DNA from: Anaerolineae bacterium
Lineage (GTDB): Bacteria > Chloroflexota > Anaerolineae > Aggregatilineales > J027
Assembly: GCA_019913005.1 (NCBI GenBank)
Contig: JAIOHL010000242.1
Span: 1 to 64,000 of the forward strand
Direction of reading: 5' to 3'
Length of the DNA stretch: 64,000 nucleotides
Position 1 is the first letter of the stretch. Each line of letters begins with the position of its first letter. The notes below the pieces were generated by a model. The model was not told the DNA's origin. It saw only the letters and a list, made by a program, of their open reading frames with translations, and did not search any database. This document shows, piece after piece, positions 1-64,000 of this stretch. A program made the translations under genes and the position numbers.

Positions 1-2
1 GT

Positions 3-104
3 TTACTCACCAAGTTGACCGCCCATACCCTGTGCATTTATCTCAATCGCTTACTCGGCAAACCCGATATCTTACAAATCAAAGCCTTAGCTTTTCCTAT
101 CTAG
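3..104 (+). mobile_element. C-terminal end of an IS982-like transposase (partial)
   Basis: The frame is open from the window edge to a TAG at 102-104. Its 33 residues include LCIYLNRLLGKPDILQIKAL, which resembles the end of IS982-family DDE transposases (an Asn-Arg-Leu-x-Gly-x-Pro-Asp segment just before the stop). The rest of the element lies outside the window. The outer end of the element should lie shortly after the stop, but I cannot fix the terminal repeat without the left end. Family assignment is from memory of the C-terminal pattern and is moderate. Confidence 0.55.
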
Positions 105-109
105 CATAA

Positions 110-493
110 GGCCCTATTAGAGGTCAGTTTCAAAGGGAAAATATTCAGGACCTAGATGAGTACAGATTATACTCTGATCCTTTTTATTTTAAATTTTGTG
201 AGTCTGTAACCTTTACACCCACATCTTCTGAGCCAATACAGGGCATAATCGTGCCTTTAGATTATTGGGAAATTTATGAAAGGTCGGATTTATCAAGAGG
301 CCCAAAAGGTGGAGCTATATTAAATCCCAAAAACATTAGGAGATATCTCAACAATACAAATTTTACTTACCTCGCCCAAAATGGTTGGATAGGTACACCT
401 AAAGCAGCAACCGAAGAAGTAATGCGGATTGTTCAAGAAACACTTCAAAGTGAGCATTCTCTTATAGTAGGCATTGGCAGGAACTCTGCTTAA
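110..493 (+). pseudogene. 3' fragment of an unknown gene, probably cut by the IS element
   Basis: The frame is open from 110 (after a TAA at 107-109) to a TAA at 491-493. It reads protein-like sequence throughout, for example DEYRLYSDPFYFKFCES and GGAILNPKNIRRYLNN. There is no ATG, GTG or TTG before the GTG at 251, and that GTG has no visible ribosome binding site. The frame therefore looks like the tail of a longer protein whose 5' part was displaced by the adjacent transposase. I do not recognise the family. A short 80-residue gene from GTG 251 is the alternative reading. Confidence 0.5.
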
Positions 494-519
494 GAGATGA
501 AGGAGTTCACCTCTTAAGC
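488..519. terminator. Perfect 9-bp inverted repeat between convergent genes
   Basis: GCTTAAGAG (488-496) pairs perfectly with CTCTTAAGC (511-519) around a 14-nt loop. It spans the stop codon of the fragment at 491-493 and lies ten bases from the stop of the convergent lyase gene. There is no strong T tract on either side, so a bidirectional terminator role is inferred from position and symmetry. Confidence 0.45.
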
Positions 520-528
520 ATTACGACT

Positions 529-1683
529 TTACATGTCAATCAGAGAAGTCTGCAAATCTTCCAATAAATCGTCAATATGTTCGACCCCAACCGAGAGCCG
601 CACCAGCGAGGCAGGCACGGGGAAGGTGCTGTCTGATGTTGAAGCGTGGGTCATCACACCGGGGTGTTCAATCAGGGATTCGACGCCACCCAATGATTCC
701 GCCAGCGAAAACAATTTCGTCCGGCTGACAAATTTGTAGCCCGCGTCCTTGCCGCCGACCATGATGACCGAAATCATACCGCCATAACCTTTGGGCATCT
801 GTCGTTTAGCCAAATCATGCTGTGGGTGCGATTCAAGGCCGGGATAATAGACCTCCGCAATCGCCGAATGGTCACTTAAAAATTGGGCTACCTTCATCGC
901 ATTTTCGCTGTGCCGTTCCATGCGTAAATGCAGCGTTTTGATGCCGCGCATGGTCAGCCACGCATCCTGTGGCCCCGGCACAGCCCCTACCGCGTTTTGT
1001 AAGAATTTCAGCTTGAGATAGGCTTCTTCGTCATTCAACACCACTGCCCCGCCGACCACATCCGAATGACCGCCGAGGTATTTGGTGGTGCTGTGGACGA
1101 CCATATCCGCCCCCAAAGAGAGCGGTTGCTGCAAATAGGGGGAAGCGAACGTGTTGTCTACTGCTACCCAGATTTTAGGCGATTTTGAGGCCGCTAGTGC
1201 TGAAATTGCCCGAATATCGGCTAGGCGCAGCATAGGGTTGGTCGGCGTTTCCAGCCAGATCAGGCGCGTATTGGGCTGAATCGCCGCTTCAATCGCCTCA
1301 GGGTCGGTCACATCTACAAAACTAAATTCCAAACCGTAGTGCTTCAACACCTTATCAAACAGCCGATAGGTCCCGCCATAGACATCATTACCGACAATCG
1401 TGTGGTCGCCGGGTTTAAACAGGCGCATAATCGTGTCTGTCGCCGCCATACCCGATGAAAACGCCAAGCCGTGTTTGCCACCTTCAAGCGCCGCCATCAA
1501 CGATTCAAAAGCCGTGCGGGTTGGGTTGCCCGTGCGCGAATATTCATAACCTTTGTGTTCACCGGGGCTTTTCTGCACATAGGTAGAGGTCTGATAAATC
1601 GGCGTCATAATCGCGCCGGTGCTGGGGTCAGGCTCTTGCCCTGCATGAATGGCGTCAGTCTCGATGTGATATTTTTTGTCCAT
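529..1683 (-). CDS. Cystathionine gamma-lyase/synthase-type PLP enzyme
   Basis: A 384-residue enzyme of the Cys/Met-metabolism PLP family (fold type I, cytosolic), close to the usual 380-400 residues. Visible motifs are YSRTGNPT (about 48-55, phosphate and substrate contacts from the neighbouring subunit), SSGMAA (about 76-81), the PLP-ring Asp in AVDNTF (about 176) and the Schiff-base lysine in STTKYLGGHSD (K201). It follows a cystathionine beta-synthase gene on the same strand, 77 bp downstream. The likely role is therefore cleavage of cystathionine to cysteine (reverse transsulfuration), not gamma-synthase, though sequence alone does not separate the two. A ribosome binding site AAGGGA precedes the ATG. 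Confidence 0.9.
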   Translation of the reverse strand: MDKKYHIETDAIHAGQEPDPSTGAIMTPIYQTSTYVQKSPGEHKGYEYSRTGNPTRTAFESLMAALEGGKHGLAFSSGMAATDTIMRLFKPGDHTIVGNDVYGGTYRLFDKVLKHYGLEFSFVDVTDPEAIEAAIQPNTRLIWLETPTNPMLRLADIRAISALAASKSPKIWVAVDNTFASPYLQQPLSLGADMVVHSTTKYLGGHSDVVGGAVVLNDEEAYLKLKFLQNAVGAVPGPQDAWLTMRGIKTLHLRMERHSENAMKVAQFLSDHSAIAEVYYPGLESHPQHDLAKRQMPKGYGGMISVIMVGGKDAGYKFVSRTKLFSLAESLGGVESLIEHPGVMTHASTSDSTFPVPASLVRLSVGVEHIDDLLEDLQTSLIDM

Positions 1684-1743
1684 GTATGTCCCTTAAAGTT
1701 GAAATGAGGGCGATGACCGCCCCCACGCAAAAATATACAAACC

Positions 1744-1759
1744 AGCGGATGGATCCGCC
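1744..1759 (-). terminator. Short hairpin after the CBS gene
   Basis: Just past the CBS stop codon the minus strand reads a short GC-rich stem (GCGGAT pairing with ATCCGC, tight loop) and then TGGTTTGTATATTTTTG. The T-rich run fits a weak intrinsic terminator or attenuator between the CBS and lyase genes. The loop is very small, so confidence is limited. Confidence 0.35.
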
Positions 1760-1760
1760 A

Positions 1761-3218
1761 TTACATGCAGTGAGTTGCCACGTAATCTAACACATCAATC
1801 TTGGTGAGAATTCCTAAGATTTCAGCGCCCTCATGCCCATTGTGCTCTGTCGGAGAGACCACCAACACCACATCTTCGCCTGATACCAACAGTCCCATGA
1901 GACTATCGAGCATCGTATCTGGCCCGACTGTCGCCACTTTGGACTGCACAATATCGCCGATAGCTTCATCCGGGCTGTGGGTGTGACTTGCCAGCAGCAT
2001 ATGGTTCAAAATATCCACTTCACGCACAATCCCGACCAACTTGCCGTCATGGACGACAGGCGCTTGGGAGATGCCTTTGCTTTTCATCAGGCCGATCACA
2101 TTCATCAAGCTGTCACGGGCAGTCACAGTGATGACCTCAGCGCGATGTTTCGCACCCAATACATCCAGCGCCGTCGCATCTTCGCAGCCACTGCGGGCAA
2201 AAAAGCCGTTTTCGCGCATCCAGTCATCGTTAAAAATCTTGCTCAGGTAGCGGGAACCCGAATCGGGCAGCAGCACTACTACATTTTTGTCCGGCCCTAA
2301 ATTTTTCTGCTGGATATATCGCAGTGCCCCGACAATCGCCGATCCTGATGACCCACCTGAGAAAATCCCTTCTTCTTGCACCAAGCGGCGCGTCATCAGC
2401 ATGGATTCGCGGTCATTGACCTGTACCACGTCATCAATCACCTCAAAGTCGAGGGTGGAGGGCAGGAAGTCTTCGCCAAATCCCTCAATGCGATAGGGGA
2501 AGGCTTGCGTCATTTCACCTGTGTAGAAATAGTGGTAAAGCAGAGAACCGATGGGGTCAACCCCTACAATCTGAATATCCGGGTTTTGCTCTTTTAAATA
2601 ACGAGCCGTGCCGCTGATCGTGCCGCCTGTGCCCATTGTCGCCACAAAGACATCTACCTTACCCTCGGTCTGTTCCCAGATTTCCGGGCCAGTCGTTTCG
2701 TAATGCACTTGGGGGTTAATTGGATTGTGATATTGGTTGGCGAGGATGGCGTTGGGGGTTTGTTCGGCGATGCGGCGAGCCACGCTGTAATAACTGCGGG
2801 GGTCATCTGGCTCGACGGCGGTTGGGGTAATTACGACCCGCGCCCCAAAAGCCCGCAGCAGGCGGATTTTTTCGTCCGACATTTTATCGGGCATGACAAA
2901 AACCGTTTTATAGCCCTTAATCGCCGCGACAATCGCCAAGCCCACCCCCGTATTGCCAGAGGTAGATTCGACAATTGTGCCTCCCGGTTTCAATTTGCCA
3001 GAACGCTCGGCATCTTCAATAATCGCCAGCCCGATACGATCTTTGACCGAGCCGCCGGGGTTGAAAAATTCGACCTTTGCCAATAATTGCGCCTGAATGC
3101 CTTTACTCACCTTATTCAACCGAATGAGGGGGGTATGACCCATCGCCCCAAGGATATTATCATATATTCCTTGATGGCCTGTTTTTTTCTGCGTCGTGTT
3201 CAGCGACGTTACGTTCAT
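1761..3218 (-). CDS. cbs: Cystathionine beta-synthase with C-terminal CBS domain pair
   Basis: A 485-residue protein with a fold-type-II PLP core (about 15-340) followed by two CBS domains (about 355-485). The core has the Schiff-base lysine in NPGGSVKDR (K59), the phosphate-binding STSGNTG loop (about 85-91) and GTGGTISGTARYL. This layout matches cystathionine beta-synthases, which condense homocysteine with serine; the CBS tandem usually binds adenosyl ligands and regulates activity. The start ATG at 3218 has GGAG seven bases upstream. Together with the downstream lyase gene it forms a complete methionine-to-cysteine transsulfuration unit. An O-acetylserine-dependent activity is an alternative that sequence cannot rule out. 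Confidence 0.92.
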   Translation of the reverse strand: MNVTSLNTTQKKTGHQGIYDNILGAMGHTPLIRLNKVSKGIQAQLLAKVEFFNPGGSVKDRIGLAIIEDAERSGKLKPGGTIVESTSGNTGVGLAIVAAIKGYKTVFVMPDKMSDEKIRLLRAFGARVVITPTAVEPDDPRSYYSVARRIAEQTPNAILANQYHNPINPQVHYETTGPEIWEQTEGKVDVFVATMGTGGTISGTARYLKEQNPDIQIVGVDPIGSLLYHYFYTGEMTQAFPYRIEGFGEDFLPSTLDFEVIDDVVQVNDRESMLMTRRLVQEEGIFSGGSSGSAIVGALRYIQQKNLGPDKNVVVLLPDSGSRYLSKIFNDDWMRENGFFARSGCEDATALDVLGAKHRAEVITVTARDSLMNVIGLMKSKGISQAPVVHDGKLVGIVREVDILNHMLLASHTHSPDEAIGDIVQSKVATVGPDTMLDSLMGLLVSGEDVVLVVSPTEHNGHEGAEILGILTKIDVLDYVATHCM

Positions 3219-3363
3219 ATGATGTTCTCCAAAGTCAAGGGTTCGTCATTCGATTGTAAACGACGTACTTGCAAAAAGGCAACTTCCGATTTAAAGAAAC
3301 CATAATATTTCAGGTCAAAATTTTCAATTTACAAGCAATGAGCCACCTAGACTTACAAATACT

Positions 3364-5016
3364 TCAATCCAGTACCTGATAGAGGGCATAGTTGCCATAA
3401 CGCCCCACACGAAACAATCCCGGTTCTTCGGCCAGTGTCGTATAAATTTCAGCAGGATTTTCACCAACCCATTGGTGATTAATCGCCCACATATCCAACA
3501 ACAAATAGGCGGGGCGATCTTCTGATAATCGTTGTTTCATGCTCTGCGGCGTTTCATAATAAATTTGGATTGTTCGCATTTGCGGCACATAATGGCGCAT
3601 CATCGGCCATAGCTCTAATACATAGACTGTGCTGCCGTTCGGAATCGCACTTACTGCCCACCGCACCGCTCCATAATCTTCATCTTTGCGTTCCACCAAC
3701 CATGCGACGGTATCCTGCGCTTTGGGTCGGGGCGATTCCGCTGCAATCAACACTCCCAACACTATAAACCCCTGTGCGGCTAATGAAATCGGCCTCAGCA
3801 GCGAAACGGGTGATAATGATTGAATTTTTTCACATATCCACGCTACACCGATTCCCGCCAAAATCATCAGCGGCAAAATATAGGCCAGTGAAAACCGCAC
3901 ATTTTGATAGGGGATGCCTGCTAAAAATCCATACGTCACGACTGCCCATCCCACTAGCAGAATAAAAAAACTAATTGCTGCTCGATTACGCCTTGTTTGA
4001 CACAGCAATATCAGAAAACCTATTCCCATTGCTGCTGTAAAAAAAGGATGCACATACCAGCCATCATAGGCAGCCTTTGCATAATAGCGAGCCACGACCT
4101 CATCATATTCAAATGAACCATCTGGTGTTTCAAACTCTTTTTTGAGGGCGTTTTCGATATTCCAATCCCGCAGCCACGCATGGTCAATCACCGCGACGGG
4201 GTTGGATCGGCTGTGCAGCAGTTGGGGCAATATCACCAGTATCCCGACCACTACCGCGATTATGCCATCCCACCAAAAGGGTCTTTGTTTTTGTAGGGGC
4301 AAAGCTAAGATTTGCCCTTTTTTGCTTTCATCTTGCCGCCACCACACGATACAACTTAGCGCATATGGCACTGCCAACACCCCATACAGCCAACGGGTAA
4401 TGGTTGCTAGTGCCAGCGCAAAGGCTACTAATGCAATCCATCCATGCCGCTGTCTATAGTTTGATTTTTGGAAATAGCGTCCCAATGCCCATAAGCTGAA
4501 TGTCGCCCAAAAGAGCGCAGGCACATCCGCCATCACGACGACGCTGCTTTGCAAAACCTGTCCGCTAAAAATCAGGATAAATGCTGAGGTTAAGCCAGCA
4601 ATCCGCCCGCTTTTTTTCGACCAACCTATCAGTGGCAGCATATCTACGATAAACGCATAAACCAGCACGGGAATCACCGCGCTTAACCCTAAGACCAGAT
4701 TTTGGGCGACCTGTTCATTTTCCCCACCGATGGCAAACCCTGCCGCTAACAAAATGGGGAAACCCAACGGCCAATACATTGGGCCGGGGGTACGCATTTC
4801 CCGCACCGCCTCGCGTACTTCTTGCCCATATTCAAAATAGGCGAAGGCATCCTGTCCATACAAGCCGTCAAATTTAAATTGACTGCGTAGATGCAGCCGA
4901 ACCGCGAATGCCAATATAAAAATGAGGCCCATTAGGAGGAGATTGGCATGTTTTTGGAGTGCCCTAAAGCGATTTTTCATGATGTTTTCGGCAATGCTCA
5001 AAATGTTTTTTTTCAA
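3364..5016 (-). CDS. GT-C type membrane glycosyltransferase (PMT/ArnT-like)
   Basis: A 550-residue integral membrane protein with about ten hydrophobic segments. The first (about 25-42) is followed by a loop containing GLYGQDAFAYFEYG, where D56 sits at the place of the catalytic Asp of GT-C enzymes that use polyprenyl-phosphate sugars. A soluble region of about 110 residues closes the protein. The length and topology fit the glycosyltransferase family 39/83 group. The substrate is unknown and no cell-wall or glycan genes flank it. It could also start at M13 (about 4980), as the first twelve residues are not clearly needed. Confidence 0.7.
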   Translation of the reverse strand: MKKNILSIAENIMKNRFRALQKHANLLLMGLIFILAFAVRLHLRSQFKFDGLYGQDAFAYFEYGQEVREAVREMRTPGPMYWPLGFPILLAAGFAIGGENEQVAQNLVLGLSAVIPVLVYAFIVDMLPLIGWSKKSGRIAGLTSAFILIFSGQVLQSSVVVMADVPALFWATFSLWALGRYFQKSNYRQRHGWIALVAFALALATITRWLYGVLAVPYALSCIVWWRQDESKKGQILALPLQKQRPFWWDGIIAVVVGILVILPQLLHSRSNPVAVIDHAWLRDWNIENALKKEFETPDGSFEYDEVVARYYAKAAYDGWYVHPFFTAAMGIGFLILLCQTRRNRAAISFFILLVGWAVVTYGFLAGIPYQNVRFSLAYILPLMILAGIGVAWICEKIQSLSPVSLLRPISLAAQGFIVLGVLIAAESPRPKAQDTVAWLVERKDEDYGAVRWAVSAIPNGSTVYVLELWPMMRHYVPQMRTIQIYYETPQSMKQRLSEDRPAYLLLDMWAINHQWVGENPAEIYTTLAEEPGLFRVGRYGNYALYQVLD

Positions 5017-5157
5017 GTGTAAGGCATTCGCGGGTTATTGACCATTCTGATTAAATCATTGACACAGTGCTCATACCCTCATAAAGTAGAAGATGTGGAG
5101 CGCAGGGAGGCGAATTAATTTTATTCTCTCTGCAATCATAGTGGGTTTTGCAATCAG

Positions 5158-5178
5158 GGCCGGGAGGAAGTCTCGGCC
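5158..5178 (-). terminator. Hairpin abutting the stop codon of the small membrane gene
   Basis: GGCCGGGA (5158-5165) pairs with TCTCGGCC (5171-5178) with one G-T pair and a 5-nt loop, immediately next to the stop codon at 5179. No T tract follows on the minus strand, so termination is only a possibility. Confidence 0.3.
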
Positions 5179-5508
5179 TTATTTGTTATCTCGGATTATT
5201 ATAGACACAAACATTGTCAGTAAAACCCATCCGATTGACAGCAGAAATGCAACAGCTCCAAAATTTGAGTTTGAGACTGACAAAACTCCGCCGATGAGAA
5301 GAATTGCTCCCCCAATAATCACTCCTGATCCAGCAAAAATGGCTGAACGTCCTTGAACATAGTAAGGGGGACCCCAAATTGAAAACTTCGCTTCTTGTTT
5401 ATCAACTATTAGTGCGCCAAAAATAATCCAAAACAACCCCATCAGAACCAAAAAACAGACCATTGTAGCTATCCTAATGAACGGCGTAAAAATTGTTCTA
5501 AATGTCAT
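5179..5508 (-). CDS. Small membrane protein, three predicted helices, unknown function
   Basis: Starting from ATG 5508 this is a 109-residue protein with three hydrophobic segments (about 10-32, 52-73 and 80-103) joined by short loops. An upstream start at 5592 would add 28 residues with several cysteines and no hydrophobic character; I prefer the shorter form because it opens just before the first helix. No family is recognised. It is tail-to-tail with nothing and lies 162 bp from the start of the glycosyltransferase gene, so it may be an independent unit. Confidence 0.55.
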   Translation of the reverse strand: MTFRTIFTPFIRIATMVCFLVLMGLFWIIFGALIVDKQEAKFSIWGPPYYVQGRSAIFAGSGVIIGGAILLIGGVLSVSNSNFGAVAFLLSIGWVLLTMFVSIIIRDNK

Positions 5509-5607
5509 CCTACCACAAATTTCCTGCCCTCTATCATCCCCACAACCGAAGGGAGGCGCTACAATAAATGTAAATTTCCAGACGTATGACAAAGGATCAC
5601 AACCCGA

Positions 5608-7284
5608 ATGTCTGAAAAACTGACCAATGCGAAAAAATCATGGGAAAAACAGGCTGTTGAACCCCTGTTAGAAAAAGCGCCTGAACGCCGCGACCACTTT
5701 GACACCTCCTCCGGTATCCCGATTGACCGACTCTATATACCCGAAAATGGTAGCGCGAATGCGGATGAATACGCCGATAAACTCGGTTTCCCCGGTGAAT
5801 ATCCTTTTACACGAGGCGTACAGCCAACCATGTATCGCTCCCGATTCTGGACGATGCGCCAATATGCGGGGTACGCCACCGCCGAAGAATCGAATGCCCG
5901 TTATCGAATGCTGTTGGAACAAGGCGCACGCGGTCTAAGTGTAGCCTTCGATTTGCCCACCCAGATTGGCTACGATGCGGATGACCCGATGTCATTGGGC
6001 GAGGTGGGTAAGGTCGGCGTGAGCATTTGCAGTATTCACGATATGGAGCGGCTGTTTCAAGGGATTCCATTGGCGGAAGTCTCGACCAGCATGACGATCA
6101 ACGCCCCGGCGACCATTTTGCTGGCCTTGTATATTGCGGTGGGTAAGCGGCAGGGTGTTGAATCCCATCAACTACGCGGCACAGTGCAAAACGACATTTT
6201 GAAAGAGTATATTGCACGCGGGACGTATATTTTCCCACCCCGCCCCAGCACCCGCCTGATTACCGACCTATTTGATTACTGCCAGCGCGAAGTGCCCAAA
6301 TGGAACACCATCAGCATCAGCGGCTATCATATCCGCGAGGCTGGCTGTACGGCGGTTCAGGAAGTCGCCTTTACGTTGGCGAACGGGATTGCCTATGTGC
6401 AGGCCGCCATTGACGCCGGGTTGAAGGTGGATGAATTTGGACAGCAATTATCCTTCTTCTTCAACGCTCACAATAATTTCCTCGAAGAAGTCGCCAAATT
6501 CCGTGCCGCGCGTCGTCTGTGGGCCAAACTTATGAAAGATCGTTTCCACGCCACCGACCCCCGCGCCCAACAAATGCGCTTCCATACCCAAACGGGTGGC
6601 AGCACTTTGACCGCCCAACAGCCCGAAAACAACATTACCCGTGTGACGATTCAGGCGCTTGCTGCGGTTTTGGGTGGGACTCAATCGCTGCACACCAACA
6701 GCATGGATGAGGCGTTAGCTCTCCCAACCACCCATGCCGTCCAAATCGCCCTGCGTACCCAACAAATTATCGCGCACGAAAGCGGCGTGGCGGATTCAAT
6801 TGACCCATTGGCAGGCAGCTATATGATTGAGGCCCTGACCGATGAAATTGAAACCCGCGCAATGGAATATATCCGCCGCATTGATGAAATGGGTGGGGCA
6901 CAGGCCGCCATCGAAACAGGCTTTATCAACACTGAAATCAACGATGCCGCTTATGAAGCCCAAAAAGCTATCGAGTCCAAGCGGCAAATCATCGTCGGTA
7001 TGAACGACTACATTATCGAAAACGGCTCGGAAACGACGATTGAAATTTTACGGGTTGACCCCGCCATCGAAAAAGCCCAGTGTGCCCGACTTGCCAAACT
7101 GCGTGCCGAACGAGACAACGAAAAAATCAGCGCCGCCCTCAGCCGCATTGAAACCGCCGCACGTGGCACGCAAAACTTGATGCCCCTGTTTATCGAAGCC
7201 GTAGAGCAAGAGGCTACCCTCGGCGAAATCTGCAAAGTGCTGCGTGGTGTCTTTGGGGAATATCGGCCTAATGTGACCATCTAA
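5608..7284 (+). CDS. Methylmalonyl-CoA mutase, large (catalytic) chain
   Basis: A 558-residue protein carrying only the TIM-barrel catalytic part of methylmalonyl-CoA mutase. It interconverts (R)-methylmalonyl-CoA and succinyl-CoA using adenosylcobalamin. Characteristic stretches are [17 protein letters not shown] (about 83-99), [20 protein letters not shown] (about 114-133) and [18 protein letters not shown] (about 325-342). The cobalamin-binding domain (DxHxxG) is absent, as in the two-polypeptide enzymes of archaea and many Chloroflexota, so a separate small subunit is expected elsewhere. Ethylmalonyl-CoA or isobutyryl-CoA mutases share this fold, so substrate is not certain. No propionate genes are adjacent. 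Confidence 0.9.
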
Positions 7285-7324
7285 GGGCAGTTAGCCGGAC
7301 GTGGGTAATTCGTCATTTCCAGAA

Positions 7325-7353
7325 GGGGATGGCATCGCTATAATGCCATTCCC
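7325..7353. promoter_or_regulatory. 11-bp hairpin with a TATAAT box across its loop
   Basis: GGGGATGGCAT (7325-7335) pairs with ATGCCATTCCC (7343-7353), with one G-T pair and a 7-nt loop. TATAAT (7339-7344) lies across the loop and the first base pairs. Position suggests a terminator for the mutase gene, a promoter for the next gene, or both. No good -35 box (TTTCCA at 7316 is the best at the right spacing) and no T tract is seen. Confidence 0.4.
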
Positions 7354-7377
7354 TGAACATCAGGCAAAGGATCAACT

Positions 7378-8397
7378 GTGACGAATTTTGACCCATCCGA
7401 TACCCAACCCAAAGCTCCATCTGGACTACGCAATACCATCAACACCACTCAGCCCCAATGGAATGTACCAGAACCATCACGCCCCGGCGGTCTGTTGGGG
7501 GATGATGATGCGCCACCCGGACGCTGCCTATTGAGCCTTTTAGTCGTCGGGGCCACTACCTGCCTATGTTCGGTAGTGATCGCGTTGAGTGCGCTGGCGG
7601 GTTATGGGGATGAATTGGACAAAATCCAGACCAAAGAGGCGGGTGATCGAGAAATCGCCGTCAGCACACAGTATGCCCTCGCCGTGCAAAATGAGGCACA
7701 GGGGGCGATTGAACTCGCACTTGATCGCTACAAATTTATTGAGACCCAGCAGCCGGATTATGCCGATGTGCAGCCGCGCATGACCCAAATCGCGTTAGTG
7801 CTTTCAGCAACACCCACCGCATCGCCAAGCCCAACACCAACTAACACTGCTACGCCTACAATTGAGGTTTCACCGCAGGTCAATGCCACTCCGGAGGTAT
7901 CACAGGCTGAAGAATATTTCAACAATGCTCAGGATTACATGCTGGCAGGGCTATATGAAGAAACTATTGAATGGCTGGATGCGGTTATTACCGTTGATCC
8001 GGCTTATCGGCGATTTGAAGTGGATCGTATGCTGGTAGATGCCCTTATTTCACAAGCGGGTATCTATTTTGCTGGAACGAATGATGGCGAGACCAATGGA
8101 TTAGCAGGGAATCAATTGCCTCGGGGAATCATGATGGTAGGACGTGCTGAGACTATTTGGACAGCCAATCCCAGCTTTGCATCAGATACCGAACTCAAGA
8201 GGCGACTTGAGAATGCCTCGTTTACGTCATTTGTAGTAAACGGCTATATCACTGCCCAAGCCTATCTTGCAGGTGGCTTAAACGCCGATGCCTTAACCAT
8301 TTTATATGAATTGTATGCGCTACCTTCGAACTGGGAATATGCAGGAGTGTCTATCAGCGATCTCATCATACAAGCAGGCGGAACTCCGGGTTCGTAA
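7378..8397 (+). CDS. Membrane-anchored TPR-like protein with Thr/Pro linker
   Basis: A 339-residue protein of unknown function with a GTG start. About 55 polar N-terminal residues precede one hydrophobic helix (about 56-80, LLSLLVVGATTCLCSVVIAL). A helical segment resembling a TPR follows, then a linker of the type TPTASPSPTPTNTATPT (about 143-160), then a second TPR-like region (AEEYFNNAQDYMLAGLYEET) and a C-terminal domain. Thr/Pro linkers of this kind are common in exported proteins of Anaerolineae. The repeats suggest a scaffold facing the outside. It sits between the mutase and an ECF sigma gene with no obvious link to either. Confidence 0.65.
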   Translation: MTNFDPSDTQPKAPSGLRNTINTTQPQWNVPEPSRPGGLLGDDDAPPGRCLLSLLVVGATTCLCSVVIALSALAGYGDELDKIQTKEAGDREIAVSTQYALAVQNEAQGAIELALDRYKFIETQQPDYADVQPRMTQIALVLSATPTASPSPTPTNTATPTIEVSPQVNATPEVSQAEEYFNNAQDYMLAGLYEETIEWLDAVITVDPAYRRFEVDRMLVDALISQAGIYFAGTNDGETNGLAGNQLPRGIMMVGRAETIWTANPSFASDTELKRRLENASFTSFVVNGYITAQAYLAGGLNADALTILYELYALPSNWEYAGVSISDLIIQAGGTPGS

Positions 8398-8467
8398 ATC
8401 TAAGAAATTCTACGAAATTTGCCTAAGCATGTAAAAAATATTTGAACCTCGGTTATGATAAGAGTGT

Positions 8468-8510
8468 AATTTAAGTAGTACCCAATCACTTAGCTGGTGC
8501 TGCTTAAATT
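8468..8510. repeat. 15-bp inverted repeat upstream of the ECF sigma gene
   Basis: AATTTAAGTAGTACC (8468-8482) faces GGTGCTGCTTAAATT (8496-8510); all 15 positions pair when two G-T pairs are allowed, with a 13-nt loop. It lies 50 bp before the sigma factor start. It may be a terminator for the preceding gene, an operator, or a leader-RNA structure. No T tract follows. Confidence 0.5.
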
Positions 8511-8560
8511 GCCAATGACGAGTCCCAAAAAAACTAAATACAGAGAGAGGCGTGACTACT

Positions 8561-9133
8561 ATGAGCAGGGACGGGGAACTCATCCTGCGGTTGCGCGAAC
8601 AAGACCTTGAAGCTCTCGGCGAACTCTTTGAGCGATACCGCCTTCAGGTTTACCGCGTTTCACTCGCAATTGTCCGTGACCCACAGGTGGCGGAGGATAT
8701 TTTACAAGATTGTTTTCTAAAATTACATTACTACGCCCATCGAATTGACATCGAACGGCCTTTGATGCCATGGCTCTATCGGGTAACAGCAAATCTCAGC
8801 TATACCTACGTCACCCGTAATCAGAAACGGCGCACGGCCCTCGATCAGGTCTCAGACACCCTGATTTCGCCTGTTGGTCTTGCACCAGACCGCGTGACAG
8901 AACGCACCGAAATGGAACGCAATATCCGCAGTGCGATTGAAAACCTGCCTTTGAATCAGCGGGTGGTGGTGATTCTGCACTATCTGGCCTGCCTCAGCAT
9001 TCAAGATATTGCGGAAATCTTGGAATGCCCCATTGGTACAGTGAAATCGCGGCTGCATTATGCTCGTGAAAGTTTACGACATGTCCTTGAATCGGACACT
9101 TGGATCTCGGAGTTAGCTCATGGATACGCTTAA
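8561..9133 (+). CDS. ECF-type RNA polymerase sigma factor
   Basis: A 190-residue sigma-70 family protein with only regions 2 and 4, the ECF layout. Region 2 includes LGELFERYRLQVYRVSLAIV and the core-binding EDILQDCFLKLHYYA; region 4 has NLPLNQRVVVILHY and the helix-turn-helix SIQDIAEILECPIGTVKSRL. ATG 8561 is preferred because AGAGAGG lies ten bases before it; a GTG at 8552 would be too close. The next gene overlaps it by 14 bp, the usual place for an anti-sigma factor. It probably directs a small stress or envelope regulon; targets cannot be seen. Confidence 0.88.
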   Translation: MSRDGELILRLREQDLEALGELFERYRLQVYRVSLAIVRDPQVAEDILQDCFLKLHYYAHRIDIERPLMPWLYRVTANLSYTYVTRNQKRRTALDQVSDTLISPVGLAPDRVTERTEMERNIRSAIENLPLNQRVVVILHYLACLSIQDIAEILECPIGTVKSRLHYARESLRHVLESDTWISELAHGYA

Positions 9134-9545
9134 AAGGTTTATCAGCAAGTTCATGCACGATGTCCCGCTGGAAACGGGCTGTCAATCGAATGAACTGCTC
9201 GAACGCGAATTTACGGCCATCATCCAAAAGGCGATGGGGCAAGAATTACCCCAATCCCCTGCGGGAGATTTGTGGGCAAAAATCAAGGCTCAGGCTGAGA
9301 TGATGCCTCAGCTTCCGCCTGCCAAAAGCGAAATATTGGACGAGCCGATTTATAGCCTGCCGACGCTGACATGGCTGCCAGAAGCAATTGCCGACGCCGC
9401 CCAGCGTCCTGTACGGTATGCCTATCGTGCTGAACGGTATAACACTCGCCAAGTTCAAAGTCAGCATATGGCAGTATATGGGCAGTATATACGGTCATCT
9501 ATGCAATATTTGCGGCTAAATTTTGGCATGGTACAAGGCTGCTAA
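9120..9545 (+). CDS. Unknown protein overlapping the sigma gene, candidate anti-sigma partner
   Basis: A 141-residue protein whose ATG lies inside the last codons of the sigma factor gene (14-bp overlap), so translation is probably coupled. It has a helical N-terminal half with EREFTAIIQKAMG and a Pro-rich middle. No zinc-binding HxxxCxxC anti-sigma signature and no clear membrane helix are visible. Position suggests regulation of the sigma factor, but the sequence gives no family. It may be a soluble, divergent anti-sigma factor, or a shortened form of a longer membrane protein. Confidence 0.6.
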   Translation: MDTLKRFISKFMHDVPLETGCQSNELLEREFTAIIQKAMGQELPQSPAGDLWAKIKAQAEMMPQLPPAKSEILDEPIYSLPTLTWLPEAIADAAQRPVRYAYRAERYNTRQVQSQHMAVYGQYIRSSMQYLRLNFGMVQGC

Positions 9546-9556
9546 TCGAAACCTGC

Positions 9557-9578
9557 GGGGCGATTTACGGATCGCCCT
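9557..9578 (+). terminator. Hairpin after the sigma operon
   Basis: GGGCGAT (9558-9564) pairs perfectly with ATCGCCC (9571-9577) around a 6-nt loop, 12 bases after the stop of the sigma partner. The following CTCTCAAAATTTCCC is only mildly T-rich. Confidence 0.45.
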
Positions 9579-9610
9579 CTCAAAATTTCCCACTTTGCTG
9601 GGGTTGTTTG

Positions 9611-9619
9611 TGTTATACT
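9611..9619 (+). promoter_or_regulatory. Extended -10 promoter element for the radical SAM gene
   Basis: TGTTATACT fits the extended -10 pattern TGnTATAAT, located 42 bp before the preferred ATG. No well-spaced -35 box is visible, which extended -10 promoters tolerate. Confidence 0.45.
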
Positions 9620-9660
9620 CTCGACAGTATTGGTTAACACAAAAGGGCCAGCGAATCGCC

Positions 9661-11166
9661 ATGCAAGCAATGCCGACCACCACACTTGCCCCTACAATCC
9701 TCCTCTATAATCCTATTAGTACATCTCCCGGCAAACAGCGACTCCCCATGTCTTTGTTATCCATCGCGGCGGTGATAGATCACGACTACACACCTGAAAT
9801 TATTGACGGCAATCTCATCGCCGATCCCGCCCCGCATATCATTGAACGAGTCAAGATTACCGACGCGAAAATCCTAGCCGTCACCGCGATGCCGGGGCCG
9901 CAATTGAAACAGGCTATTCAAGTCTGCAAGCGCGTAAAAGCCGAACTCCCCGGTCTTGTCATTTTATGGGGAGGCTATTTTGCCACTCATCACGGACAGG
10001 TTTGCCTCGAAAGCGGCATAGTGGATTATGTGATTGAAGGTCAAGGCGAAGCGCCATTCCGCAAATTTGTGGACACCATTCATCATGGTGGGAGCATGTC
10101 GGATGTGCCAAGCCTTGTATGGAAGGATAACGGCTCGGTGAGGGTCAACCCCCGTGCGCCAATGGTGCCGCTCGATAATTTGCCTTTGTTTCCCTATCAT
10201 CGTGTCAATATTGCGGATTATCGCGGCAGAAGCTATCTTGGCAAGGCGGTTCTCAGCCATCATACTAGCTTTGGATGTCCATTTGCGTGCAGTTTTTGCG
10301 CGGTGGTCAAGTTGGTCAATCAGCGTTGGTTGCCCGAAAGTCCAGCACGGGTGGAACAAGTCACCCGTATGATGGTCGAGCAGCACGGCGCAGATGCGAT
10401 GGAATTCCACGACATGGATTATTTTGTCAGCGAATCACGTGCTGCCGAGATTGCCGAACGGATTGAGCCATTGGGTATCCATTGGTGGGCATTGGGGCGA
10501 GTGGATACTTTGAGCACCTACAGCGAAGCCTCTTGGCAAAAGATTAAACGTTCCGGCTGCAAGATGATTTTTATGGGGGCGGAGAGCGGCTCGGCGGAAA
10601 CACTCAAAATTATGAACAAGGGTGGACAAAGCAGCCCTGACAAAACGCTTGCCATCGCCGAAAAATTTAAACATATGGGGATTGTGCCAGAATTTAGCTT
10701 TGTGATGGGCAACCCACCGGATGCACTGGCTGATATTGAAAACACCATCCAGTTCATTCGGAAACTCAAAAAAATCAACCCCGCCAGTGAGTTGATTTTG
10801 TACATCTATACGCCTGTGCCGCATGACCGCAGTGAATTGCTGCGTGTGGCAGAGCAATTGGGATTCCATTTTCCCCAAACCTTAGAAGAATGGGCCAGCC
10901 CAGAATGGGAAAGTTTTGCCCATCGGCGCGAACCCAATACCCCGTTTTATAAAGACACCGCCCGCAAACGAGTCCGGAATTTTGAGACGGTGGTCAACGC
11001 CTATTATCCCACCGTCACGGATATGCGCCTAAAGGGAACCATGCGGATGCTGTTGAAGGGTCTCTCTGGCATCCGCTACAAAACGGAACTATATGGCTGG
11101 CCTTTGGAACTAAAAGCCTTGCAGCGGTTCATCCACTACCGCCGACCTGAAACAATGGGGTTCTAA
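9661..11166 (+). CDS. B12-binding-domain radical SAM enzyme
   Basis: A 501-residue protein from ATG 9661. The N-terminal part (about 10-150) has the Rossmann-like cobalamin-binding fold typical of this family ([24 protein letters not shown]). The radical SAM domain carries CPFACSFC (C206, C210, C213) for the iron-sulfur cluster, then a barrel with [17 protein letters not shown]. Such enzymes methylate or rearrange unactivated carbon in lipids, cofactors or natural products; the substrate here is unknown. The frame is open upstream to 9523, but the added residues overlap the previous gene and the promoter, so the later start is chosen. It ends 4 bp inside the convergent lipoprotein gene. Confidence 0.82.
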
Positions 11167-13001
11167 CGCAGGCCCCATCTTCCAAAAACAGGAGTAGGCT
11201 GCACCTCGATAAACACTGAATCCAAAATTGGCTGGAAAAGCTGCAAGTTGGCCGTTGTGTAATCACTGGCGGGGGCGGTGAGCCGAATATAAATCCATTC
11301 AGGCCCGGCTGCCACGACGTAGGACACAACTGCGTTAATTTGTCCATCGGCCTCGACATTTTGGACGGTAAACCACGCCGGGGAACCAAACTTTTCATAC
11401 CGCCCCGTGTAAGTGGGTTCAACCGCCGGATTGATGCAACGTAGTGCTTCGACAGGATCACGGCTTTCACAAATAATTCCCTGTTCTGCCAACTCTTCAG
11501 GCCGACCCCGCACAAAATAAATCTCTCCGGGAACCTCTTGAACCTCAGCGGCAATAGTAACCTCATTTTCTCCGACTGAAACTTCCGCCCCTTCAGGATA
11601 GCTAAAGGCAAACCCGGCGTCCTCATCTTCGTAGACCTCACCTAAGATGGGAACCGCCGTAGCAGTAGGTGTCCATGTGGGGGGCAAGGTCGCGGTTGGG
11701 CGCGGGGTATTCGTTGGAATCGGAGAAGGGGTTGCAGTCGGCTCGATGGACTCAGCCACGACACTCATTGCCATCTGCTGGAAGGTCGTCTCGGAGAAGA
11801 GGTCAAACACTTCAGGATGGGCCGCACCTATGAAGAAAATCCAATCGTTGTCATTAACCACAAATAACAGACCCCGTATCGCAATTTCATCGTCGCTGGT
11901 GATTAGCTCAAACGCGGGATATGAATAGCCACTGACCTTGCTCACTTCTGCGTTGCCTTCCGTTTCGGCAAGGGCCTCCAAAAAGGACTGGGGTGAACTT
12001 ATATCTTCAACACCCAATTCATCTGCAAAATAATCCGCCGATCCCCGTGTAATCGCAGCAGCAGGCAATACCTCTGTCGTTCCATCAGGGCCTATCAATA
12101 GGAATGGTTCATCATAAACAGGTTCACTCCACTCCACTGGATAATCCACCGACAAATGCAATTCCTCGCTGGTATAGGTCGTAAATTCCTGTGGCGGCAC
12201 AAATGGAGTATTTGTTGGAATGGGCGTTTCAGAGGGTGGCAAGGTTACGGTAGGAGTAAAGGTTGGTGTTGCGCTTGGTGTATCAGTGGGAACTAGCGTA
12301 TCCGTCGGAATTGGCGTTGCCGTATTACTTGGGACAGGCGTTGCAGTTAAGGTCGCCGTGCTGGTGGGGATAAGCGTGTCCGTTGGAATAGGGGTCGCCG
12401 TATTGGTTGGTAAGGGCGTGTCAGTCGGAGCAGGGGTATCCGTTGGAATAGTTGTGGCAGTCTGTGTCACGGTTGGTGAAGGAACAGCCGTCTCAGTCGG
12501 AGGCAAGGTCGCGGTCTGTTCATTAACACCACCTGTGCCGCCTTCCTCAGTTGGAACTTCTGAGGGTACTTCGCTGGGTTCAAGGGTTGGGGCAATAGTC
12601 GGTTCAGTTGTCGGAGGCTCAGTCGGTGCTATGGTTGGTAGTTGAGTGGGAACTTCGGTAGTAGGTGAAATCTCAGTAACTTCTTCGGTAGGTGTTGGGG
12701 CTTCAGTTACAATCTCTGTCGCAATTTCAGTCGGTAAATCAGTGGCGGTGACTGCTTCTGTTGGTGCAACTACAGTGGTTGGAGGCAACGTCGGCTCGGT
12801 AGCTGTGACTTCACCACCTTGTGATTCACCAGATTCAGTGGCAACCTCGGTATGGGCTTCTACCGTCGGAGCATTAGCGGTTTCCAACGCATGTTGATAA
12901 TTCTGTGTCTGCTCCGGTGGGGCGACTGTTGCTACACCACCACCACATGCCGCCAAAAATGCTGCAAGTATCAGCATGGATAAAACGACCAGCTTTTTCA
13001 C
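11163..13001 (-). CDS. Lipoprotein with long Thr/Pro/Glu linker and two C-terminal domains
   Basis: A 612-residue exported protein. The signal peptide ends in a lipobox (LAAC, lipidated C19). Residues about 30-275 are a low-complexity linker rich in Thr, Pro, Val and Glu (PTxTxTP repeats). Two related domains follow: about 280-415 ([18 protein letters not shown]) and, after a second short linker, about 450-605 ([15 protein letters not shown]). Both begin with the FSYP-like pattern of PsbP/DUF1795-type domains. The likely role is a surface lipoprotein holding its domains away from the membrane. The GTG start has GGAGG eight bases upstream. Function is unknown. Confidence 0.75.
12190..12900 (-). 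repeat. Low-complexity tandem coding repeats of the Thr/Pro linker
   Basis: About 700 bp encode degenerate repeats of Thr-Pro-Thr-Asp-Thr/Thr-Ala-Thr-Pro units, for example [17 protein letters not shown]. The repeats are imperfect in DNA and uneven in spacing, so this is a protein linker and not a satellite or CRISPR array. The composition makes the opposite strand spuriously open. Confidence 0.75.
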
Positions 13002-13180
13002 CGCGCTATCCCTCCAACAAAAATGTAACTTGATTAATACTATTGGGGCGCTCTACCCACCTGCGCCATTGGCAAGTATAACACTCGATTGCCAAAATAC
13101 AGAATGGCAAACTCAACCAACAGTATCAATCCGATTAGAAAATGGTTATTAGGGCAGCATAGAATTTCACTAGGGCGATA

Positions 13181-14017
13181 TTATCCAATCACCACATTAT
13201 CAATCAGCCGTACCTCACCAAAAAACACCGCCATACTGAGCAAGGCTTTTTCAACCGGGCCATTCAACTCCTGCAATGAAATGGTGTCTGCCACACTGAC
13301 ATAATCTATTTTTGCCAATGGCTCGGCTTCAATGATTTGCCGCATGGTGGTGCGTAAATGCTCGGCATCGCGGCGGCCCGAATGCCATTCCTGTTGAGCA
13401 GCGGTCAAAGCGCGATACAATACCGGAGCAGCTAGGCGTCCGGTTGGATTGAGGCGTACATTTCGACTGCTCATGGCTAAACCATCAGATTCGCGCAGGG
13501 TTGGGCAAGCGATAATCTCCAAATTGAACGCTAAATCACGCACCATTTGGCGAATCACAGCGACCTGTTGGGCATCTTTTTGCCCAAAATAAGCACGTGT
13601 CGGCTGAAACACGTTAAATAACTTAGATACCACCGTTGCTACGCCGCGAAAATGGCCCGGACGCGCTGCCCCCTCCAACACTTGGGTGACTTGTTCCACC
13701 GACACATAGGTCTGAAAACTCGCCGGATACATCTCGACTTCATCTGGTGTCCAGACGAGATGCACCCCTTCGGTTTGGAGCATGGCTAAATCACGCTCAA
13801 TCGGACGGGGATATTTTTCGAGGTCATCGCGCCGATTAAACTGAATTGGGTTGACAAAAATACTGACCCCAACCCGATCATTTTCCGCCAATGCCTGCCC
13901 TACCAATGCGAGATGACCTTCATGCAGTGCCCCCATTGTGGGTACGAGTCCCCATGTTGGCGAGGGGTCGGCCCAACGGATTTGGCGGATTTCTGCGATT
14001 GTTTTGACCACCCGCAT
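13181..14017 (-). CDS. panC: Pantothenate synthetase
   Basis: A 278-residue enzyme that joins pantoate and beta-alanine with ATP, the last step of vitamin B5 synthesis. Visible motifs are LVPTMGALHEGHLALV (about 24-39; the HxGH nucleotide motif), FVNPIQFN, FGQKDAQQVAVIRQMV and a KMSKS-like MSSRN. The start at 14017 gives the normal length; extension to 14191 would read through the upstream kinase remnant in another frame. It begins 2 bp after the stop of that remnant, so the two are co-transcribed. The other pantothenate genes, panB and panE, lie almost 50 kb away in this window. Confidence 0.93.
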   Translation of the reverse strand: MRVVKTIAEIRQIRWADPSPTWGLVPTMGALHEGHLALVGQALAENDRVGVSIFVNPIQFNRRDDLEKYPRPIERDLAMLQTEGVHLVWTPDEVEMYPASFQTYVSVEQVTQVLEGAARPGHFRGVATVVSKLFNVFQPTRAYFGQKDAQQVAVIRQMVRDLAFNLEIIACPTLRESDGLAMSSRNVRLNPTGRLAAPVLYRALTAAQQEWHSGRRDAEHLRTTMRQIIEAEPLAKIDYVSVADTISLQELNGPVEKALLSMAVFFGEVRLIDNVVIG

Positions 14018-14019
14018 GA

Positions 14020-14343
14020 CTAGACCCTTTGTTTCAAGTGCTGTAAGGCTAAAAGTGCCGCGCCGACCACCGGGGTATAACGTGGCTGCGGGATGTTGGA
14101 TAACCCCAAGTGTTGGCACAATGTCCGGCTCAATAAATTGTCGGAGGTCAAGAGGCCACCCGTAAAAGCAACTTCTGGCGTATCCATACACAAGCGTTGT
14201 TTAATGGTCTCCACATGCTCAATCACATTCGGGTTCGCCGTACCCGCGTTAGCACGGCCTACGATGGTTAAATCGGGCCGGACGACGATCACACGCAAAT
14301 TTGTGCCGCCGCCATCAATCCCAATCGCATATTGTTCGCTCAT
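14020..14343 (-). pseudogene. Internally deleted BadF/BcrA-type (ASKHA) kinase remnant
   Basis: From ATG 14343 the frame encodes 107 residues. The first about 37 (YAIGIDGGGTNLRVIVV, the phosphate-1 loop, then GRANAGTANPN) match the N terminus of BadF/BcrA or N-acetylglucosamine-kinase proteins. From about residue 45 it continues directly with what looks like the family C terminus (VAFTGGLLTSDNLLSRTL, then YTPVVGAALLAL). Intact members have about 300 residues, so roughly 200 residues including the phosphate-2 region seem to be missing. The frame is still open and sits 2 bp before panC. It is most likely a decayed gene, though a small functional product cannot be ruled out. Confidence 0.6.
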
Positions 14344-14513
14344 TTCGTTTCCATCAGATTTCACAGATATAATTACCCCAATTGTATATTCGGATGTGCC
14401 TTCACAACAGGGGTTTTGGAGAATGCAAAAGGCCGGGGCGCACCGCATTGAATTTGGTACACCACACGGCCTCAGTAAGCCCGAAGCGGGAATTCGGATT
14501 TTAGGCGAAAGGG

Positions 14514-15791
14514 TTAGTCCTGCCCCGAATTCCTAAAATCGCTGTGCAATCGGGATGGGGAAAATGGCATATGCCAATGGCGGAAGTTCCAATCGAAATC
14601 CGCTTGGATAACCGCACCCGCCATAAACCGCAGGGCTGCACCAAACAGCAGCACACTGGCAAGATCAATATGCACCAAGTCTACTAGGTTGCTTCCGATC
14701 AGTGGCCCAACAAACATCGCCGCGAACAACACCTGCGTATAGACCCGTGTATAGCGCGTCGCGTTTTCAAGAGGGGTGCTTTCACTGAAAAAGCTGAAGG
14801 TGGAGTTACCTGCTAATGTCCATGAAGCACCGGACAACGCGCCCCCGATCAGGGTAAATGCCAAAGCCGGGGACATGGCGTTAATTGCTGCTGCAACCCC
14901 TGTACCCATCAAGCCAATCGCTACCGAGCTACGACTTCCAAAGAGCTTGATGATCCGGGTGATATAGAACGAAACCGTTGCCGCTGCCGTCAACTCACTT
15001 AGCGCATAAAACGCGAGGAAACTTTCATCCGCGCCTAGTTTCTTCATCAAAAACATCGGGGTCATCGCTACAATCGAGAAGAAGGTCATATGAGCAAGCC
15101 CCGCCACGATTGCAGCCTTACGGAAACCAGCGGTTTTCCAGACGCTTTCTTTGCTTTCCTCAACTTCTGGGGTCTCAGCATGGAACAGCACCTTGGTCTG
15201 CTTTACGTGCCAAAGACTGACCAGCGCCAAAATAAACGCCCCCATGTACATTACTTGATAGTTAAAGGGGAAGGGCGCGTTATCTAACCAGAAACCAAGT
15301 GCAAACGCACTGATCCCGACCCCCAGATTCAACGATAGGGCACGCCGACTCAGAAGGGTTGTAATGCGGCTCTTCTCGACAGATTCTCGAATCATCACCA
15401 AAAACAGCACAGTTGAAATCCCCTGCGGTAAAGCGGGAATCGCAATCGCAGCAACCAGCCAATAGGGTCGCCATTCGGTAGGCAAAAACGGTGTAAGGGC
15501 AGGCAGCAAAAACGCAAACCGCTGTCCTAATGCAGGCCAGTAGAGGGCATGAATCGAATCAGGATAGCGTTTGGCCCATCGTCCTGCTAATCCTGCCGAG
15601 ATAAGCACGATCAGCGCCGGGATAGCCGCCATGAGACCCAGTAAAGAAGCCGAAGCGCCCAATCGAATAGCGAATGCCGAAAGAAAGTGGGTGGTGGCAG
15701 GCAAAGCTAATCCAAACCAACCAATATCTTGGACAAGATGGTTGAAATTTTCCCGCTCCACAGAAGGAACGGACTCAGATGTACGTTGCAT
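14514..15791 (-). CDS. Major facilitator superfamily transporter
   Basis: A 425-residue integral membrane protein with about twelve hydrophobic segments in two halves split by a charged loop (about 205-222, FHAETPEVEESKESVW). The loop between helices 2 and 3 holds the MFS-like AGRWAKRYP. The substrate is not evident; the nearby panC does not imply pantothenate transport. The ATG at 15791 opens the frame and the preceding 260 bp hold no gene. A 9-bp inverted repeat (GGAATTCGG/CCGAATTCC) straddles its stop codon and may weakly terminate transcription. Confidence 0.8.
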   Translation of the reverse strand: MQRTSESVPSVERENFNHLVQDIGWFGLALPATTHFLSAFAIRLGASASLLGLMAAIPALIVLISAGLAGRWAKRYPDSIHALYWPALGQRFAFLLPALTPFLPTEWRPYWLVAAIAIPALPQGISTVLFLVMIRESVEKSRITTLLSRRALSLNLGVGISAFALGFWLDNAPFPFNYQVMYMGAFILALVSLWHVKQTKVLFHAETPEVEESKESVWKTAGFRKAAIVAGLAHMTFFSIVAMTPMFLMKKLGADESFLAFYALSELTAAATVSFYITRIIKLFGSRSSVAIGLMGTGVAAAINAMSPALAFTLIGGALSGASWTLAGNSTFSFFSESTPLENATRYTRVYTQVLFAAMFVGPLIGSNLVDLVHIDLASVLLFGAALRFMAGAVIQADFDWNFRHWHMPFSPSRLHSDFRNSGQD

Positions 15792-15995
15792 ATATACTCA
15801 GCTTTTGGTGTGCGGCAGACACGCAGATAAATAAACTTTGGCCTATTTAGACTAAGCAGGCAATTAAGTATTTTTTCGTCTGCTCGCTATGTGAGTATTA
15901 TCAGCATAGCAGGGAATGAAAACCGATTCAAGAGGGGTATTCTGATGATTTTCTGACGCTTGGATGATTTGAACAAATCTTAACATCGAAATACA

Positions 15996-16022
15996 AAGAG
16001 GCGGGTCGTGTACCCACCTCTT
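15996..16022 (-). terminator. Intrinsic terminator of the PA14/SH3 gene
   Basis: On the minus strand AAGAGGTGGGT pairs with ACCCGCCTCTT, with one mismatch and a 5-nt loop, about 31 bases after the stop at 16054. The T-rich TTGTATTTC follows. Stem strength and position support Rho-independent termination. Confidence 0.7.
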
Positions 16023-16053
16023 GTTCCAAACTTACAGGGAAGTTCAGGTGAAC

Positions 16054-17559
16054 TTAGGCAATTTTCACCCAGCTAAAATACAGGAAGGCATCGCTGGTGT
16101 ATTCACGATAGTCCAGTTGCAGACGGTGATAACCAGCAGAGATCGCAATATCCACCGTCAATGTCACGTTCGGTTGGGTAATCGTGAAAGTGTCAATTCC
16201 CGCAAACCCGTTGTCGAGAAAGAAACGCACCCCATCATCCGCTGTCACAGTGAAACGATAGGTGCCTGCCGCGAAATAGACATCTGAGGTAAAGCGAGCG
16301 CTGAAATTATCTACGCCGATGTTGCCAGCGGGTGAACCTGCACCCCAGTTAAAAGCAACCGCGCTGTCACTACGGGTATACACAACCGGAGCGGCCAGTG
16401 AGTTGTTGTTGAAAAACTCACCATACCAGACATTAGTTACTGGTGCAACTGGAGTCGCAGTAGGCAGACTGGTGACCGGGCCAGAGGTGATTGGCAAATT
16501 CCCAATTGGCACACCCGGTAGAATGTATGCCACACTTACCCAACCCTGACGGCCATCAGGAATTTTTACCAAAATCCACAGATTGTCAGCGGTGCGACCC
16601 AACATTTGCAAGACAGTGCCACGTAATACAAAGGTGATGACGGAGAAGTTTGTCCCCGGCCCTTGACGCACATTTAGACGTCCCGTATTAACCGTTGCCG
16701 CATTACCCGTGACTGGCGGAATAGGTGTGGGGCTAACGACTGATCCGGACAAATCGGGCAGTGAACTGATCGCCACATTTGGCAGAATCAAGGCTGTAGA
16801 AACCCAACCCTCCACACCTGATGCGGTACGAATCTTGGCCCATGTGCCGTTGGTGTTGCGGCCTAACAATGTAACCGCCTGACCACGAGAAATCTTTGTC
16901 AAAATGCTGAATTCAGTGCCGGGGCCAGACCGCACATTAAGAGTGTTGGTGCTGACCACTGCGGTGTTGCTACCCGTGCTAGGAGTCGTGCCAGTTCCAT
17001 AGTTGCTGGTACCAGTTGATGCAGCCGGGAAATTAGGCCCGGTTGGGTTGCTGGCAAGATTGGCCCATGTCAGATAGACAAAGGCGTTGGTACCATTTTC
17101 ACGATAGTCCACCTGAATATGATGGACGCCTGCCGTCAGAACGACATCGCGGGTCAAGGTCACACCCGGTTGTGGGCTGTCGAGCGTATTGATGATGGTA
17201 TTGCTGAAGTCAAAGGTAATCGCAATGCCGTCATCGGCTAGAATGTAGAACCGATAGGTGCCAGCGGCGAAGGTGGGCCGTGCGCCCCACCGAACGCTAA
17301 ATCCATCGGCTGGGACACCACTGGCGGGCGAGTTCGTGCCCCAGTTAAAAGCAATCACACCCGTATTAGCGGTCAAGACTTTTGGCTCGATAAAATATGG
17401 ATTGTTATAGAAATCCCCAATCCATGAGGCATTACCGGATTGCAGATTCGCCCCAACTGCGGGGTTTACTTCATTTGATGCCGATGTAGGTTGGCTCGCC
17501 AGACCAAACAAGGCCATCACTAGGGCGACCACCACCATCAACGGGATAAATCGTTTCAT
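16054..17559 (-). CDS. Exported PA14-SH3b-SH3b-PA14 protein
   Basis: A 501-residue secreted protein. The signal peptide is about 1-27 (MKRFIPLMVVVALVMALFGL). A PA14-like domain follows (about 42-172; GTYRFYILADDGIAITFD, then TAGVHHIQVDYRENG), then two bacterial SH3 domains (about 203-262, LNVRSGPGTEFSIL; about 292-350, LNVRQGPGTNFSVI), then a second PA14-like domain (about 378-500; GTYRFTVTADDGVRFFLDNG). PA14 domains usually bind carbohydrate and SH3b domains bind cell-wall or other peptides, so a role in surface adhesion is inferred. No catalytic domain is present. It has its own terminator and a 183-bp upstream region. Confidence 0.82.
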   Translation of the reverse strand: MKRFIPLMVVVALVMALFGLASQPTSASNEVNPAVGANLQSGNASWIGDFYNNPYFIEPKVLTANTGVIAFNWGTNSPASGVPADGFSVRWGARPTFAAGTYRFYILADDGIAITFDFSNTIINTLDSPQPGVTLTRDVVLTAGVHHIQVDYRENGTNAFVYLTWANLASNPTGPNFPAASTGTSNYGTGTTPSTGSNTAVVSTNTLNVRSGPGTEFSILTKISRGQAVTLLGRNTNGTWAKIRTASGVEGWVSTALILPNVAISSLPDLSGSVVSPTPIPPVTGNAATVNTGRLNVRQGPGTNFSVITFVLRGTVLQMLGRTADNLWILVKIPDGRQGWVSVAYILPGVPIGNLPITSGPVTSLPTATPVAPVTNVWYGEFFNNNSLAAPVVYTRSDSAVAFNWGAGSPAGNIGVDNFSARFTSDVYFAAGTYRFTVTADDGVRFFLDNGFAGIDTFTITQPNVTLTVDIAISAGYHRLQLDYREYTSDAFLYFSWVKIA

Positions 17560-17742
17560 GATCCTTACCTCTCCTCACACTCACTGTGTTAAATGGAACT
17601 TACTGAAGAAATCCGACTGATTCCCCACCAAAGGAATCATGGCGTGAGTCACGTATTGAATTGATATTTTCATTTTAGCAGGAGTTTGTGATAGAAATTC
17701 GTTAGCGGAGCATCAACGTTGCATCATCGTAAGGCGTTCGTA

Positions 17743-18465
17743 TCAAAGTAGTGTGGCGGCCTCCTCATCTACCAACCATACTAATCGGCCTTCGGTTGGT
17801 TTGACCATCTGTGAAGGCAGTACATCGGGTTGATATGGCCCTTTTAAGACATCCCGCAGCCGCTCGGCTTTGGATTTACCAGCTACCAAAAACGCTACTT
17901 GTGCTGCTGCATTAATCACAGGGGGCGTCAGGGTCAGCCGCCATGACTCCAATTTTTCGACATAATGGCCGATTACCCAGCGGTTTTGCTCGTGAATCGC
18001 TGCCGTGCCGGGGAATAATGATGCGGTATGTCCATCATCCCCCATCCCCAATAAGATAAGATTAAATACTGGTAAGCCATTGCCAAAAAATATCCGCAAC
18101 TGCTGCTCATATTCTGCTGAGGATTGGGCCGGATCAATATCACCGTGCATAGGGTGGATATTTTCGGGCAGCAGTGGCACATATTGTAAAAATGCCTCAC
18201 GTGCCATGCGATAGTTGCTGTCGGAGTGATCGGGAGGGACGCAGCGTTCATCTCCCCAAAAGATATGCACGTGCGGCCATTCAATTTGGCTGGCATAAGG
18301 TTCGCGGGCCAACAGTTGATAGAGGGCTTTGGGGGTCGAGCCGCCCGAGAGGGCCACCGTAAAGCGACCCTGTTCGGCAATGGCGGGTTTAGATAGGGCT
18401 ACGAATAATTCTGCTGCTGCATGGGCTAAATGATTTGCATCCGAATAGCGACGAACTTCACTCAT
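17743..18465 (-). CDS. pgl: 6-phosphogluconolactonase
   Basis: A 240-residue protein of the NagB/RpiA/DeoR fold, DevB-type lactonase. It hydrolyses 6-phosphogluconolactone, the second step of the oxidative pentose phosphate pathway. Motifs include FTVALSGGSTPKALYQLLA (about 36-54), VHIFWGDERCVPPDHSDSNY (about 66-85) and LLGMGDDGHTASLFPGT (about 138-154). Its start overlaps the end of zwf by 4 bp, so the two are translated in series. It is the last gene of the cluster. No obvious terminator is seen in the following 180 bp. Confidence 0.93.
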   Translation of the reverse strand: MSEVRRYSDANHLAHAAAELFVALSKPAIAEQGRFTVALSGGSTPKALYQLLAREPYASQIEWPHVHIFWGDERCVPPDHSDSNYRMAREAFLQYVPLLPENIHPMHGDIDPAQSSAEYEQQLRIFFGNGLPVFNLILLGMGDDGHTASLFPGTAAIHEQNRWVIGHYVEKLESWRLTLTPPVINAAAQVAFLVAGKSKAERLRDVLKGPYQPDVLPSQMVKPTEGRLVWLVDEEAATLL

Positions 18466-19940
18466 TTTGCGTCACCATTTTTTGCAGCATCGGCATCCAC
18501 GCCTTCGAGTTGCAGCCAAACCCGACCCTTGCCCATCAAATCATCCGCTTCTTTTGGCCCCCAAGACCCAACGGGATACGTCACTAATGGCGACGCTTTG
18601 GGAGAGGTTTCCCAACCATGAATGACGGGATCAATGATTTTCCACGCATATTCAATATTGTCGCTGCGGGTAAACAGCGTTGCATCACCATTTAGTGCAT
18701 CATGTAGCAGGCGCTCGTAGGCATCGGGGATCAGACATTCACCAAAGGATGTGGAATAATCAAAATCCATTACCACCGAGCGTGTCACGTTCGCATCCGG
18801 CATCTTGGCCTCAAATTTCAGTGATGTACCTTCGTCGGGCTGAATCCGAATCGTCAGCACATTGTTGGTAAAGCTCTCATCTGTGCCATTCTCAAACATA
18901 TTCAGGGGTGGGCGGCGGAACACGACGTTAATCTCACTGGTCTTGGCGGCCATTGCCTTACCGGAGCGTAGATAGAACGGCACACCTTCCCAGCGCCAGT
19001 TGTTGATATAGAGTTTTAGTGCCGCATAGGTGGGTGTTTGGGAATTGGGGGCAACCCCTTCTATCCCACAATAGCCGTCATATTGTGCCCGTACTGTATC
19101 CTTCAGATTAATGGGAGGAATGGCAGCAAAGACTTTGGATTTCTCATTTCGCAGCGCATCGGCGTCGAGCGAGGAAGGTGGTTCTTTGGTGACTAGAGCC
19201 AGTAGTTGCAGGAGGTGGTTTTGGAACATATCCCGCACCACCCCTGACTGGTCGTAATAGCCAGCGCGATGCCCGACATCTACACTTTCCGAAACAGTGA
19301 TCTGGATATGGTCTACATAATTGCGATTCCACACCGGTTCTAGAATCGTGTTGGCAAAACGCAGGAACAAAATATTCTGGGCGGTTTCTTTACCGAGATA
19401 GTGGTCAATCCGGTAAATTTGCTCCTCATGGAAAATCTTATGGAGTGCCCAATTTAACTGCTGGGCCGATGCCAAATCGACCCCAAATGGTTTTTCAACA
19501 ATCAGTCGTCGCCAGCCATTGCGCTCATCCGCCATTTCGGTGAGGCCGAGATTTTCCGCTGTTGGGATATACAGTGAGGGAGCGGTAGAAAGATAATACA
19601 ACCGATTGGCCTTGTTATCCTCTAGATCATTTAGGAATTTGTGTAATTCATGCACATCTTCGAGCTTGGTGCTATCACCAGCGTGATAATAGATACACTG
19701 CGCGAATCTGGCCCAGCGTCGGGGATTGTAGGTCGCCGCGCTAAATTCTTTGACGCCTTCTTCGACCTTACTGCGAAAATCCTCATGTGAAAATGGGGAA
19801 CGTGACACCCCCACTACTGAAAACTTCTCTGGCAGGCGGTGTTTTAAGTGAAGGTTATACAAGGCTGGAATCAATTTACGATTGGTGAGGTCTCCCGAAG
19901 CGCCGAAGATTACAACAGTGGTTTGCCGCGTGGTAGTCAT
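18462..19940 (-). CDS. zwf: Glucose-6-phosphate 1-dehydrogenase
   Basis: A 492-residue enzyme oxidising glucose 6-phosphate with NAD(P)+, the first step of the oxidative pentose phosphate pathway. The nucleotide-binding loop is IFGASGDLTNRKLIPALYNL (about 11-30). The signature RIDHYLGKETAQN holds the substrate-binding and catalytic His/Lys residues, and YYDQSGVVRDMFQNHLLQ follows. Length is typical. It lies 18 bp after gnd and overlaps pgl by 4 bp. Confidence 0.96.
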   Translation of the reverse strand: MTTTRQTTVVIFGASGDLTNRKLIPALYNLHLKHRLPEKFSVVGVSRSPFSHEDFRSKVEEGVKEFSAATYNPRRWARFAQCIYYHAGDSTKLEDVHELHKFLNDLEDNKANRLYYLSTAPSLYIPTAENLGLTEMADERNGWRRLIVEKPFGVDLASAQQLNWALHKIFHEEQIYRIDHYLGKETAQNILFLRFANTILEPVWNRNYVDHIQITVSESVDVGHRAGYYDQSGVVRDMFQNHLLQLLALVTKEPPSSLDADALRNEKSKVFAAIPPINLKDTVRAQYDGYCGIEGVAPNSQTPTYAALKLYINNWRWEGVPFYLRSGKAMAAKTSEINVVFRRPPLNMFENGTDESFTNNVLTIRIQPDEGTSLKFEAKMPDANVTRSVVMDFDYSTSFGECLIPDAYERLLHDALNGDATLFTRSDNIEYAWKIIDPVIHGWETSPKASPLVTYPVGSWGPKEADDLMGKGRVWLQLEGVDADAAKNGDAK

Positions 19941-19958
19941 GATGTATACGTCCTTGTT

Positions 19959-20864
19959 TTATTCGTGCTTGACCGCGTGTCCACCAAATTGATTTCGCAT
20001 CGCTGCCAGCAATTTAGCAGCGTAACTGTCTTCTTGACGGCTGATAAATCGCATCAGCAATGACATAATGATAACTGGGGCAGGCACATCTTGGTCAATG
20101 GATTCAAAGACTGTCCAGCGCCCCTCGCCCGAATCCGCTACCCAGCCTTTGATACCGGGGAGTTCAGGATCGGCTTTGAGTGCGTTGGCAGTCAGGTCAA
20201 GCAACCATGAACGTACCACGCTGCCATGCCGCCAGATTTCTGAAATCTGATAGAGGTCGAGATGAAATTCTTCTTTGGCCCGCATAATCTCAAAACCCTC
20301 GGCGTAGGCTTGCATTAAACCATATTCGATGCCGTTATGTACCATTTTTACAAAATGGCCTGATCCACTCGGCCCGACATGGCCCCAACCCAAATCGGCA
20401 CTTGGTGCAAGCGTCTCAAAAATAGGCCGTAGGCGCTCTACGACATCACTTTCCCCACCGACCATCATGCTGTAGCCTTCTTTAAGTCCCCATACTCCGC
20501 CGCTCGTCCCTACATCTACAAAATGCAGACCTTTGGCGTTGACGGTTTCGGCCCGGCGCATCGTTTCCTTATAATTGCTGTTGCCACCATCAATAATGAT
20601 GTCCCCGGCAGATAGCTTTTCAGTTAGGGTCATAATGGTTTTTTCGGTGGGATCGCCCGCCGGAACCATCACCCAGACGGTGCGGGGGGCGGCTAATTTT
20701 TGGGCGACCTCATCTAGTGTACGTGTGCCAATAGCTCCTTCCGACTCAGCCGCACGAATTGCGTCTTCACTCAAATCAAATGCAACAACCTCATGTCCGC
20801 CCTGCAAAAGGCGTTTGGTCATATTGGCACCCATTCGCCCCAAGCCCACCATTGCAATCTGCAT
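19959..20864 (-). CDS. gnd: 6-phosphogluconate dehydrogenase, short decarboxylating type
   Basis: A 301-residue enzyme making ribulose 5-phosphate from 6-phosphogluconate. The N-terminal dinucleotide-binding motif is MVGLGRMGANMTKRLL. IIDGGNSNYKETMRRAE and the catalytic-region SGSGHFVKMVHNGIEYGLMQ are diagnostic. At about 300 residues it belongs to the short YqeC/GndA-like class rather than the 470-residue class, and it ends with a short C-terminal helical domain. It is 68 bp after rpiA and 18 bp before zwf, so the whole oxidative branch is clustered. Confidence 0.93.
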   Translation of the reverse strand: MQIAMVGLGRMGANMTKRLLQGGHEVVAFDLSEDAIRAAESEGAIGTRTLDEVAQKLAAPRTVWVMVPAGDPTEKTIMTLTEKLSAGDIIIDGGNSNYKETMRRAETVNAKGLHFVDVGTSGGVWGLKEGYSMMVGGESDVVERLRPIFETLAPSADLGWGHVGPSGSGHFVKMVHNGIEYGLMQAYAEGFEIMRAKEEFHLDLYQISEIWRHGSVVRSWLLDLTANALKADPELPGIKGWVADSGEGRWTVFESIDQDVPAPVIIMSLLMRFISRQEDSYAAKLLAAMRNQFGGHAVKHE

Positions 20865-20932
20865 AGCTGCTGCTCCTTAAAACCGCTGAGAAATGTTGAA
20901 TGCTGTGTTGTTCACACTAATTGGACTCGACC

Positions 20933-21628
20933 TCACCGTCGAATGTTACGTATCCGATCTGTACCTGCCACTATCACTTCCGAGGCGATGCCGATAAAAA
21001 AACCATGCTCCACCACGCCAACCCGCGCTTTGATTTTTTCTGCCAGTTCCGCTAAGGCAGCCGGCGTCGTCAGTGGATCAAACTTGCAGTCAATAATGAA
21101 ATTGCCCTGATCGGTCTTAAACAGCGACCCATCCGACGCCATCCGCAGTTTAGGTCGTCCCCCCAATGCTTCCAAAAACGCCAGATGGGTTGTCCAGCCA
21201 AAAGGGATGACTTCAATCGGCAGGGCAAACTTGGTGCATAATGCTCCTGACAGTTTGGATTCATCTACCACGATAATCTCGCGTTTGCTGGCCTGTGCCA
21301 CAATCTTTTCACGCAGCAGTGCCCCGCCCCCACCTTTAATCACCTCCAAATGGGGGTCAACTTCATCCGCCCCGTCAATGGTCAAATCTACAACCGGGTT
21401 TTCTTCAAGTGTGGTAATTGGAATATCCAACTTACGGGCCTCTAATTCAATTTGCTGTGAACATGGTACCCCAAGAATATTTTTCAATGTACCCGCTTGA
21501 ATCAATGCACCAATCTGGCGAACGGCATAAATGGCGGTGCTGCCATGCCCCAATCCGACTACCATTCCAGACTCGACTTGTTCAACAGCGCGTTCGGCAG
21601 CCTGCCGTTTTAGATCATCTCGATTCAT
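20933..21628 (-). CDS. rpiA: Ribose-5-phosphate isomerase A
   Basis: A 231-residue isomerase interconverting ribulose 5-phosphate and ribose 5-phosphate. Recognised by GLGHGSTAIYAVRQIG (about 25-40), the catalytic LTIDGADEVDPHLEVIKGGG (about 82-101) and ALLREKIVA. It starts 4 bp after the stop of the upstream SH3/TPR gene, so translation is likely coupled, and gnd follows. Its presence links the oxidative branch to nucleotide synthesis. Confidence 0.95.
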   Translation of the reverse strand: MNRDDLKRQAAERAVEQVESGMVVGLGHGSTAIYAVRQIGALIQAGTLKNILGVPCSQQIELEARKLDIPITTLEENPVVDLTIDGADEVDPHLEVIKGGGGALLREKIVAQASKREIIVVDESKLSGALCTKFALPIEVIPFGWTTHLAFLEALGGRPKLRMASDGSLFKTDQGNFIIDCKFDPLTTPAALAELAEKIKARVGVVEHGFFIGIASEVIVAGTDRIRNIRR

Positions 21629-21632
21629 TTTT

Positions 21633-23309
21633 TCACCCGACCAGTATTTGAAGCACTAAAATAAGGCTGCTGAGGTTCTCTTCCTCATTGGGAGCTAGGG
21701 CGAGATATTGCTCATAGAAATCTAAAGCCTCATCCCAACGACCCGCTTCCAGATTAATATTGGCAATACGAAGATAGAGAGAGGCATCGTTTGGGTTTTG
21801 GGCGATTTTGCCTTCAACGACGGAAATTCGTTGACCATGATTATTCACTACCCGATAGCCCATTGGATAGACGCCATATTCTCCGGTGAATTGAGGAGCG
21901 TTCTGCACGCCATATTGCAAATCTTCAGCGGCGGCTTCGTAGTCTTCCATGTAGGCATAGGCACTGGCCCGCAAGAGATGGCTGACCAAATCATAATAAA
22001 AATTGTTGGTGTAGTAGGTCGTTATCTCTATATATGAGGTCAAATCATCTACCGCGTTCTGATAATTGCCCAAAGCAAGATTCAACTCGCCCCGATACAA
22101 ATAGAGTCGGACATTGACCACAGGGCCTAGCTCCAAAGAATGATTAAAATTTGCAAGTGACCCCTGCAAATCACCCATATAAATCTGTGCGGTGGCTAAA
22201 TTGTAGAAGGTATTTTCATCCGTTGGGTCAAGTTCTACCGCCCGCTCAAAATCGGGAAGGGCCAATTCATAATTTTCCAAGCGGGAATAGGCAATGCCAC
22301 GCCCTCCATAGGCCTCAGCATAGTAATTATCTAACTCAATGGCACGGGTAAAATCACCAATGGCAGCACTCGGATTGCCGAATTGGAAGTCGAGAAATTG
22401 CCCACGATAGTTGTAGGCAGTTGGGTCATAGGGGTCAATTTGGATGGCTTTCGTAAAATCATCTAAGGCACTGATGTAATTCCCTTGATCGCTCTTCACG
22501 AAGGCGCGATTGTAATAAGGCCGACCATAATGTGGGTCAAGTTCCATTGCCTTTTCATATTGGCTGGTTGCCGATGAATAGTCGCCATAGTAACGCCGGA
22601 TGTTGCCGATGTTATTTACCGGCACCGCATAGGTCGGGGAAAGCTCACTGGCCTGCTGATAATCGTATTCCGCATCGTAAGGACGGTCTAGTTGTTCCAA
22701 GACAACGCCGCGCCGGATAAAATACATGGCTTCGGTAGGGTCAAGTTCAATAGCTTTGGTGAAATCAGCCTCAGCTTCGGGAAAACGATATGCCACTAAA
22801 TTGACATCGCCACGCCACCCGTAGAGATACGCCAAACTGCTATCCACCTCAATTGCAACATCAAAATCGGCAATAGAGGCGTCGAAATCTTTCAATCCAA
22901 AATAGGCCATCGCTCGCTGAAACAGGGCGGCAAGATTTTGAGGGTCATCGGTCAAGATTTCGGTAGTCTCGGCAATGGTTTGCTCCAAAAGTTCGGTGGA
23001 AAAAAGTGTCAAGGTAGGTGAACCGTCAATTGTTTCGGGAATCCACCCGTAATTACTCGTCGTGATATACCACCAATTCACCCCATTCACTTTTTCTGGG
23101 CTGGCAATCACCCGCACAACAAACCCTTGCGGAACTTTGGTTGCTACAGGAGCTAATGCCGACGGTGCTGTATGCACATCTATCCATTCCGGCTGAAGGA
23201 CATAGAGCTTGCCAGCGGATACAGAATCGGTCACTTGGGCCGATGTGTCACCACCTACCAAACCCATCGTGAAAATAATGGTTAGAATACTTATGAGTAT
23301 TTTTCTCAT
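21633..23309 (-). CDS. Exported protein with SH3b-like domain and TPR array
   Basis: A 558-residue protein with a signal peptide (about 1-25, MRKILISILTIIFTMGLVGG), an SH3b-like module (about 28-100; KLYVLQPEWIDVHTAPS, then WWYITTSNYGWIPE) and about ten tetratricopeptide repeats (about 115-545), for example AIADFDVAIEVDSSLAYLYG and SATSQYEKAMELDPHYGRP. It is probably an extracytoplasmic scaffold. It is the first gene before rpiA, 4 bp away, and shares an 83-bp intergenic region with the divergent aldo/keto reductase gene. Its relation to the pentose phosphate genes is unknown. Confidence 0.82.
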   Translation of the reverse strand: MRKILISILTIIFTMGLVGGDTSAQVTDSVSAGKLYVLQPEWIDVHTAPSALAPVATKVPQGFVVRVIASPEKVNGVNWWYITTSNYGWIPETIDGSPTLTLFSTELLEQTIAETTEILTDDPQNLAALFQRAMAYFGLKDFDASIADFDVAIEVDSSLAYLYGWRGDVNLVAYRFPEAEADFTKAIELDPTEAMYFIRRGVVLEQLDRPYDAEYDYQQASELSPTYAVPVNNIGNIRRYYGDYSSATSQYEKAMELDPHYGRPYYNRAFVKSDQGNYISALDDFTKAIQIDPYDPTAYNYRGQFLDFQFGNPSAAIGDFTRAIELDNYYAEAYGGRGIAYSRLENYELALPDFERAVELDPTDENTFYNLATAQIYMGDLQGSLANFNHSLELGPVVNVRLYLYRGELNLALGNYQNAVDDLTSYIEITTYYTNNFYYDLVSHLLRASAYAYMEDYEAAAEDLQYGVQNAPQFTGEYGVYPMGYRVVNNHGQRISVVEGKIAQNPNDASLYLRIANINLEAGRWDEALDFYEQYLALAPNEEENLSSLILVLQILVG

Positions 23310-23344
23310 AAAAAGATTCCTTTGCCCTATTTTCGTACCCTTTC

Positions 23345-23352
23345 AGTATACT
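23345..23352. promoter_or_regulatory. Palindromic AGTATACT, possible -10 box in the divergent region
   Basis: AGTATACT is a perfect palindrome containing TATACT on both strands, placed 41 bp before the reductase ATG and 36 bp before the SH3/TPR start. It could serve as a -10 element in either direction. No well-spaced -35 box is apparent, so this is tentative. Confidence 0.3.
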
Positions 23353-23392
23353 CTTACCCATCGTTTTGCCCAATGTTACCGGAGACGCCGCC

Positions 23393-24388
23393 ATGAACCT
23401 ACGCCCCCTCGGTACAACAGGTTTATCAGTTACACCTATCGGATTAGGCTTGGCAGCACTTGGCAGACCGGGATATGTCAATTTAGGTCATGCCGAGGAT
23501 TTAAGCCATAATTACGACGTCTCCGCGATGCAAGCTCATACTCATGCGATGTTAGATGCGGCTTGGCAGGCGGGGATTCGTTATTTTGATGTCGCTCGTT
23601 CGTATGGTCGCGCTGAGGAATTTTTGGGCAATTGGTTACGGGGTCGGGCCATTCACGTCGGAGATGTCACCGTCGGCTCAAAATGGGGCTACACCTATAC
23701 AGCGGGTTGGCAGGTCGAAGCCGAACATCATGAAATCAAAGAGCACACCCTGCCCATTTTGCAGCGTCAATGGGCCGAAACACAGGCTAACTTGGGTGAT
23801 TATCTTCAACTGTATCAGATTCACTCCGCCACTCCCGAAAGCGGTGTGCTGACGAACCATGAGGTGCTGCATGAATTAGCTCATTTGAAGAATCGGGGAC
23901 TCAAAATTGGTTTGACATTGAGCGGCTCCGATCAAGTCAAAACCCTCCGCATGGCGATGGCAATTCGGATAGAGGGTCTACGGCTGTTTGATTGTGTGCA
24001 GGCCACCTATAATCTGTTGGAAACGTCGGCTGGCTCGGTGCTTCAAGAAGCCCATGCTGCCGGAATGGGGGTCATTATCAAAGAGGCGCTCGCCAATGGA
24101 CGCCTGACTCCCCGCAATCACGACACCGAATTTGCCGACACGATGCGTCAACTCAAGCAACAGGCTAACCGATTGAATACCACCTTAGATGGATTGGCCC
24201 TTGCCGCTGTGCTGCGTCAATCGTGGGCGGATGTTGTGTTGAGTGGTGCAGCGACCCTTGAACATTTACGAGCCAATCTCAAGGCGCTTGAAGTCCGGTG
24301 GGATGAGGAGGCAACTTCTGAGTTAGGCAAAATCACCGAACCGCCCTCGATTTATTGGAAACGACGAAAGACATTACGTTGGAATTGA
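23393..24388 (+). CDS. Aldo/keto reductase
   Basis: A 331-residue TIM-barrel oxidoreductase, NADPH-dependent by family. The four catalytic residues of the AKR tetrad can be placed: Asp and Tyr in [16 protein letters not shown], Lys in [11 protein letters not shown] and His in [15 protein letters not shown] 23393 is chosen because GGAG lies nine bases before it and the protein then opens with [19 protein letters not shown], the normal family start; a start at 23366 adds only nine residues. Substrate is unknown. The 3' end lies just upstream of the branching-enzyme start. Confidence 0.87.
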
Positions 24389-24429
24389 GTTACACTTTTC
24401 ACCAACTTTTGAGAGTATGGAGATTTACA

Positions 24430-26703
24430 GTGGTTACAGTTGAAATCCACCCTGATGCGATTGCAGCAATTGTGCATGGCTATCATGGTGCCCCGTTTGA
24501 TGTTCTCGGCCCACACAAAATTGATGAAAACACGGTGTCATTCAGAGCCTATTGCCCAACCGCGCAAAAGTTGACATTGCTGCTCGGCAATCAACACATT
24601 CCCATGAATCGGCTGTGGGACGAGGGGTTTTTTGAAATCACTGTCGAAACCAGTTGGCCCGGCCCGCATTATCAATTGGAAGCCGAGGGTCACTTTGCAA
24701 GTCATAAACGTACTGACGTGTTTGCCGATCCCTATGCCTTTCCCGCTTTTTTGAGTGATTTTGACCTCTATCTATTAGGGGAGGGTCGCCATTTAACAAG
24801 TTACGAAAAACTCGGCGCTCATCTGGTAGAGATTGAAGGTATCGCCGGGGTTCATTTTGCAGTATGGGCACCCAATGCCTACCGGATTAGTGTCATTGGT
24901 GATTTTAACGGATGGAACGAGACCAGCCATCCCATGCAGCGACGTGGCGTCAGCGGCATCTGGGAATTGTTTATCCCCGGTCTAAAAGAAGGCGAAACTT
25001 ATAAATTTGATTTGCGTTCGCGCTTTGACGATCTTCATGTCCAAAAAGCCGACCCTTATGCGTTTGCCGCCGAAGTTCGGCCCAAAACGGCCTCGGTAGT
25101 AACCAATCTGGAAAATTATGAATGGCACGACGATACATGGCTAGAGGCACGTGCCAAAAGTGACCCCCTCAAACAGCCTGTCTCCATTTATGAAGTCCAC
25201 CTTGGTTCATGGCGACGCACAGAAGGCAATGAATGGCTGACCTACCGAGAACTCGCTGATTCGCTGGTGCAGTACACCAAAGAAATGGGCTATACCCACA
25301 TTGAATTGATGCCCGTCGCCGAACACCCTTTTGACGGCTCATGGGGTTATCAAGTCACAGGTTATTTCGCGCCAACGGCCCGTTACGGCTCACCGACTGA
25401 TTTTATGTATCTAGTGGATCAATGTCACCAAAACAACATCGGCGTCATTTTGGATTGGGTTCCGGCGCATTTCCCTAAAGATGGACACGGCCTCGCCTAT
25501 TTTGATGGCACCCATCTATATGAACATGCCGATACCCGTAAAGGGGAGCATCCTGATTGGGGCACACTTATCTTTAATTTTGGCCGCAACGAAGTCCGCA
25601 ACTTCCTACTGTCTAATGCTCTGTTCTGGCTGAAAAAATATCACATTGACGGTCTGCGGGTAGATGCCGTGTCCTCTATGCTCTATCTCGATTTTTCGCG
25701 CCAAACCGGTCAATGGTTGCCAAATCAATATGGCGGCAGAGAAAATATCGAGGCGATTCACTTCTTGCGCGAAGTCAACGAAATTGTACACAGCGAATCC
25801 CCCGGCGTGCTGATGATTGCTGAAGAATCTACCGCATGGCCGATGGTTTCTCGCCCCACGTACATCGGCGGACTTGGCTTCACCTTCAAATGGAACATGG
25901 GTTGGATGCATGACACGTTGGACTACATTCAAAAAGACCCCGTGTATCGGCGTTATGCCCACAATCGCATCACCTTCTCCCTGTTTTATGCCTTCAGCGA
26001 AAACTTTGTCCTTTCGCTCTCCCATGATGAGGTCGTACATGGCAAGGGGTCACTGATTAACAAAGCATCTGGCGATTGGTGGCAAAAATTTGCGACGGTG
26101 CGTTTGTTAGCGGGCTATCAATATACTCATCCCGGTAAAAAGCTGAATTTCATGGGGCAGGAGATTGGGCAATGGCGTGAATGGAGTGAAGAACGTAGCC
26201 TTGATTGGCATCTGTTGGAATTACCTACCCATGCCCACCTAAACCAATGGATGCGTGATCTCAATACTTTCTACCGATCCCAGCCTGCCCTTTATCAAAA
26301 CGATTTTTCGCACGAGGGCTTCCGCTGGATTGAACCCAACGACGCCGACCAAAGCGTATATAGCTATATCCGGTTCGCCGATGACAAGTCGGATTTCATT
26401 GTGGTCGCCTGCAATTTCACACCCATCCCACGTTATCACTACCGTATCGGTGTTCCGGAAGCAGGCCACTATAAAGAAGTTCTCAACAGCGATGCGGGCA
26501 TTTATGGCGGTGGCAATATCGGGAACTACGGTGGTGTGACCAGCGAAGAAATGACCTCACATGGCTTCCCTCATAGCTTAACCTTGACTCTACCACCACT
26601 TGGCATCGTGGTTTTTAAGTTGGAGCACGCAAAACCACAGGTAGCCAAACGCCCTGCCAGTAAGCCGTCTAAATCCAAACCACCCAAAGGCAAATCAGAG
26701 TGA
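24430..26703 (+). CDS. glgB: 1,4-alpha-glucan (glycogen) branching enzyme
   Basis: A 757-residue GH13 enzyme that makes alpha-1,6 branches in glycogen. Domains are an N1-type module (about 1-95), CBM48 (about 110-205; [20 protein letters not shown]), the catalytic barrel (about 225-590) and a C-terminal beta domain. Catalytic residues sit in [12 protein letters not shown] (nucleophile Asp), [10 protein letters not shown] (acid/base Glu) and [13 protein letters not shown] (third Asp). GTG 24430 has GGAG seven bases upstream; the frame is open from 24355 but that part overlaps the reductase gene. The Lys/Pro/Ser-rich tail (about 735-757) is extra. It overlaps the next gene by 4 bp. Confidence 0.95.
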
Positions 26704-27863
26704 GCCAGTCATCGCCTTCGTATTACCACGATTTGAGCATTTTTAGCGATTGGGTTGAGGCGGCGGCTCGGCAGCAGGCGCTTTTCCCGATGGCTATGCC
26801 CGGCCCTACCACTCAACAGCGGGTGCGCGAAGTGCTGGGTTTTTGTGAAGGCGATGAGACCCCATTTGATGTTGAAGTCAACCAACAATGGGAAAAGGAT
26901 GGATTGGTTGGTGAAGCCATTTCATGGTCAGTTGGCTACGGGCCACGCACCGAGGCTTGGTTGTTAAAGCCAGCCGATGCTACTGGCCCTTTACCGGGAG
27001 TAGTCGCCCTCTATGAACATGGCGGGTTCAAATATCTCGGCAAGGAAAAAATCGCCATTGGGCCAACTGACCCACCCCCATTCATGCAAAACTGGTGGGA
27101 CAAGTATTATGGTGGGCGGCCCTTTGCCAATGCCCTTGCCCATGGAGGATTCGCCGTACTTATCCATGATCCTTTTCTGTGGGGCAGCCGTCGTTTTCCC
27201 CAAGACGTGATGCCTGAATGGACAACGCCAGCCTTTACGGGTTTGAAAGACAGCAACTGGCTCAATTGCGGCATCCCCTATGAAATCGGTCTCTATAATT
27301 TTGCCGCCTCACAGCATGAACATCAGGTCGAAAAATTATGTACGGTTTTGGGGACGACACTGGCGGGAGTGGTCAGCCATGAAGACCGCATTGCCGTAAA
27401 TTATTTGCGCTCAAGACCGGATGTAGATGCCCATCACATAGGCTGTGTTGGACTATCCGGGGGAGGGGCACGCGCCGCGCTCCTTCAAGCCACCCATCCC
27501 CAGATGCACGCCACTGTCGTTGTAGCGATGATGGCTTCATATGCTGAGATGCTTAACCGAGATGTCACCCGTCATACATGGCTGTTTTTCCCAAAGGGGT
27601 GGTCAAGATTTGGCGATTGGCCGGACTTAGCGGCCTGTCGTGCGCCATCGCCTTTAATGGTTCAATACAATCTTGATGACGAGCTTTTTGCGCGGGAAGC
27701 CATGCAAGCTGCCCATCAGCGTTTAACCCAACATTATGCGGCGGTGGGCTGTGCGGATGCCTATCAAGGCGAATTTTACGCTGGCCCGCACAAATTTAAT
27801 TTAGACATGCAAGAATCCGCTTTCAAATGGTTGGCTATCCGCCTAAAAGGAGGCCGAGACTAG
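26700..27863 (+). CDS. Alpha/beta hydrolase (acetyl-esterase-like)
   Basis: A 387-residue protein with an alpha/beta-hydrolase fold. The nucleophile elbow is [14 protein letters not shown] (catalytic Ser about 252). [12 protein letters not shown] supplies the oxyanion-side strand, and a late Asp (QYNLDDELF) and His (FYAGPHKFN) complete a plausible triad. Family resemblance is to the large dienelactone-hydrolase/acetyl-xylan-esterase group; the substrate is not known. The GTG start overlaps the glgB stop (GTGA), so it is translationally coupled to glgB, which may point to a carbohydrate ester. Confidence 0.75.
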
Positions 27864-27945
27864 GCTATATACTCAATACCGATTTTAGAGTTCGACCTCA
27901 TAAAATTTGTATTTTAATTTAGTGACAATTCTTGGTAAACTATAC

Positions 27946-27975
27946 GTTATAACTGCGTTCGATTCCGGTTATAAC
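27946..27975 (+). promoter_or_regulatory. Two palindromic GTTATAAC boxes, 22 bp apart
   Basis: GTTATAAC occurs at 27946-27953 and at 27968-27975. Each is a perfect 8-bp palindrome and their centres are 22 bp apart, about two DNA turns, so a dimeric regulator could bind both on one face. They lie 30-60 bp upstream of the response-regulator start. Part of the first could also act as a -10 box. Confidence 0.4.
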
Positions 27976-28005
27976 CCGACTGCATTCTATTTGAGGCAAC
28001 CTCCT

Positions 28006-28848
28006 ATGAGCAAAAAGCGATTGCTTATTATTGAAGACGATGCTGATTTGGCAGAACTGTTGGTGACTTTTTTCAACAGTCAAGGCTACGAAGTGCTGCA
28101 AGCAGATACAGGGTTGGAGGGCATTGCGTTAGCCCGTTCCAAATTCCCCAATCTCATTTTATTGGATGTCATGCTGCCCGATATGCAGGGTTTTGATGTC
28201 TGTCAAGAACTGCGTATGGCAACGCTGACCAAATACATCCCGATCACCTTTTTGACCCAGCGTGATGCCCGTGCCGACAAAGTGGCGGCGCTCGAACTCG
28301 GTGCAGACGATTACGTCACCAAGCCGTTTGACATCGAAGAACTGCGCCTGCGTGTACAAGGCTCGATTCGCCGCGCCACCCGGGACCATCTACATGAACC
28401 CCGCACGGGATTACCCACTGGTCGCCTCATTCAAGCTGAATATGAGCGTCTGCGGGATCGGGAAAGTTGGCATTATCTCTCGCTTAAAATCGCTCACTTT
28501 GACGCCTTCCGTGATTTATACGGTTTCATTGCTGCTGACCAAGCCCTTGCCCTCGCCGCCAAAGTGCTGACCGAAACCATTGCCGCTTTTGGAACACAGG
28601 ACGATTTTATTGGGAGTAGTGGCGAAAATACCTTTGCGGTTTTCACCCATACCCTTGATATTGAGGGCTTCCGGGCATCGTTGATTCAAAATTTCAAATC
28701 GCGCATTGAATCCGTTTATAATTTTAGCGATTTGGAACAGGGCTATATCGTCGTAGGGAAAGATACATTGCAAGAAGAGCGTATCCCACTGATGAGTATC
28801 GAACTGACCACCCATGTGGCAACCGAAGATTTGGATTTAGTCGTCTAG
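28006..28848 (+). CDS. Response regulator with degenerate GGDEF-like output domain
   Basis: A 280-residue protein. Residues 1-122 are a receiver domain (IIEDDADLAELL; phospho-acceptor D54 in LILLDVMLPDM; conserved Lys in DDYVTKPFD). The rest (about 130-270) has the outline of a GGDEF domain (TGLPTGRLIQAEYERL, then the SLKIAHFDAFRDLYGF region), but the active-site loop reads SSGENTFAVF in place of GGDEF. It probably makes no cyclic di-GMP and may act as a binding or dimerisation module. ATG 28006 is preferred over 27907 because GAGG precedes it and the receiver begins there. No kinase is adjacent. Confidence 0.8.
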   Translation: MSKKRLLIIEDDADLAELLVTFFNSQGYEVLQADTGLEGIALARSKFPNLILLDVMLPDMQGFDVCQELRMATLTKYIPITFLTQRDARADKVAALELGADDYVTKPFDIEELRLRVQGSIRRATRDHLHEPRTGLPTGRLIQAEYERLRDRESWHYLSLKIAHFDAFRDLYGFIAADQALALAAKVLTETIAAFGTQDDFIGSSGENTFAVFTHTLDIEGFRASLIQNFKSRIESVYNFSDLEQGYIVVGKDTLQEERIPLMSIELTTHVATEDLDLVV

Positions 28849-28938
28849 GTTGGGTATCGGAATAGCACTCTATCTCTTTATATGCTACACTTCGTCGCGT
28901 TAAAAACTGGAAGATAATCCAACCAAAATTTGGTTTTT

Positions 28939-29349
28939 ATGCGACGAACACAACGTTTAACCCGTAGCCTCCTTGACCGTGTATTGGGCGGCGTTTGCGG
29001 CGGATTAGGAACTTACATCGGTATCAGTCCTTGGTGGGTACGCATAACCTTTATTGCGCTGACCATCTTCACTATTGGCACGGGACTACTGCTCTATCTC
29101 ACCCTCTGGCTTGCCATCCCCGAACAAACATTAGGTGATATTCAGGGTATGACAGGTAGTTCACCGCGCCGCGTCAGCCCCGAAACACTGGTGCTGATTG
29201 GCGGGGGGATTATTTTGGTCGGCCTGTTGGTCTTGGCCTTTAATCTGGGGGTATTAAGCAATACCAACGGTGGGGCACTGCTGCCTTTTGCGATTATCCT
29301 GCTTGGCCTTACCCTATTGGCGCAGCAATTGAGGAGAGCCGCTCGGTGA
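28939..29349 (+). CDS. PspC-domain membrane protein
   Basis: A 136-residue protein. The N-terminal PspC domain (about 5-60) shows RVLGGVCGGLGTYIGISPWW and a membrane helix (about 36-62). Two more hydrophobic segments (about 82-103 and 113-130) follow. PspC proteins belong to envelope-stress responses. ATG 28939 is chosen; TTG 28930 would add three residues. The gene overlaps the next by 4 bp and the two probably form one membrane complex. Confidence 0.85.
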   Translation: MRRTQRLTRSLLDRVLGGVCGGLGTYIGISPWWVRITFIALTIFTIGTGLLLYLTLWLAIPEQTLGDIQGMTGSSPRRVSPETLVLIGGGIILVGLLVLAFNLGVLSNTNGGALLPFAIILLGLTLLAQQLRRAAR

Positions 29350-30272
29350 ATATCTCCCGCCCCAATTTCATGTGGCCCGTGCTGATTATCGGTATTGGTC
29401 TATTCTTGCTGCTGGTTCAAATAGAGATCGTTCCTGAAGCCATTGGTGATTTATTCATCCGATCATGGCCCATGCTGCTGGTCATTTTCGGTTTGAATAT
29501 TTTACTGGGGGGACGCATTCGTTATGCCAATTGGGTTATTTTGATCGCCTCGATTGTCTTGGTCGTCGTGGTTGGTAATCTGGCCTATGCCGAACGTCGA
29601 GGGGAATATCGCAACGATTACAAAGAATCGCGTCTCGAAGTTTTGCCCCCAGAAATTCAATCGCTCACAGTTGACATTGAAGTGAAGTCTACCCGCGCCA
29701 CCATCAGCGCTGCCCCCAGTGCCAGCCAGATTATCGCCCGTTTTGAAGGCAGCACTGAAAGCGATGTCAATATTGATTTGACGATTGATGGGACAACCGC
29801 CACCCTGACGATCACCGAAACCACTTCTGGCGTATTACCCAAATTAGATGAGGTCGGGCGGGGTACACTCAACGTCTATTTGCCAGCCAATGTGCCCATT
29901 GCGAATCTGCGCTATCTGGCTGACGACGGCGCGATGACGGTAGATTTACGTCCGTTGATCGTCCAAGTGCTGGATATTCAACTCAAGCGCGGCAATATGG
30001 CGCTGTATGTGCCAACGCAAGGGCAGATTTTGCAGGATGTTGTTCGGGTCGAAAATGGCAACCTCCATATGTTTGTGCCCGACAACGATACTTATCTTCG
30101 TCTAAGTCTGAGAGAGGGAGCGGAAAAACCGACCTTTGTGCCAGAATTGGAAGGTGCGCAGTATGAATTATTGGGGAGCGATTTATTAGTCCCCGGTATC
30201 GCCAATCCGCGTATCCTGCTGCGTGTGGAAGTGGATGGCACATTTACAATTGATTTTAGCGCCCCCGGCTAA
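29346..30272 (+). CDS. LiaF/toastrack-type membrane protein
   Basis: A 308-residue protein with a GTG start overlapping the pspC-like gene by 4 bp. The N-terminal part has three hydrophobic segments (about 10-26, 38-54 and 60-80) like the DUF5668/LiaF membrane module. The rest (about 95-308) is beta-rich and repetitive (VDIEVKSTRATISAAPSASQ), consistent with the DUF4097/toastrack beta-helix fold. Such proteins pair with PspC in envelope-stress sensing. The fold of the C-terminal half is inferred from pattern, not from a clear motif. Confidence 0.7.
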   Translation: MNISRPNFMWPVLIIGIGLFLLLVQIEIVPEAIGDLFIRSWPMLLVIFGLNILLGGRIRYANWVILIASIVLVVVVGNLAYAERRGEYRNDYKESRLEVLPPEIQSLTVDIEVKSTRATISAAPSASQIIARFEGSTESDVNIDLTIDGTTATLTITETTSGVLPKLDEVGRGTLNVYLPANVPIANLRYLADDGAMTVDLRPLIVQVLDIQLKRGNMALYVPTQGQILQDVVRVENGNLHMFVPDNDTYLRLSLREGAEKPTFVPELEGAQYELLGSDLLVPGIANPRILLRVEVDGTFTIDFSAPG

Positions 30273-30282
30273 AATTTTTTCG

Positions 30283-30311
30283 TTTACATTACCGAACAAA
30301 TATTCTATAAT
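30283..30311 (+). promoter_or_regulatory. Sigma-70-type promoter for the nadK-recN unit
   Basis: TTTACA (30283-30288) and TATAAT (30306-30311) are separated by exactly 17 bp, close to the ideal housekeeping promoter. It lies about 50 bp before the NAD kinase start and after the stop of the toastrack gene. Confidence 0.7.
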
Positions 30312-30360
30312 TTCTATACGAAGAGAAATTCTTCCATCACAATTCTTACATGAGGCGTTA

Positions 30361-31296
30361 ATGAAGATGGGCTATAATAGCCAATATTTGACCGATGCCC
30401 TAGAGGACAGCAATTTGGCAACTTTTGAACGTGTCGGTGTGTTGGCTCATCCTTCACGCTCCAATACCGCACTACTAGCTGAACGGATAGCCGATTCGCT
30501 TCGACAACGCGGTCTTGACGTGTGGGTGTTTACCGATTGGAACGCCGACAGAATTCGTCCCCATGTCAAAGATTCGGATATGGTGGTAGCCATTGGTGGG
30601 GATGGCGCCATGTTGCACACCGCACGGGTCTGTGCCCCTTTAGACGTCCCCATATTTGGCCTTAACGCTGGGTATCTCGGATTTTTGACTGAATCCAACC
30701 CAGAGCATTGGGAAGCCTCCTTAGGTCGGGTGCTGGACGGGGATTATTGGGTTGAAGAACGTATGATGATTATGGGCGAAATCTGGCAGGGGGGAATTTG
30801 CACTGGCATTGATGAAGCGCTGAATGATGTGGTGATTAGTCGTGGCGCGGTGGCGCGGTCAGTCCATCTGGAGACGTTTATCAATGACACATGGACAACC
30901 ACCTATAATGCTGATGGCCTCATTATTGCCACGCCGACTGGCTCCACCGCCTACGCCCTAGCGACTGGTGGGCCAATTCTGCCACCGGATTTACGCAATA
31001 TTCTGGTAACACCGGTTGCGCCCCATTTGAGCATGGATCGCTCACTGGTCTTATCTGAAAATTCGGTCATCAAGGTGGTGATTGCCCCGCGCAATTCTGC
31101 CCCGGAAGTCGTTGTTACGGTGGACGGGGAGGCCATCGCGCAAATCGGTGTAGATGATTCGGTCATTATTCGTGCCAGTCAAAAAACTAGTCGGTTTATC
31201 CGTCTGCGTGAAAAAGGCTATTTTTTTCGGTCACTCTTAGACCGACTTGAACCAAAGTTGGTATCGCGCAGCCAACGCGATTCAACCAATCAGTAA
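30361..31296 (+). CDS. nadK: NAD kinase
   Basis: A 311-residue cytosolic enzyme that phosphorylates NAD to NADP. Diagnostic motifs are MVVAIGGDGAMLHTAR (GGDG with catalytic Asp, about 74-89) and YNADGLIIATPTGSTAYALA (about 181-200). ATG 30361 is used because GAGG precedes it and a strong promoter lies just upstream; the frame is open from 30223 but that part overlaps the previous gene. A nearby ATG (30367) is also possible. It starts a probable unit with the following membrane protein and recN, a linkage common in bacteria. Confidence 0.93.
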   Translation: MKMGYNSQYLTDALEDSNLATFERVGVLAHPSRSNTALLAERIADSLRQRGLDVWVFTDWNADRIRPHVKDSDMVVAIGGDGAMLHTARVCAPLDVPIFGLNAGYLGFLTESNPEHWEASLGRVLDGDYWVEERMMIMGEIWQGGICTGIDEALNDVVISRGAVARSVHLETFINDTWTTTYNADGLIIATPTGSTAYALATGGPILPPDLRNILVTPVAPHLSMDRSLVLSENSVIKVVIAPRNSAPEVVVTVDGEAIAQIGVDDSVIIRASQKTSRFIRLREKGYFFRSLLDRLEPKLVSRSQRDSTNQ

Positions 31297-31316
31297 TAAA
31301 TGCGGAGTTTTTGTGA

Positions 31317-31823
31317 ATGGCTAATCCATTTGATCTAACGCAACGTGACGAAAGAATATTCTGCGGCAAGGCCAATTGCCCCGGTAGCACAGGCCTTAAA
31401 TGCTATCGCACAGGTGTACCCATCTGCATGAAATGTGCGGTCAAGACCCCTGTTGGCTATATCAGCAAAGAGTCCGCCCGTGAACAAGCCGATAAATATT
31501 TCAATATTGCCAGCTACGACTATATCATCGCCACCGTCGTCGCGTTTGGGTCACTCCTCGTCAGTGGGTTTGTATTGGTGCGATTTATTCCCTTTTTCTA
31601 TTTCATGTTCCTAATCGGCGGGGCGGTTGGCGGGGGCATTGCCGAAATTGTGTGGCGGGCTATCCGATATAAACGGGGACGCTATACGACCTATGCAGTA
31701 GGGACTGGCATGATTGCAGCCACGCTGGTCTTGATGTTATTCAGTCCAATCAATGGAATCATTTTTGGCGGGGTAGCGACGAGTGTGGCCTTAGGTCGCT
31801 TCCGTTTTCAGTTGCGTGTTTAG
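31317..31823 (+). CDS. Membrane protein with degenerate N-terminal zinc-finger motif
   Basis: A 168-residue protein. The N-terminal about 60 residues resemble the B-box-like zinc binding found in many Anaerolineae membrane proteins (FCGKANCPGS, LKCYRTGVPICMKCAVKTP). The place where a last cysteine pair is usual reads PVGYISKE, so the metal site may be incomplete. Three hydrophobic segments follow (about 70-90, 95-118 and 128-160). It lies between nadK (20 bp) and recN (30 bp) and is probably co-transcribed. Function is unknown. Confidence 0.7.
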   Translation: MANPFDLTQRDERIFCGKANCPGSTGLKCYRTGVPICMKCAVKTPVGYISKESAREQADKYFNIASYDYIIATVVAFGSLLVSGFVLVRFIPFFYFMFLIGGAVGGGIAEIVWRAIRYKRGRYTTYAVGTGMIAATLVLMLFSPINGIIFGGVATSVALGRFRFQLRV

Positions 31824-31853
31824 TATTGAATTGAGTAGGGGCAGAGACGGCTT

Positions 31854-33599
31854 ATGCTGGTTGAACTGCATATCAAAGATTTTGCCATCATTAACGAACT
31901 GCATTTGGAATTTGGCGAAGGATTTAACGTCATCACCGGGGAAACCGGCGCAGGTAAATCCATCCTGATTGATGCAGTCAACTTTGTATTGGGGGTAGGC
32001 AGCGGCAAAGATTTTATCCGCAGTGGCGCTCAACAAACCACTGTCGAGGCGTCTTTCCGTGTCCCGGATGTATTGCAAGCCCACATTCAGAGCTATCTGG
32101 ACGAAGAAGCCATCGAATATGACTCGTTGGCGGAACTGCACCTCGCCCGTGAATATCGCTCGAATGGGCGTAACGTGGCACGGGTAAATGGCAGTGTGTG
32201 TAAAGCGACCACTTACCGCGAAATTGGTGATTTGCTGCTCGATATTCATGGGCAAAACGAACACCTCTCCTTGCTCAATCCACGCCAGCATATTTACCTA
32301 TTGGATCGCTTTGCCGAACTGGAAAATGAGCGCCATGTTGTCACCACGTTGGTACGTAAATTCCAAACTGTCCACCGCGAAATGGAAGATTTACAGCATA
32401 ATGAAGCCGAACTTGCCCGCCGCATGGATATTTTGCAGTATCAGATAGATGAGATTCAAAATGCCAAGTTGCGTGCTGATGAGGAAGATCAACTACGCGA
32501 AGAAAGCAATCGGCTTGCCAATGCCGAAAAGCTGCGCGAGCATACCTTAGAAATCGAACGCCTGTTGTTTGGCGGCACACGCGGTACGCCCGGCGCGGTT
32601 GAACAGGTCAGCCAGACCGCCCTCTTGCTAGAAAAAGCGGTCAAATTTGATGCGGGTCTGCAAGATTTAACCGAACTTGCCGACAGTATCACGATTCAGG
32701 TGGAAGAATTTGCTCAGACGGTGCGCCGCTATGCCGAAAATATTGATTTGTCGCCGGGCCGGATTGATGAAGTCGAAATTCGTTTGCAGCAAATCACGAC
32801 GCTTAAACGTAAATATGGCGGTACGATTGAGGCCGTCCTCGAATTTGCCGAAAAAGCGCGGCGTGAACTCGACAATATCACCCACAGCGAAGAACGATTG
32901 GCGGAGTTGGAAGTTGAAGCCAACACGCTGCTGCATCAGGTGGGCGAGGCCGCCTATCGTTTGAGCCAGCACCGCAAAGTTGCCGCCGCACGTTTGAGCG
33001 CCGAAATCATGACCGAACTCAAAGACCTGCGCATGGAAGCCGCCCGTTTTGAGGTCGCCGTTGAACAGCAAGAAATGGTAGACGGTTGTTTTGTGGGCGA
33101 TGAACGTTTTGCCTTCGACCTCAACGGCATTGACCATGTGGAATTCATGATTTCGACCAACTTTGGGGAACCGATTATGCCTCTCGCCAAAATCGCCTCC
33201 GGTGGTGAAACGGCCCGTGCGATGCTGGCCCTGAAAAATGTGCTGACCAACGCCGACCACACCCCCACGCTGATTTTTGACGAGGTAGATCAAGGCATTG
33301 GCGGACGTTTAGGTATCGTGATTGGTGAAAAGTTGTGGCGTTTAACAGGCAGCCATCAAGTGTTGTGTGTCACCCACTTGGCCCAAGTCGCCAGCTTTGC
33401 CGATACACATTTTAAGGTGAGCAAACACGTCAGCGGCAGCCGCACCGTTACCGACATCGAGCGCCTGTACGATTCAGCCCGTGTCGAAGAAATCACCCAA
33501 ATGTTGGGGTCAGAAACGGAAAGCGCCCGTCTGAATGCCCATGAACTGTTGGGGCTGGCCCGGCAAACTAAGATGTCCCAACAAGTACGCCTATTGTGA
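31854..33599 (+). CDS. recN: DNA repair ATPase RecN
   Basis: A 581-residue SMC-like ATPase acting in double-strand break repair. Walker A is GETGAGKSILIDAVNFVLG (about 29-47). A helical coiled-coil arm (about 150-370, for example EDEDQLREESNRLANAEKLR-like heptads) separates the head halves. The ABC signature region IASGGETARAMLALKN and Walker B LIFDEVDQGIGGRLG follow, then the switch His in VLCVTHLAQVASFAD. Length is slightly above the typical 550. It follows nadK and a membrane protein and precedes recF, so replication-repair genes cluster here. Confidence 0.95.
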   Translation: MLVELHIKDFAIINELHLEFGEGFNVITGETGAGKSILIDAVNFVLGVGSGKDFIRSGAQQTTVEASFRVPDVLQAHIQSYLDEEAIEYDSLAELHLAREYRSNGRNVARVNGSVCKATTYREIGDLLLDIHGQNEHLSLLNPRQHIYLLDRFAELENERHVVTTLVRKFQTVHREMEDLQHNEAELARRMDILQYQIDEIQNAKLRADEEDQLREESNRLANAEKLREHTLEIERLLFGGTRGTPGAVEQVSQTALLLEKAVKFDAGLQDLTELADSITIQVEEFAQTVRRYAENIDLSPGRIDEVEIRLQQITTLKRKYGGTIEAVLEFAEKARRELDNITHSEERLAELEVEANTLLHQVGEAAYRLSQHRKVAAARLSAEIMTELKDLRMEAARFEVAVEQQEMVDGCFVGDERFAFDLNGIDHVEFMISTNFGEPIMPLAKIASGGETARAMLALKNVLTNADHTPTLIFDEVDQGIGGRLGIVIGEKLWRLTGSHQVLCVTHLAQVASFADTHFKVSKHVSGSRTVTDIERLYDSARVEEITQMLGSETESARLNAHELLGLARQTKMSQQVRLL

Positions 33600-33609
33600 T
33601 TATTTTTGC

Positions 33610-33634
33610 AGGGGGCAGTCGAAAAATGCCCCTT
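33610..33634 (+). terminator. Hairpin between recN and recF
   Basis: AGGGGGCA pairs with TGCCCCTT (one G-T pair) around a 9-nt loop, 10 bases after the recN stop. The following GTTACT is only partly T-rich, so it may be a weak terminator or processing site. Confidence 0.45.
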
Positions 33635-33654
33635 GTTACTAACCCTGAAACCTC

Positions 33655-34875
33655 ATGCACATCGAGCATTTGTCCCTCAAGAATTTTCGCAACTACATCC
33701 GCCTTGAGTTGTCATTAACACAGGGCGCGGTAGTGATTCACGGAGCAAATGCTCAAGGCAAAACCAGCCTGCTCGAAGCCATTTATTATCTTGCCACCAG
33801 CAGTTCCCCGTATACCAATTCGGATCGGCAGTTGATGAATTGGAATATGGATGGCGAATTTATGCCGTTCACACAGGTCGGCGCGGATATTATTCTGTCC
33901 AGCCATGTCATGAATCACGCCGAAATAATCCTATTTAAAGATCAGACCCCCGATGGTGGCGAACGTTTCCGCAAAGAGGTCAAAATCAATGGAGTATCGC
34001 GGCGCGGGTCGGATTTGTTGGGTCTGCTGGCGGTGGTGATGTTTTTGCCACAGGATATGTCTTTGGTCGAAGGCCCACCCGCTGGACGCCGCCGCTATCT
34101 CGACATCGCTCTTTGCCAGACCGACAACGCCTATTCGCAAGCCCTTAGCACCTTTGAAAAAGCCCTGACCCAGCGTAATGCCCTGTTACGCCGCATCGGG
34201 GATGGTTTTGCCTCACCTACTGAATTGGAATATTGGGATGTGCAGATCGCCGAGGCTGCCGGGATTTTGATTGCAGGCCGCCAGCGCTTTATCCGTGAAT
34301 TGGAACGTTTGGCCCAACGAGTACATCGGGATTTAAGTGGTCGTTTAGAAGATTTGGAATTGGCCTATCAACCCAGTTTTGAGCCGACCTTTGAGGGGGA
34401 TGGTCAGCGGTCATTTAACGCACTCGGCCTCGATTTGCACCGCCAACTTCCCCCTGAAGACATCGTGCCGCAATATCGTGAAGCATTGGTGACTTCGCGC
34501 AGCGATGAAATCACACGCGGCATGACCCTGATTGGCCCGCAGCGTGATGAAATGCGCTTTTTGGTCAATGGGCGTGATTTAGGCACTTATGGCTCACGTG
34601 GACAGACCCGCACAGGGATATTGGCCCTTAAATTAGCCGAACTAGAATGGATGCACCGCACCCTGAATGAATGGCCCGTACTGCTGTTGGATGAAGTATT
34701 TGCTGAATTGGACGCTGATCGCCGCAGTTATCTCATAGACCGTATCAAAGATGTGAACCAAGTGCTGCTTACCACTACCGAGATTTCTACCCTTGCCCCT
34801 GAATTTCTGCACAAGGCGGCGTTATGGCAGGTGCGCGACGGTCAAATCACGATTGTGGAAGCAAGGGGCGCTTAG
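33655..34875 (+). CDS. recF: DNA replication and repair protein RecF
   Basis: A 406-residue ABC-type ATPase that helps load RecA at gaps. Walker A is IHGANAQGKTSLLEAIYYLA (about 28-47). The N terminus MHIEHLSLKNFRNY is typical, the signature region is TYGSRGQTRTGILALKLAEL, and Walker B is PVLLLDEVFAELDADRRSYL. Length is a little above the usual 360-380. Its 3' end overlaps the convergent rsmG by 29 bp. The usual partners dnaA, dnaN and gyrB are not in the window. Confidence 0.95.
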   Translation: MHIEHLSLKNFRNYIRLELSLTQGAVVIHGANAQGKTSLLEAIYYLATSSSPYTNSDRQLMNWNMDGEFMPFTQVGADIILSSHVMNHAEIILFKDQTPDGGERFRKEVKINGVSRRGSDLLGLLAVVMFLPQDMSLVEGPPAGRRRYLDIALCQTDNAYSQALSTFEKALTQRNALLRRIGDGFASPTELEYWDVQIAEAAGILIAGRQRFIRELERLAQRVHRDLSGRLEDLELAYQPSFEPTFEGDGQRSFNALGLDLHRQLPPEDIVPQYREALVTSRSDEITRGMTLIGPQRDEMRFLVNGRDLGTYGSRGQTRTGILALKLAELEWMHRTLNEWPVLLLDEVFAELDADRRSYLIDRIKDVNQVLLTTTEISTLAPEFLHKAALWQVRDGQITIVEARGA

Positions 34876-35578
34876 AGGGTGTCCCTGCCTGACGGGGATA
34901 TTGGGCAGGCGTCGGGCGTATTTTTTCCATCACAACCAAATAATGGGCCTCTTCAACCCCCGGCAGTTCCACCCGATGATTCGCCGTCACCTTGCCACCA
35001 AGGGTTTTTAGGGCATAGGCCGCCTCGTCAATTTCCCGTGCTGCACTTTCCCCTTTCATCGCCACGCATATTCCCCCAACCTTACATAGGGGCAGCAGAT
35101 ATTCGGCCAAAACGGGCAGATGGGCCACTGCGCGGGCCACCACGACATCCTGTTTTTCGCGGTATGCCCTATTCTGTCCGGCATCCTCAACGCGGGAGGT
35201 CACAACCTGTACATTCGATAATTGCAGTGTTTCGACCATATGCGACAAAAAGGCTGTTTTTTTGCCCACCGAGTCCATCAGGGTGAGTCCAATATCCGGG
35301 CGGATAATCTTTAAGACAAGGCCGGGAAACCCTGCCCCTGTGCCAACATCTATCAGTCGCGCCCTTTGCGGGATTTGGATATGCCCCAGCAGTGAAATTG
35401 AATCGAGGAAATGGCGCGTTTCGACGGCATCGGGGTCAGTGATGGCGGTCAAGTTGGCACGGTTTTCGTTCCAATCGAGCATCTCACGGGCATAAATCGC
35501 CAGTTGTTCGATGATGGCGGGGGACAATTCGACGCCGAATTTTTGGACGGCATATTCGGCAAGGCGTTGGGGTTGCAC
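34847..35578 (-). CDS. rsmG: 16S rRNA (guanine(527)-N(7))-methyltransferase
   Basis: A 243-residue SAM-dependent methyltransferase of the GidB family that modifies G527 of 16S rRNA. Motif I is LIDVGTGAGFPGLVLKI (about 76-92), followed by LTLMDSVGKKTAFL and VVVARAVAHLPVLAEYLLPL. It overlaps the convergent recF by 29 bp at the 3' ends. The last about 15 residues (AQYPRQAGTPSKRPLL) are an extra tail. It lies 6 bp after the DUF2442 gene on the same strand. Confidence 0.95.
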   Translation of the reverse strand: MQPQRLAEYAVQKFGVELSPAIIEQLAIYAREMLDWNENRANLTAITDPDAVETRHFLDSISLLGHIQIPQRARLIDVGTGAGFPGLVLKIIRPDIGLTLMDSVGKKTAFLSHMVETLQLSNVQVVTSRVEDAGQNRAYREKQDVVVARAVAHLPVLAEYLLPLCKVGGICVAMKGESAAREIDEAAYALKTLGGKVTANHRVELPGVEEAHYLVVMEKIRPTPAQYPRQAGTPSKRPLLPQS

Positions 35579-35584
35579 TACGAT

Positions 35585-35866
35585 TTATGCCTCTTGTTTG
35601 GCAATGATTTGGGGCTTCGGCGGATGGTTGCCAGCCAACATACCACGCACCGACAAATCCTCATCTAGTAAAGGCCAATGGATTCCGCTGAAACCGAGTT
35701 CAACCACTGTCAATTCTTCGGGAGCGGCTTCTTTTAGACGCGGATACCAGTCCAGTGGAGTAGCAATTACACGCCCATCCTGCAAGGTCACTTTTAGAAA
35801 ATCATCGCTGATTTCAACGGCAATTGGGCGATCTTCTTCACGGGGCATCTGGTTATGCTCATCCAT
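35585..35866 (-). CDS. DUF2442 family protein
   Basis: From ATG 35866 this is a 93-residue protein. The core IAVEISDDFLKVTLQDGRVI, then PLDWYPRLKEA, is the recognisable DUF2442 pattern. DUF2442 genes often sit directly beside DUF4160 genes; here the start is 4 bp after the DUF4160 stop, and GAGGA within the end of that gene serves as ribosome binding site. The pair is often regarded as toxin-antitoxin-like, but function is unproven. With the DUF4160 partner broken, this one may be a solitary survivor. It ends 6 bp before rsmG. Confidence 0.8.
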   Translation of the reverse strand: MDEHNQMPREEDRPIAVEISDDFLKVTLQDGRVIATPLDWYPRLKEAAPEELTVVELGFSGIHWPLLDEDLSVRGMLAGNHPPKPQIIAKQEA

Positions 35867-35870
35867 TAAA

Positions 35871-36107
35871 TTAGTCCTCGAAATACTCTTCCCATGCTTC
35901 AATTATATAAGCAAGGTTGTCCTGTATGTGCCGCTCAATTTGTTTGAGTTTTCACTCATTGAAACCTCGATTCCATGCCAATTGGAGAGGTTCTAGCCAG
36001 AATTTGGCCTCATTGTCGTCAGCCCGAACATGCACGTGCTTGGGTTCATCATTTTCGTTTGAGTAGAAGAAGAAGCGGTATGGGCCAATCCGCATCACAG
36101 TAGGCAT
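35871..36107 (-). pseudogene. DUF4160 family gene with an in-frame TGA
   Basis: From ATG 36107 the frame reads MRIGPYRFFFYSNENDEPKH, then VHVRADDNEAKFWLEPLQLA and NRGFNE, then TGA at 35954-35952. The same frame continues as KLKQIERHIQDNLAYIIEAW and EEYFED before TAA at 35871-35873. The 78 residues on both sides of the TGA match a full-length DUF4160 protein, so this is a single nonsense change and not a frameshift. The truncated 51-residue product would lack the C-terminal helix. No selenocysteine element is expected here, so it is best seen as a recent pseudogene. Confidence 0.8.
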
Positions 36108-36147
36108 CTAAAAGTGATTCTCCCAAAAACCATAAGTATCAAAATTT

Positions 36148-36188
36148 GGCGGGCGTGGTTCTGTATTTTATACGTCCCCATACCCGCC
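36148..36188 (-). terminator. Terminator at the end of the fabG-tatC operon
   Basis: GGCGGGCGTGG (36148-36158) pairs with CCCCATACCCGCC (ending 36188) in an 11-bp stem with one mismatch and one G-T pair. On the minus strand AAATTTTGATAC follows. It lies 20 bases past the stop of the cDPG-synthetase-like gene. Confidence 0.6.
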
Positions 36189-36207
36189 GTACTTTCTTCA
36201 ATTCACG

Positions 36208-37533
36208 TTATTTTTTGCGACCAAATTTGGCTTCAAGGACATCCAACAAAGTGGGTTGACCGATTTCCTGCAATTCATAGCGCACGCGCAGCATCGGCTT
36301 GTTGGCTTCCAGAATCCGCCCCAAGTCAATCGGCGTACCGACGACGACTATATCCGCATCGGTGCGGTTGATGGTTTCTTCGAGGTCATCGCGTTGGGCA
36401 TCACCATACCCCATCGCGGGGAGCAGCGTGCCAATCTTGGGATAATGCTCAAACGTCTCGGTGATGCTCCCGACGGTATAGGGACGCGGATCAACAATCG
36501 TGCCTGCCCCAAATTTCTGCGCGGCGACAATCCCTGCCCCATATTTCATTTCACCATGTGTCAGCGTTGGGCCATCTTCCACCACCAATACGCGCTTACC
36601 CCGAATCATGTCCGAATTTTCAACAAAAATTGGTGAGGCGGCTTCGATCATAATCGCATCGGGATTCAGGGCGAAAATGGATTCGCGCACCTTTGCAATG
36701 CCTTCGGGTGACGCAGTATCCACTTTATTGATAATGACCACATCCGCCGAACGTAGATTCGCTTCACCGGGATGGTAACTCACCTCATGACCGGGGCGAT
36801 GGGGGTCAACCAAGACGATATGAATATCCGGCAGATAGAAGGGCAGGTCGTTGTTCCCGCCGTCCCACAACACAATGTCGGCTTCTTTTTCGGCCTCGCG
36901 CAGAATTCGCTCATAATCCACGCCTGCAAACACGACCACGCCGTTGTCAATATGTGGCTCGTATTCTTCGCGTTCTTCGATGGTGACTTGGTGATAATCA
37001 AGGTCTTTGTAATCACCAAAACGCTGCACAGCTTGTTTCGCCAGATCACCATACGGCATGGGGTGACGCACGGCGGCAACTTTATAACCGAGTTCACGCA
37101 AGGCACGGCTAACCGCACGGGTCGTTTGACTTTTGCCAACACCTGTGCGAACAGCACCAATGCTGACGACAGGCTTGGTGCTTTTAACTTGGGTATCTTT
37201 GGTGCCAAGCAGTCGGAAATTGGCTCCGGCAGCCAAAACCAGACTGGCTTTGTGCATAACATACTCGTGTGGCACGTCCGAATAGGCAAAAACGACCTCA
37301 TCTACCCTCAATTGGTGGATAAGGTCGCGTAATTCCTCTTCGGCGTAAATCGGGATGCCTTTGGGATAGAGTTTTCCGGCGAGTTCTGGGGGATAAACTC
37401 GGCCTTCAATATCGGGAATCTGGGTTGCCGTAAAAGCGACCACCTCATATTGGTCGTTGTCACGGAACACCATATTAAAATTATGAAAGTCGCGTCCGGC
37501 GGCTCCCATAATCAAGACTTTGGTTTTACTCAT
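36208..37533 (-). CDS. Cyclic 2,3-diphosphoglycerate synthetase-like P-loop protein
   Basis: A 441-residue protein. The N terminus is Rossmann-like (VLIMGAAGRDFHNFNMVFRD). A P-loop NTPase core follows, with Walker A SIGAVRTGVGKSQTTRAVSR (about 124-143), VLWDGGNNDLPFYLPDIHIV (about 222-241) and VVIINKVDTASPEG (NKxD-type guanine-recognition motif). This layout matches the family of cyclic 2,3-diphosphoglycerate synthetase, known from thermophilic methanogens. In bacteria the biochemical role is not established, so the name gives family and not proven function. It is 28 bp after tatC and ends the operon. Confidence 0.75.
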   Translation of the reverse strand: MSKTKVLIMGAAGRDFHNFNMVFRDNDQYEVVAFTATQIPDIEGRVYPPELAGKLYPKGIPIYAEEELRDLIHQLRVDEVVFAYSDVPHEYVMHKASLVLAAGANFRLLGTKDTQVKSTKPVVSIGAVRTGVGKSQTTRAVSRALRELGYKVAAVRHPMPYGDLAKQAVQRFGDYKDLDYHQVTIEEREEYEPHIDNGVVVFAGVDYERILREAEKEADIVLWDGGNNDLPFYLPDIHIVLVDPHRPGHEVSYHPGEANLRSADVVIINKVDTASPEGIAKVRESIFALNPDAIMIEAASPIFVENSDMIRGKRVLVVEDGPTLTHGEMKYGAGIVAAQKFGAGTIVDPRPYTVGSITETFEHYPKIGTLLPAMGYGDAQRDDLEETINRTDADIVVVGTPIDLGRILEANKPMLRVRYELQEIGQPTLLDVLEAKFGRKK

Positions 37534-37561
37534 GGGGATATTGGCTCCTAAATAGTGAAAC

Positions 37562-38377
37562 TCAATGAGGCGTGTTCAGCGAACGTTGAACACGACGTGC
37601 AGCAATTGCCACAAGGCCAATGCTGAGAACGTACAACATCAACAGCGGCGCAACAACTAGGAGCATATTAAAGGGGTCAACTGTGGGGGTGATGATTGCA
37701 GCAATGACCGTGATGGCAACCACAGCAAAGCGCCAATTGCGGATTAACGCTTTCGGCCCAATCAGTCCTAGTCGCGCCAACACAAACATGAAGACTGGCA
37801 TCTCGAATGCCACACCAATCCAAAACAGGAGGGAGGTCAAAAACTTGAAATATTCTTGGGCAAACCACTGATCTTGAAAAACATCATCTTGAAAAGTCTG
37901 CAAAAAATCAAAGGCCGCTGGGGCCATGATGAACCAAGCAAAACCGACTCCCAACAAGAAAAAACCTGTCGTGGCAGGAATTGCCAACAGCACCCAATTG
38001 CGTTCTTTTTTGGTGAGACCGGGAGCAACAAACATGAACAACTGATAGGTGATATAGGGTATGGTGAGAATGGCCCCACTCATTAGTGCCACCCGGAAAT
38101 ACATCACGACTGCACCAGTAGGTGTGGGATTAATCAGTTTATTTTCATAGGGGCTAGACAAATATTTGATGATGTCACCCGTGAAAATCGCCGAAATAAT
38201 TACCCCGATAATCAATGCAATGATCGAACGCAGCAAACGCGAACGCAGTTCTTCCAGATGCTCAAAAAAACTCATCGTGCCGACAGGCGCTTTTTCCGGC
38301 AATGGAACCGGGCCGATGACGGTGGGAGTCGGATTAGGCGATGTGGAGGTCAAAGGTTCTTTCACGGTTCGCCTCAC
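37562..38377 (-). CDS. tatC: Sec-independent protein translocase TatC
   Basis: A 271-residue membrane protein of the twin-arginine translocase, with six hydrophobic segments. The conserved N-terminal signature is MSFFEHLEELRSRLLRSI (about 35-52), where the Glu contacts the twin-arginine signal. PGLTKKERNWVL and FWIGVAFEMPVFMF are further family marks. The first about 33 residues are a Pro/Thr-rich extension. The GTG start overlaps the nusB stop (GTGA). At least one candidate Tat substrate, the sulfite-oxidase-fold protein at 56.2 kb, is in the window. No tatA gene is adjacent. Confidence 0.93.
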   Translation of the reverse strand: MRRTVKEPLTSTSPNPTPTVIGPVPLPEKAPVGTMSFFEHLEELRSRLLRSIIALIIGVIISAIFTGDIIKYLSSPYENKLINPTPTGAVVMYFRVALMSGAILTIPYITYQLFMFVAPGLTKKERNWVLLAIPATTGFFLLGVGFAWFIMAPAAFDFLQTFQDDVFQDQWFAQEYFKFLTSLLFWIGVAFEMPVFMFVLARLGLIGPKALIRNWRFAVVAITVIAAIITPTVDPFNMLLVVAPLLMLYVLSIGLVAIAARRVQRSLNTPH

Positions 38378-38970
38378 GTGGTTTCTTCAGTTGGAGAATC
38401 GGGCTGGATGCCGTACCATTCGTCGGTGATTGACCCCAAAACGCCATTGATAAAACGGGGTGAGCCTTCTGCCCCAAACAATTTGGCAATCTCTACCGCC
38501 TCATTGATGACGACTTTAACAGGCAGTTTTTTGTCTTGGGTCAATTCGTGAATGGCGATTCGCAGGATATTGCGGTCAATAATGGCAATCTGGTCAAGCG
38601 GCCATTCCGGGGCGTGTTGGGCGATTACTTGGTCAAGATTATCGCGTTGTTTCAACACCCCTGTTACCAAAATTTGCATCATTTGATACGTCTCGGCTGT
38701 TAGTGTGAGTTCAGGGTCTTTTAACACCAAGCTGGCATCATCCCAATCGTCATCCTCATCTTCCTCACCCATCTCCTCGCCGAACGTGCTAGATGAAAGA
38801 TGCAGGGCCATATATGCCGTAATGCGGGCATCATCACCCGGAATAGGCATATTGGCATACGATTCTAAGATGCTGATCGGGGTATGGTTGGTGCTATCAA
38901 TTTCATAGAGGGCCAATAATGCAAGACTGCGTGCCAGATGGCGAAGGTCAATGTTAGGTGGTGTTGTCAT
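38374..38970 (-). CDS. nusB: Transcription antitermination factor NusB
   Basis: A 198-residue protein needed for rRNA antitermination. The N terminus LRHLARSLALLALYEID and the C-terminal half (IDRNILRIAIHELTQDK, VVINEAVEIAKLFGAEGSPR, FINGVLGSI) are diagnostic. An acidic insert (about 75-92, EEMGEEDEDDDWDDAS) makes it longer than the usual 140-160. ATG 38970 is preferred over 39009 because the family N terminus begins there. It is 13 bp after the Asp23 gene and overlaps tatC by 4 bp. Confidence 0.92.
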   Translation of the reverse strand: MTTPPNIDLRHLARSLALLALYEIDSTNHTPISILESYANMPIPGDDARITAYMALHLSSSTFGEEMGEEDEDDDWDDASLVLKDPELTLTAETYQMMQILVTGVLKQRDNLDQVIAQHAPEWPLDQIAIIDRNILRIAIHELTQDKKLPVKVVINEAVEIAKLFGAEGSPRFINGVLGSITDEWYGIQPDSPTEETT

Positions 38971-38983
38971 AATATCACTAAAG

Positions 38984-39328
38984 CTACTTTTCAAACACCA
39001 CGTCTTCAATATGGACGTTGACGGCTAAAACCTTCATGCCGATATATTCCTTTATGGTGCGGGCGACCTCTTCTTGAACACGTCGGCTAGTATCATAAAG
39101 CCCATGTGATGCTTTGGCAACAATGTAAACATCCACCCGCACCCCTTCTGACTCAACATTCAGACGCACGCCACTTTCATCGGTAGAAAGTCGCAGCCAA
39201 CTTGAGCCACCGGGAACACTGCTTAATTGGGCCACACCATTCACATTCAGAGTGGCAATGCGTACCACTGTTACTAACACACTCGGCACAACCGTTACCG
39301 TATCATTCGGATTTTGAAGGGTCGCCAT
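38984..39328 (-). CDS. Asp23/Gls24 family envelope stress protein
   Basis: A 114-residue protein of the Asp23 (DUF322) family. The central beta-strand pair (VRLNVESEGVRVDVYIVAKA) and the C-terminal EEVARTIKEYIGMKVLAVNV, then HIEDV, are typical. A role near the cell envelope is known for Gram-positive relatives. It lies directly before nusB, an arrangement also seen in Firmicutes, and 55 bp after fabG. Confidence 0.85.
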   Translation of the reverse strand: MATLQNPNDTVTVVPSVLVTVVRIATLNVNGVAQLSSVPGGSSWLRLSTDESGVRLNVESEGVRVDVYIVAKASHGLYDTSRRVQEEVARTIKEYIGMKVLAVNVHIEDVVFEK

Positions 39329-39383
39329 GTTCCACTACAAGCCAATCTATACTATGCGTTGTCCTAAATTGTACAACTAAAGC

Positions 39384-40133
39384 CTAGCCCATGACCAGAC
39401 CACCGTCTACTGAAAGCACCTGCCCTGTGATATAGGCCGCTTCATCAGAGGCCAAGAACGACACGGCAAACGCTACTTCATCAATCGTGCCCCAACGTTT
39501 AAGCGGAATCGCGTTATTCAACTGGTCGGTCAATTCTTTGGGTAGGCTAGAGGTCAAATCGGTCAGCACAAAACCGGGGGCGACTGCATTAACGGTGATA
39601 TTCCGATCTGCGATTTCACGAGCGAGGGCTTTGGTCAGGCCTATCAATCCGGCTTTGCTGGCACTATAATTGGTTTGTCCAGCCTGCCCCGCGATACCGC
39701 TGACGCTGGTGATATTGATGATACGACCATAACGCGCTTTCATCATGGGGCGGGAAACCAACTTGCACATATTCCATGCGCTTTTTAGATTGGTGTCCAA
39801 CACTTCGTCCCATTCTTCTTCTTTCATCCGCATAATCAAATTATCGCGGGTCGTGCCAGCGTTGTTGACCAAAATATCTACTTTTTCAAAGGCATCTACC
39901 GTCGCTTTAACCAACTGGGTAGCGTCTTCCATCACCGCCACATTCGCCTTGACCGCCAGACCCTTGCCGCCACTCGCCGAAATCATCTGAACCACTTCGT
40001 TCGCAGCATCGACGTTTTGGTTATAATTGACCACAATCGCCGCGCCACGTTTGGCAAGTTCCAGCGCAATCCCGCGCCCAATGCCCCGACTTGCTCCGGT
40101 TACAATGGCAACTTTTCCGTCTAGCTGTCCCAT
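39384..40133 (-). CDS. fabG: 3-oxoacyl-[acyl-carrier-protein] reductase
   Basis: A 249-residue short-chain dehydrogenase that reduces 3-oxoacyl-ACP with NADPH in fatty-acid synthesis. The cofactor loop is IVTGASRGIGRGIALELAKR (about 10-29), VNNAGTTRDNLIMRM follows, and the catalytic Ser-Tyr-Lys are in NITSVSGIAGQAGQTNYSAS plus the next Lys. FVLTDLTSSLP and SVDGGLVMG close the protein. It is the first gene of the operon, behind a strong minus-strand promoter. No other fatty-acid genes are nearby. Confidence 0.92.
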   Translation of the reverse strand: MGQLDGKVAIVTGASRGIGRGIALELAKRGAAIVVNYNQNVDAANEVVQMISASGGKGLAVKANVAVMEDATQLVKATVDAFEKVDILVNNAGTTRDNLIMRMKEEEWDEVLDTNLKSAWNMCKLVSRPMMKARYGRIINITSVSGIAGQAGQTNYSASKAGLIGLTKALAREIADRNITVNAVAPGFVLTDLTSSLPKELTDQLNNAIPLKRWGTIDEVAFAVSFLASDEAAYITGQVLSVDGGLVMG

Positions 40134-40178
40134 GTCGAAAATGCTCCTGAGAGGTGGTGTGATTTAATTGCTTGATAG

Positions 40179-40206
40179 ATAATATCGGACGGGGGCAGGG
40201 TGTCAA
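40179..40206 (-). promoter_or_regulatory. Sigma-70-type promoter of the fabG operon
   Basis: On the minus strand a perfect TTGACA (40206-40201) and TATTAT (40184-40179) are separated by 16 bp, 46 bp before the fabG start. This is one of the best consensus promoters in the window. Confidence 0.75.
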
Positions 40207-40240
40207 GATAAACCTGCGCTAAGTAAAAAAGGGAATCTGC

Positions 40241-41461
40241 GTGAAAATTCGGTTTAAGATCATCGTTCTGCTGTTCATATTTTCGACTTTGGGGCTATCC
40301 GCCTGTCAAGACAATCCCGACGACAACGCGCCATTAGTGATTGTGGCGACTTCGGCTGCCCCCGACGCAGGTTTTTACACCTATCGGCATGAAAGCGGCG
40401 TGTTCAGTATCCGCATTCCGCCCAACTGGGTAGCCGATAATTTACCTGACCCGAACGGGGTACGGGTGCAATTTTCCAATCTGGAAGGGACAGAAAGTGT
40501 GGTGCGGTTGACGGTTTATGTCGTCAATACGGGCACCCCTATGACCCGCGAAGGATTTTTAAATGCCGCCGCCGCCTATCAACCGCCTGAAGATGTCGCT
40601 AATTATGGGTGGCAGTTGATTGAAGACCCGATTGATCAATCTGATGGCAGTCGCCGTTTGGTGGGGGTACGCACTTATCCTACCATCGGGCCACGTGCCA
40701 TGAATATTTTCCTACAGGGCAATGGCAGCTATTTCTCTGCTCTTGAAGCCGACGTCACCGGTGCTGATGACCCCCTTATCAATACCCTTGCCGCTGTCGT
40801 CAATACATATCGTGTCAACAGCAGCGTGGCCCTGCAAATTGGGGAGGTGACGGGCGTAACATCCTTCACCGGGGTGATCGGATTCGATAGCTATACAGCA
40901 TGGTCAGACAGCGACGGTGGGTTTAACATCACCGGACGGGTCGTGAACAATGCCGATTATTCGGTTGAGGCCGTGCGTTTGACGGGTTATTTATTCGATT
41001 CACGCAGCAACCGCCTGAGCGAAAAATCCAGCATTTTGACCACCGATATTCTAGCACCCGGCGAAGGTGCGCCTTTTCGCCTGCGTTTTGATGGTGGCCG
41101 CCCTTCAACAGTGGTGCGTTATGAACTGCACGCCGCTGCCCGTGCCTCCGAAGATACCGTTCTGCGTAATTTCTACGGCAAAAATAATTTCACCGTGCAG
41201 AGCAACGACCCCTTCTATAACGAAAGCGGCTTTTTGGTCGTCAGCGGTCAGCTTTCCAATAATGGGTCGCGGCTAGTGAAACTGATTAAGGTCGTGGTCA
41301 GCATCTTCGACGATCAAAATAATGTCGTGGCTACGGAGACGGTCTTTATTGATAAAGACCAACTGCTCCCCGGTGAGGCAGGCAGCTATGAAGTCGTGAT
41401 GTATGATGTGGGGGGTCCTGCCATTCGCTACGAATTAAATGTGATGGGAACGGCGGAGTAA
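40241..41461 (+). CDS. Lipoprotein with FxLYD-like repeats
   Basis: A 406-residue exported lipoprotein with GTG start. The signal peptide ends at LSAC (lipidated C22). A PsbP/DUF1795-like domain follows (about 40-185; GVFSIRIPPNWVAD), then two immunoglobulin-like FxLYD-type repeats (about 200-300, FNITGRVVNNADYSVEAVRL; about 305-405, FLVVSGQLSNNGSRLVKLIK). Such repeats are typical of extracytoplasmic proteins of unknown role. It is divergent from fabG and lies 12 bp before the DUF433 gene. Confidence 0.75.
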   Translation: MKIRFKIIVLLFIFSTLGLSACQDNPDDNAPLVIVATSAAPDAGFYTYRHESGVFSIRIPPNWVADNLPDPNGVRVQFSNLEGTESVVRLTVYVVNTGTPMTREGFLNAAAAYQPPEDVANYGWQLIEDPIDQSDGSRRLVGVRTYPTIGPRAMNIFLQGNGSYFSALEADVTGADDPLINTLAAVVNTYRVNSSVALQIGEVTGVTSFTGVIGFDSYTAWSDSDGGFNITGRVVNNADYSVEAVRLTGYLFDSRSNRLSEKSSILTTDILAPGEGAPFRLRFDGGRPSTVVRYELHAAARASEDTVLRNFYGKNNFTVQSNDPFYNESGFLVVSGQLSNNGSRLVKLIKVVVSIFDDQNNVVATETVFIDKDQLLPGEAGSYEVVMYDVGGPAIRYELNVMGTAE

Positions 41462-41473
41462 GGGAGTTTTGAA

Positions 41474-41788
41474 TTGAATACTGCGACACTCTATAAACAC
41501 GTTGTTCTGAATGATGCGGGTGTTCCGATTGTCGAGGGGACGACCACGAAGGTTATCGAGATTGTGCTGGATGTTAAAGCCTATGGGTGGAGTCCTGAAG
41601 AAATCCATTTCCAGCATCCCTATCTCTCGCTGGGCCAAATCCATTCCGCCCTCGCCTACTATTGGGATCATCAAGAGAAACTGGATACTGATATTGAAAG
41701 GCGTTTGTTACAGGCGGAAGAAATTCGCGGTCAGCTTCAACCTGTTCCGCTTTTAGCTAAATTGAGAGCTAAGGGACTGATTAAATGA
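41474..41788 (+). CDS. DUF433 family protein, candidate antitoxin
   Basis: A 104-residue protein with a TTG start. Residues about 10-75 match the DUF433 pattern, a small helix-turn-helix-like fold (VPIVEGTTTKVIEIVLDVKA, then SPEEIHFQHPYLSLGQIHSA). DUF433 genes are commonly paired with PIN-like DUF5615 genes, as here, and are predicted to be VapB-type antitoxins. It overlaps the toxin-like gene by 4 bp (ATGA). The basis is family context; no experiment is known to me for this pair. Confidence 0.8.
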   Translation: MNTATLYKHVVLNDAGVPIVEGTTTKVIEIVLDVKAYGWSPEEIHFQHPYLSLGQIHSALAYYWDHQEKLDTDIERRLLQAEEIRGQLQPVPLLAKLRAKGLIK

Positions 41789-42132
41789 CCCTCGCTCTCT
41801 ATATGGATCATCATGTGCCCCGGACTATTACAGTCGGCTTGCGCCTACGCGAAGTGGATGTCATCACCTCGCTTGAAGATGGGACAAATGAACTTGATGA
41901 TCCGGCATTGTTAGAACGTGCTACAGCACTTGGGCGTGTTTTGTTTACCCAAGATGACGACCTGCTTGCTGAAGCAAGTCGACGGCAAAAGGCTGGTATT
42001 CCATTTGAAGGCGTGATCTATGCTCACCAACTTTATGTTTCGATTGGGTCTTGCATAGACGACTTAGAAATCATTGCCAAAACAAGCGAGATGGGCGAAT
42101 TACGAAATTTGGTAGTTTATCTGCCCTTATAG
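41785..42132 (+). CDS. DUF5615 PIN-like protein, candidate toxin
   Basis: A 115-residue protein of the Mut7-C/PIN-like DUF5615 family. The acidic residues of the presumed nuclease site are in YMDHHVPRTIT (D8), SLEDGTNELDD and VLFTQDDDLLAEA. It probably cuts RNA and is restrained by the preceding DUF433 partner, with which it overlaps by 4 bp. The 3' end overlaps the convergent DUF692-like gene by 6 bp. Confidence 0.8.
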   Translation: MTLALYMDHHVPRTITVGLRLREVDVITSLEDGTNELDDPALLERATALGRVLFTQDDDLLAEASRRQKAGIPFEGVIYAHQLYVSIGSCIDDLEIIAKTSEMGELRNLVVYLPL

Positions 42133-42963
42133 AACCATTTCGCGTAATCTCTGCAATTGCATCACTAACATTTCCGCTGGCCCATAATATTCCAACGTGA
42201 CGACCTGCAAATTTGGACAGCTTTCCCATGTAAAACGCAGCAGTTCATAATCGGCATCAGCGAGAGGGTGGTGCATATCGCGCAACCGCCCTCGATACAT
42301 TCCCGGCCCACTCACATGCAATTCGATGACGCTGTCTAAAGGCAATTGACAGATATAGTCGTTCGCCGATTGCCCACGCATCGCCGCTGATACCCGCGTA
42401 TGGCCCAAATCCAGCAATAAATGGCATCCTGTCTGTTGGATCACCTCATTTATAAAGGGTGGGTCAACCAGATAATCATGTCCGAGGCGACGATGATAGG
42501 CTTGATTTTCGACGGCGATGGGAATGGAAAGGGCCGCCTGCAAAAGTTGGATATTTTCAATCGCCTGTCGTGTGGCGTATGGACGGGTCACAATCGGGAT
42601 GGGGATACCTGCTTTTTTCCATAATCGGAAAATGCGAGAGGATGGCAAATCCAGATGAAAAGATACAAATGGCGGGTGGGTCTGGCTTATTATCTGTCCG
42701 ATAGCGGCAAGCTCCGGTTGGATGGAATGACCGATGAGGGAATTATGTAGATGCAGCAAAATAGGATAATGCTTGGCTCGGTCAAACATCCTGTCAAGGC
42801 CAATCCAAGGACCGACCTTTAAAAAATCAACCTGCACCTGGCCCGCCGCTATCAAATCTAACAGCAGGTCAGAACCATCCGCAGCAAGGGCAAGGTTATT
42901 TGTGGGTATCTTGATACCCTTCGCCAAGTGGGGTCGCCAGCATCGCTCCCGTAAAACCCGCAA
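42127..42963 (-). CDS. DUF692-like TIM-barrel protein
   Basis: A 278-residue protein with the metal-binding pattern of the DUF692/xylose-isomerase-like superfamily: LLHLHNSLIGHS (about 69-80), AVENQAYHRR (Glu and His), LLLDLGHTRVS (DxxH), ELHVSGPG followed by RDMHHPL (HxxG and DxHxP), and TLEYYG. DUF692 members such as MbnB and TglH are multinuclear iron oxidases that modify Cys in peptides, but many are uncharacterised, and a general sugar-isomerase/endonuclease-type barrel is an alternative. ATG 42963 overlaps the upstream gene by 68 bp; TTG 42927 is a possible shorter start. No precursor peptide is obvious nearby. Confidence 0.6.
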   Translation of the reverse strand: MRVLRERCWRPHLAKGIKIPTNNLALAADGSDLLLDLIAAGQVQVDFLKVGPWIGLDRMFDRAKHYPILLHLHNSLIGHSIQPELAAIGQIISQTHPPFVSFHLDLPSSRIFRLWKKAGIPIPIVTRPYATRQAIENIQLLQAALSIPIAVENQAYHRRLGHDYLVDPPFINEVIQQTGCHLLLDLGHTRVSAAMRGQSANDYICQLPLDSVIELHVSGPGMYRGRLRDMHHPLADADYELLRFTWESCPNLQVVTLEYYGPAEMLVMQLQRLREMVL

Positions 42964-43198
42964 AAATCGCTACATGCAGTAGCGTCAAGGGCAAGCACAT
43001 CCACAGCCAGACCGAGGTAGCGTTGTCGCTGAGAACGAGACCCAAAATGACGATTCCAAAACTCACAAAACTGATGACAATCAAAATCGTGCCTGCCAGC
43101 AAGGGCCATCCGCGCCGCGAAGATAATGCAGTTGAGAGACGCATGATAAAATGGCTGATGCGCGGGGAGGAGTCAACTTTTCGCATAAATTCGGACAT
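42896..43198 (-). CDS. Small membrane protein with two helices, unknown function
   Basis: A 100-residue protein with a polar N terminus and two hydrophobic segments (about 32-55, WPLLAGTILIVISFVSFGIV; about 64-88, VWLWMCLPLTLLHVAIFAGF). It ends TPLGEGYQDTHK. No family is recognised. It overlaps the start of the DUF692-like gene, so the two may be coupled. The nearby ATG at 43186 (M5) is an alternative start. Confidence 0.6.
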   Translation of the reverse strand: MSEFMRKVDSSPRISHFIMRLSTALSSRRGWPLLAGTILIVISFVSFGIVILGLVLSDNATSVWLWMCLPLTLLHVAIFAGFTGAMLATPLGEGYQDTHK

Positions 43199-43275
43199 AT
43201 TTTTTAGGACTCCAGTTTAAGAATAATCAGCGCAATCATAACGCAGAGTGGCAGGCCCGCCAACGGAAACAACCG

Positions 43276-44355
43276 CTAGACATTAAAGCGGATGTTGAGA
43301 ATATCCCCATCTTGGACGATATATTCTTTGCCTTCCAGACGGAATTTGCCTTTGGCCTTAATTTCGTGTGTGCCACCCAATGTGACCAGATCATCATAGG
43401 TGAAGACTTCGGCCCGAATGAACCCACGCTGCAAATCGCTGTGAATCACCCCTGCCGCTTCGGGAGCAGTCGCGCCTCGATCTACGCTCCACGCCCGCAC
43501 TTCATCCGGCCCAACCGTAAAAAAGGTCATAATGTGCATCAACTCATAAGATGCCTGAATCGCCCGCGCCGCGCCGGATTCGCTGATGCCATATTCTTCC
43601 ATAAACATCGCCCGATCTTCGGCAGGCAGTTGGGCGATTTCGGCCTCAATCTTGCCCTGCAATCCCAAAAGAGCGCTGTTTTTATGCGGATAGGTAATCA
43701 ACTCGGCGGGGTTACGTGATTTTTCGCCAAAATTCAACACAATGACCACTGGCTTGAGTGACAGCAAGCCATATCCGCGTAGGGGTTTCATTTCATGTTC
43801 GGTCAAATCCAGATCACGTAGGGGTTTTTCGGTTTCAAGGTGGGCCTTTAGGCGCGTTAGGAGTTCGATTTCTTCCGTAATGGCCCGTTTATCACCTGTC
43901 TTGCCTTTTTTCAAGTCTTCATTGAGGCGTTCCAAGCGACGCTCAACGGTAATCAGGTCGGATAGCAAAAATTCGGAATCCACGATTTCCAAATCGCGGG
44001 CTGGGTCAATCGTTTCATAGGGATGTGGCACAGTGTTATCTTCAAAAGCACGGATGACGTGAATCAAGCCATCCAGATTCGACAGCGCATTCCGCAACTG
44101 TCCTGACATGCCCTCATTGCCAATTCCCTTGTCTACTCCCGCCACATCATTATAGACAACCGTCGCATAAGTGGTCTTTTTGGGAGTATACATGCTGCTG
44201 AGTTTATCCACCCGTGCATCCGGCACATTGACCACCGCCGTATGGACTTCTAATTTGCCGCTGGATACGGCGCTGGTCTCCAAATTGCTGCCCGTCAGCG
44301 CATTAAACACGGTTGTTTTGCCGCTGTTTGGCAGGCCAATAATGCCCAGTTTCAT
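43276..44355 (-). CDS. ychF: Redox-regulated ATPase YchF (Obg-like)
   Basis: A 359-residue P-loop protein of the Obg family that prefers ATP. Walker A is GLPNSGKTTVFNALTG (about 6-21). A coiled-coil insert (about 125-175) follows, then the altered G4 motif VVIVLNFGEKSRNP, where NKxD is absent as expected of YchF. The C-terminal TGS domain (MTFFTVGPDEVRAWSVDRG, then IHSDLQRGFIRAEV) completes it. Family members bind ribosomes and affect stress responses. It is divergent from the small membrane gene. Confidence 0.95.
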   Translation of the reverse strand: MKLGIIGLPNSGKTTVFNALTGSNLETSAVSSGKLEVHTAVVNVPDARVDKLSSMYTPKKTTYATVVYNDVAGVDKGIGNEGMSGQLRNALSNLDGLIHVIRAFEDNTVPHPYETIDPARDLEIVDSEFLLSDLITVERRLERLNEDLKKGKTGDKRAITEEIELLTRLKAHLETEKPLRDLDLTEHEMKPLRGYGLLSLKPVVIVLNFGEKSRNPAELITYPHKNSALLGLQGKIEAEIAQLPAEDRAMFMEEYGISESGAARAIQASYELMHIMTFFTVGPDEVRAWSVDRGATAPEAAGVIHSDLQRGFIRAEVFTYDDLVTLGGTHEIKAKGKFRLEGKEYIVQDGDILNIRFNV

Positions 44356-44380
44356 GAAGCGTTGCCCTTCCTAAAAAAAT

Positions 44381-44409
44381 CTGACATGCCCAAGCGTCGC
44401 AACTATAAT
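44381..44409 (+). promoter_or_regulatory. Sigma-70-type promoter upstream of the small membrane gene
   Basis: CTGACA (44381-44386) and TATAAT (44404-44409) with exactly 17 bp between them. Transcription would start near 44416, giving a leader of about 110 nt before ATG 44525. A second TATAAT at 44486-44491 lacks a good -35. Confidence 0.6.
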
Positions 44410-44524
44410 GGGAGAAGCCTTTTCCGTCAATTGTAGCCATAAAACCAAGATACAATTCTGTCCCCATTTGTTCTTTAACAGTGGGTATAATTCAGAATGC
44501 CAAGATTTTTATGGAATTCTCAAG

Positions 44525-44803
44525 ATGAATGTTGAAAATCTCCTTATCACTGTAGCAGTCACTCTATTGAATATCAATTTTCTATTGATGGGCCGATACT
44601 GTATTTTGAAAAGAGAATCTCCATATAGCCAAGTCAAAGGAAATCAAGCCGTTTCTGCTGGATATTATATGATTTCGGGAAGCACATTATCGCAAATTGG
44701 AATGCTCGTTGGATGGATATTTACTCCTATTGGAATTCTTGCTGGTATAGGATTCTTTATTCAACTCTTTGGTTTCCAAAGAATGGTTATGGCTAGGAAG
44801 TAA
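44525..44803 (+). CDS. Small membrane protein, unknown function
   Basis: From ATG 44525 this encodes 92 residues with an N-terminal helix (about 6-24, LLITVAVTLLNINFLLMGRY) and two further hydrophobic segments (about 48-62 and 62-82). An earlier ATG at 44408 overlaps the promoter -10 box and adds a Cys/His-rich stretch with no hydrophobic pattern, so it is rejected. Base use is more AT-rich than the neighbours, which may point to recent acquisition or to weak constraint. No family recognised. Confidence 0.5.
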   Translation: MNVENLLITVAVTLLNINFLLMGRYCILKRESPYSQVKGNQAVSAGYYMISGSTLSQIGMLVGWIFTPIGILAGIGFFIQLFGFQRMVMARK

Positions 44804-44850
44804 AATATATCTGAAATTTTCTATACCAAAAGGATAAGGTCAAAACAATT

Positions 44851-45369
44851 ATGGAAGTATGGGAAGCCATTCGCAAAAAACGGGCGGTGCGGGTGTTCAA
44901 AAATGAACCTCTGTCCGATGAAGCCGTTACGCGCATTTTGGACGCAGGCCGTCGCTCACAAAGCAGCAAAAATACCCAACCATGGGACTTTATCGCCATT
45001 CGTGACCGTGACCAACGCCAAAGAGTCTCTGAATTGGGTAATTGGACGGGGCATGTCGCAGGGGCAGCATTGTGTGTAGCCATTGTAGTTCCGACTTCAC
45101 AGACTGGTCAGGATGTTGATTGGAAGCATATGTTTGATGCGGGCCAAGCGGCCTCGTATATGCAACTTGCTGCGTTAGAGATTGGGGTAGGTTCATGTCT
45201 TGGTACGGTCTATAAACAAGAGGAGGCCCGTCAAGTATTGGGGTTACCTGCGGACAAAACCATTCATATTGTGATTTCGTTTGGCTACCCTGCTGAACAG
45301 CCGGAAACACCAGCGAAAAAAGGTGGACGCCGCCCGCTAGAAGAAGTCGTTCATTGGGATAGATGGTAA
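44851..45369 (+). CDS. Nitroreductase family protein
   Basis: A 172-residue FMN-dependent oxidoreductase. The N terminus [20 protein letters not shown], the FMN-contacting [17 protein letters not shown] (about 36-52) and the middle [20 protein letters not shown] (about 97-116) are typical. It is short for the family but complete. The physiological substrate is unknown. An intrinsic-terminator-like hairpin follows 3 bp after the stop. Confidence 0.87.
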
Positions 45370-45372
45370 TTA

Positions 45373-45399
45373 TTCCCAAATTTGCTCGTCATTTGGGAA
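45373..45399 (+). terminator. Perfect 9-bp hairpin after the nitroreductase gene
   Basis: TTCCCAAAT (45373-45381) pairs perfectly with ATTTGGGAA (45391-45399) around a 9-nt loop. The following GTGGGTCGTTATTATC has scattered T residues, so it may be a weak terminator. Confidence 0.5.
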
Positions 45400-45445
45400 G
45401 TGGGTCGTTATTATCTCATGCCGATATTCTATTGGGGGACAAGGC

Positions 45446-46582
45446 ATGACAGAACGAACCGCGCGATTAGCACTTGAAGATGGCAGCATCCTGACGGGCA
45501 TTGGCTTTGGGGCGGAGGGCACACAGGTCGGCGAGGTGGTTTTTAATACCAGCCTAACTGGGTATCAGGAAATTTTGACCGACCCCAGTTATGCCGGACA
45601 GATGGTGGTGATGACGGCCACCCAGATTGGCAATACGGGCATCAATTTGGAAGATGATGAGTCACAGCGTATTTTCCTGAACGGCTTTATCATCCGCGAA
45701 CTCAGCCCGGTTATTTCCAACTGGCGTGCCACTAAATCACTCGATACATGGTTGGCGGAACAAGGTGTCATCGGTATCAGCGAGATTGATACTCGCGCTC
45801 TGACACGCCGCCTGCGTGATAATGGCAGTCAAAAAGGGGTACTTTCGACTGAGGCCCATTTTTCCGATGACGATCTTGTATCCCAAGCGCGGGCATGGTC
45901 AGGTTTGGACGGGATTGATTTGGTGCAGGCCGTCAGTTGTGATGAACCCTATCACTGGACAGACGCCACCGCCGCCACATGGGAATTTAAATCCACTACG
46001 GATGCCCCCACCGAAAAACTGCATGTCGTCGCCTATGATTTCGGCCTTAAACGCAATATCCTGCGCCGCCTAGCTGCCAATGGCTGTCAGGTAACGGTTG
46101 TCCCGGCTAAAACCACCGCCGCCGAAACATTAGCCCTGAAACCGGATGGTGTCCTATTGAGTAATGGCCCCGGCGACCCCTCTGCGTTGCCATATGCAGT
46201 CGAAGCCACTCGGCAACTTTTAGGTAAAGTTCCGGTATTTGGCATTTGCTTGGGTCATCAAATTCTGGGGCAGGCATTAGGGGGTAAGACCTATCGCCTC
46301 AAATTTGGGCATCACGGTGGTAACCAGCCTGTGCGTTACACCCCAACAGGGCGGGTCGAAATCAGTGCCCATAACCATAATTTCGCGGTTGATCCTGCCA
46401 GCTTACCTGCCGAGGTCGAAGTCACCCATCTGAATCTAAATGATAGCTGCTGTGAGGGGCTACGTCACACCACTTTGCCCGCCCTAAGCATACAATATCA
46501 CCCCGAAGCGGCCCCCGGCCCTCACGATGCTGACCCGCTGTTTGATGAATTTGTCCAACTCATGCACACCCATAAGAAATAG
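45446..46582 (+). CDS. carA: Carbamoyl-phosphate synthase small subunit
   Basis: A 378-residue glutamine amidotransferase subunit that feeds ammonia to CarB for arginine and pyrimidine synthesis. The N-terminal domain holds [20 protein letters not shown]. The class I glutaminase has the catalytic Cys in [16 protein letters not shown] (C268) and the His/Glu pair in [13 protein letters not shown]. It lies 4 bp before carB. A 76-bp gap precedes it. Confidence 0.96.
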
Positions 46583-46586
46583 GCCC

Positions 46587-49500
46587 ATGCCCAAACGAAC
46601 TGATATTGAAACGATTCTCGTGATTGGCGCTGGCCCGATTGTGATTGGGCAGGCCGCCGAATTTGATTACAGCGGTACTCAAGCCGTCCGTGCCCTCAAA
46701 AAAGAAGGCTATCGCGTGGTCTTGGTCAATAGCAATCCCGCCACCATCATGACCGACCCTGAACTGGCTGATGCCACCTATGTCGAGCCGCTGACGCCGG
46801 ATGTGGTGGAAATGATTATCGCCCAAGAACACCCTGATGCCATTTTGCCGACGGTGGGGGGACAAACCGCCTTGAATATGGCGTTAGCGCTGGCAGAACA
46901 GGGCATTCTCGAAAAATATGGCGTTGAGTTAATCGGCGCCAACATCAACGCGATTCAACTCGCTGAAGACCGCCTGTTGTTCCAAAAAGCGATGATCGAA
47001 GCAGGTCTGGATGTGCCAAAGGGAGGGATTGCCCGTACCCTTGCTGAAGCCCAAGCCGTCGCCGGCGAGATTAATCGCTACCCCATCCTCATTCGCCCCT
47101 CGTTTACGCTGGGGGGGAGTGGGGGCAGCATCGCCTATGACCCCGCTGATTTTGTCAAAAAAGCCGAATTTGGATTGCGTGAAAGCCCCGTCCATACCGT
47201 GCTGGTCGAGGAAAGTGTGGTCGGTTGGAAAGAATTTGAATTAGAGGTCATGCGAGATCGAGCGAATAATTTTGTGGTGATCTGCTCCATCGAAAATTTT
47301 GATCCGATGGGCGTGCATACGGGCGATTCCATCACCGTCGCGCCTGCTATGACTCTGACGGATCGTGAATATCAACGCCTGCGGGATATGGCACGGGTCG
47401 TCATGCAAACCGTCGGTGTCGAAACAGGTGGTTCAAATGTTCAATTTGCGGTCAACCCCGATAATGGACAGGTGCTGATTATCGAAATGAACCCGCGTGT
47501 CAGCCGTTCGTCCGCCCTTGCCAGCAAAGCGACGGGTTTCCCGATTGCCAAAATCGCGGCGCTGCTATCCGTCGGGTATCGCCTTGACGAACTGCATAAC
47601 GACATTACCCGTACCACCGTCGCGGCTTTTGAACCGAGCATTGATTATGTCGTCACCAAAATCCCACGTTGGGCCTTTGAAAAATTCCCCGGCGTTGACC
47701 CCACCCTCGGCCCGCAGATGAAATCGGTTGGCGAGATTATGGCAATGGGGCGCACCTTCAAAGAATCACTGCTCAAGGGTCTACAATCGCTGGAACTGTC
47801 GCGCACCCCCTATCCGACACCACAGCATTCCGTTTGGGACGGCAAAATCGAAAGCCTTGCTGTCCCACGGGCTGAACGCATCTGGGCCATCTGGGAGAGC
47901 CTCCGCGCCGGGCATACCCCCAACGAGATTAATGAGGTGACGGGTATTGATGTCTGGTTCTTGACCCAGATGGCGGAAATCGTCTGGCTAGAAAATGAAA
48001 TCAGCCAATATCATCATTTGGAAGACCTGCCCTCCCAATTATTGCGGAAAGCCAAACGCAGGGGATTTGGCGATGCACATATCGGCTGGTTGCTTGCTGC
48101 TAGTGCTCTCAAAGTACGCGAAAAACGGCAGGGGGCGGGTTTGCTGCCGACCTTCCATATGGTGGACACCTGTGCCGCCGAATTTGAATCCTATACGCCC
48201 TACCTGTACAGCAGTTATGAATCCGAGAGCGAATTCCCGCCATCAGACAATGAAAAAGTGATTATTTTGGGCGGGGGTCCAAATCGTATCGGGCAGGGCA
48301 TCGAATTTGATTACTGTTGTGTTCACGCGGTCATGGCCTTGCGCGAGGCGGGCTATGAGGCCGTGATGATTAACTGCAATCCCGAAACCGTCAGCACGGA
48401 TTATGACATCCCCAACCGCCTCTATTTTGAGCCGCTAACGCTTGAACACACCTTGAATATCATCGAACGCGAACAGCCACTGAAGGGCGTAATCGTACAA
48501 TTTGGCGGGCAGACTCCGCTTAATCTAGTAGGGCGGCTAACGGCAGCGGGTGTCCCCATACTAGGCACATCGTCGGACGCGATTGACCTTGCTGAAGACC
48601 GTGAACGATTTGCCACCCTCCTACGTGAACTCGATATTCCCAGTCCGGCCTACGGCATCGCCACTTCATTAGATGAGGCACGGGTCGTCGCTTCCCACGT
48701 TGAATATCCCGTCATGGTGCGGCCCTCTTATGTCTTGGGTGGTCGGGCCATGGCGATTGTCTACAGCGAGGCTGAGTTACAAGGTTATGTCAAAACCGCC
48801 CTTGAAGCCTCATCAGGTCGCGCTATGTTGATTGACCACTATCTCGAAGATTCGTATGAGGTAGATGTGGACGCGGTGGCGGATGGGGAGCGCGTCGTCA
48901 TTGGCGGTATCATGCAACATATTGAGGAGGCAGGTGTCCACAGCGGCGATTCGGCGTGTGTTTTGCCTCCCTACAAAATTTCATCCTACCACCTCTCCAT
49001 CATCCGCGAATACACCGAACGACTTGGTTTGGCATTGGGAGTGCGCGGCCTGATGAATGTGCAATACGCCATCAAGGAAGATGTGGTCTATGTGTTAGAG
49101 GTCAATCCCCGCGCCAGCCGTACTACACCCTATGTCAGTAAGGCGACGGGTGTTCCCCTTGCCAAAATCGCTACTCAAGTCATTCTCGGCAAGAAGCTGG
49201 CCGAGATTGGTTTAATTGAAGAACCTCCTGTGCGTGGCTTTTTTGTCAAAGAGGCCGTCCTGCCTTTCAAGAAATTCTGGGGTGTGGATGCGCTGTTAGG
49301 GCCGGAAATGCGGAGCACAGGCGAAGTGATGGGTCACGCATCGCATTTTGGTCACGCCTTCGCCAAAGCGGAGATGGCGGCGGGTGATCGCCTGCCACTC
49401 AAGGGCACGGTCTTTATGAGCCTGAACGACTTTGATAAGAGTGCTGGGCTAAAATTGGCGCGTGACCTGCATCGCATGGGTTTTCACATCTTGGCGACCA

Positions 49501-49802
49501 AAGGCACGGCGGCCTTTTTTGAACGGGCAGGTGTCCCTGTTAAAGCCATCAACAAAGTGACCGAGGGCAGTCCCCACGCCGCCGACTATATTCAGGCCGG
49601 GGAAATTGATCTGGTCATCAATACGCCGCTTGGCTCAACTGCCCATAGTGATGGGGCGCTCATTCGCACCACCGCCATTCGTTACAGTGTACCCTTAATG
49701 ACCACTCTCAGTGCCGCCCAAGCCGCTGTGCAAGGGATCCGCGCCCTGCGGGACAAATCACTGAAATCACGCAGTTTGCAGGAGCATTATCGGAGTTTAT
49801 AA
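46587..49802 (+). CDS. carB: Carbamoyl-phosphate synthase large subunit
   Basis: A 1071-residue enzyme of two homologous ATP-grasp halves and a C-terminal MGS-like regulatory domain. The first half has [20 protein letters not shown] and [12 protein letters not shown], the second [20 protein letters not shown] and [12 protein letters not shown]. The ATP-binding loops [17 protein letters not shown] and [17 protein letters not shown] are present, and the last domain contains [19 protein letters not shown] 46587 gives the standard start [17 protein letters not shown]; extension to 46527 would overlap carA. The gene converges with the STAND ATPase gene with 6 bp between stops. Confidence 0.97.
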
Positions 49803-49808
49803 GGATAC

Positions 49809-52673
49809 CTAATCAAGGGTTTTTAATAGCTTCCATAGGGGGGCAAGCAAATCGGCATCCCCTATGGTTTGCTGCAATTCGCCCAACCAGCGCCCTATTT
49901 CAGCGACCAACCCCGCGCCTTGATAATTTTGTAATGCTCGTTCGAGTGCCTTTTGACTTTGTTGCAAATAACTCTCATGCTGCGGTTCATTCACAATCGC
50001 CAAGCCCGCCAATGATGACACCTTGATATAACCCGCCCGAACATGGGTAGGGGGCGATTTCAATAACCTATCGGCGGCAGCAACCGCTTCTTGGAAGGCA
50101 CTTTCCGCCCCCCATACATCGCCCATTTTCATTAAAATCAACCCCTGTGTCATCATACCCATCGGACGATGAATCGCCGTCGCATAGGCCGGACTGGTTT
50201 CGATGGTTTCGAGGGCCTCTTTTAAACGACCCAATGCAAGATAGGCCAGCGCCAGATGAGTCAAAATCGGCTGTAAATCGAGATTACTTTGAATTTCACG
50301 CGCCACCTCTGCCGCTGCCATAAGTTGAGTGACGGCGGTATGCGGGTCGCCTGTCGCCAACGCCACCCGGCCCAACTGCCAGCGTGCTAACCGTTCCGCT
50401 GACCATGCCCCAATCCGTGTCGCAATCTCAAGCGCCTGTGTGCCATAGTCCAATGCTTTAGCAGTATCCCCGGCGTCAATTTCCAAACTGCATAAGCGGG
50501 ATAAGCGCTGACATTGACTGCCCCAATCACCTGACTTGGTGGCAATTTCCATAGACTGGGTGAGATGTTGGACTGCAATGATATAATGGCCCAATTCCGT
50601 GTGAATCAATCCCAAAAGACTATGGCTGTGGCCGACCCCATTTAAATCTTGGGCACTTTCGGCAAAATGTAGGGCTTGTTCGGTGTGGGCAAGGGCGTCG
50701 GCATAACGGCCCTGATTCCGGGCGATATAACCTAATATTATCAAGCATCGGCTTTGTAGGGTGGGGTCTTTTTCCGCCAAATGCAGCGCCTGTCCCGCTC
50801 GTTCCAACGCCGATTCATCATCCCCCATCTGGTGATAAATTAGGCCCAAGCCTAACAGCGCTGTGCCCTCGGCTTCGATATCCTGTTCATCAGAGGCCGC
50901 CAACGCTTGGAAATAACAATCTACCGCCTCGTTATAACGCCCTCGATTGCGATAAATATCTCCCAAACCGACCAGCGACAACTGCACTCGTGAGGTATCG
51001 CCTGCTGCCGCCGCCATAATCATAACCCGGCCGAAGCAATCTATGGCCTCTTGAAACTGACCAGCGGCTTGATAGGCACGGGCCAACCCAAATAAATTCA
51101 CGTATTCCATGCGGGCATCGCCCAATTTACCAATCACCCGCTGGCGCAAATGGATTACCTGCTGTCCATATCCCCACAATAACAAAACATCAAAGCCGTG
51201 TTCGCCAATTTGTTGCAGGGCCGCTTCTGCATCTCCGGCTTTCAAATAATGTTCAAAAGCCAATAATTGTGGCTCAAGGTCTTGCACATCCCGCCAGAAA
51301 TCGGGGGCAATCCGCATCTGCTCATAATAGGCTGCCGCCCGCCGTTCGAGTGCCTCCCGACTGGTTGGGCCACGTTCATCCAATTGGGCATAGGCATAAT
51401 CGGCATCAATTGGGTGTAGGGAAATCAAGCCGCTGGCTCGGTCAATCGTCACCATACGGGTGCGTGTCAATCGCTGCAACACCTCCCGTCCGGCAAAATT
51501 CGAGTCAACGGGTCGCAGCAAATATTCAATCGCCTCAGCCCGCACCGGACGGCGATAAACCGCAAGGGCCTTCAATACCCATTGGGCCTGTGCATCCAAG
51601 CGCCGATAGCCTGTTTGGATCATGTCCTGCACGTCACGCCACTTGCCAAATTCCGCCAATACCCGATCAAGGCGTGCCAATCGGTCATCTTCCAAAATCC
51701 CGACCAGCACTTCTAGCGCACGCGGGACACCGTGTACCTTTTGCACGGCCTGTCGCAGCAGTTCATCGGGTGCATCCCGCAGACCGCATATACCGCCGGG
51801 GTCAAGGTCACGCAGCAGTTGAATTCCCTCGGCTTCCGATAGGCCCTCCTCCAAAACCACCACCCGATTGAGATGGCGCAAATCACGTGGGAAGGTCAAC
51901 TCAATTTGGGAGGTAAGTAGAAATCGGATCGGGCTGTTTTGGCGCAGGATTTGAAAAATAAACTGGCTTAATTCGGGGTCAGATAAATGGCCCTCATCAT
52001 CTATCAAGTCTTCTAAATTATCCAAAAAAATAAAGGCTGGATGACGGGAAGCGCTATCCAACAAAGGCTTACCCGCCGTCATCACCTGTTCCAAAACCCG
52101 CTGTCCACTGACGGCACTTATATACAGAATGCCTGCTGCATTCTCAATTTCCGATTGGCCTGTTTCAATCTCATGCAAAGCGCGGCAAATCAGCGCTGTT
52201 TTCCCAATCCCGCTACGCCCCATCACCGTAACGATACGTGTTGTGGGGTCAGCCAAAATCGTGCGCAAAGTCTCCAATTCGTGTTCCCGCCCTACAAATG
52301 GGCGGCCTATACCCATTGGTGGCTGCCCGATGATAAGCAGGGGTTCCGGCGAGGGAGTAGTTATCACATCCGGGGGAGCATCTAAGCGCCGATTTTGCAC
52401 ACGGGCTTGGTGAAATTGCTTGCGGAGTTCTTCACGTACATCCGGCGGAAAGTCCACACTGGTCAAAAAGTCCTCAAATTTTTTTAGGCGTGGGAAATGA
52501 TCGCCAGCCACCCAACGTTTAAGGGTATCTACCCACACATTAAAGCGCCGATTTTGCTCCCATGCCTCGCGGTAGCGTTCTTCCCATGTAGCATGATGCC
52601 GCACATCCCATCCCGGATGATAGGTATCAAGCGCCTGTTGTAAAGTCTGTTGAAATTGCAGGCGGGAGTCCAA
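49809..52673 (-). CDS. STAND-type (NB-ARC-like) ATPase with TPR repeats
   Basis: A 954-residue protein starting at TTG 52673 with GAGGAC upstream. An N-terminal helical region (about 1-100) precedes the NTPase domain: FVGREHELETLRTIL, Walker A VMGRSGIGKTALI (about 150-162), Walker B AFIFLDNLEDLIDDEG (about 213-228) and LLTSQIELTF. A winged-helix-like linker (about 360-440) follows, then about ten tetratricopeptide repeats (about 505-900; for example LAYLALGRLKEALETIETSP). STAND proteins act as ligand-triggered switches in signalling, transcription or phage defence. No effector domain is recognised and no defence genes surround it. Role unknown. Confidence 0.8.
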   Translation of the reverse strand: MDSRLQFQQTLQQALDTYHPGWDVRHHATWEERYREAWEQNRRFNVWVDTLKRWVAGDHFPRLKKFEDFLTSVDFPPDVREELRKQFHQARVQNRRLDAPPDVITTPSPEPLLIIGQPPMGIGRPFVGREHELETLRTILADPTTRIVTVMGRSGIGKTALICRALHEIETGQSEIENAAGILYISAVSGQRVLEQVMTAGKPLLDSASRHPAFIFLDNLEDLIDDEGHLSDPELSQFIFQILRQNSPIRFLLTSQIELTFPRDLRHLNRVVVLEEGLSEAEGIQLLRDLDPGGICGLRDAPDELLRQAVQKVHGVPRALEVLVGILEDDRLARLDRVLAEFGKWRDVQDMIQTGYRRLDAQAQWVLKALAVYRRPVRAEAIEYLLRPVDSNFAGREVLQRLTRTRMVTIDRASGLISLHPIDADYAYAQLDERGPTSREALERRAAAYYEQMRIAPDFWRDVQDLEPQLLAFEHYLKAGDAEAALQQIGEHGFDVLLLWGYGQQVIHLRQRVIGKLGDARMEYVNLFGLARAYQAAGQFQEAIDCFGRVMIMAAAAGDTSRVQLSLVGLGDIYRNRGRYNEAVDCYFQALAASDEQDIEAEGTALLGLGLIYHQMGDDESALERAGQALHLAEKDPTLQSRCLIILGYIARNQGRYADALAHTEQALHFAESAQDLNGVGHSHSLLGLIHTELGHYIIAVQHLTQSMEIATKSGDWGSQCQRLSRLCSLEIDAGDTAKALDYGTQALEIATRIGAWSAERLARWQLGRVALATGDPHTAVTQLMAAAEVAREIQSNLDLQPILTHLALAYLALGRLKEALETIETSPAYATAIHRPMGMMTQGLILMKMGDVWGAESAFQEAVAAADRLLKSPPTHVRAGYIKVSSLAGLAIVNEPQHESYLQQSQKALERALQNYQGAGLVAEIGRWLGELQQTIGDADLLAPLWKLLKTLD

Positions 52674-52790
52674 TAGGTTAGTCCTCTATTAGTCCGCATA
52701 ACGAATAGAAATTGAGGTGGCGTTTGCGTTCATTTTCGCAGATTTGCGCTCAATTTGCTACCACATTATGAGGTATCGTTGGAAGTGTAC

Positions 52791-52877
52791 GGGACTCACA
52801 TTGGAGCAGCACAAAGCGAAGGATGATGGCATAGCATTTTTTCGCTACTGGTGGCGTGCTGCTCCGATGCTAGTCCC
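52791..52877. other. 87-nt imperfect hairpin in the 220-bp ADH-STAND intergenic region
   Basis: Nested pairings: GGGACT (52791-52796) with AGTCCC (52872-52877); CATTGGAGCAGCAC (52799-52812) with GTGCTGCTCCGATG (52856-52869), 14 pairs including one T-G; AGCGAA (52815-52820) with TTCGCT (52841-52846). The plus strand runs on into CATTCTCTTTTTTCGGG. It could be a terminator for ADH, a structured leader of the STAND mRNA, a small RNA or the relic of a miniature element. The region otherwise shows no gene. Confidence 0.65.
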
Positions 52878-52893
52878 ATTCTCTTTTTTCGGG

Positions 52894-53994
52894 TCAGAAT
52901 ACAATTACCCCGCGTGCCACTTCCCCACCGAGCATTGCATCATAGGCTTGATTAATTTGACTCAGGGGATATTCCCGCGAAACCAATTCATCCAACTTCA
53001 GCTTACCCGCCATATATAAATCCAGCAGCATTGGAAAATCGCGGCTAGGATTGACCGAGCCATAATAACTCCCCTTGATGGTTTTTTCCTGTCGGGTGAT
53101 GATGGCCCCCGGCAAATTGGTCGCTGACCCCATCGGGGATAATCCTGCCAATACAATCGTTCCGCCGGGTCGAGCCGCTTCCAACGCCACCTCCTGCAAT
53201 TTCGGGATACCTACCGCCTCAAAAGCATGATCAGCCCCACGTCCACCGGTCAAATCGCGCACCGCTTCAATGAGGTGGTCATCGGAATAGAGGGTATGGG
53301 TTGCTCCGAACTGACGGGCCAATTGCATTTTGGCCTCGTTCACATCCACCGCAATAATCGGATTTGCGCCGCACAGTGTCGCCCCCTGTAACATATTTAA
53401 CCCGACACCGCCGCAACCCAATACCACCACGCTTTCGCCCGGGCGCACCCCGGCGGTATACATCACCGCACCGACCCCTGTCGCCACCGCACATCCCACC
53501 AATGAGGCCACTTTCAGCGGAACATTTTGGGCAATCGGGATGCAACTTTGCTGCGATACCACTACATATTCGGCAAAGGTCGCCAATCCACAGTAGTGAA
53601 AAACAGGCTCTTTTCCTCGATACAGACGTGGTGTGCCGTCTAACATCGTGCCTGCCCAGATCGGGCCGGTAAACGTGTCACATAAATTCGGTTGCCCATG
53701 TCGGCAGTAGAAACATTCACCGCAATCGGGACTCCAACTGAGAGTCACATGGTCGCCGGGATGCACACGGGTCACGCCTACCCCAACCGCCTCGACCACC
53801 CCCGCGCCTTCATGTCCACACACGACGGGCATGGGATGTTGGGTTGTACCCGCCACCAAATGGTAATCGCTGTGGCAGACCCCGGACGCCACTACTTTGA
53901 CCAATACCTCACCATCACGGGGTTCCTGTAAAGTTAGTTCTTCAATCACAAACGGGGTTTTCGGTTCATAGAGTACGGCGGCTTGAATTTTCAT
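52894..53994 (-). CDS. Zinc-dependent alcohol dehydrogenase (class III-like)
   Basis: A 366-residue medium-chain dehydrogenase. The catalytic zinc ligands are Cys in SGVCHSDYHLV and His in VVCGHEGAGVVEAVG (about 64-78); the structural zinc site is CGECFYCRHGQPNLC (four Cys). The NAD-binding motif is VVVLGCGGVGLNMLQGATLC. ATG 53994 is preferred over 54054, which adds 20 residues with no family match. It oxidises an alcohol or a thiol adduct; substrate unknown. The upstream region is shared with the divergent response-regulator gene. Confidence 0.88.
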   Translation of the reverse strand: MKIQAAVLYEPKTPFVIEELTLQEPRDGEVLVKVVASGVCHSDYHLVAGTTQHPMPVVCGHEGAGVVEAVGVGVTRVHPGDHVTLSWSPDCGECFYCRHGQPNLCDTFTGPIWAGTMLDGTPRLYRGKEPVFHYCGLATFAEYVVVSQQSCIPIAQNVPLKVASLVGCAVATGVGAVMYTAGVRPGESVVVLGCGGVGLNMLQGATLCGANPIIAVDVNEAKMQLARQFGATHTLYSDDHLIEAVRDLTGGRGADHAFEAVGIPKLQEVALEAARPGGTIVLAGLSPMGSATNLPGAIITRQEKTIKGSYYGSVNPSRDFPMLLDLYMAGKLKLDELVSREYPLSQINQAYDAMLGGEVARGVIVF

Positions 53995-54137
53995 GCTGTC
54001 CTCAAAATGGGTATGCGGCTCAATCAAACAATTATTGTGCGGGTTTTGCCACAAAGCGCAAAATCTCTTAATCTCTCTGTAATTAATCTGCGCGATAATA
54101 GACTAATCCTAAATGTTGGAAATCAAATCGTGGCTTT

Positions 54138-54854
54138 ATGGCAAAACCGCTCACCATCCTAATTGTAGAAGATGACACCACCATCCGCGAAGTCGTGCGG
54201 CGCTATTTGGAGCGCGAAGGCTTGGCCGTCTTGGAAGCAGGCACAGGGTATCAGGCCCTTGAGAAACTGGCCGACGCCAAAATTGATCTGGTGCTGTTAG
54301 ATATTATGCTGCCGGGGATTGATGGGTTCGACATCACCCGTTCCCTGCGGGATGGTGACTATCCCCACTTGCAACTGAACGAAGATATTCCCATCATTAT
54401 GCTGACTTCACGTGGCGATGAATCTGACCGAATTGCAGGGTTTGAACTGGGGGTAGATGATTACGTCGTCAAACCCTTTAGTCCCCGCGAATTGGTAGCA
54501 CGGGTCAAGGCCGTTCTGCGACGCACCAGTACAAAAGAGGAAGATCATGAAAAACCGCTGATATTCACCGCGCTGCAAATTGATCCCATCCGCCGGACTG
54601 TCCTACTCGAAAATCAGCCAATTACCCTGACCGCCAAAGAATTCGAATTGTTATGGCTGATGGCCTCACATCCGCAGCAAGTTTTTACCCGTGAACAATT
54701 GCTCAATCGCATTTGGGGTTATGAATTTTATGGGGACGAGAGCACTGTCACCGTCCATATCCGCCGGCTGCGTGAAAAAATCGAACCTGACCCGTCCAAT
54801 CCGTCCTTTATCCAAACCGTGTGGGGAGTAGGGTATAAATTTGAACCAGCGTAG
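54138..54854 (+). CDS. OmpR/PhoB-family response regulator
   Basis: A 238-residue two-component regulator. Receiver domain about 1-125: ILIVEDDTTIREVVRRYL, phospho-acceptor D55 in LVLLDIMLPGIDG, Lys in DDYVVKPFSPRELVARV. A winged-helix DNA-binding domain follows (about 140-236; FTALQIDPIRRTVLLENQPI, then EFELLWLMASHP, then RIWGYEFYGDESTVTVHIRR). It overlaps the kinase gene by 14 bp, so the two are cognate partners. Confidence 0.93.
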   Translation: MAKPLTILIVEDDTTIREVVRRYLEREGLAVLEAGTGYQALEKLADAKIDLVLLDIMLPGIDGFDITRSLRDGDYPHLQLNEDIPIIMLTSRGDESDRIAGFELGVDDYVVKPFSPRELVARVKAVLRRTSTKEEDHEKPLIFTALQIDPIRRTVLLENQPITLTAKEFELLWLMASHPQQVFTREQLLNRIWGYEFYGDESTVTVHIRRLREKIEPDPSNPSFIQTVWGVGYKFEPA

Positions 54855-56094
54855 GCTTGCCACCCCCGTTTATCCCATCTTTCTGCTCGTCATTGGCTCA
54901 ATCGCGGCCATCAGCATCGCCATTGTCATGATCGTCGCCGCGCTCAACCCGCCAATGCGCGACATTCAACTGCTGACCCTCATCATGTCTGGCACAGCGA
55001 CGGTCACGGTTGTCGTGGCCTATATCATTTATCACCGTGAAATCATGGAGTGGTTTAGCAGTTTGCGCTGGACGGTCTTGGCGACTTGTTTGCTGAGTGT
55101 GGCCCTCACCTTTATGAATGTGTGGGTGACAGCCCGACTGATGTTTATCAATAGCCACGACTTTGTATTAACGACGGCCCTCTTGATGTTCGCAGGCATT
55201 ATTTCAGCCATTGCGGGTTTTGTCGTATCGGGCACGATGATTAAACGTATCTATTTGCTGGCCCATGCCGCCGAACGCCTCGCCGATGGCGAATTAAACA
55301 CCCGTCTCGTGATTGCGGGCCGTGATGAATTAGCACAATTAGGCCGTACCTTCAATACAATGGCCGCTGCCTTACAGCAAGTGGATGACCAAAAACGCCA
55401 ATTGGAACTGACCCGTCGTGCCTTGATTGCATGGGTCTCGCATGATCTCCGCACCCCATTGGCGGCCATTCGTGCCATGAATGAGGCGATTATTGATGGG
55501 GTGGTTTCGGATACTGAGACAGTCAATCGTTATCACGAGAGCATTCAAAAAGAAGTGCAGCATCTCAGTCATCTCATAGACGACCTGTTTGAATTGGCCC
55601 AATTGGATACCGGACACCTCAAAATCACCCGCGAAAAAGCCTCCATCCGCGATTTGATCTCGGATACGTTGGGTGGGATAAGTGCCCAAGCCGAAAAACA
55701 AAAAATTAAGCTAACCGGGCGGGTGGAAGACCCCATTGAGTTGGTCAATATGGCGGCAGATAAAATTCAGCGTGTGTTGTACAACCTGCTCGATAACGCC
55801 ATCCGTCATACCCCCCCCAACGGCGAAGTCACCCTCCACGCCCGTCAAATGAAGGACAAAGTGTGCATCGAAATCCATAACACAGGGGATGTGATTAATC
55901 CTGCCGATTTACCCCATATCTTTAAAAGTTTCTATCGGGGGGAGCCTTCCCGCACTCGTGCCAATGATGGCTATCGGGGGACGGGTTTGGGATTGGCAAT
56001 CGCACGCGGGTTCATTGAGGCTCATGGCGGCGAAATTTGGGTGGAAAGTGAGGCAGGCAAAGGCACAACCTTTAGTTTTTCGCTGCCCCTGTAA
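54841..56094 (+). CDS. Sensor histidine kinase
   Basis: A 417-residue membrane kinase. Four hydrophobic segments occupy about 10-135 with very short external loops, so it probably senses within or at the membrane. A HAMP region (about 133-185; AERLADGELNTRL), HisKA (AWVSHDLRTPLAAIRAM, phospho-acceptor H201) and HATPase domain (NLLDNAIRHTPPNGEVTLHA; GTGLGLAIARGFIEAHGGEI) follow. The TTG start overlaps the regulator gene by 14 bp; a later start is possible. The sulfite-oxidase-fold gene lies 98 bp downstream and may be linked functionally. Confidence 0.9.
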   Translation: MNQRRLATPVYPIFLLVIGSIAAISIAIVMIVAALNPPMRDIQLLTLIMSGTATVTVVVAYIIYHREIMEWFSSLRWTVLATCLLSVALTFMNVWVTARLMFINSHDFVLTTALLMFAGIISAIAGFVVSGTMIKRIYLLAHAAERLADGELNTRLVIAGRDELAQLGRTFNTMAAALQQVDDQKRQLELTRRALIAWVSHDLRTPLAAIRAMNEAIIDGVVSDTETVNRYHESIQKEVQHLSHLIDDLFELAQLDTGHLKITREKASIRDLISDTLGGISAQAEKQKIKLTGRVEDPIELVNMAADKIQRVLYNLLDNAIRHTPPNGEVTLHARQMKDKVCIEIHNTGDVINPADLPHIFKSFYRGEPSRTRANDGYRGTGLGLAIARGFIEAHGGEIWVESEAGKGTTFSFSLPL

Positions 56095-56192
56095 TCAAAT
56101 CGTTAGATTTTGACGGCAAAATTTCAAACATCTAAAGGGCAGCTTCTAAACGATCTTATTTGAGAACATGGTGGTTGGAAAGGATTTCATAG

Positions 56193-57824
56193 ATGACCCA
56201 AGCAAAAAATAGAGCAGGTGCGCTGGTCGGGGCACTCACCACCGCCGCGTTAATGGCAATTTTTTATGTGGCGGAACAGGCCGCCGATTTACCCTTCCCC
56301 CCCTTCGACATTTTCCAATGGATCAGCCGTATCCTTCCCGGCTTCCTGATTACCTTTGGCATTGACATCATGGTCACGATTATTGACGCTTTCAATCTGG
56401 GCCAGACCGATGACACCGCCAAACTTGCCGAACAGTTACTCTCCGTCGCGCTAGTGTTTGGCTTGGGTGGGGCGCTGGGGGCACTCTATTTCAGCTTGCA
56501 GAAAAAAGAAGGCCCAGCACAAAAATTTGCCCGTACCCTGCTCCCCGGCGCGATCATGGGTTTGTTGGTAGGGATTGCGGTATCATTCATTAGTGACCGC
56601 TACAATTTTACCTCCTCGGTAGATAACACTCTCAGCGGCTTTTGGATTACCGCCCTTTTCGTCGTGTGGGGCGTCATCATCAATTGGGTCTATAACCGTC
56701 TGGATACTCCTGCCTCCATGCAAGTTCCGACTGCTGTGGATGCCCCCGAAAAATCCGTCCAAACGATAGATCGCCGCCGCTTCTTGGTGATTTTAGGTGG
56801 GACGGCAGCTACCATTACCGTCATTGGCTCTGGCATCGGGGCATACCTGAACAGCAAAAAAGAGGAAGTGCTAGTCAAGATCACCGGGGCGAATCCCAAA
56901 GATTTCCCGAATCTCAACGACAAACTGATTCCCGCCCCCGGCACACGCCCCGAATACACCCCACTGGAAGACCACTACCGCATTGACATTAATGTCAGCA
57001 TCCCTGAGATTGACGCCGATACATGGGAGCTTCCCATTGGCGGCTTGGTCGAAAATCCAATCAAACTGACGCTAGGCGATATTCAAAATAATTACGAGCC
57101 GATGTATCAATACATCACCATGTCGTGTATCTCTAATCGTCTTGGTGGCGACCTCATCAGCACCACCCATTGGACAGGGACGAGCTTCCAAAATATTTTG
57201 AAAGAGGTCAAGCCCAAGCCTGAAGCCAAATTTGTGCGAATTGAATCGGTAGATGGTTTTTGGGAATATGTTGACCTTGAAGTCATCCGGAGCGATGAAA
57301 AAGTCATGCTGACCTATGCGTGGGACGGGGCGCTGTTGAAGGCCAAACACGGTTTCCCATTGCGTATTCACATTCCCAATCGGTATGGCATGAAACAACC
57401 GAAGTGGATTACCAAGATTGATTTTGTGGATGAATGGGAAGCGGGTTATTGGGTCTCACGCGGTTGGGACAAAGAGGCCCTCATCAAAGCCACTTCGGTG
57501 ATTGATACCGTCGCCGTAGATGATGTATATGAACAGGGCGGTCAGCAATTTGTCCCCGTCGGCGGCATGGCATGGTCTGGCCCACGCGGTATCTCCAAAG
57601 TCGAGGTTCAGGTAGATGATGGGGAATGGGCCGAAGCCGATTTGCGCCAACCACTATCCGAAAAGACGTGGGTCATCTGGCGCTATGATTGGCCTTTTAG
57701 CGAAGGCGATCATACCTTCCGCGTCCGCTGCACCGAAGAAGATGGCATACCACAGATCACTGAGCGCGAAGGCACACGACCCAGTGGGGCATCGGGGATT
57801 TATGAAAAAGAGGCCAGTTTGTAA
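56193..57824 (+). CDS. Membrane-anchored sulfite-oxidase-fold molybdoenzyme with internal Tat motif
   Basis: A 543-residue protein. Residues about 1-170 hold four or five hydrophobic segments. Then DRRRFLVILGG (about 193-203) plus a hydrophobic run to about 218 looks like a twin-arginine signal/anchor inside the protein. The molybdopterin domain (about 260-440) has the Mo-ligating Cys in YITMSCISNRLGGDLIS (C312), TSFQNILKEV and FPLRIHIPNRYGMKQPKWIT. A C-terminal dimerisation-type domain (about 450-540; GMAWSGPRGISKVEVQVDDG) completes it. The product would sit outside the membrane. Substrate (sulfite, sulfoxide or other) is unknown. A terminator follows. Confidence 0.8.
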   Translation: MTQAKNRAGALVGALTTAALMAIFYVAEQAADLPFPPFDIFQWISRILPGFLITFGIDIMVTIIDAFNLGQTDDTAKLAEQLLSVALVFGLGGALGALYFSLQKKEGPAQKFARTLLPGAIMGLLVGIAVSFISDRYNFTSSVDNTLSGFWITALFVVWGVIINWVYNRLDTPASMQVPTAVDAPEKSVQTIDRRRFLVILGGTAATITVIGSGIGAYLNSKKEEVLVKITGANPKDFPNLNDKLIPAPGTRPEYTPLEDHYRIDINVSIPEIDADTWELPIGGLVENPIKLTLGDIQNNYEPMYQYITMSCISNRLGGDLISTTHWTGTSFQNILKEVKPKPEAKFVRIESVDGFWEYVDLEVIRSDEKVMLTYAWDGALLKAKHGFPLRIHIPNRYGMKQPKWITKIDFVDEWEAGYWVSRGWDKEALIKATSVIDTVAVDDVYEQGGQQFVPVGGMAWSGPRGISKVEVQVDDGEWAEADLRQPLSEKTWVIWRYDWPFSEGDHTFRVRCTEEDGIPQITEREGTRPSGASGIYEKEASL

Positions 57825-57842
57825 TCCTACAGGGTCAATTTC

Positions 57843-57879
57843 AAAGGGGCGATGCCAGACAACTCGCCCTTTTGTTTTT
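57843..57879 (+). terminator. Intrinsic terminator between convergent genes
   Basis: AAAGGGGCGA (57843-57852) pairs with TCGCCCTTTT (57864-57873), ten pairs with one G-T, loop of 11, then GTTTTTG. A textbook Rho-independent terminator for the molybdoenzyme gene. The A-rich start of the stem gives the opposite strand a short T run too. Confidence 0.88.
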
Positions 57880-57881
57880 GC

Positions 57882-58859
57882 CTATGCCCCAACCGATATT
57901 TTCCCCTCAGCCAATGCCCTCTCAAATCCCTCAATCGTCTGCCGAATGCCTTCCTCTAAGGGTGTATCATAAACACTAGCGAAATGGCGATGTAGTTCGG
58001 AGCCATCAAAGTTTTCCGGAAATGGCAGCACGCTATCCGACATCGTGATTTTGACGTTGGGACGTAGGCGTTCAATAATTTCCACCACCTGTGCGACAGG
58101 GGTTGGTGGCGCATCCAAGTTAAAAACATAAGCGCCATTCAGTGGGTGGGTTGCCGATTCGATAAATTGTAGGGCCGTATCCGATGCCCATTGAAACTGC
58201 ATCACCCCGCCGAAATTGATATGGAAATTTTGCCCTGCCGCCGCTGCCAGCATCGCTTTGGTGGGGTCGCTGGTTAAGCCTTGGTCGCGCCCCAAGCCAT
58301 AAACAGTATAGGGTCGTAACCCCGTGCTGCAAATTTGATGATCCTGCCAATAAATCCGCGCCGTGCCTTCATTGGCCTGTTTAAAGACGCCATAGAGGGT
58401 GCGCGGTGAGGGATGGGCATCATTGGCGACAGGTTGATTATCGGGATAATCTTCGGCTGGCCCAAAGATCGCGATGGAGGAGGCCAAGGCGATATGTTTT
58501 ACGCCCGTTTGCCGCGCCGCCTCATACACATTCACCGTACCAACTACATTGACCTGCGCTCCTTTGATGGGATTTGCCCGCACAAAGGGGACTTGTAGCG
58601 CCGCTAAATGAATAACATGGGTAATGCCATGCTGTTGAAACGCTGCCAGCACTTGATCGGGGTCGGATAAATCACCGCGCACAAATGTAATGGCCTGCTG
58701 TTCTTCGGGTGTCATCAACAAATTGAGGCGGTGGCCCTGCTCGGCAATATCAAAACTGACCACCCGCCGCCCTTGTTTCACCAGATGATAGACTGTCCAC
58801 GCGCCGATACATCCCAGCGCCCCGGTCACTAAAAATATTTCTTTCGGTTGATCTGCCAT
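57882..58859 (-). CDS. NAD-dependent epimerase/dehydratase (extended SDR)
   Basis: A 325-residue enzyme. The cofactor loop is LVTGALGCIGAWTVYHLVKQ (about 10-29) and the catalytic Tyr-x-x-x-Lys is in TLYGVFKQANEGTARIYW. VTHVIHLAALQVPFVRANP and LRPYTVYGLGRDQGLT are further family marks. The substrate, probably a nucleotide sugar or related sugar, cannot be inferred. It is a single gene behind its own promoter, convergent with the molybdoenzyme gene. Confidence 0.85.
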   Translation of the reverse strand: MADQPKEIFLVTGALGCIGAWTVYHLVKQGRRVVSFDIAEQGHRLNLLMTPEEQQAITFVRGDLSDPDQVLAAFQQHGITHVIHLAALQVPFVRANPIKGAQVNVVGTVNVYEAARQTGVKHIALASSIAIFGPAEDYPDNQPVANDAHPSPRTLYGVFKQANEGTARIYWQDHQICSTGLRPYTVYGLGRDQGLTSDPTKAMLAAAAGQNFHINFGGVMQFQWASDTALQFIESATHPLNGAYVFNLDAPPTPVAQVVEIIERLRPNVKITMSDSVLPFPENFDGSELHRHFASVYDTPLEEGIRQTIEGFERALAEGKISVGA

Positions 58860-58888
58860 AAATCACCCCTAAGTAAAATATGGCTTTA

Positions 58889-58917
58889 ATTGTATAGGGG
58901 ATGGAGAACTGAGCCAA
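58889..58917 (-). promoter_or_regulatory. Candidate promoter of the epimerase gene
   Basis: On the minus strand TTGGCT (58917-58912) and TACAAT (58894-58889) are separated by 17 bp, about 30 bp before the epimerase start. Confidence 0.5.
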
Positions 58918-58961
58918 CATCAGGTACTCTAGCGGGGGCAAATTTTTAAGGGTATGGAACG

Positions 58962-59279
58962 ATGGTTGAACCACAAGCGGAAAACTCCGAGATTGAAATC
59001 ATTTCGCCAGAAGCAGCCGAGGCGATTTTGAAACCAGAGGTCGAAAAACTGGTGCAAGATGGTTGGCGGGTCATGCATGAATCGGCATTTGCGGCGCGGT
59101 TGGTCAAAGAACGCGATTTGATTGATTTACGGGTAGACCTGCTAGGCCAATTAGAACGCAAACAAGGCGTGACGCTGCTCTACGGGCCAGAAATTGGACG
59201 GGCGGTGGCATGGGTGCTGCTGCTAGTTTCCATTTTGATGGCATTGGCATTGGCTTCGGCGTTGGGCTTTTTTAAGTGA
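58962..59279 (+). CDS. Tail-anchored small protein, unknown function
   Basis: A 105-residue protein with a charged, probably helical N-terminal part (about 10-75; EKLVQDGWRVMHESAFAARL, VKERDLIDLRVDLLG) and one C-terminal membrane helix (about 80-101; WVLLLVSILMALALASALGF). It would expose its N-terminal part to the cytoplasm. No family is recognised. It overlaps the convergent methyltransferase gene by 8 bp. Confidence 0.6.
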   Translation: MVEPQAENSEIEIISPEAAEAILKPEVEKLVQDGWRVMHESAFAARLVKERDLIDLRVDLLGQLERKQGVTLLYGPEIGRAVAWVLLLVSILMALALASALGFFK

Positions 59280-59994
59280 CCCGCTGCAAAATGCTATAGC
59301 AGTTTAAATCCCCGCTGCGACCATCAGCTCGATAGGTGGTGATTTCGGTCAATCCGGTGGCGGCAATCAGGGACTGATGTTCGGTGTCATCAATGTAATG
59401 GCAGTAGCGTAGGGCTGGTTTGTCTTCCGCACCTCGATCTCGCCGCCAATCCAGTAAATAATCATGCGCCTCCACTTGAAAATCATCGGGCCATGCCACA
59501 ATCCGTTCACGGAAACGGGGCTGTTCATAAAATCGCCAACCCGTGAACACTAAATAGCCATCTTTTTTGACCCGTTCACCCAAGCGCCGCACAAATTCAT
59601 GCCGATTTTCATAACCGGGGATGTGATGCAGTACCCCAAACGCTACCACGAGGCCATACTCTCCGGTGTCGGGTGGGTTTTCGACAATATCTCGATTTTC
59701 CAGCGTGAAGGATAGACCGCGTTCATCGAATGCTTGTCGTGCAAAATCCAAAAGCGCTGGGGCGTTATCGAGGCCGTGATATGTAATGCCATCGCTGAAT
59801 TGTTCATGCAGAAATAGACCAAAGCGTCCATTCCCACAACCAACATCTAAAACCGAAAGCGGCGCCTTGAGATAAGGCAGTAATTTTAGCCAGCCCTCCC
59901 ACGCATGGTCACGTGATTGGCTAAACGACTCGGCGGTTTGGGTATAAAAATCTTTATTCAGTTGATTTAAGCGTCGGATTAGATTAACATCCAT
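59272..59994 (-). CDS. Trm9/ALKBH8-like tRNA methyltransferase candidate
   Basis: A 240-residue class I SAM methyltransferase. The N terminus FYTQTAESFSQSRDHAWEGW (about 17-36) is followed by motif I VLDVGCGNGRFGLFL (about 48-62), the acidic LDNAPALLDFAR and VAFGVLHHIPGYENR. The C-terminal part has YLLDWRRDRG and LRYCHYIDDTEHQSLIAATG. The N-terminal SFSxSR pattern and the later DW...RYxHxxxxxE order recall eukaryotic Trm9, which methylates cm5U34 to mcm5U34. It is head-to-head with elp3, with 29 bp between starts, which supports this reading. A general methyltransferase is the fallback call. Confidence 0.72.
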   Translation of the reverse strand: MDVNLIRRLNQLNKDFYTQTAESFSQSRDHAWEGWLKLLPYLKAPLSVLDVGCGNGRFGLFLHEQFSDGITYHGLDNAPALLDFARQAFDERGLSFTLENRDIVENPPDTGEYGLVVAFGVLHHIPGYENRHEFVRRLGERVKKDGYLVFTGWRFYEQPRFRERIVAWPDDFQVEAHDYLLDWRRDRGAEDKPALRYCHYIDDTEHQSLIAATGLTEITTYRADGRSGDLNCYSILQRVT

Positions 59995-60023
59995 TCAAAG
60001 AATTCCAATCGGGTTGAACATGC

Positions 60024-61853
60024 ATGACCTACAAAACCGCCCCTAATCTTGATGAACTTGAACTTTACCGCGAATCCCTTTTGGCGATACTGCGGCAGGT
60101 ACTTAACATGCCTGAACTGGCCCAAAAGCAGCTTGAACGCATCCTAAAATCGTACCCCAAAGACGGCTCTGGCCTGTTCCGCCGCGATGAACTGATTCGT
60201 GCCTACCGCCATTTTACTGAGATGGGTGATCTGCCCACCTTCGACAAAACCATCGTGGAGCGCCTGCGCCTTAAACCCGTGCGAACCAGTTCGGGGGTGA
60301 CACCTGTCACCGTTTTGACCAAGCCATTTCCCTGTCCGGGCACGTGTATTTTTTGCCCCAACGATATTCGGATGCCTAAGAGTTATCTTTCGGATGAGCC
60401 GGGGGCGCAGCGAGCCGAAGCCAACGCCTTTGATCCCTATCTACAAACCTACCGCCGCCTGTTGGCCCTCTATAATACTGGACACCCCACCGACAAAATC
60501 GAAATGATTATTTTGGGCGGCACATGGTCATTTTATCCCGAAACCTATCAAATCTGGTTCATCAAACGCATTTTTGACGCGCTACATGATTTTGGTAACG
60601 GGGTAGATCACACGGCAGAAGTGGAAAGCCTGCTGTTGGAACATTCCCAACTGCACCCCGCCCGAAATATCACCACCATCAACATGCCGGGGCATGACCA
60701 GACCTATAACCAAGTCGTCCAGAATATCTATCGGGACGAGATGTATCGCTCCCGCGAACAGGCCCATGCGATTGAATTGGGTTTGACCGAGCGCACGCCC
60801 ATGACCGAATTTGCGACATGGGATGAATTAGAAACGGCTCACCGCGAAAATGAAAACGCTGTATGTCGCTGTGTGGGCTTGGTGATTGAAACCCGCCCTG
60901 ACCATATCAGCGAAGAAGAAGTGCTGCGAATTCGACGCTTGGGCTGTACCAAAGTCCAAATTGGTTTTCAGAGCCTGAATGATGAAGTGCTGCGTCTGAA
61001 CAAACGCGGGCATGAAGTCGCCGCCACCCGCCGTGCTGTCAAATTACTACGCCAAGCCGGATTTAAAATCCACGCCCATTGGATGCCGAATTTGTATGGG
61101 TCGTCGCCGGAGGCGGACATTGAAGATTATGCGCGGATGTTTAATGATCCCGATTTCCGTCCCGATGAACTCAAGGTGTATCCCTGTTCGCTCATCGAAA
61201 GCGCCGAATTGATGGATTACTACCAGCGCGGCGAGTGGCGACCCTATACCCATGAGGAACTATTAGGCGTGCTGACGGCCTGCTTTCAATTGACCCCTGA
61301 TTACTGCCGCTTAACCCGTGTTATCCGCGACATCCCCGGCACAGATATTGTGGTCGGCAACAAAATGACCAACTTCCGCGAACTGGTGCAGCAGGAATTG
61401 GCGCAAAATGGCAGCTATACAGGCGACATCCGCAGTCGTGAAATCCGCCATCGCAACGTCGCGCTCGATAGATTATTTTTGGATGAGGTCTGGTACACCT
61501 CCAATTGCAGTGACGAGGTGTTCCTACAATACATCACCCCCGAACGCCAGATTGCCGGATTTTTGCGCCTATCTCTGCCTACTGAACCGCCAATTACCCC
61601 CGAATTAGAAAATGCCGCTATGATTCGAGAAGTGCATGTTTACGGACAATCCATCGAAATCGGTGAGGCGTTGGCAGGCAAAAGTCAGCACGTCGGGCTA
61701 GGCAAACAGTTGATTGAACGCGCGGTGGAGATTGCACGCGAACGGGGCTATCAACAACTCGCCGTGATTTCCGCGATTGGCACACGGGAATATTATCGCA
61801 AACGTGGATTCGCCGATGGGCAGCTTTATCAACTGCGTGATCTAAGGGAGTAA
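60024..61853 (+). CDS. elp3: tRNA uridine(34) acetyltransferase Elp3 (radical SAM/GNAT)
   Basis: A 609-residue protein of the Elp3 family. A helical N-terminal tRNA-binding region (about 1-85) leads to VRTSSGVTPVTVLTKPFPCP and the radical SAM motif CPGTCIFC (C104, C108, C111). The barrel has IEMIILGGTWSFYPETYQIW, EVESLLLEHSQL and LVIETRPDHISEEEV. Residues about 380-470 form the zinc/linker zone, and the GNAT acetyltransferase is at about 490-605 (HVGLGKQLIERAVEIARERG, REYYRKRGF). Elp3 adds a carboxymethyl group (cm5) to U34 of tRNA. Stand-alone bacterial and archaeal members are known. It is adjacent to the Trm9-like gene. Confidence 0.95.
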   Translation: MTYKTAPNLDELELYRESLLAILRQVLNMPELAQKQLERILKSYPKDGSGLFRRDELIRAYRHFTEMGDLPTFDKTIVERLRLKPVRTSSGVTPVTVLTKPFPCPGTCIFCPNDIRMPKSYLSDEPGAQRAEANAFDPYLQTYRRLLALYNTGHPTDKIEMIILGGTWSFYPETYQIWFIKRIFDALHDFGNGVDHTAEVESLLLEHSQLHPARNITTINMPGHDQTYNQVVQNIYRDEMYRSREQAHAIELGLTERTPMTEFATWDELETAHRENENAVCRCVGLVIETRPDHISEEEVLRIRRLGCTKVQIGFQSLNDEVLRLNKRGHEVAATRRAVKLLRQAGFKIHAHWMPNLYGSSPEADIEDYARMFNDPDFRPDELKVYPCSLIESAELMDYYQRGEWRPYTHEELLGVLTACFQLTPDYCRLTRVIRDIPGTDIVVGNKMTNFRELVQQELAQNGSYTGDIRSREIRHRNVALDRLFLDEVWYTSNCSDEVFLQYITPERQIAGFLRLSLPTEPPITPELENAAMIREVHVYGQSIEIGEALAGKSQHVGLGKQLIERAVEIARERGYQQLAVISAIGTREYYRKRGFADGQLYQLRDLRE

Positions 61854-62405
61854 ATGGATATGCTGCGCCGCAAAGTTTCACCACCGACTGGCCCGCAATT
61901 ACGTCATTCAACAGGTGCGCCCCTCAGCATCACAGATCGCTATTTGGAGCGCGGCCTGCACCACTATCAACACAAAAAATTCGCTGAGGCGCTGGCGGAT
62001 TTGGATGAAGCAATTTACAACGCCTCCGGTCACGCCGAACTATATGTCACACGAGCCGTCATTTTATACGAGATGGAACGCGACGATGACGCAACAGAGG
62101 ATGCCGAATACGCACTGCGGCTCGACCCTCGCCAATGGATTGGGCATTACATTTTGGGCCTGATTGCCATTCGACGCCAGAATTTCCCGCTGGCAGTGGA
62201 ACATTTTTCCCAAGCCCAACGATATGCTCCCACGCGGCCCGAAATCTTCTTCTCGCGGGCAATTGCGTTCCACCAACAAGACGAGATGACATTGGCCTAT
62301 TATGATATGGACAGCGCCCTGCAAGTCATGAAAAGCGATCATAAGCTCCGCAAAGAGGCCAACAAATTTGTCACACAGGTCAAACCCGCCAAAAAGAAAA
62401 AGTAA
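61854..62405 (+). CDS. TPR protein downstream of elp3
   Basis: A 183-residue soluble protein starting at the base after the elp3 stop. Four TPR-like units cover about 27-165 (YLERGLHHYQHKKFAEALAD, ELYVTRAVILYEMERDDDAT, WIGHYILGLIAIRRQNFPLA, PEIFFSRAIAFHQQDEMTLA). The tail is Lys-rich (VTQVKPAKKKK). It probably forms protein contacts; coupling to elp3 suggests a possible partner, but the order may be incidental. No closer family is recognised. Confidence 0.75.
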   Translation: MDMLRRKVSPPTGPQLRHSTGAPLSITDRYLERGLHHYQHKKFAEALADLDEAIYNASGHAELYVTRAVILYEMERDDDATEDAEYALRLDPRQWIGHYILGLIAIRRQNFPLAVEHFSQAQRYAPTRPEIFFSRAIAFHQQDEMTLAYYDMDSALQVMKSDHKLRKEANKFVTQVKPAKKKK

Positions 62406-62523
62406 TCGTCTATCGGCTGGCTTGCTTTCCAAGTAAAATAACTCTAATCTTCGCCGTCTTGATTATGTAAAGCAATCTCTATATTTGCTTGAGGTTTTTC
62501 AGGGCAACCAAAGGATACCTTCT

Positions 62524-63378
62524 ATGGACAAGGTGACGCTTCAGCAGTTGCAGGCGATGAAAGAGCGCGGTGAACCGATTAGCATGTTGACCGCCTATGA
62601 TTACCCCTCTGGTTTGCTGGCTGACCAAAGCGGTGTGGATATGATTCTGGTCGGCGATTCACTTGGCATGGTCGTACACGGCTTTGAAAGCACCCTCCCG
62701 GTCACAATGGATATGATGGCGCTGCACACCCAAGCAGTGCGGCGTGGCGTTAAGCGGGCTTTTTTGGTCGGGGACATGCCCTTTATGAGCTATCAAGCCA
62801 GCCGTGATGAAGCCCTCCGCAATGCAGGCCGTCTGCTCAAAGAAGGCAACGCCGACGCTATCAAATTAGAAGGGGGCATCCACATGGCGGATACCGTGCA
62901 TGATATGGTGCAAATCGGCATCGCGGTCATGGGGCATATCGGCTTGACCCCGCAAAGTGTCAGCGCGTTTGGCGGCTTTAAGGTACAGGGCAAATCCATT
63001 GAGGCGGCCCGTAAACTCATCGAAGATGCCAAAGCAATTGAACAAGCTGGTGCTTTTTCAATGGTGATTGAAGGTGTCCCCGCGAAACTGGGGGAATTGA
63101 TTACCCACATGGTCAGCATCCCCACCATCGGCATCGGGGCAGGCGGCGGCACAGATGGACAGGTCTTGGTCATGCACGATATTTTGGGATTGTTTGACCG
63201 CTTTACCCCTAAATTTGTCAAGCAGTATGCCAAAATCGGGGAAGCGATTCAAAACGTATTTACCACCTTTCATCAAGAAGTCCGTTCAGGGGCATTCCCG
63301 GGACCCGAACACGAATTTGGTATTTCCGACGCGGTGTTGAACGAAATCTTAGCAGAAATCGGCGACACCGCGCATTAA
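62524..63378 (+). CDS. panB: 3-methyl-2-oxobutanoate hydroxymethyltransferase
   Basis: A 284-residue TIM-barrel enzyme that makes ketopantoate from 2-oxoisovalerate and methylenetetrahydrofolate. Diagnostic stretches are ISMLTAYDYPSGLLADQSGV (about 18-37), MILVGDSLGMVVHGFESTLP, AIKLEGG and VMGHIGLTPQSVSAFGGFKV. ATG 62524 is chosen (MDKVTLQQLQAMK); the frame is open from 62485 but adds 13 residues outside the family pattern. It precedes panE by 61 bp; together they lead to pantoate. Confidence 0.95.
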   Translation: MDKVTLQQLQAMKERGEPISMLTAYDYPSGLLADQSGVDMILVGDSLGMVVHGFESTLPVTMDMMALHTQAVRRGVKRAFLVGDMPFMSYQASRDEALRNAGRLLKEGNADAIKLEGGIHMADTVHDMVQIGIAVMGHIGLTPQSVSAFGGFKVQGKSIEAARKLIEDAKAIEQAGAFSMVIEGVPAKLGELITHMVSIPTIGIGAGGGTDGQVLVMHDILGLFDRFTPKFVKQYAKIGEAIQNVFTTFHQEVRSGAFPGPEHEFGISDAVLNEILAEIGDTAH

Positions 63379-63439
63379 AATTCATTCTGAGCAAGGTACT
63401 TAACCGCCTTGTTTAAAGCTAAGGTCTAGGAGGCCTATC

Positions 63440-64000
63440 ATAAAAATCGGCATTTTTGGCATCGGCGCAATGGGGACGCTGTTCGGCGCAAAACTCACTC
63501 CCCTTGCAGATATCATGCTGTTCGGGCGCTGGCCTGAACAAATCCACGCCCTCCAACACGCGCCGCTGCATATCCTCTACCCCGATGGGCATGAGGAATA
63601 CATTCGGCTACGGGCCACTGATAGTCTTGCCAATGCTGACCCAATTGATATTGCTTTGATCCTCCCTAAAGCCAACAAAACGATTCTCGCCGCCGAAGAC
63701 GCCGCCCAAATCTTGAAGCCCGACGGCGTGGCGATTACGCTCCAAAATGGCGTGGGCAATCTGGAATGTATCGCGGAAATTGTCGGCCCCCATCGTGCCA
63801 CGCTCGGCGTCACCATGCAAGGCGCATCAACTGATAATCGGGCTGGATTTTTGCGCTACGGCGGACGTGGCCTGACTTATCTGGCAACCCGTCCCGCGAT
63901 TGATGCCCATATTCAGGAATTTGCTGCCCTCTTAAATACATCGGGTCTAACTACAGAAGTGGTAGATGATGTAGCAGGCTTGGTCTGGGGCAAGTTAGTG
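63440..64000 (+). CDS. panE: 2-dehydropantoate 2-reductase (partial, right edge), ATA start
   Basis: At least 187 residues, running off the window. The nucleotide-binding loop KIGIFGIGAMGTLFGAKL opens the protein; ALILPKANKTILAAEDAAQI, LQNGVGNLECIAEIVG and the partial catalytic DVAGLVWGKLV follow. The enzyme reduces ketopantoate to pantoate with NADPH. In frame there is no ATG, GTG or TTG between the stop at 63401 and the loop. AGGAGG at 63428-63433 sits six bases before ATA 63440, exactly where family ATG would be (IKIGIFGIG against MKIGIFGIG). The first in-frame ATG (63470) would delete the Rossmann loop. An ATA start is therefore inferred. Confidence 0.85.
   Translation, partial: MKIGIFGIGAMGTLFGAKLTPLADIMLFGRWPEQIHALQHAPLHILYPDGHEEYIRLRATDSLANADPIDIALILPKANKTILAAEDAAQILKPDGVAITLQNGVGNLECIAEIVGPHRATLGVTMQGASTDNRAGFLRYGGRGLTYLATRPAIDAHIQEFAALLNTSGLTTEVVDDVAGLVWGKLV

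Follow-up and report, generated by a model that had tools for sequence, protein, structure and literature searches.

A complete elp3 gene and a gene for a Trm9-like methyltransferase lie head to head in the window (the whole stretch of 64,000 nucleotides that was analysed), forming a pair that is conserved, whose members co-occur across Chloroflexota genomes in which neither MnmE nor MnmG was found on searching, and whose methyltransferase keeps most of the substrate-binding positions of Trm9. Quite probably, the two genes constitute a compact bacterial mcm5U34 pathway that operates instead of MnmE-MnmG; its tRNA substrates, step order, mcm5U product and both catalytic activities are inferences. 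Elp3, without the other Elongator subunits, would carboxymethylate the wobble uridine of U34 tRNAs at C5 by means of acetyl-CoA and radical SAM chemistry, yielding cm5U34, and the Trm9-like methyltransferase would transfer a methyl group from SAM to the carboxylate of cm5U34, giving mcm5U34; the pair would replace the usual cmnm5U/mnm5U wobble chemistry. The features of the locus are compiled in Table 1.

Table 1. Features of the elp3-methyltransferase locus, in positions of the window.
Feature	Position	Strand	Basis
Trm9-like class I SAM methyltransferase, 240 aa, ATG start; proposed cm5U34 carboxyl methyltransferase	59272..59994	-	Pfam, PDB phmmer, family profiles, AlphaFold2 (pLDDT 90.8)
Divergent intergenic stretch separating the two start codons, 29 bp	59995..60023	.	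ORF calls
Elp3 (radical SAM + GNAT), 609 aa, ATG start; proposed cm5U34 synthase	60024..61853	+	Pfam, TIGR01211, alignment
Codons of the Elp3 Fe-S cysteine motif Cys-x3-Cys-x2-Cys	60333..60356	+	Sequence reading, Elp3 alignment
TPR protein gene, adjoining elp3	61854-62405		ORF

Conservation of the divergent pair

The head-to-head arrangement with its short start-to-start distance, described in an earlier note on this DNA, was confirmed from the two open reading frames, and purifying selection is apparent on both products, with dN/dS values of 0.06-0.10 for the methyltransferase (against four relatives) and 0.09 for Elp3 (against one relative). Elp3 is present in 38 of 201 Chloroflexota genomes; the methyltransferase family was found in 37 of these compared with 0 of the other 163, the partner remaining undetected in a single Elp3 genome. 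The survey of elp3 neighbourhoods suggested in the earlier note, for which absence of co-occurrence would have been the refutation, thus gave the opposite result. In 34 of the 38 genomes (the window and 33 of 37 fetched regions) the methyltransferase gene lies divergently upstream of elp3, with a gap of 681-1917 bp and one or more intervening genes in five of the 33 linked cases. Three genomes (G096, G144, G176) carry it elsewhere, unlinked to elp3, so that the co-occurrence is not a mere matter of neighbourhood. The distance matrices of Elp3 and methyltransferase correlate with r = 0.97 over 38 pairs, a value reached in 0 of 2000 permutations; the two Chloroflexota types taken singly give r = 0.97 and 0.89.

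Several conditions define these counts. Full scoring was limited to the 6 to 14 top candidates of a genome (for example 6 for Elp3 and MnmG, 13 or 14 for the methyltransferase). Some open reading frames were over-long and overlapped Elp3, so linkage was scored by order and strand; for locus L069 it was judged by eye from coordinates, and this locus, whose Elp3 is cut by the contig end, was excluded from the residue and distance counts. The methyltransferase profiles were built from elp3 neighbours, and presence in linked Elp3 genomes is therefore partly by construction, which does not apply to the absence outside Elp3 genomes or to the unlinked cases. Species are related, so that Fisher p values overstate independence. 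The contig scan also gave a sixth locus, L012, with 28% over residues 42-153 and no Elp3 match.

The pair, which the earlier note had discussed for this organism alone, is not particular to it: it recurs across Chloroflexota and in a second phylum, that of a WWE3 genome. There, Elp3 scored above the cut-off in 67 of 192 genomes, and the 69 counted as Elp3 genomes include two with partial matches below it (G316, G321). The methyltransferase was detected in 49 of these 69, leaving 20 without a detected partner, versus 2 of 123 others (G271 and G313, both Elp3-negative; Fisher 7e-27). The 110-bit line used for this phylum was set after the list had been viewed, with no clean gap below it (the next scores are 104 and 101 bits), and 15 of the 49 are positive by construction, since alignment A4 includes 14 proteins from second-phylum elp3 neighbours together with the WWE3 protein L011. 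A divergent partner stands beside elp3 in 18 of 30 second-phylum loci, both with the Dehalococcoides-type profile alone and with other profiles; profile A1 and the joint profile contain L011, whereas the Dehalococcoides-type profile does not, yet it matches all 18 loci. Two of the 18, the fragments L104 and L108, were omitted from A3. The gaps of 18-3486 bp obtained in the genome count for this phylum refer to matched stretches, not start codons. As the divergent arrangement is seen again in two phyla, it is not due to chance.

The TPR protein adjoining elp3 had been considered a possible partner. Among 42 loci, relatives of it were found beside elp3 only in L007-L010, the close kin of the window, and it was rejected as a general part of the pathway. 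No Trm112 was noticed in the flanks of the pair, in agreement with the earlier note; a weak Trm112-like protein of 99 aa (PF03966, 22.8 bits against a cut-off of 22, relaxed search, no binding data) is encoded on another contig of the same genome. At E 1e-3, PF03966 matched in 28 of 38 Elp3 genomes and in 87 of 163 others, many of these matches lying in long open reading frames that are not Trm112, and did not match in the window's own genome. Because this genome, negative at E 1e-3, gave the 99-aa protein in the relaxed search, Trm112 independence cannot safely be inferred from absences at that threshold, those in Dehalococcoides-like genomes included.

Identity of the two proteins

The earlier assignment of a complete Elp3 holds: the protein matches NCBIfam TIGR01211 with 477 bits (cut-off 350), and the Pfam radical SAM, radical SAM C-terminal and GNAT domains all score above their cut-offs. 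In an alignment of nine Elp3 proteins, the Fe-S cysteines are present in the window protein, and the counterparts of Dehalococcoides Elp3 Lys77, Lys193, Glu386 and Tyr441 (residues as listed in the available part of PMC6367351) are kept in all nine, that of the window included. At the positions of three linker zinc cysteines, the window Elp3 and that of WWE3 locus L011 have other residues, while the Elp3 of locus L048 has Cys. The accessible text of PMC6367351 gives these cysteines as strictly conserved in bacteria and archaea and missing in eukaryotic Elp3; since eukaryotic Elp3 also lacks them, they are treated here as a subgroup trait that does not define Elp3.

The methyltransferase scores above the cut-offs of the generic Pfam models Methyltransf_11/12/23/25/31, and no NCBIfam model reached its cut-off among the matches listed (25 of 32). 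With phmmer, its best PDB chain is 5cm2_Z, Yarrowia Trm9 (E 1.2e-6, residues 47-218), with the runner-up at 4.8e-5. The same chain leads with the profile of the window type (1.1e-13, next 8.8e-13), the Dehalococcoides type (6.6e-22, next 2.9e-20), the second-phylum type (6.2e-30, next 1.3e-21) and all types together (9.8e-33, next 3.9e-26), and among the PDB alignments printed only Trm9 reaches the C-terminal Arg-Tyr-x-His stretch; by coordinates, some lower-ranked chains extend far C-terminally (3mgg_A to 201 with the Dehalococcoides-type profile, 3sm3_A to 215 with the joint profile). The suggestion of a Trm9-like protein, which a best match to an unrelated methyltransferase family would have refuted, withstood the profile search, with a narrow lead in the single-protein search and first place in all four profiles; no ALKBH8 model came up. 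The assignment rests on sequence profiles and leans on the two types other than that of the window, because the window-type lead over the next chain, a UbiG, is small (54.2 vs 51.3 bits).

This small lead, the generic Pfam and NCBIfam matches (the latter among those listed) and a fold so common that all 1000 chains compared with the window model by VIA-align have Z of at least 8 would suit a generic class I enzyme with a small-molecule, quinone or other RNA substrate, for which the elp3 neighbourhood is incidental or only regulatory. Such an enzyme is very unlikely in view of the near-perfect co-occurrence with Elp3, which extends to the unlinked cases, of the recurrence in two phyla, and of the first place of Trm9 in four profiles when its chain is absent for three methyltransferases of this genome that served as controls (best 60 of 79, 124 and 95 chains; the controls are three of five weak own-genome matches). 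For the predicted structures, Foldseek matched 1329 chains to the window model at E 0.001, with Trm9 at rank 11, and placed Trm9 at rank 3 for the Dehalococcoides type, and Trm9 is absent among the best 50 VIA-align rows listed for the window model. The model-based fold comparison does not discriminate the methyltransferase family.

The fold comparison also bears on the idea that the protein is CmoM-like or MnmC/MnmM-like and serves another bacterial wobble modification, the least credible of the alternatives. CmoM, too, converts a carboxylate on U34 to its methyl ester, and the corresponding structure 8joz, named 'tRNA 5-carboxymethoxyuridine methyltransferase' in the PDB, matches the fold with Z 19.2 and rmsd 2.6 over 198 residues; it is, however, absent both among the 56 chains that match the window protein at E ≤0.1, where Trm9 leads, and among the best 60 chains of each family profile. 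The precursor for MnmC/MnmM is made by MnmG, and searches of the 38 Chloroflexota genomes with Elp3 gave no MnmG.

A4 comprises 35 of 55 methyltransferases and covers three lineages; all of its members (35/35) have Arg28, His124 and Arg196, and His123 is conserved to at least 90%. In the alignment to Yarrowia Trm9 these residues fall within the xTR, HH and RYY stretches, and by motif order they are inferred to be the counterparts of Arg29, His115 and Arg241 of yeast Trm9; according to the part of PMC5372719 at hand, yeast Trm9 mutated at these positions is impaired in both tRNA binding and activity. A counterpart of yeast Tyr243 is missing in the window protein (Cys198), which for this reason is called Trm9-like rather than Trm9; the position holds Cys, Val, Ala or Thr in 21/21 window-type proteins and Tyr in 17/17 of the Dehalococcoides type. 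Near the C-terminus, the other two types have an Asn that varies little or not at all, and the placement of Asn271 in the window type is insecure owing to uncertain alignment.

The difference at the Tyr243 position leaves some room for a methyltransferase that acts on the Elp3-modified base towards another end product, for example by priming the amide (ncm5U) or modifying another group, with mcm5U only an intermediate or absent. Co-occurrence with Elp3 fits any cm5U-dependent role, and the route of ncm5U formation is unknown as far as the consulted portions of PMC6367351 and PMC7694415 go. This outcome nevertheless appears improbable, given that the retained counterparts of Arg29, His115 and Arg241 argue for the same substrate and that esterification is, by inference, the simplest reaction of a SAM methyltransferase on cm5U.

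Probable replacement of MnmE-MnmG chemistry

When the best candidates per genome were scored, MnmG was found in 0 of 38 and MnmE in 0 of 38 Chloroflexota genomes with Elp3, as against one or the other in 87 of 163 without it (Fisher 2e-11). Because Chloroflexota with Elp3 show neither protein, the pair most likely stands in for the cmnm5U/mnm5U chemistry. It should be noted that 76 of the 201 genomes have neither Elp3 nor MnmE/MnmG, and absence of the latter alone is therefore no sign of Elp3. In the second phylum, MnmG occurs in 5 of 192 genomes, none with Elp3 (p 0.16), and is too rare for an exclusion test. The broader proposition, that an Elp3 plus Trm9-like mcm5U34 pathway, Trm112-free in some lineages, is the established substitute for MnmE-MnmG across much of two bacterial phyla, is about evenly balanced between true and false.

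Relation to known systems

As far as the sources could be consulted, the review PMC7694415 places cm5U and mcm5U in archaea and eukaryotes and lists bacteria only with cmnm5U, mnm5U and nm5U, the review PMC5372719 states that no genes similar to Trm112-dependent methyltransferases are detectable in bacteria, and PMC7663514 mentions a single Elp3-bearing clade among bacteria, Dehalococcoides, handling its Elp3 as a lone enzyme, with direct evidence of its product, or of U34 derivatives in these bacteria, lacking. A 2026 paper (PMC13315578, likewise seen in part) places Elp3 in 'numerous bacteria'. Neither a bacterial Elp3-Trm9 pair nor bacterial mcm5U was found described in the open full-text literature (subscription papers and preprints being outside its scope), in line with the earlier note, which was aware of no bacterial mcm5U system. 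Bacterial Elp3 beyond Dehalococcoides is already known, and what is added is the Trm9-like partner.

This partner makes the role of bacterial Elp3 directly testable by tRNA mass spectrometry on a cultured strain, the pairing hints at a role for a methyltransferase family that lacks a curated name, and a small Elp3-Trm9 system is offered for study. Should the broader proposition hold, wobble chemistry of the 'eukaryotic-archaeal' kind would belong among the ordinary traits of bacteria.

Bacterial MnmE-MnmG with MnmC or MnmL/MnmM is a pathway for the wobble U34 side chain with a methyltransferase as its last step. The pair resembles it as a U34 side-chain route ending with a methyltransferase and differs in its enzymes and in the side chain, quite apart from the absence of MnmE/MnmG from the 38 Elp3 genomes searched. 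With the eukaryotic route of Elongator (Elp3) followed by Trm9-Trm112 or ALKBH8 it shares the proposed chemistry from cm5U34 to mcm5U34, the Elp3 catalytic residues and most of the Trm9 substrate-binding positions; in contrast, the bacterial genes are divergent with no other Elongator subunits nearby, the window type lacks the Tyr243 counterpart, and no AlkB domain is present according to Pfam. The crystallised Dehalococcoides mccartyi Elp3 (PDB 5l7j) has a close relative at locus L048 (977 bits, whole chain), where a Trm9-like gene lies divergent from elp3 at a distance of 43 bp. The archaeal system of Elp3 and a Trm9 orthologue with Trm112 (Sulfolobus, Haloferax) likewise has Elp3 without other subunits; the available parts of the sources report clustered putative elp3 and trm9 genes in Sulfolobus solfataricus (PMC5372719) and mcm5U34 in Haloferax (PMC7663514), and the pair of the window differs from this system in being bacterial.

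The divergent gene pair and its Elp3

The window lies on contig C153 of a 7.6 Mb genome (365 contigs, 96% complete), and the ORF coordinates bear out the head-to-head arrangement of elp3 and a methyltransferase gene described in the earlier note, with 29 bp between starts; this spacing suggests, by inference, joint control of both genes. The methyltransferase has its closest named relatives (84–93% identity over the whole protein) in four metagenomic Chloroflexi or Anaerolineae genomes, in all of which elp3 adjoins the methyltransferase gene. The TPR-repeat protein, earlier considered a possible Elp3 partner, was seen beside elp3, among the loci searched, only in those of the window's close kin (L007–L010), and was rejected as a general partner. 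Positions 57882–59279 hold two ORFs: one resembles, by eye, a sugar-nucleotide epimerase, and the other, a small one, has a hydrophobic stretch at its C-terminal end. In L007–L010 the pair is likewise flanked by ORFs of comparable length and order, uncompared for sequence similarity.

Coordinates of the gene pair and associated features (window positions unless a contig is named)
Feature	Position	Strand	Remark
elp3	60024-61853	+	ORF
Trm9-like methyltransferase, 240 aa	59272-59994	-	ORF
TPR-repeat protein	61854-62405		directly after elp3
~75-residue insertion in Elp3 radical SAM region	60591-60824		relative to solved Elp3 structures
99-aa Trm112-like protein	L082:1411-1710	-	same genome, separate contig; adjoins ORF reading like a response regulator

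Elp3 is complete, as had been claimed, with 477 bits on TIGR01211 against a cut-off of 350. In alignments it keeps the Fe-S cysteines and residues matching Lys77, Lys193, Glu386 and Tyr441 of Dehalococcoides Elp3, as listed in passages of PMC6367351. It carries an N-terminal extension relative to solved prokaryotic Elp3s, and the length of its radical SAM insertion differs among relatives. The three linker zinc cysteines are absent from the window-lineage Elp3 and from that of L011, a locus of a WWE3 genome; outside the window's close kin the Elp3s of these two lineages are each other's nearest (55% identity), which, together with the common lack of these cysteines, hints at lateral transfer. 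Their methyltransferases do not share this nearness. At locus L048, Elp3 aligns end to end with crystallised Dehalococcoides Elp3 5l7j (977 bits), and a Trm9-like gene lies divergently 43 bp from elp3.

Identity and active site of the methyltransferase

Against curated models the window methyltransferase gave generic methyltransferase matches only, and no tRNA U34 enzyme family was among the best 25 of the 56 families matched by 35 members. Its top solved structure was Yarrowia Trm9 (PDB chain 5cm2_Z, E 1.2e-6; next 4.8e-5). Profiles were built separately for three lineages, namely A1 (21 proteins, all of the window type but for one from WWE3), A2 (labelled Dehalococcoides type, 18 proteins) and A3 (second phylum, 16 proteins), and for the three together (A4, 35 proteins); all returned the same chain first, at 1.1e-13, 6.6e-22, 6.2e-30 and 9.8e-33, with the next chain at 8.8e-13, 2.9e-20, 1.3e-21 and 3.9e-26, respectively, in agreement with the Trm9 likeness proposed before. 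Of the printed alignments, the one to Trm9 alone reached the C-terminal Arg-Tyr-x-His stretch, and the runner-ups with a printed alignment stopped at profile positions 139–189; by coordinates, some lower-ranked chains extend further toward the C-terminus than these. Trm9 was not among the best 60 chains for three control methyltransferases of the same genome, and the two Chloroflexota types match one another with 99.7% probability in profile comparison.

According to a review passage (PMC5372719), mutation of Arg29, His115, Arg241, Tyr243 and Asn271 in yeast Trm9 strongly affects tRNA affinity and activity. From alignment to 5cm2_Z and motif order, window Arg28, His123/His124 and Arg196 are inferred to be the equivalents of Arg29, His115 and Arg241; Arg28, His124 and Arg196 are invariant over 35 proteins, His123 is kept in at least 90%. 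The position of Tyr243 is Cys198 in the window protein, C, V, A or T in 21/21 window-type proteins and Tyr in 17/17 of the Dehalococcoides type. Since this position is not Tyr and Asn271 has no settled counterpart in the window type, the enzyme is termed Trm9-like. The Trm112-like protein encoded elsewhere in the genome, barely over the Pfam cut-off, is a possible activator of the Trm9-like enzyme or of other methyltransferases, a role that is inferred.

Distribution in two phyla

Across 201 Chloroflexota genomes (the window's own and 200 sampled evenly across the phylum), Elp3 exceeded the cut-off in 38, from 15 family groups, and the expected co-occurrence was confirmed: the methyltransferase was found in 37 of these versus none of the 163 others (Fisher 1e-39, too optimistic because the genomes are related). 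A1 scored 228–365 bits in 19 genomes and A2 312–379 bits in 18, with at most 64 and 73 bits, respectively, in other listed genomes; G192 was the sole Elp3 genome without a match to either profile. Within the window's class (25 genomes) the counts were 19/20 with Elp3 versus 0/5 without. The methyltransferase lies upstream of elp3 on the opposite strand in the window's pair and in 33 of 37 fetched regions, with other genes intervening in five of the 33; in G096, G144 and G176 it is located elsewhere, unlinked. Elp3 and partner distances over 38 pairs correlate at r 0.97 (0/2000 permutations as high), due in part to common species history.

MnmG was over its cut-off in 79 of the 201 genomes, with four more partial cases, and MnmE over its own in 84; these searches detected MnmE or MnmG in 0/38 Elp3 genomes versus 87/163 others, and the own-class genomes G088 and G136, which lack Elp3, possess both. 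Neither system was found in 76/201, and therefore the relation reads that Elp3 implies no MnmE–MnmG, not the reverse. The wobble-uridine modification route of those 76 is unexplained.

In the WWE3 phylum, L011 carries the pair and its genome gave no match to MnmG. Elp3 was found at E 1e-50 in 69/192 genomes (67 over the cut-off); 18 of 30 retrieved loci had a methyltransferase detected by the earlier profiles, invariably (18/18) upstream of elp3 on the opposite strand. Genome-wide, A4 reached at least 110 bits in 51 genomes, 49/69 with Elp3 versus 2/123 without; the genes are divergent neighbours in 43 of the 49 (18–3486 bp between matched stretches) and on different contigs in six, while A4 detected no partner in 20/69. 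MnmG occurred in 5/192 genomes, none with Elp3, too few for an exclusion test. Neither Elp3 nor MnmG was detected in 118/192 (MnmE was outside the search), and the wobble-uridine route of these genomes is likewise unexplained.

Proposed pathway and known systems

Archaeal Elp3 makes cm5U34 from U34 in vitro, as stated in the available parts of PMC7663514 and PMC7694415. By analogy, Elp3 would convert U34 to cm5U34, whose carboxylate the Trm9-like enzyme would esterify with SAM to give mcm5U34; 2-thio addition and a need for Trm112 are left open. The occurrence of Elp3 in numerous bacteria has already been stated (PMC13315578, seen in excerpt), hence it is not new. No bacterial Elp3–Trm9 pair or bacterial mcm5U was found in the open literature searched, and passages in reviews state or imply their absence. 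The route via cm5U34 to mcm5U34 is already known in eukaryotes and archaea; the addition here is the bacterial pairing of Elp3 with a Trm9-like methyltransferase, a variant of this known pathway.
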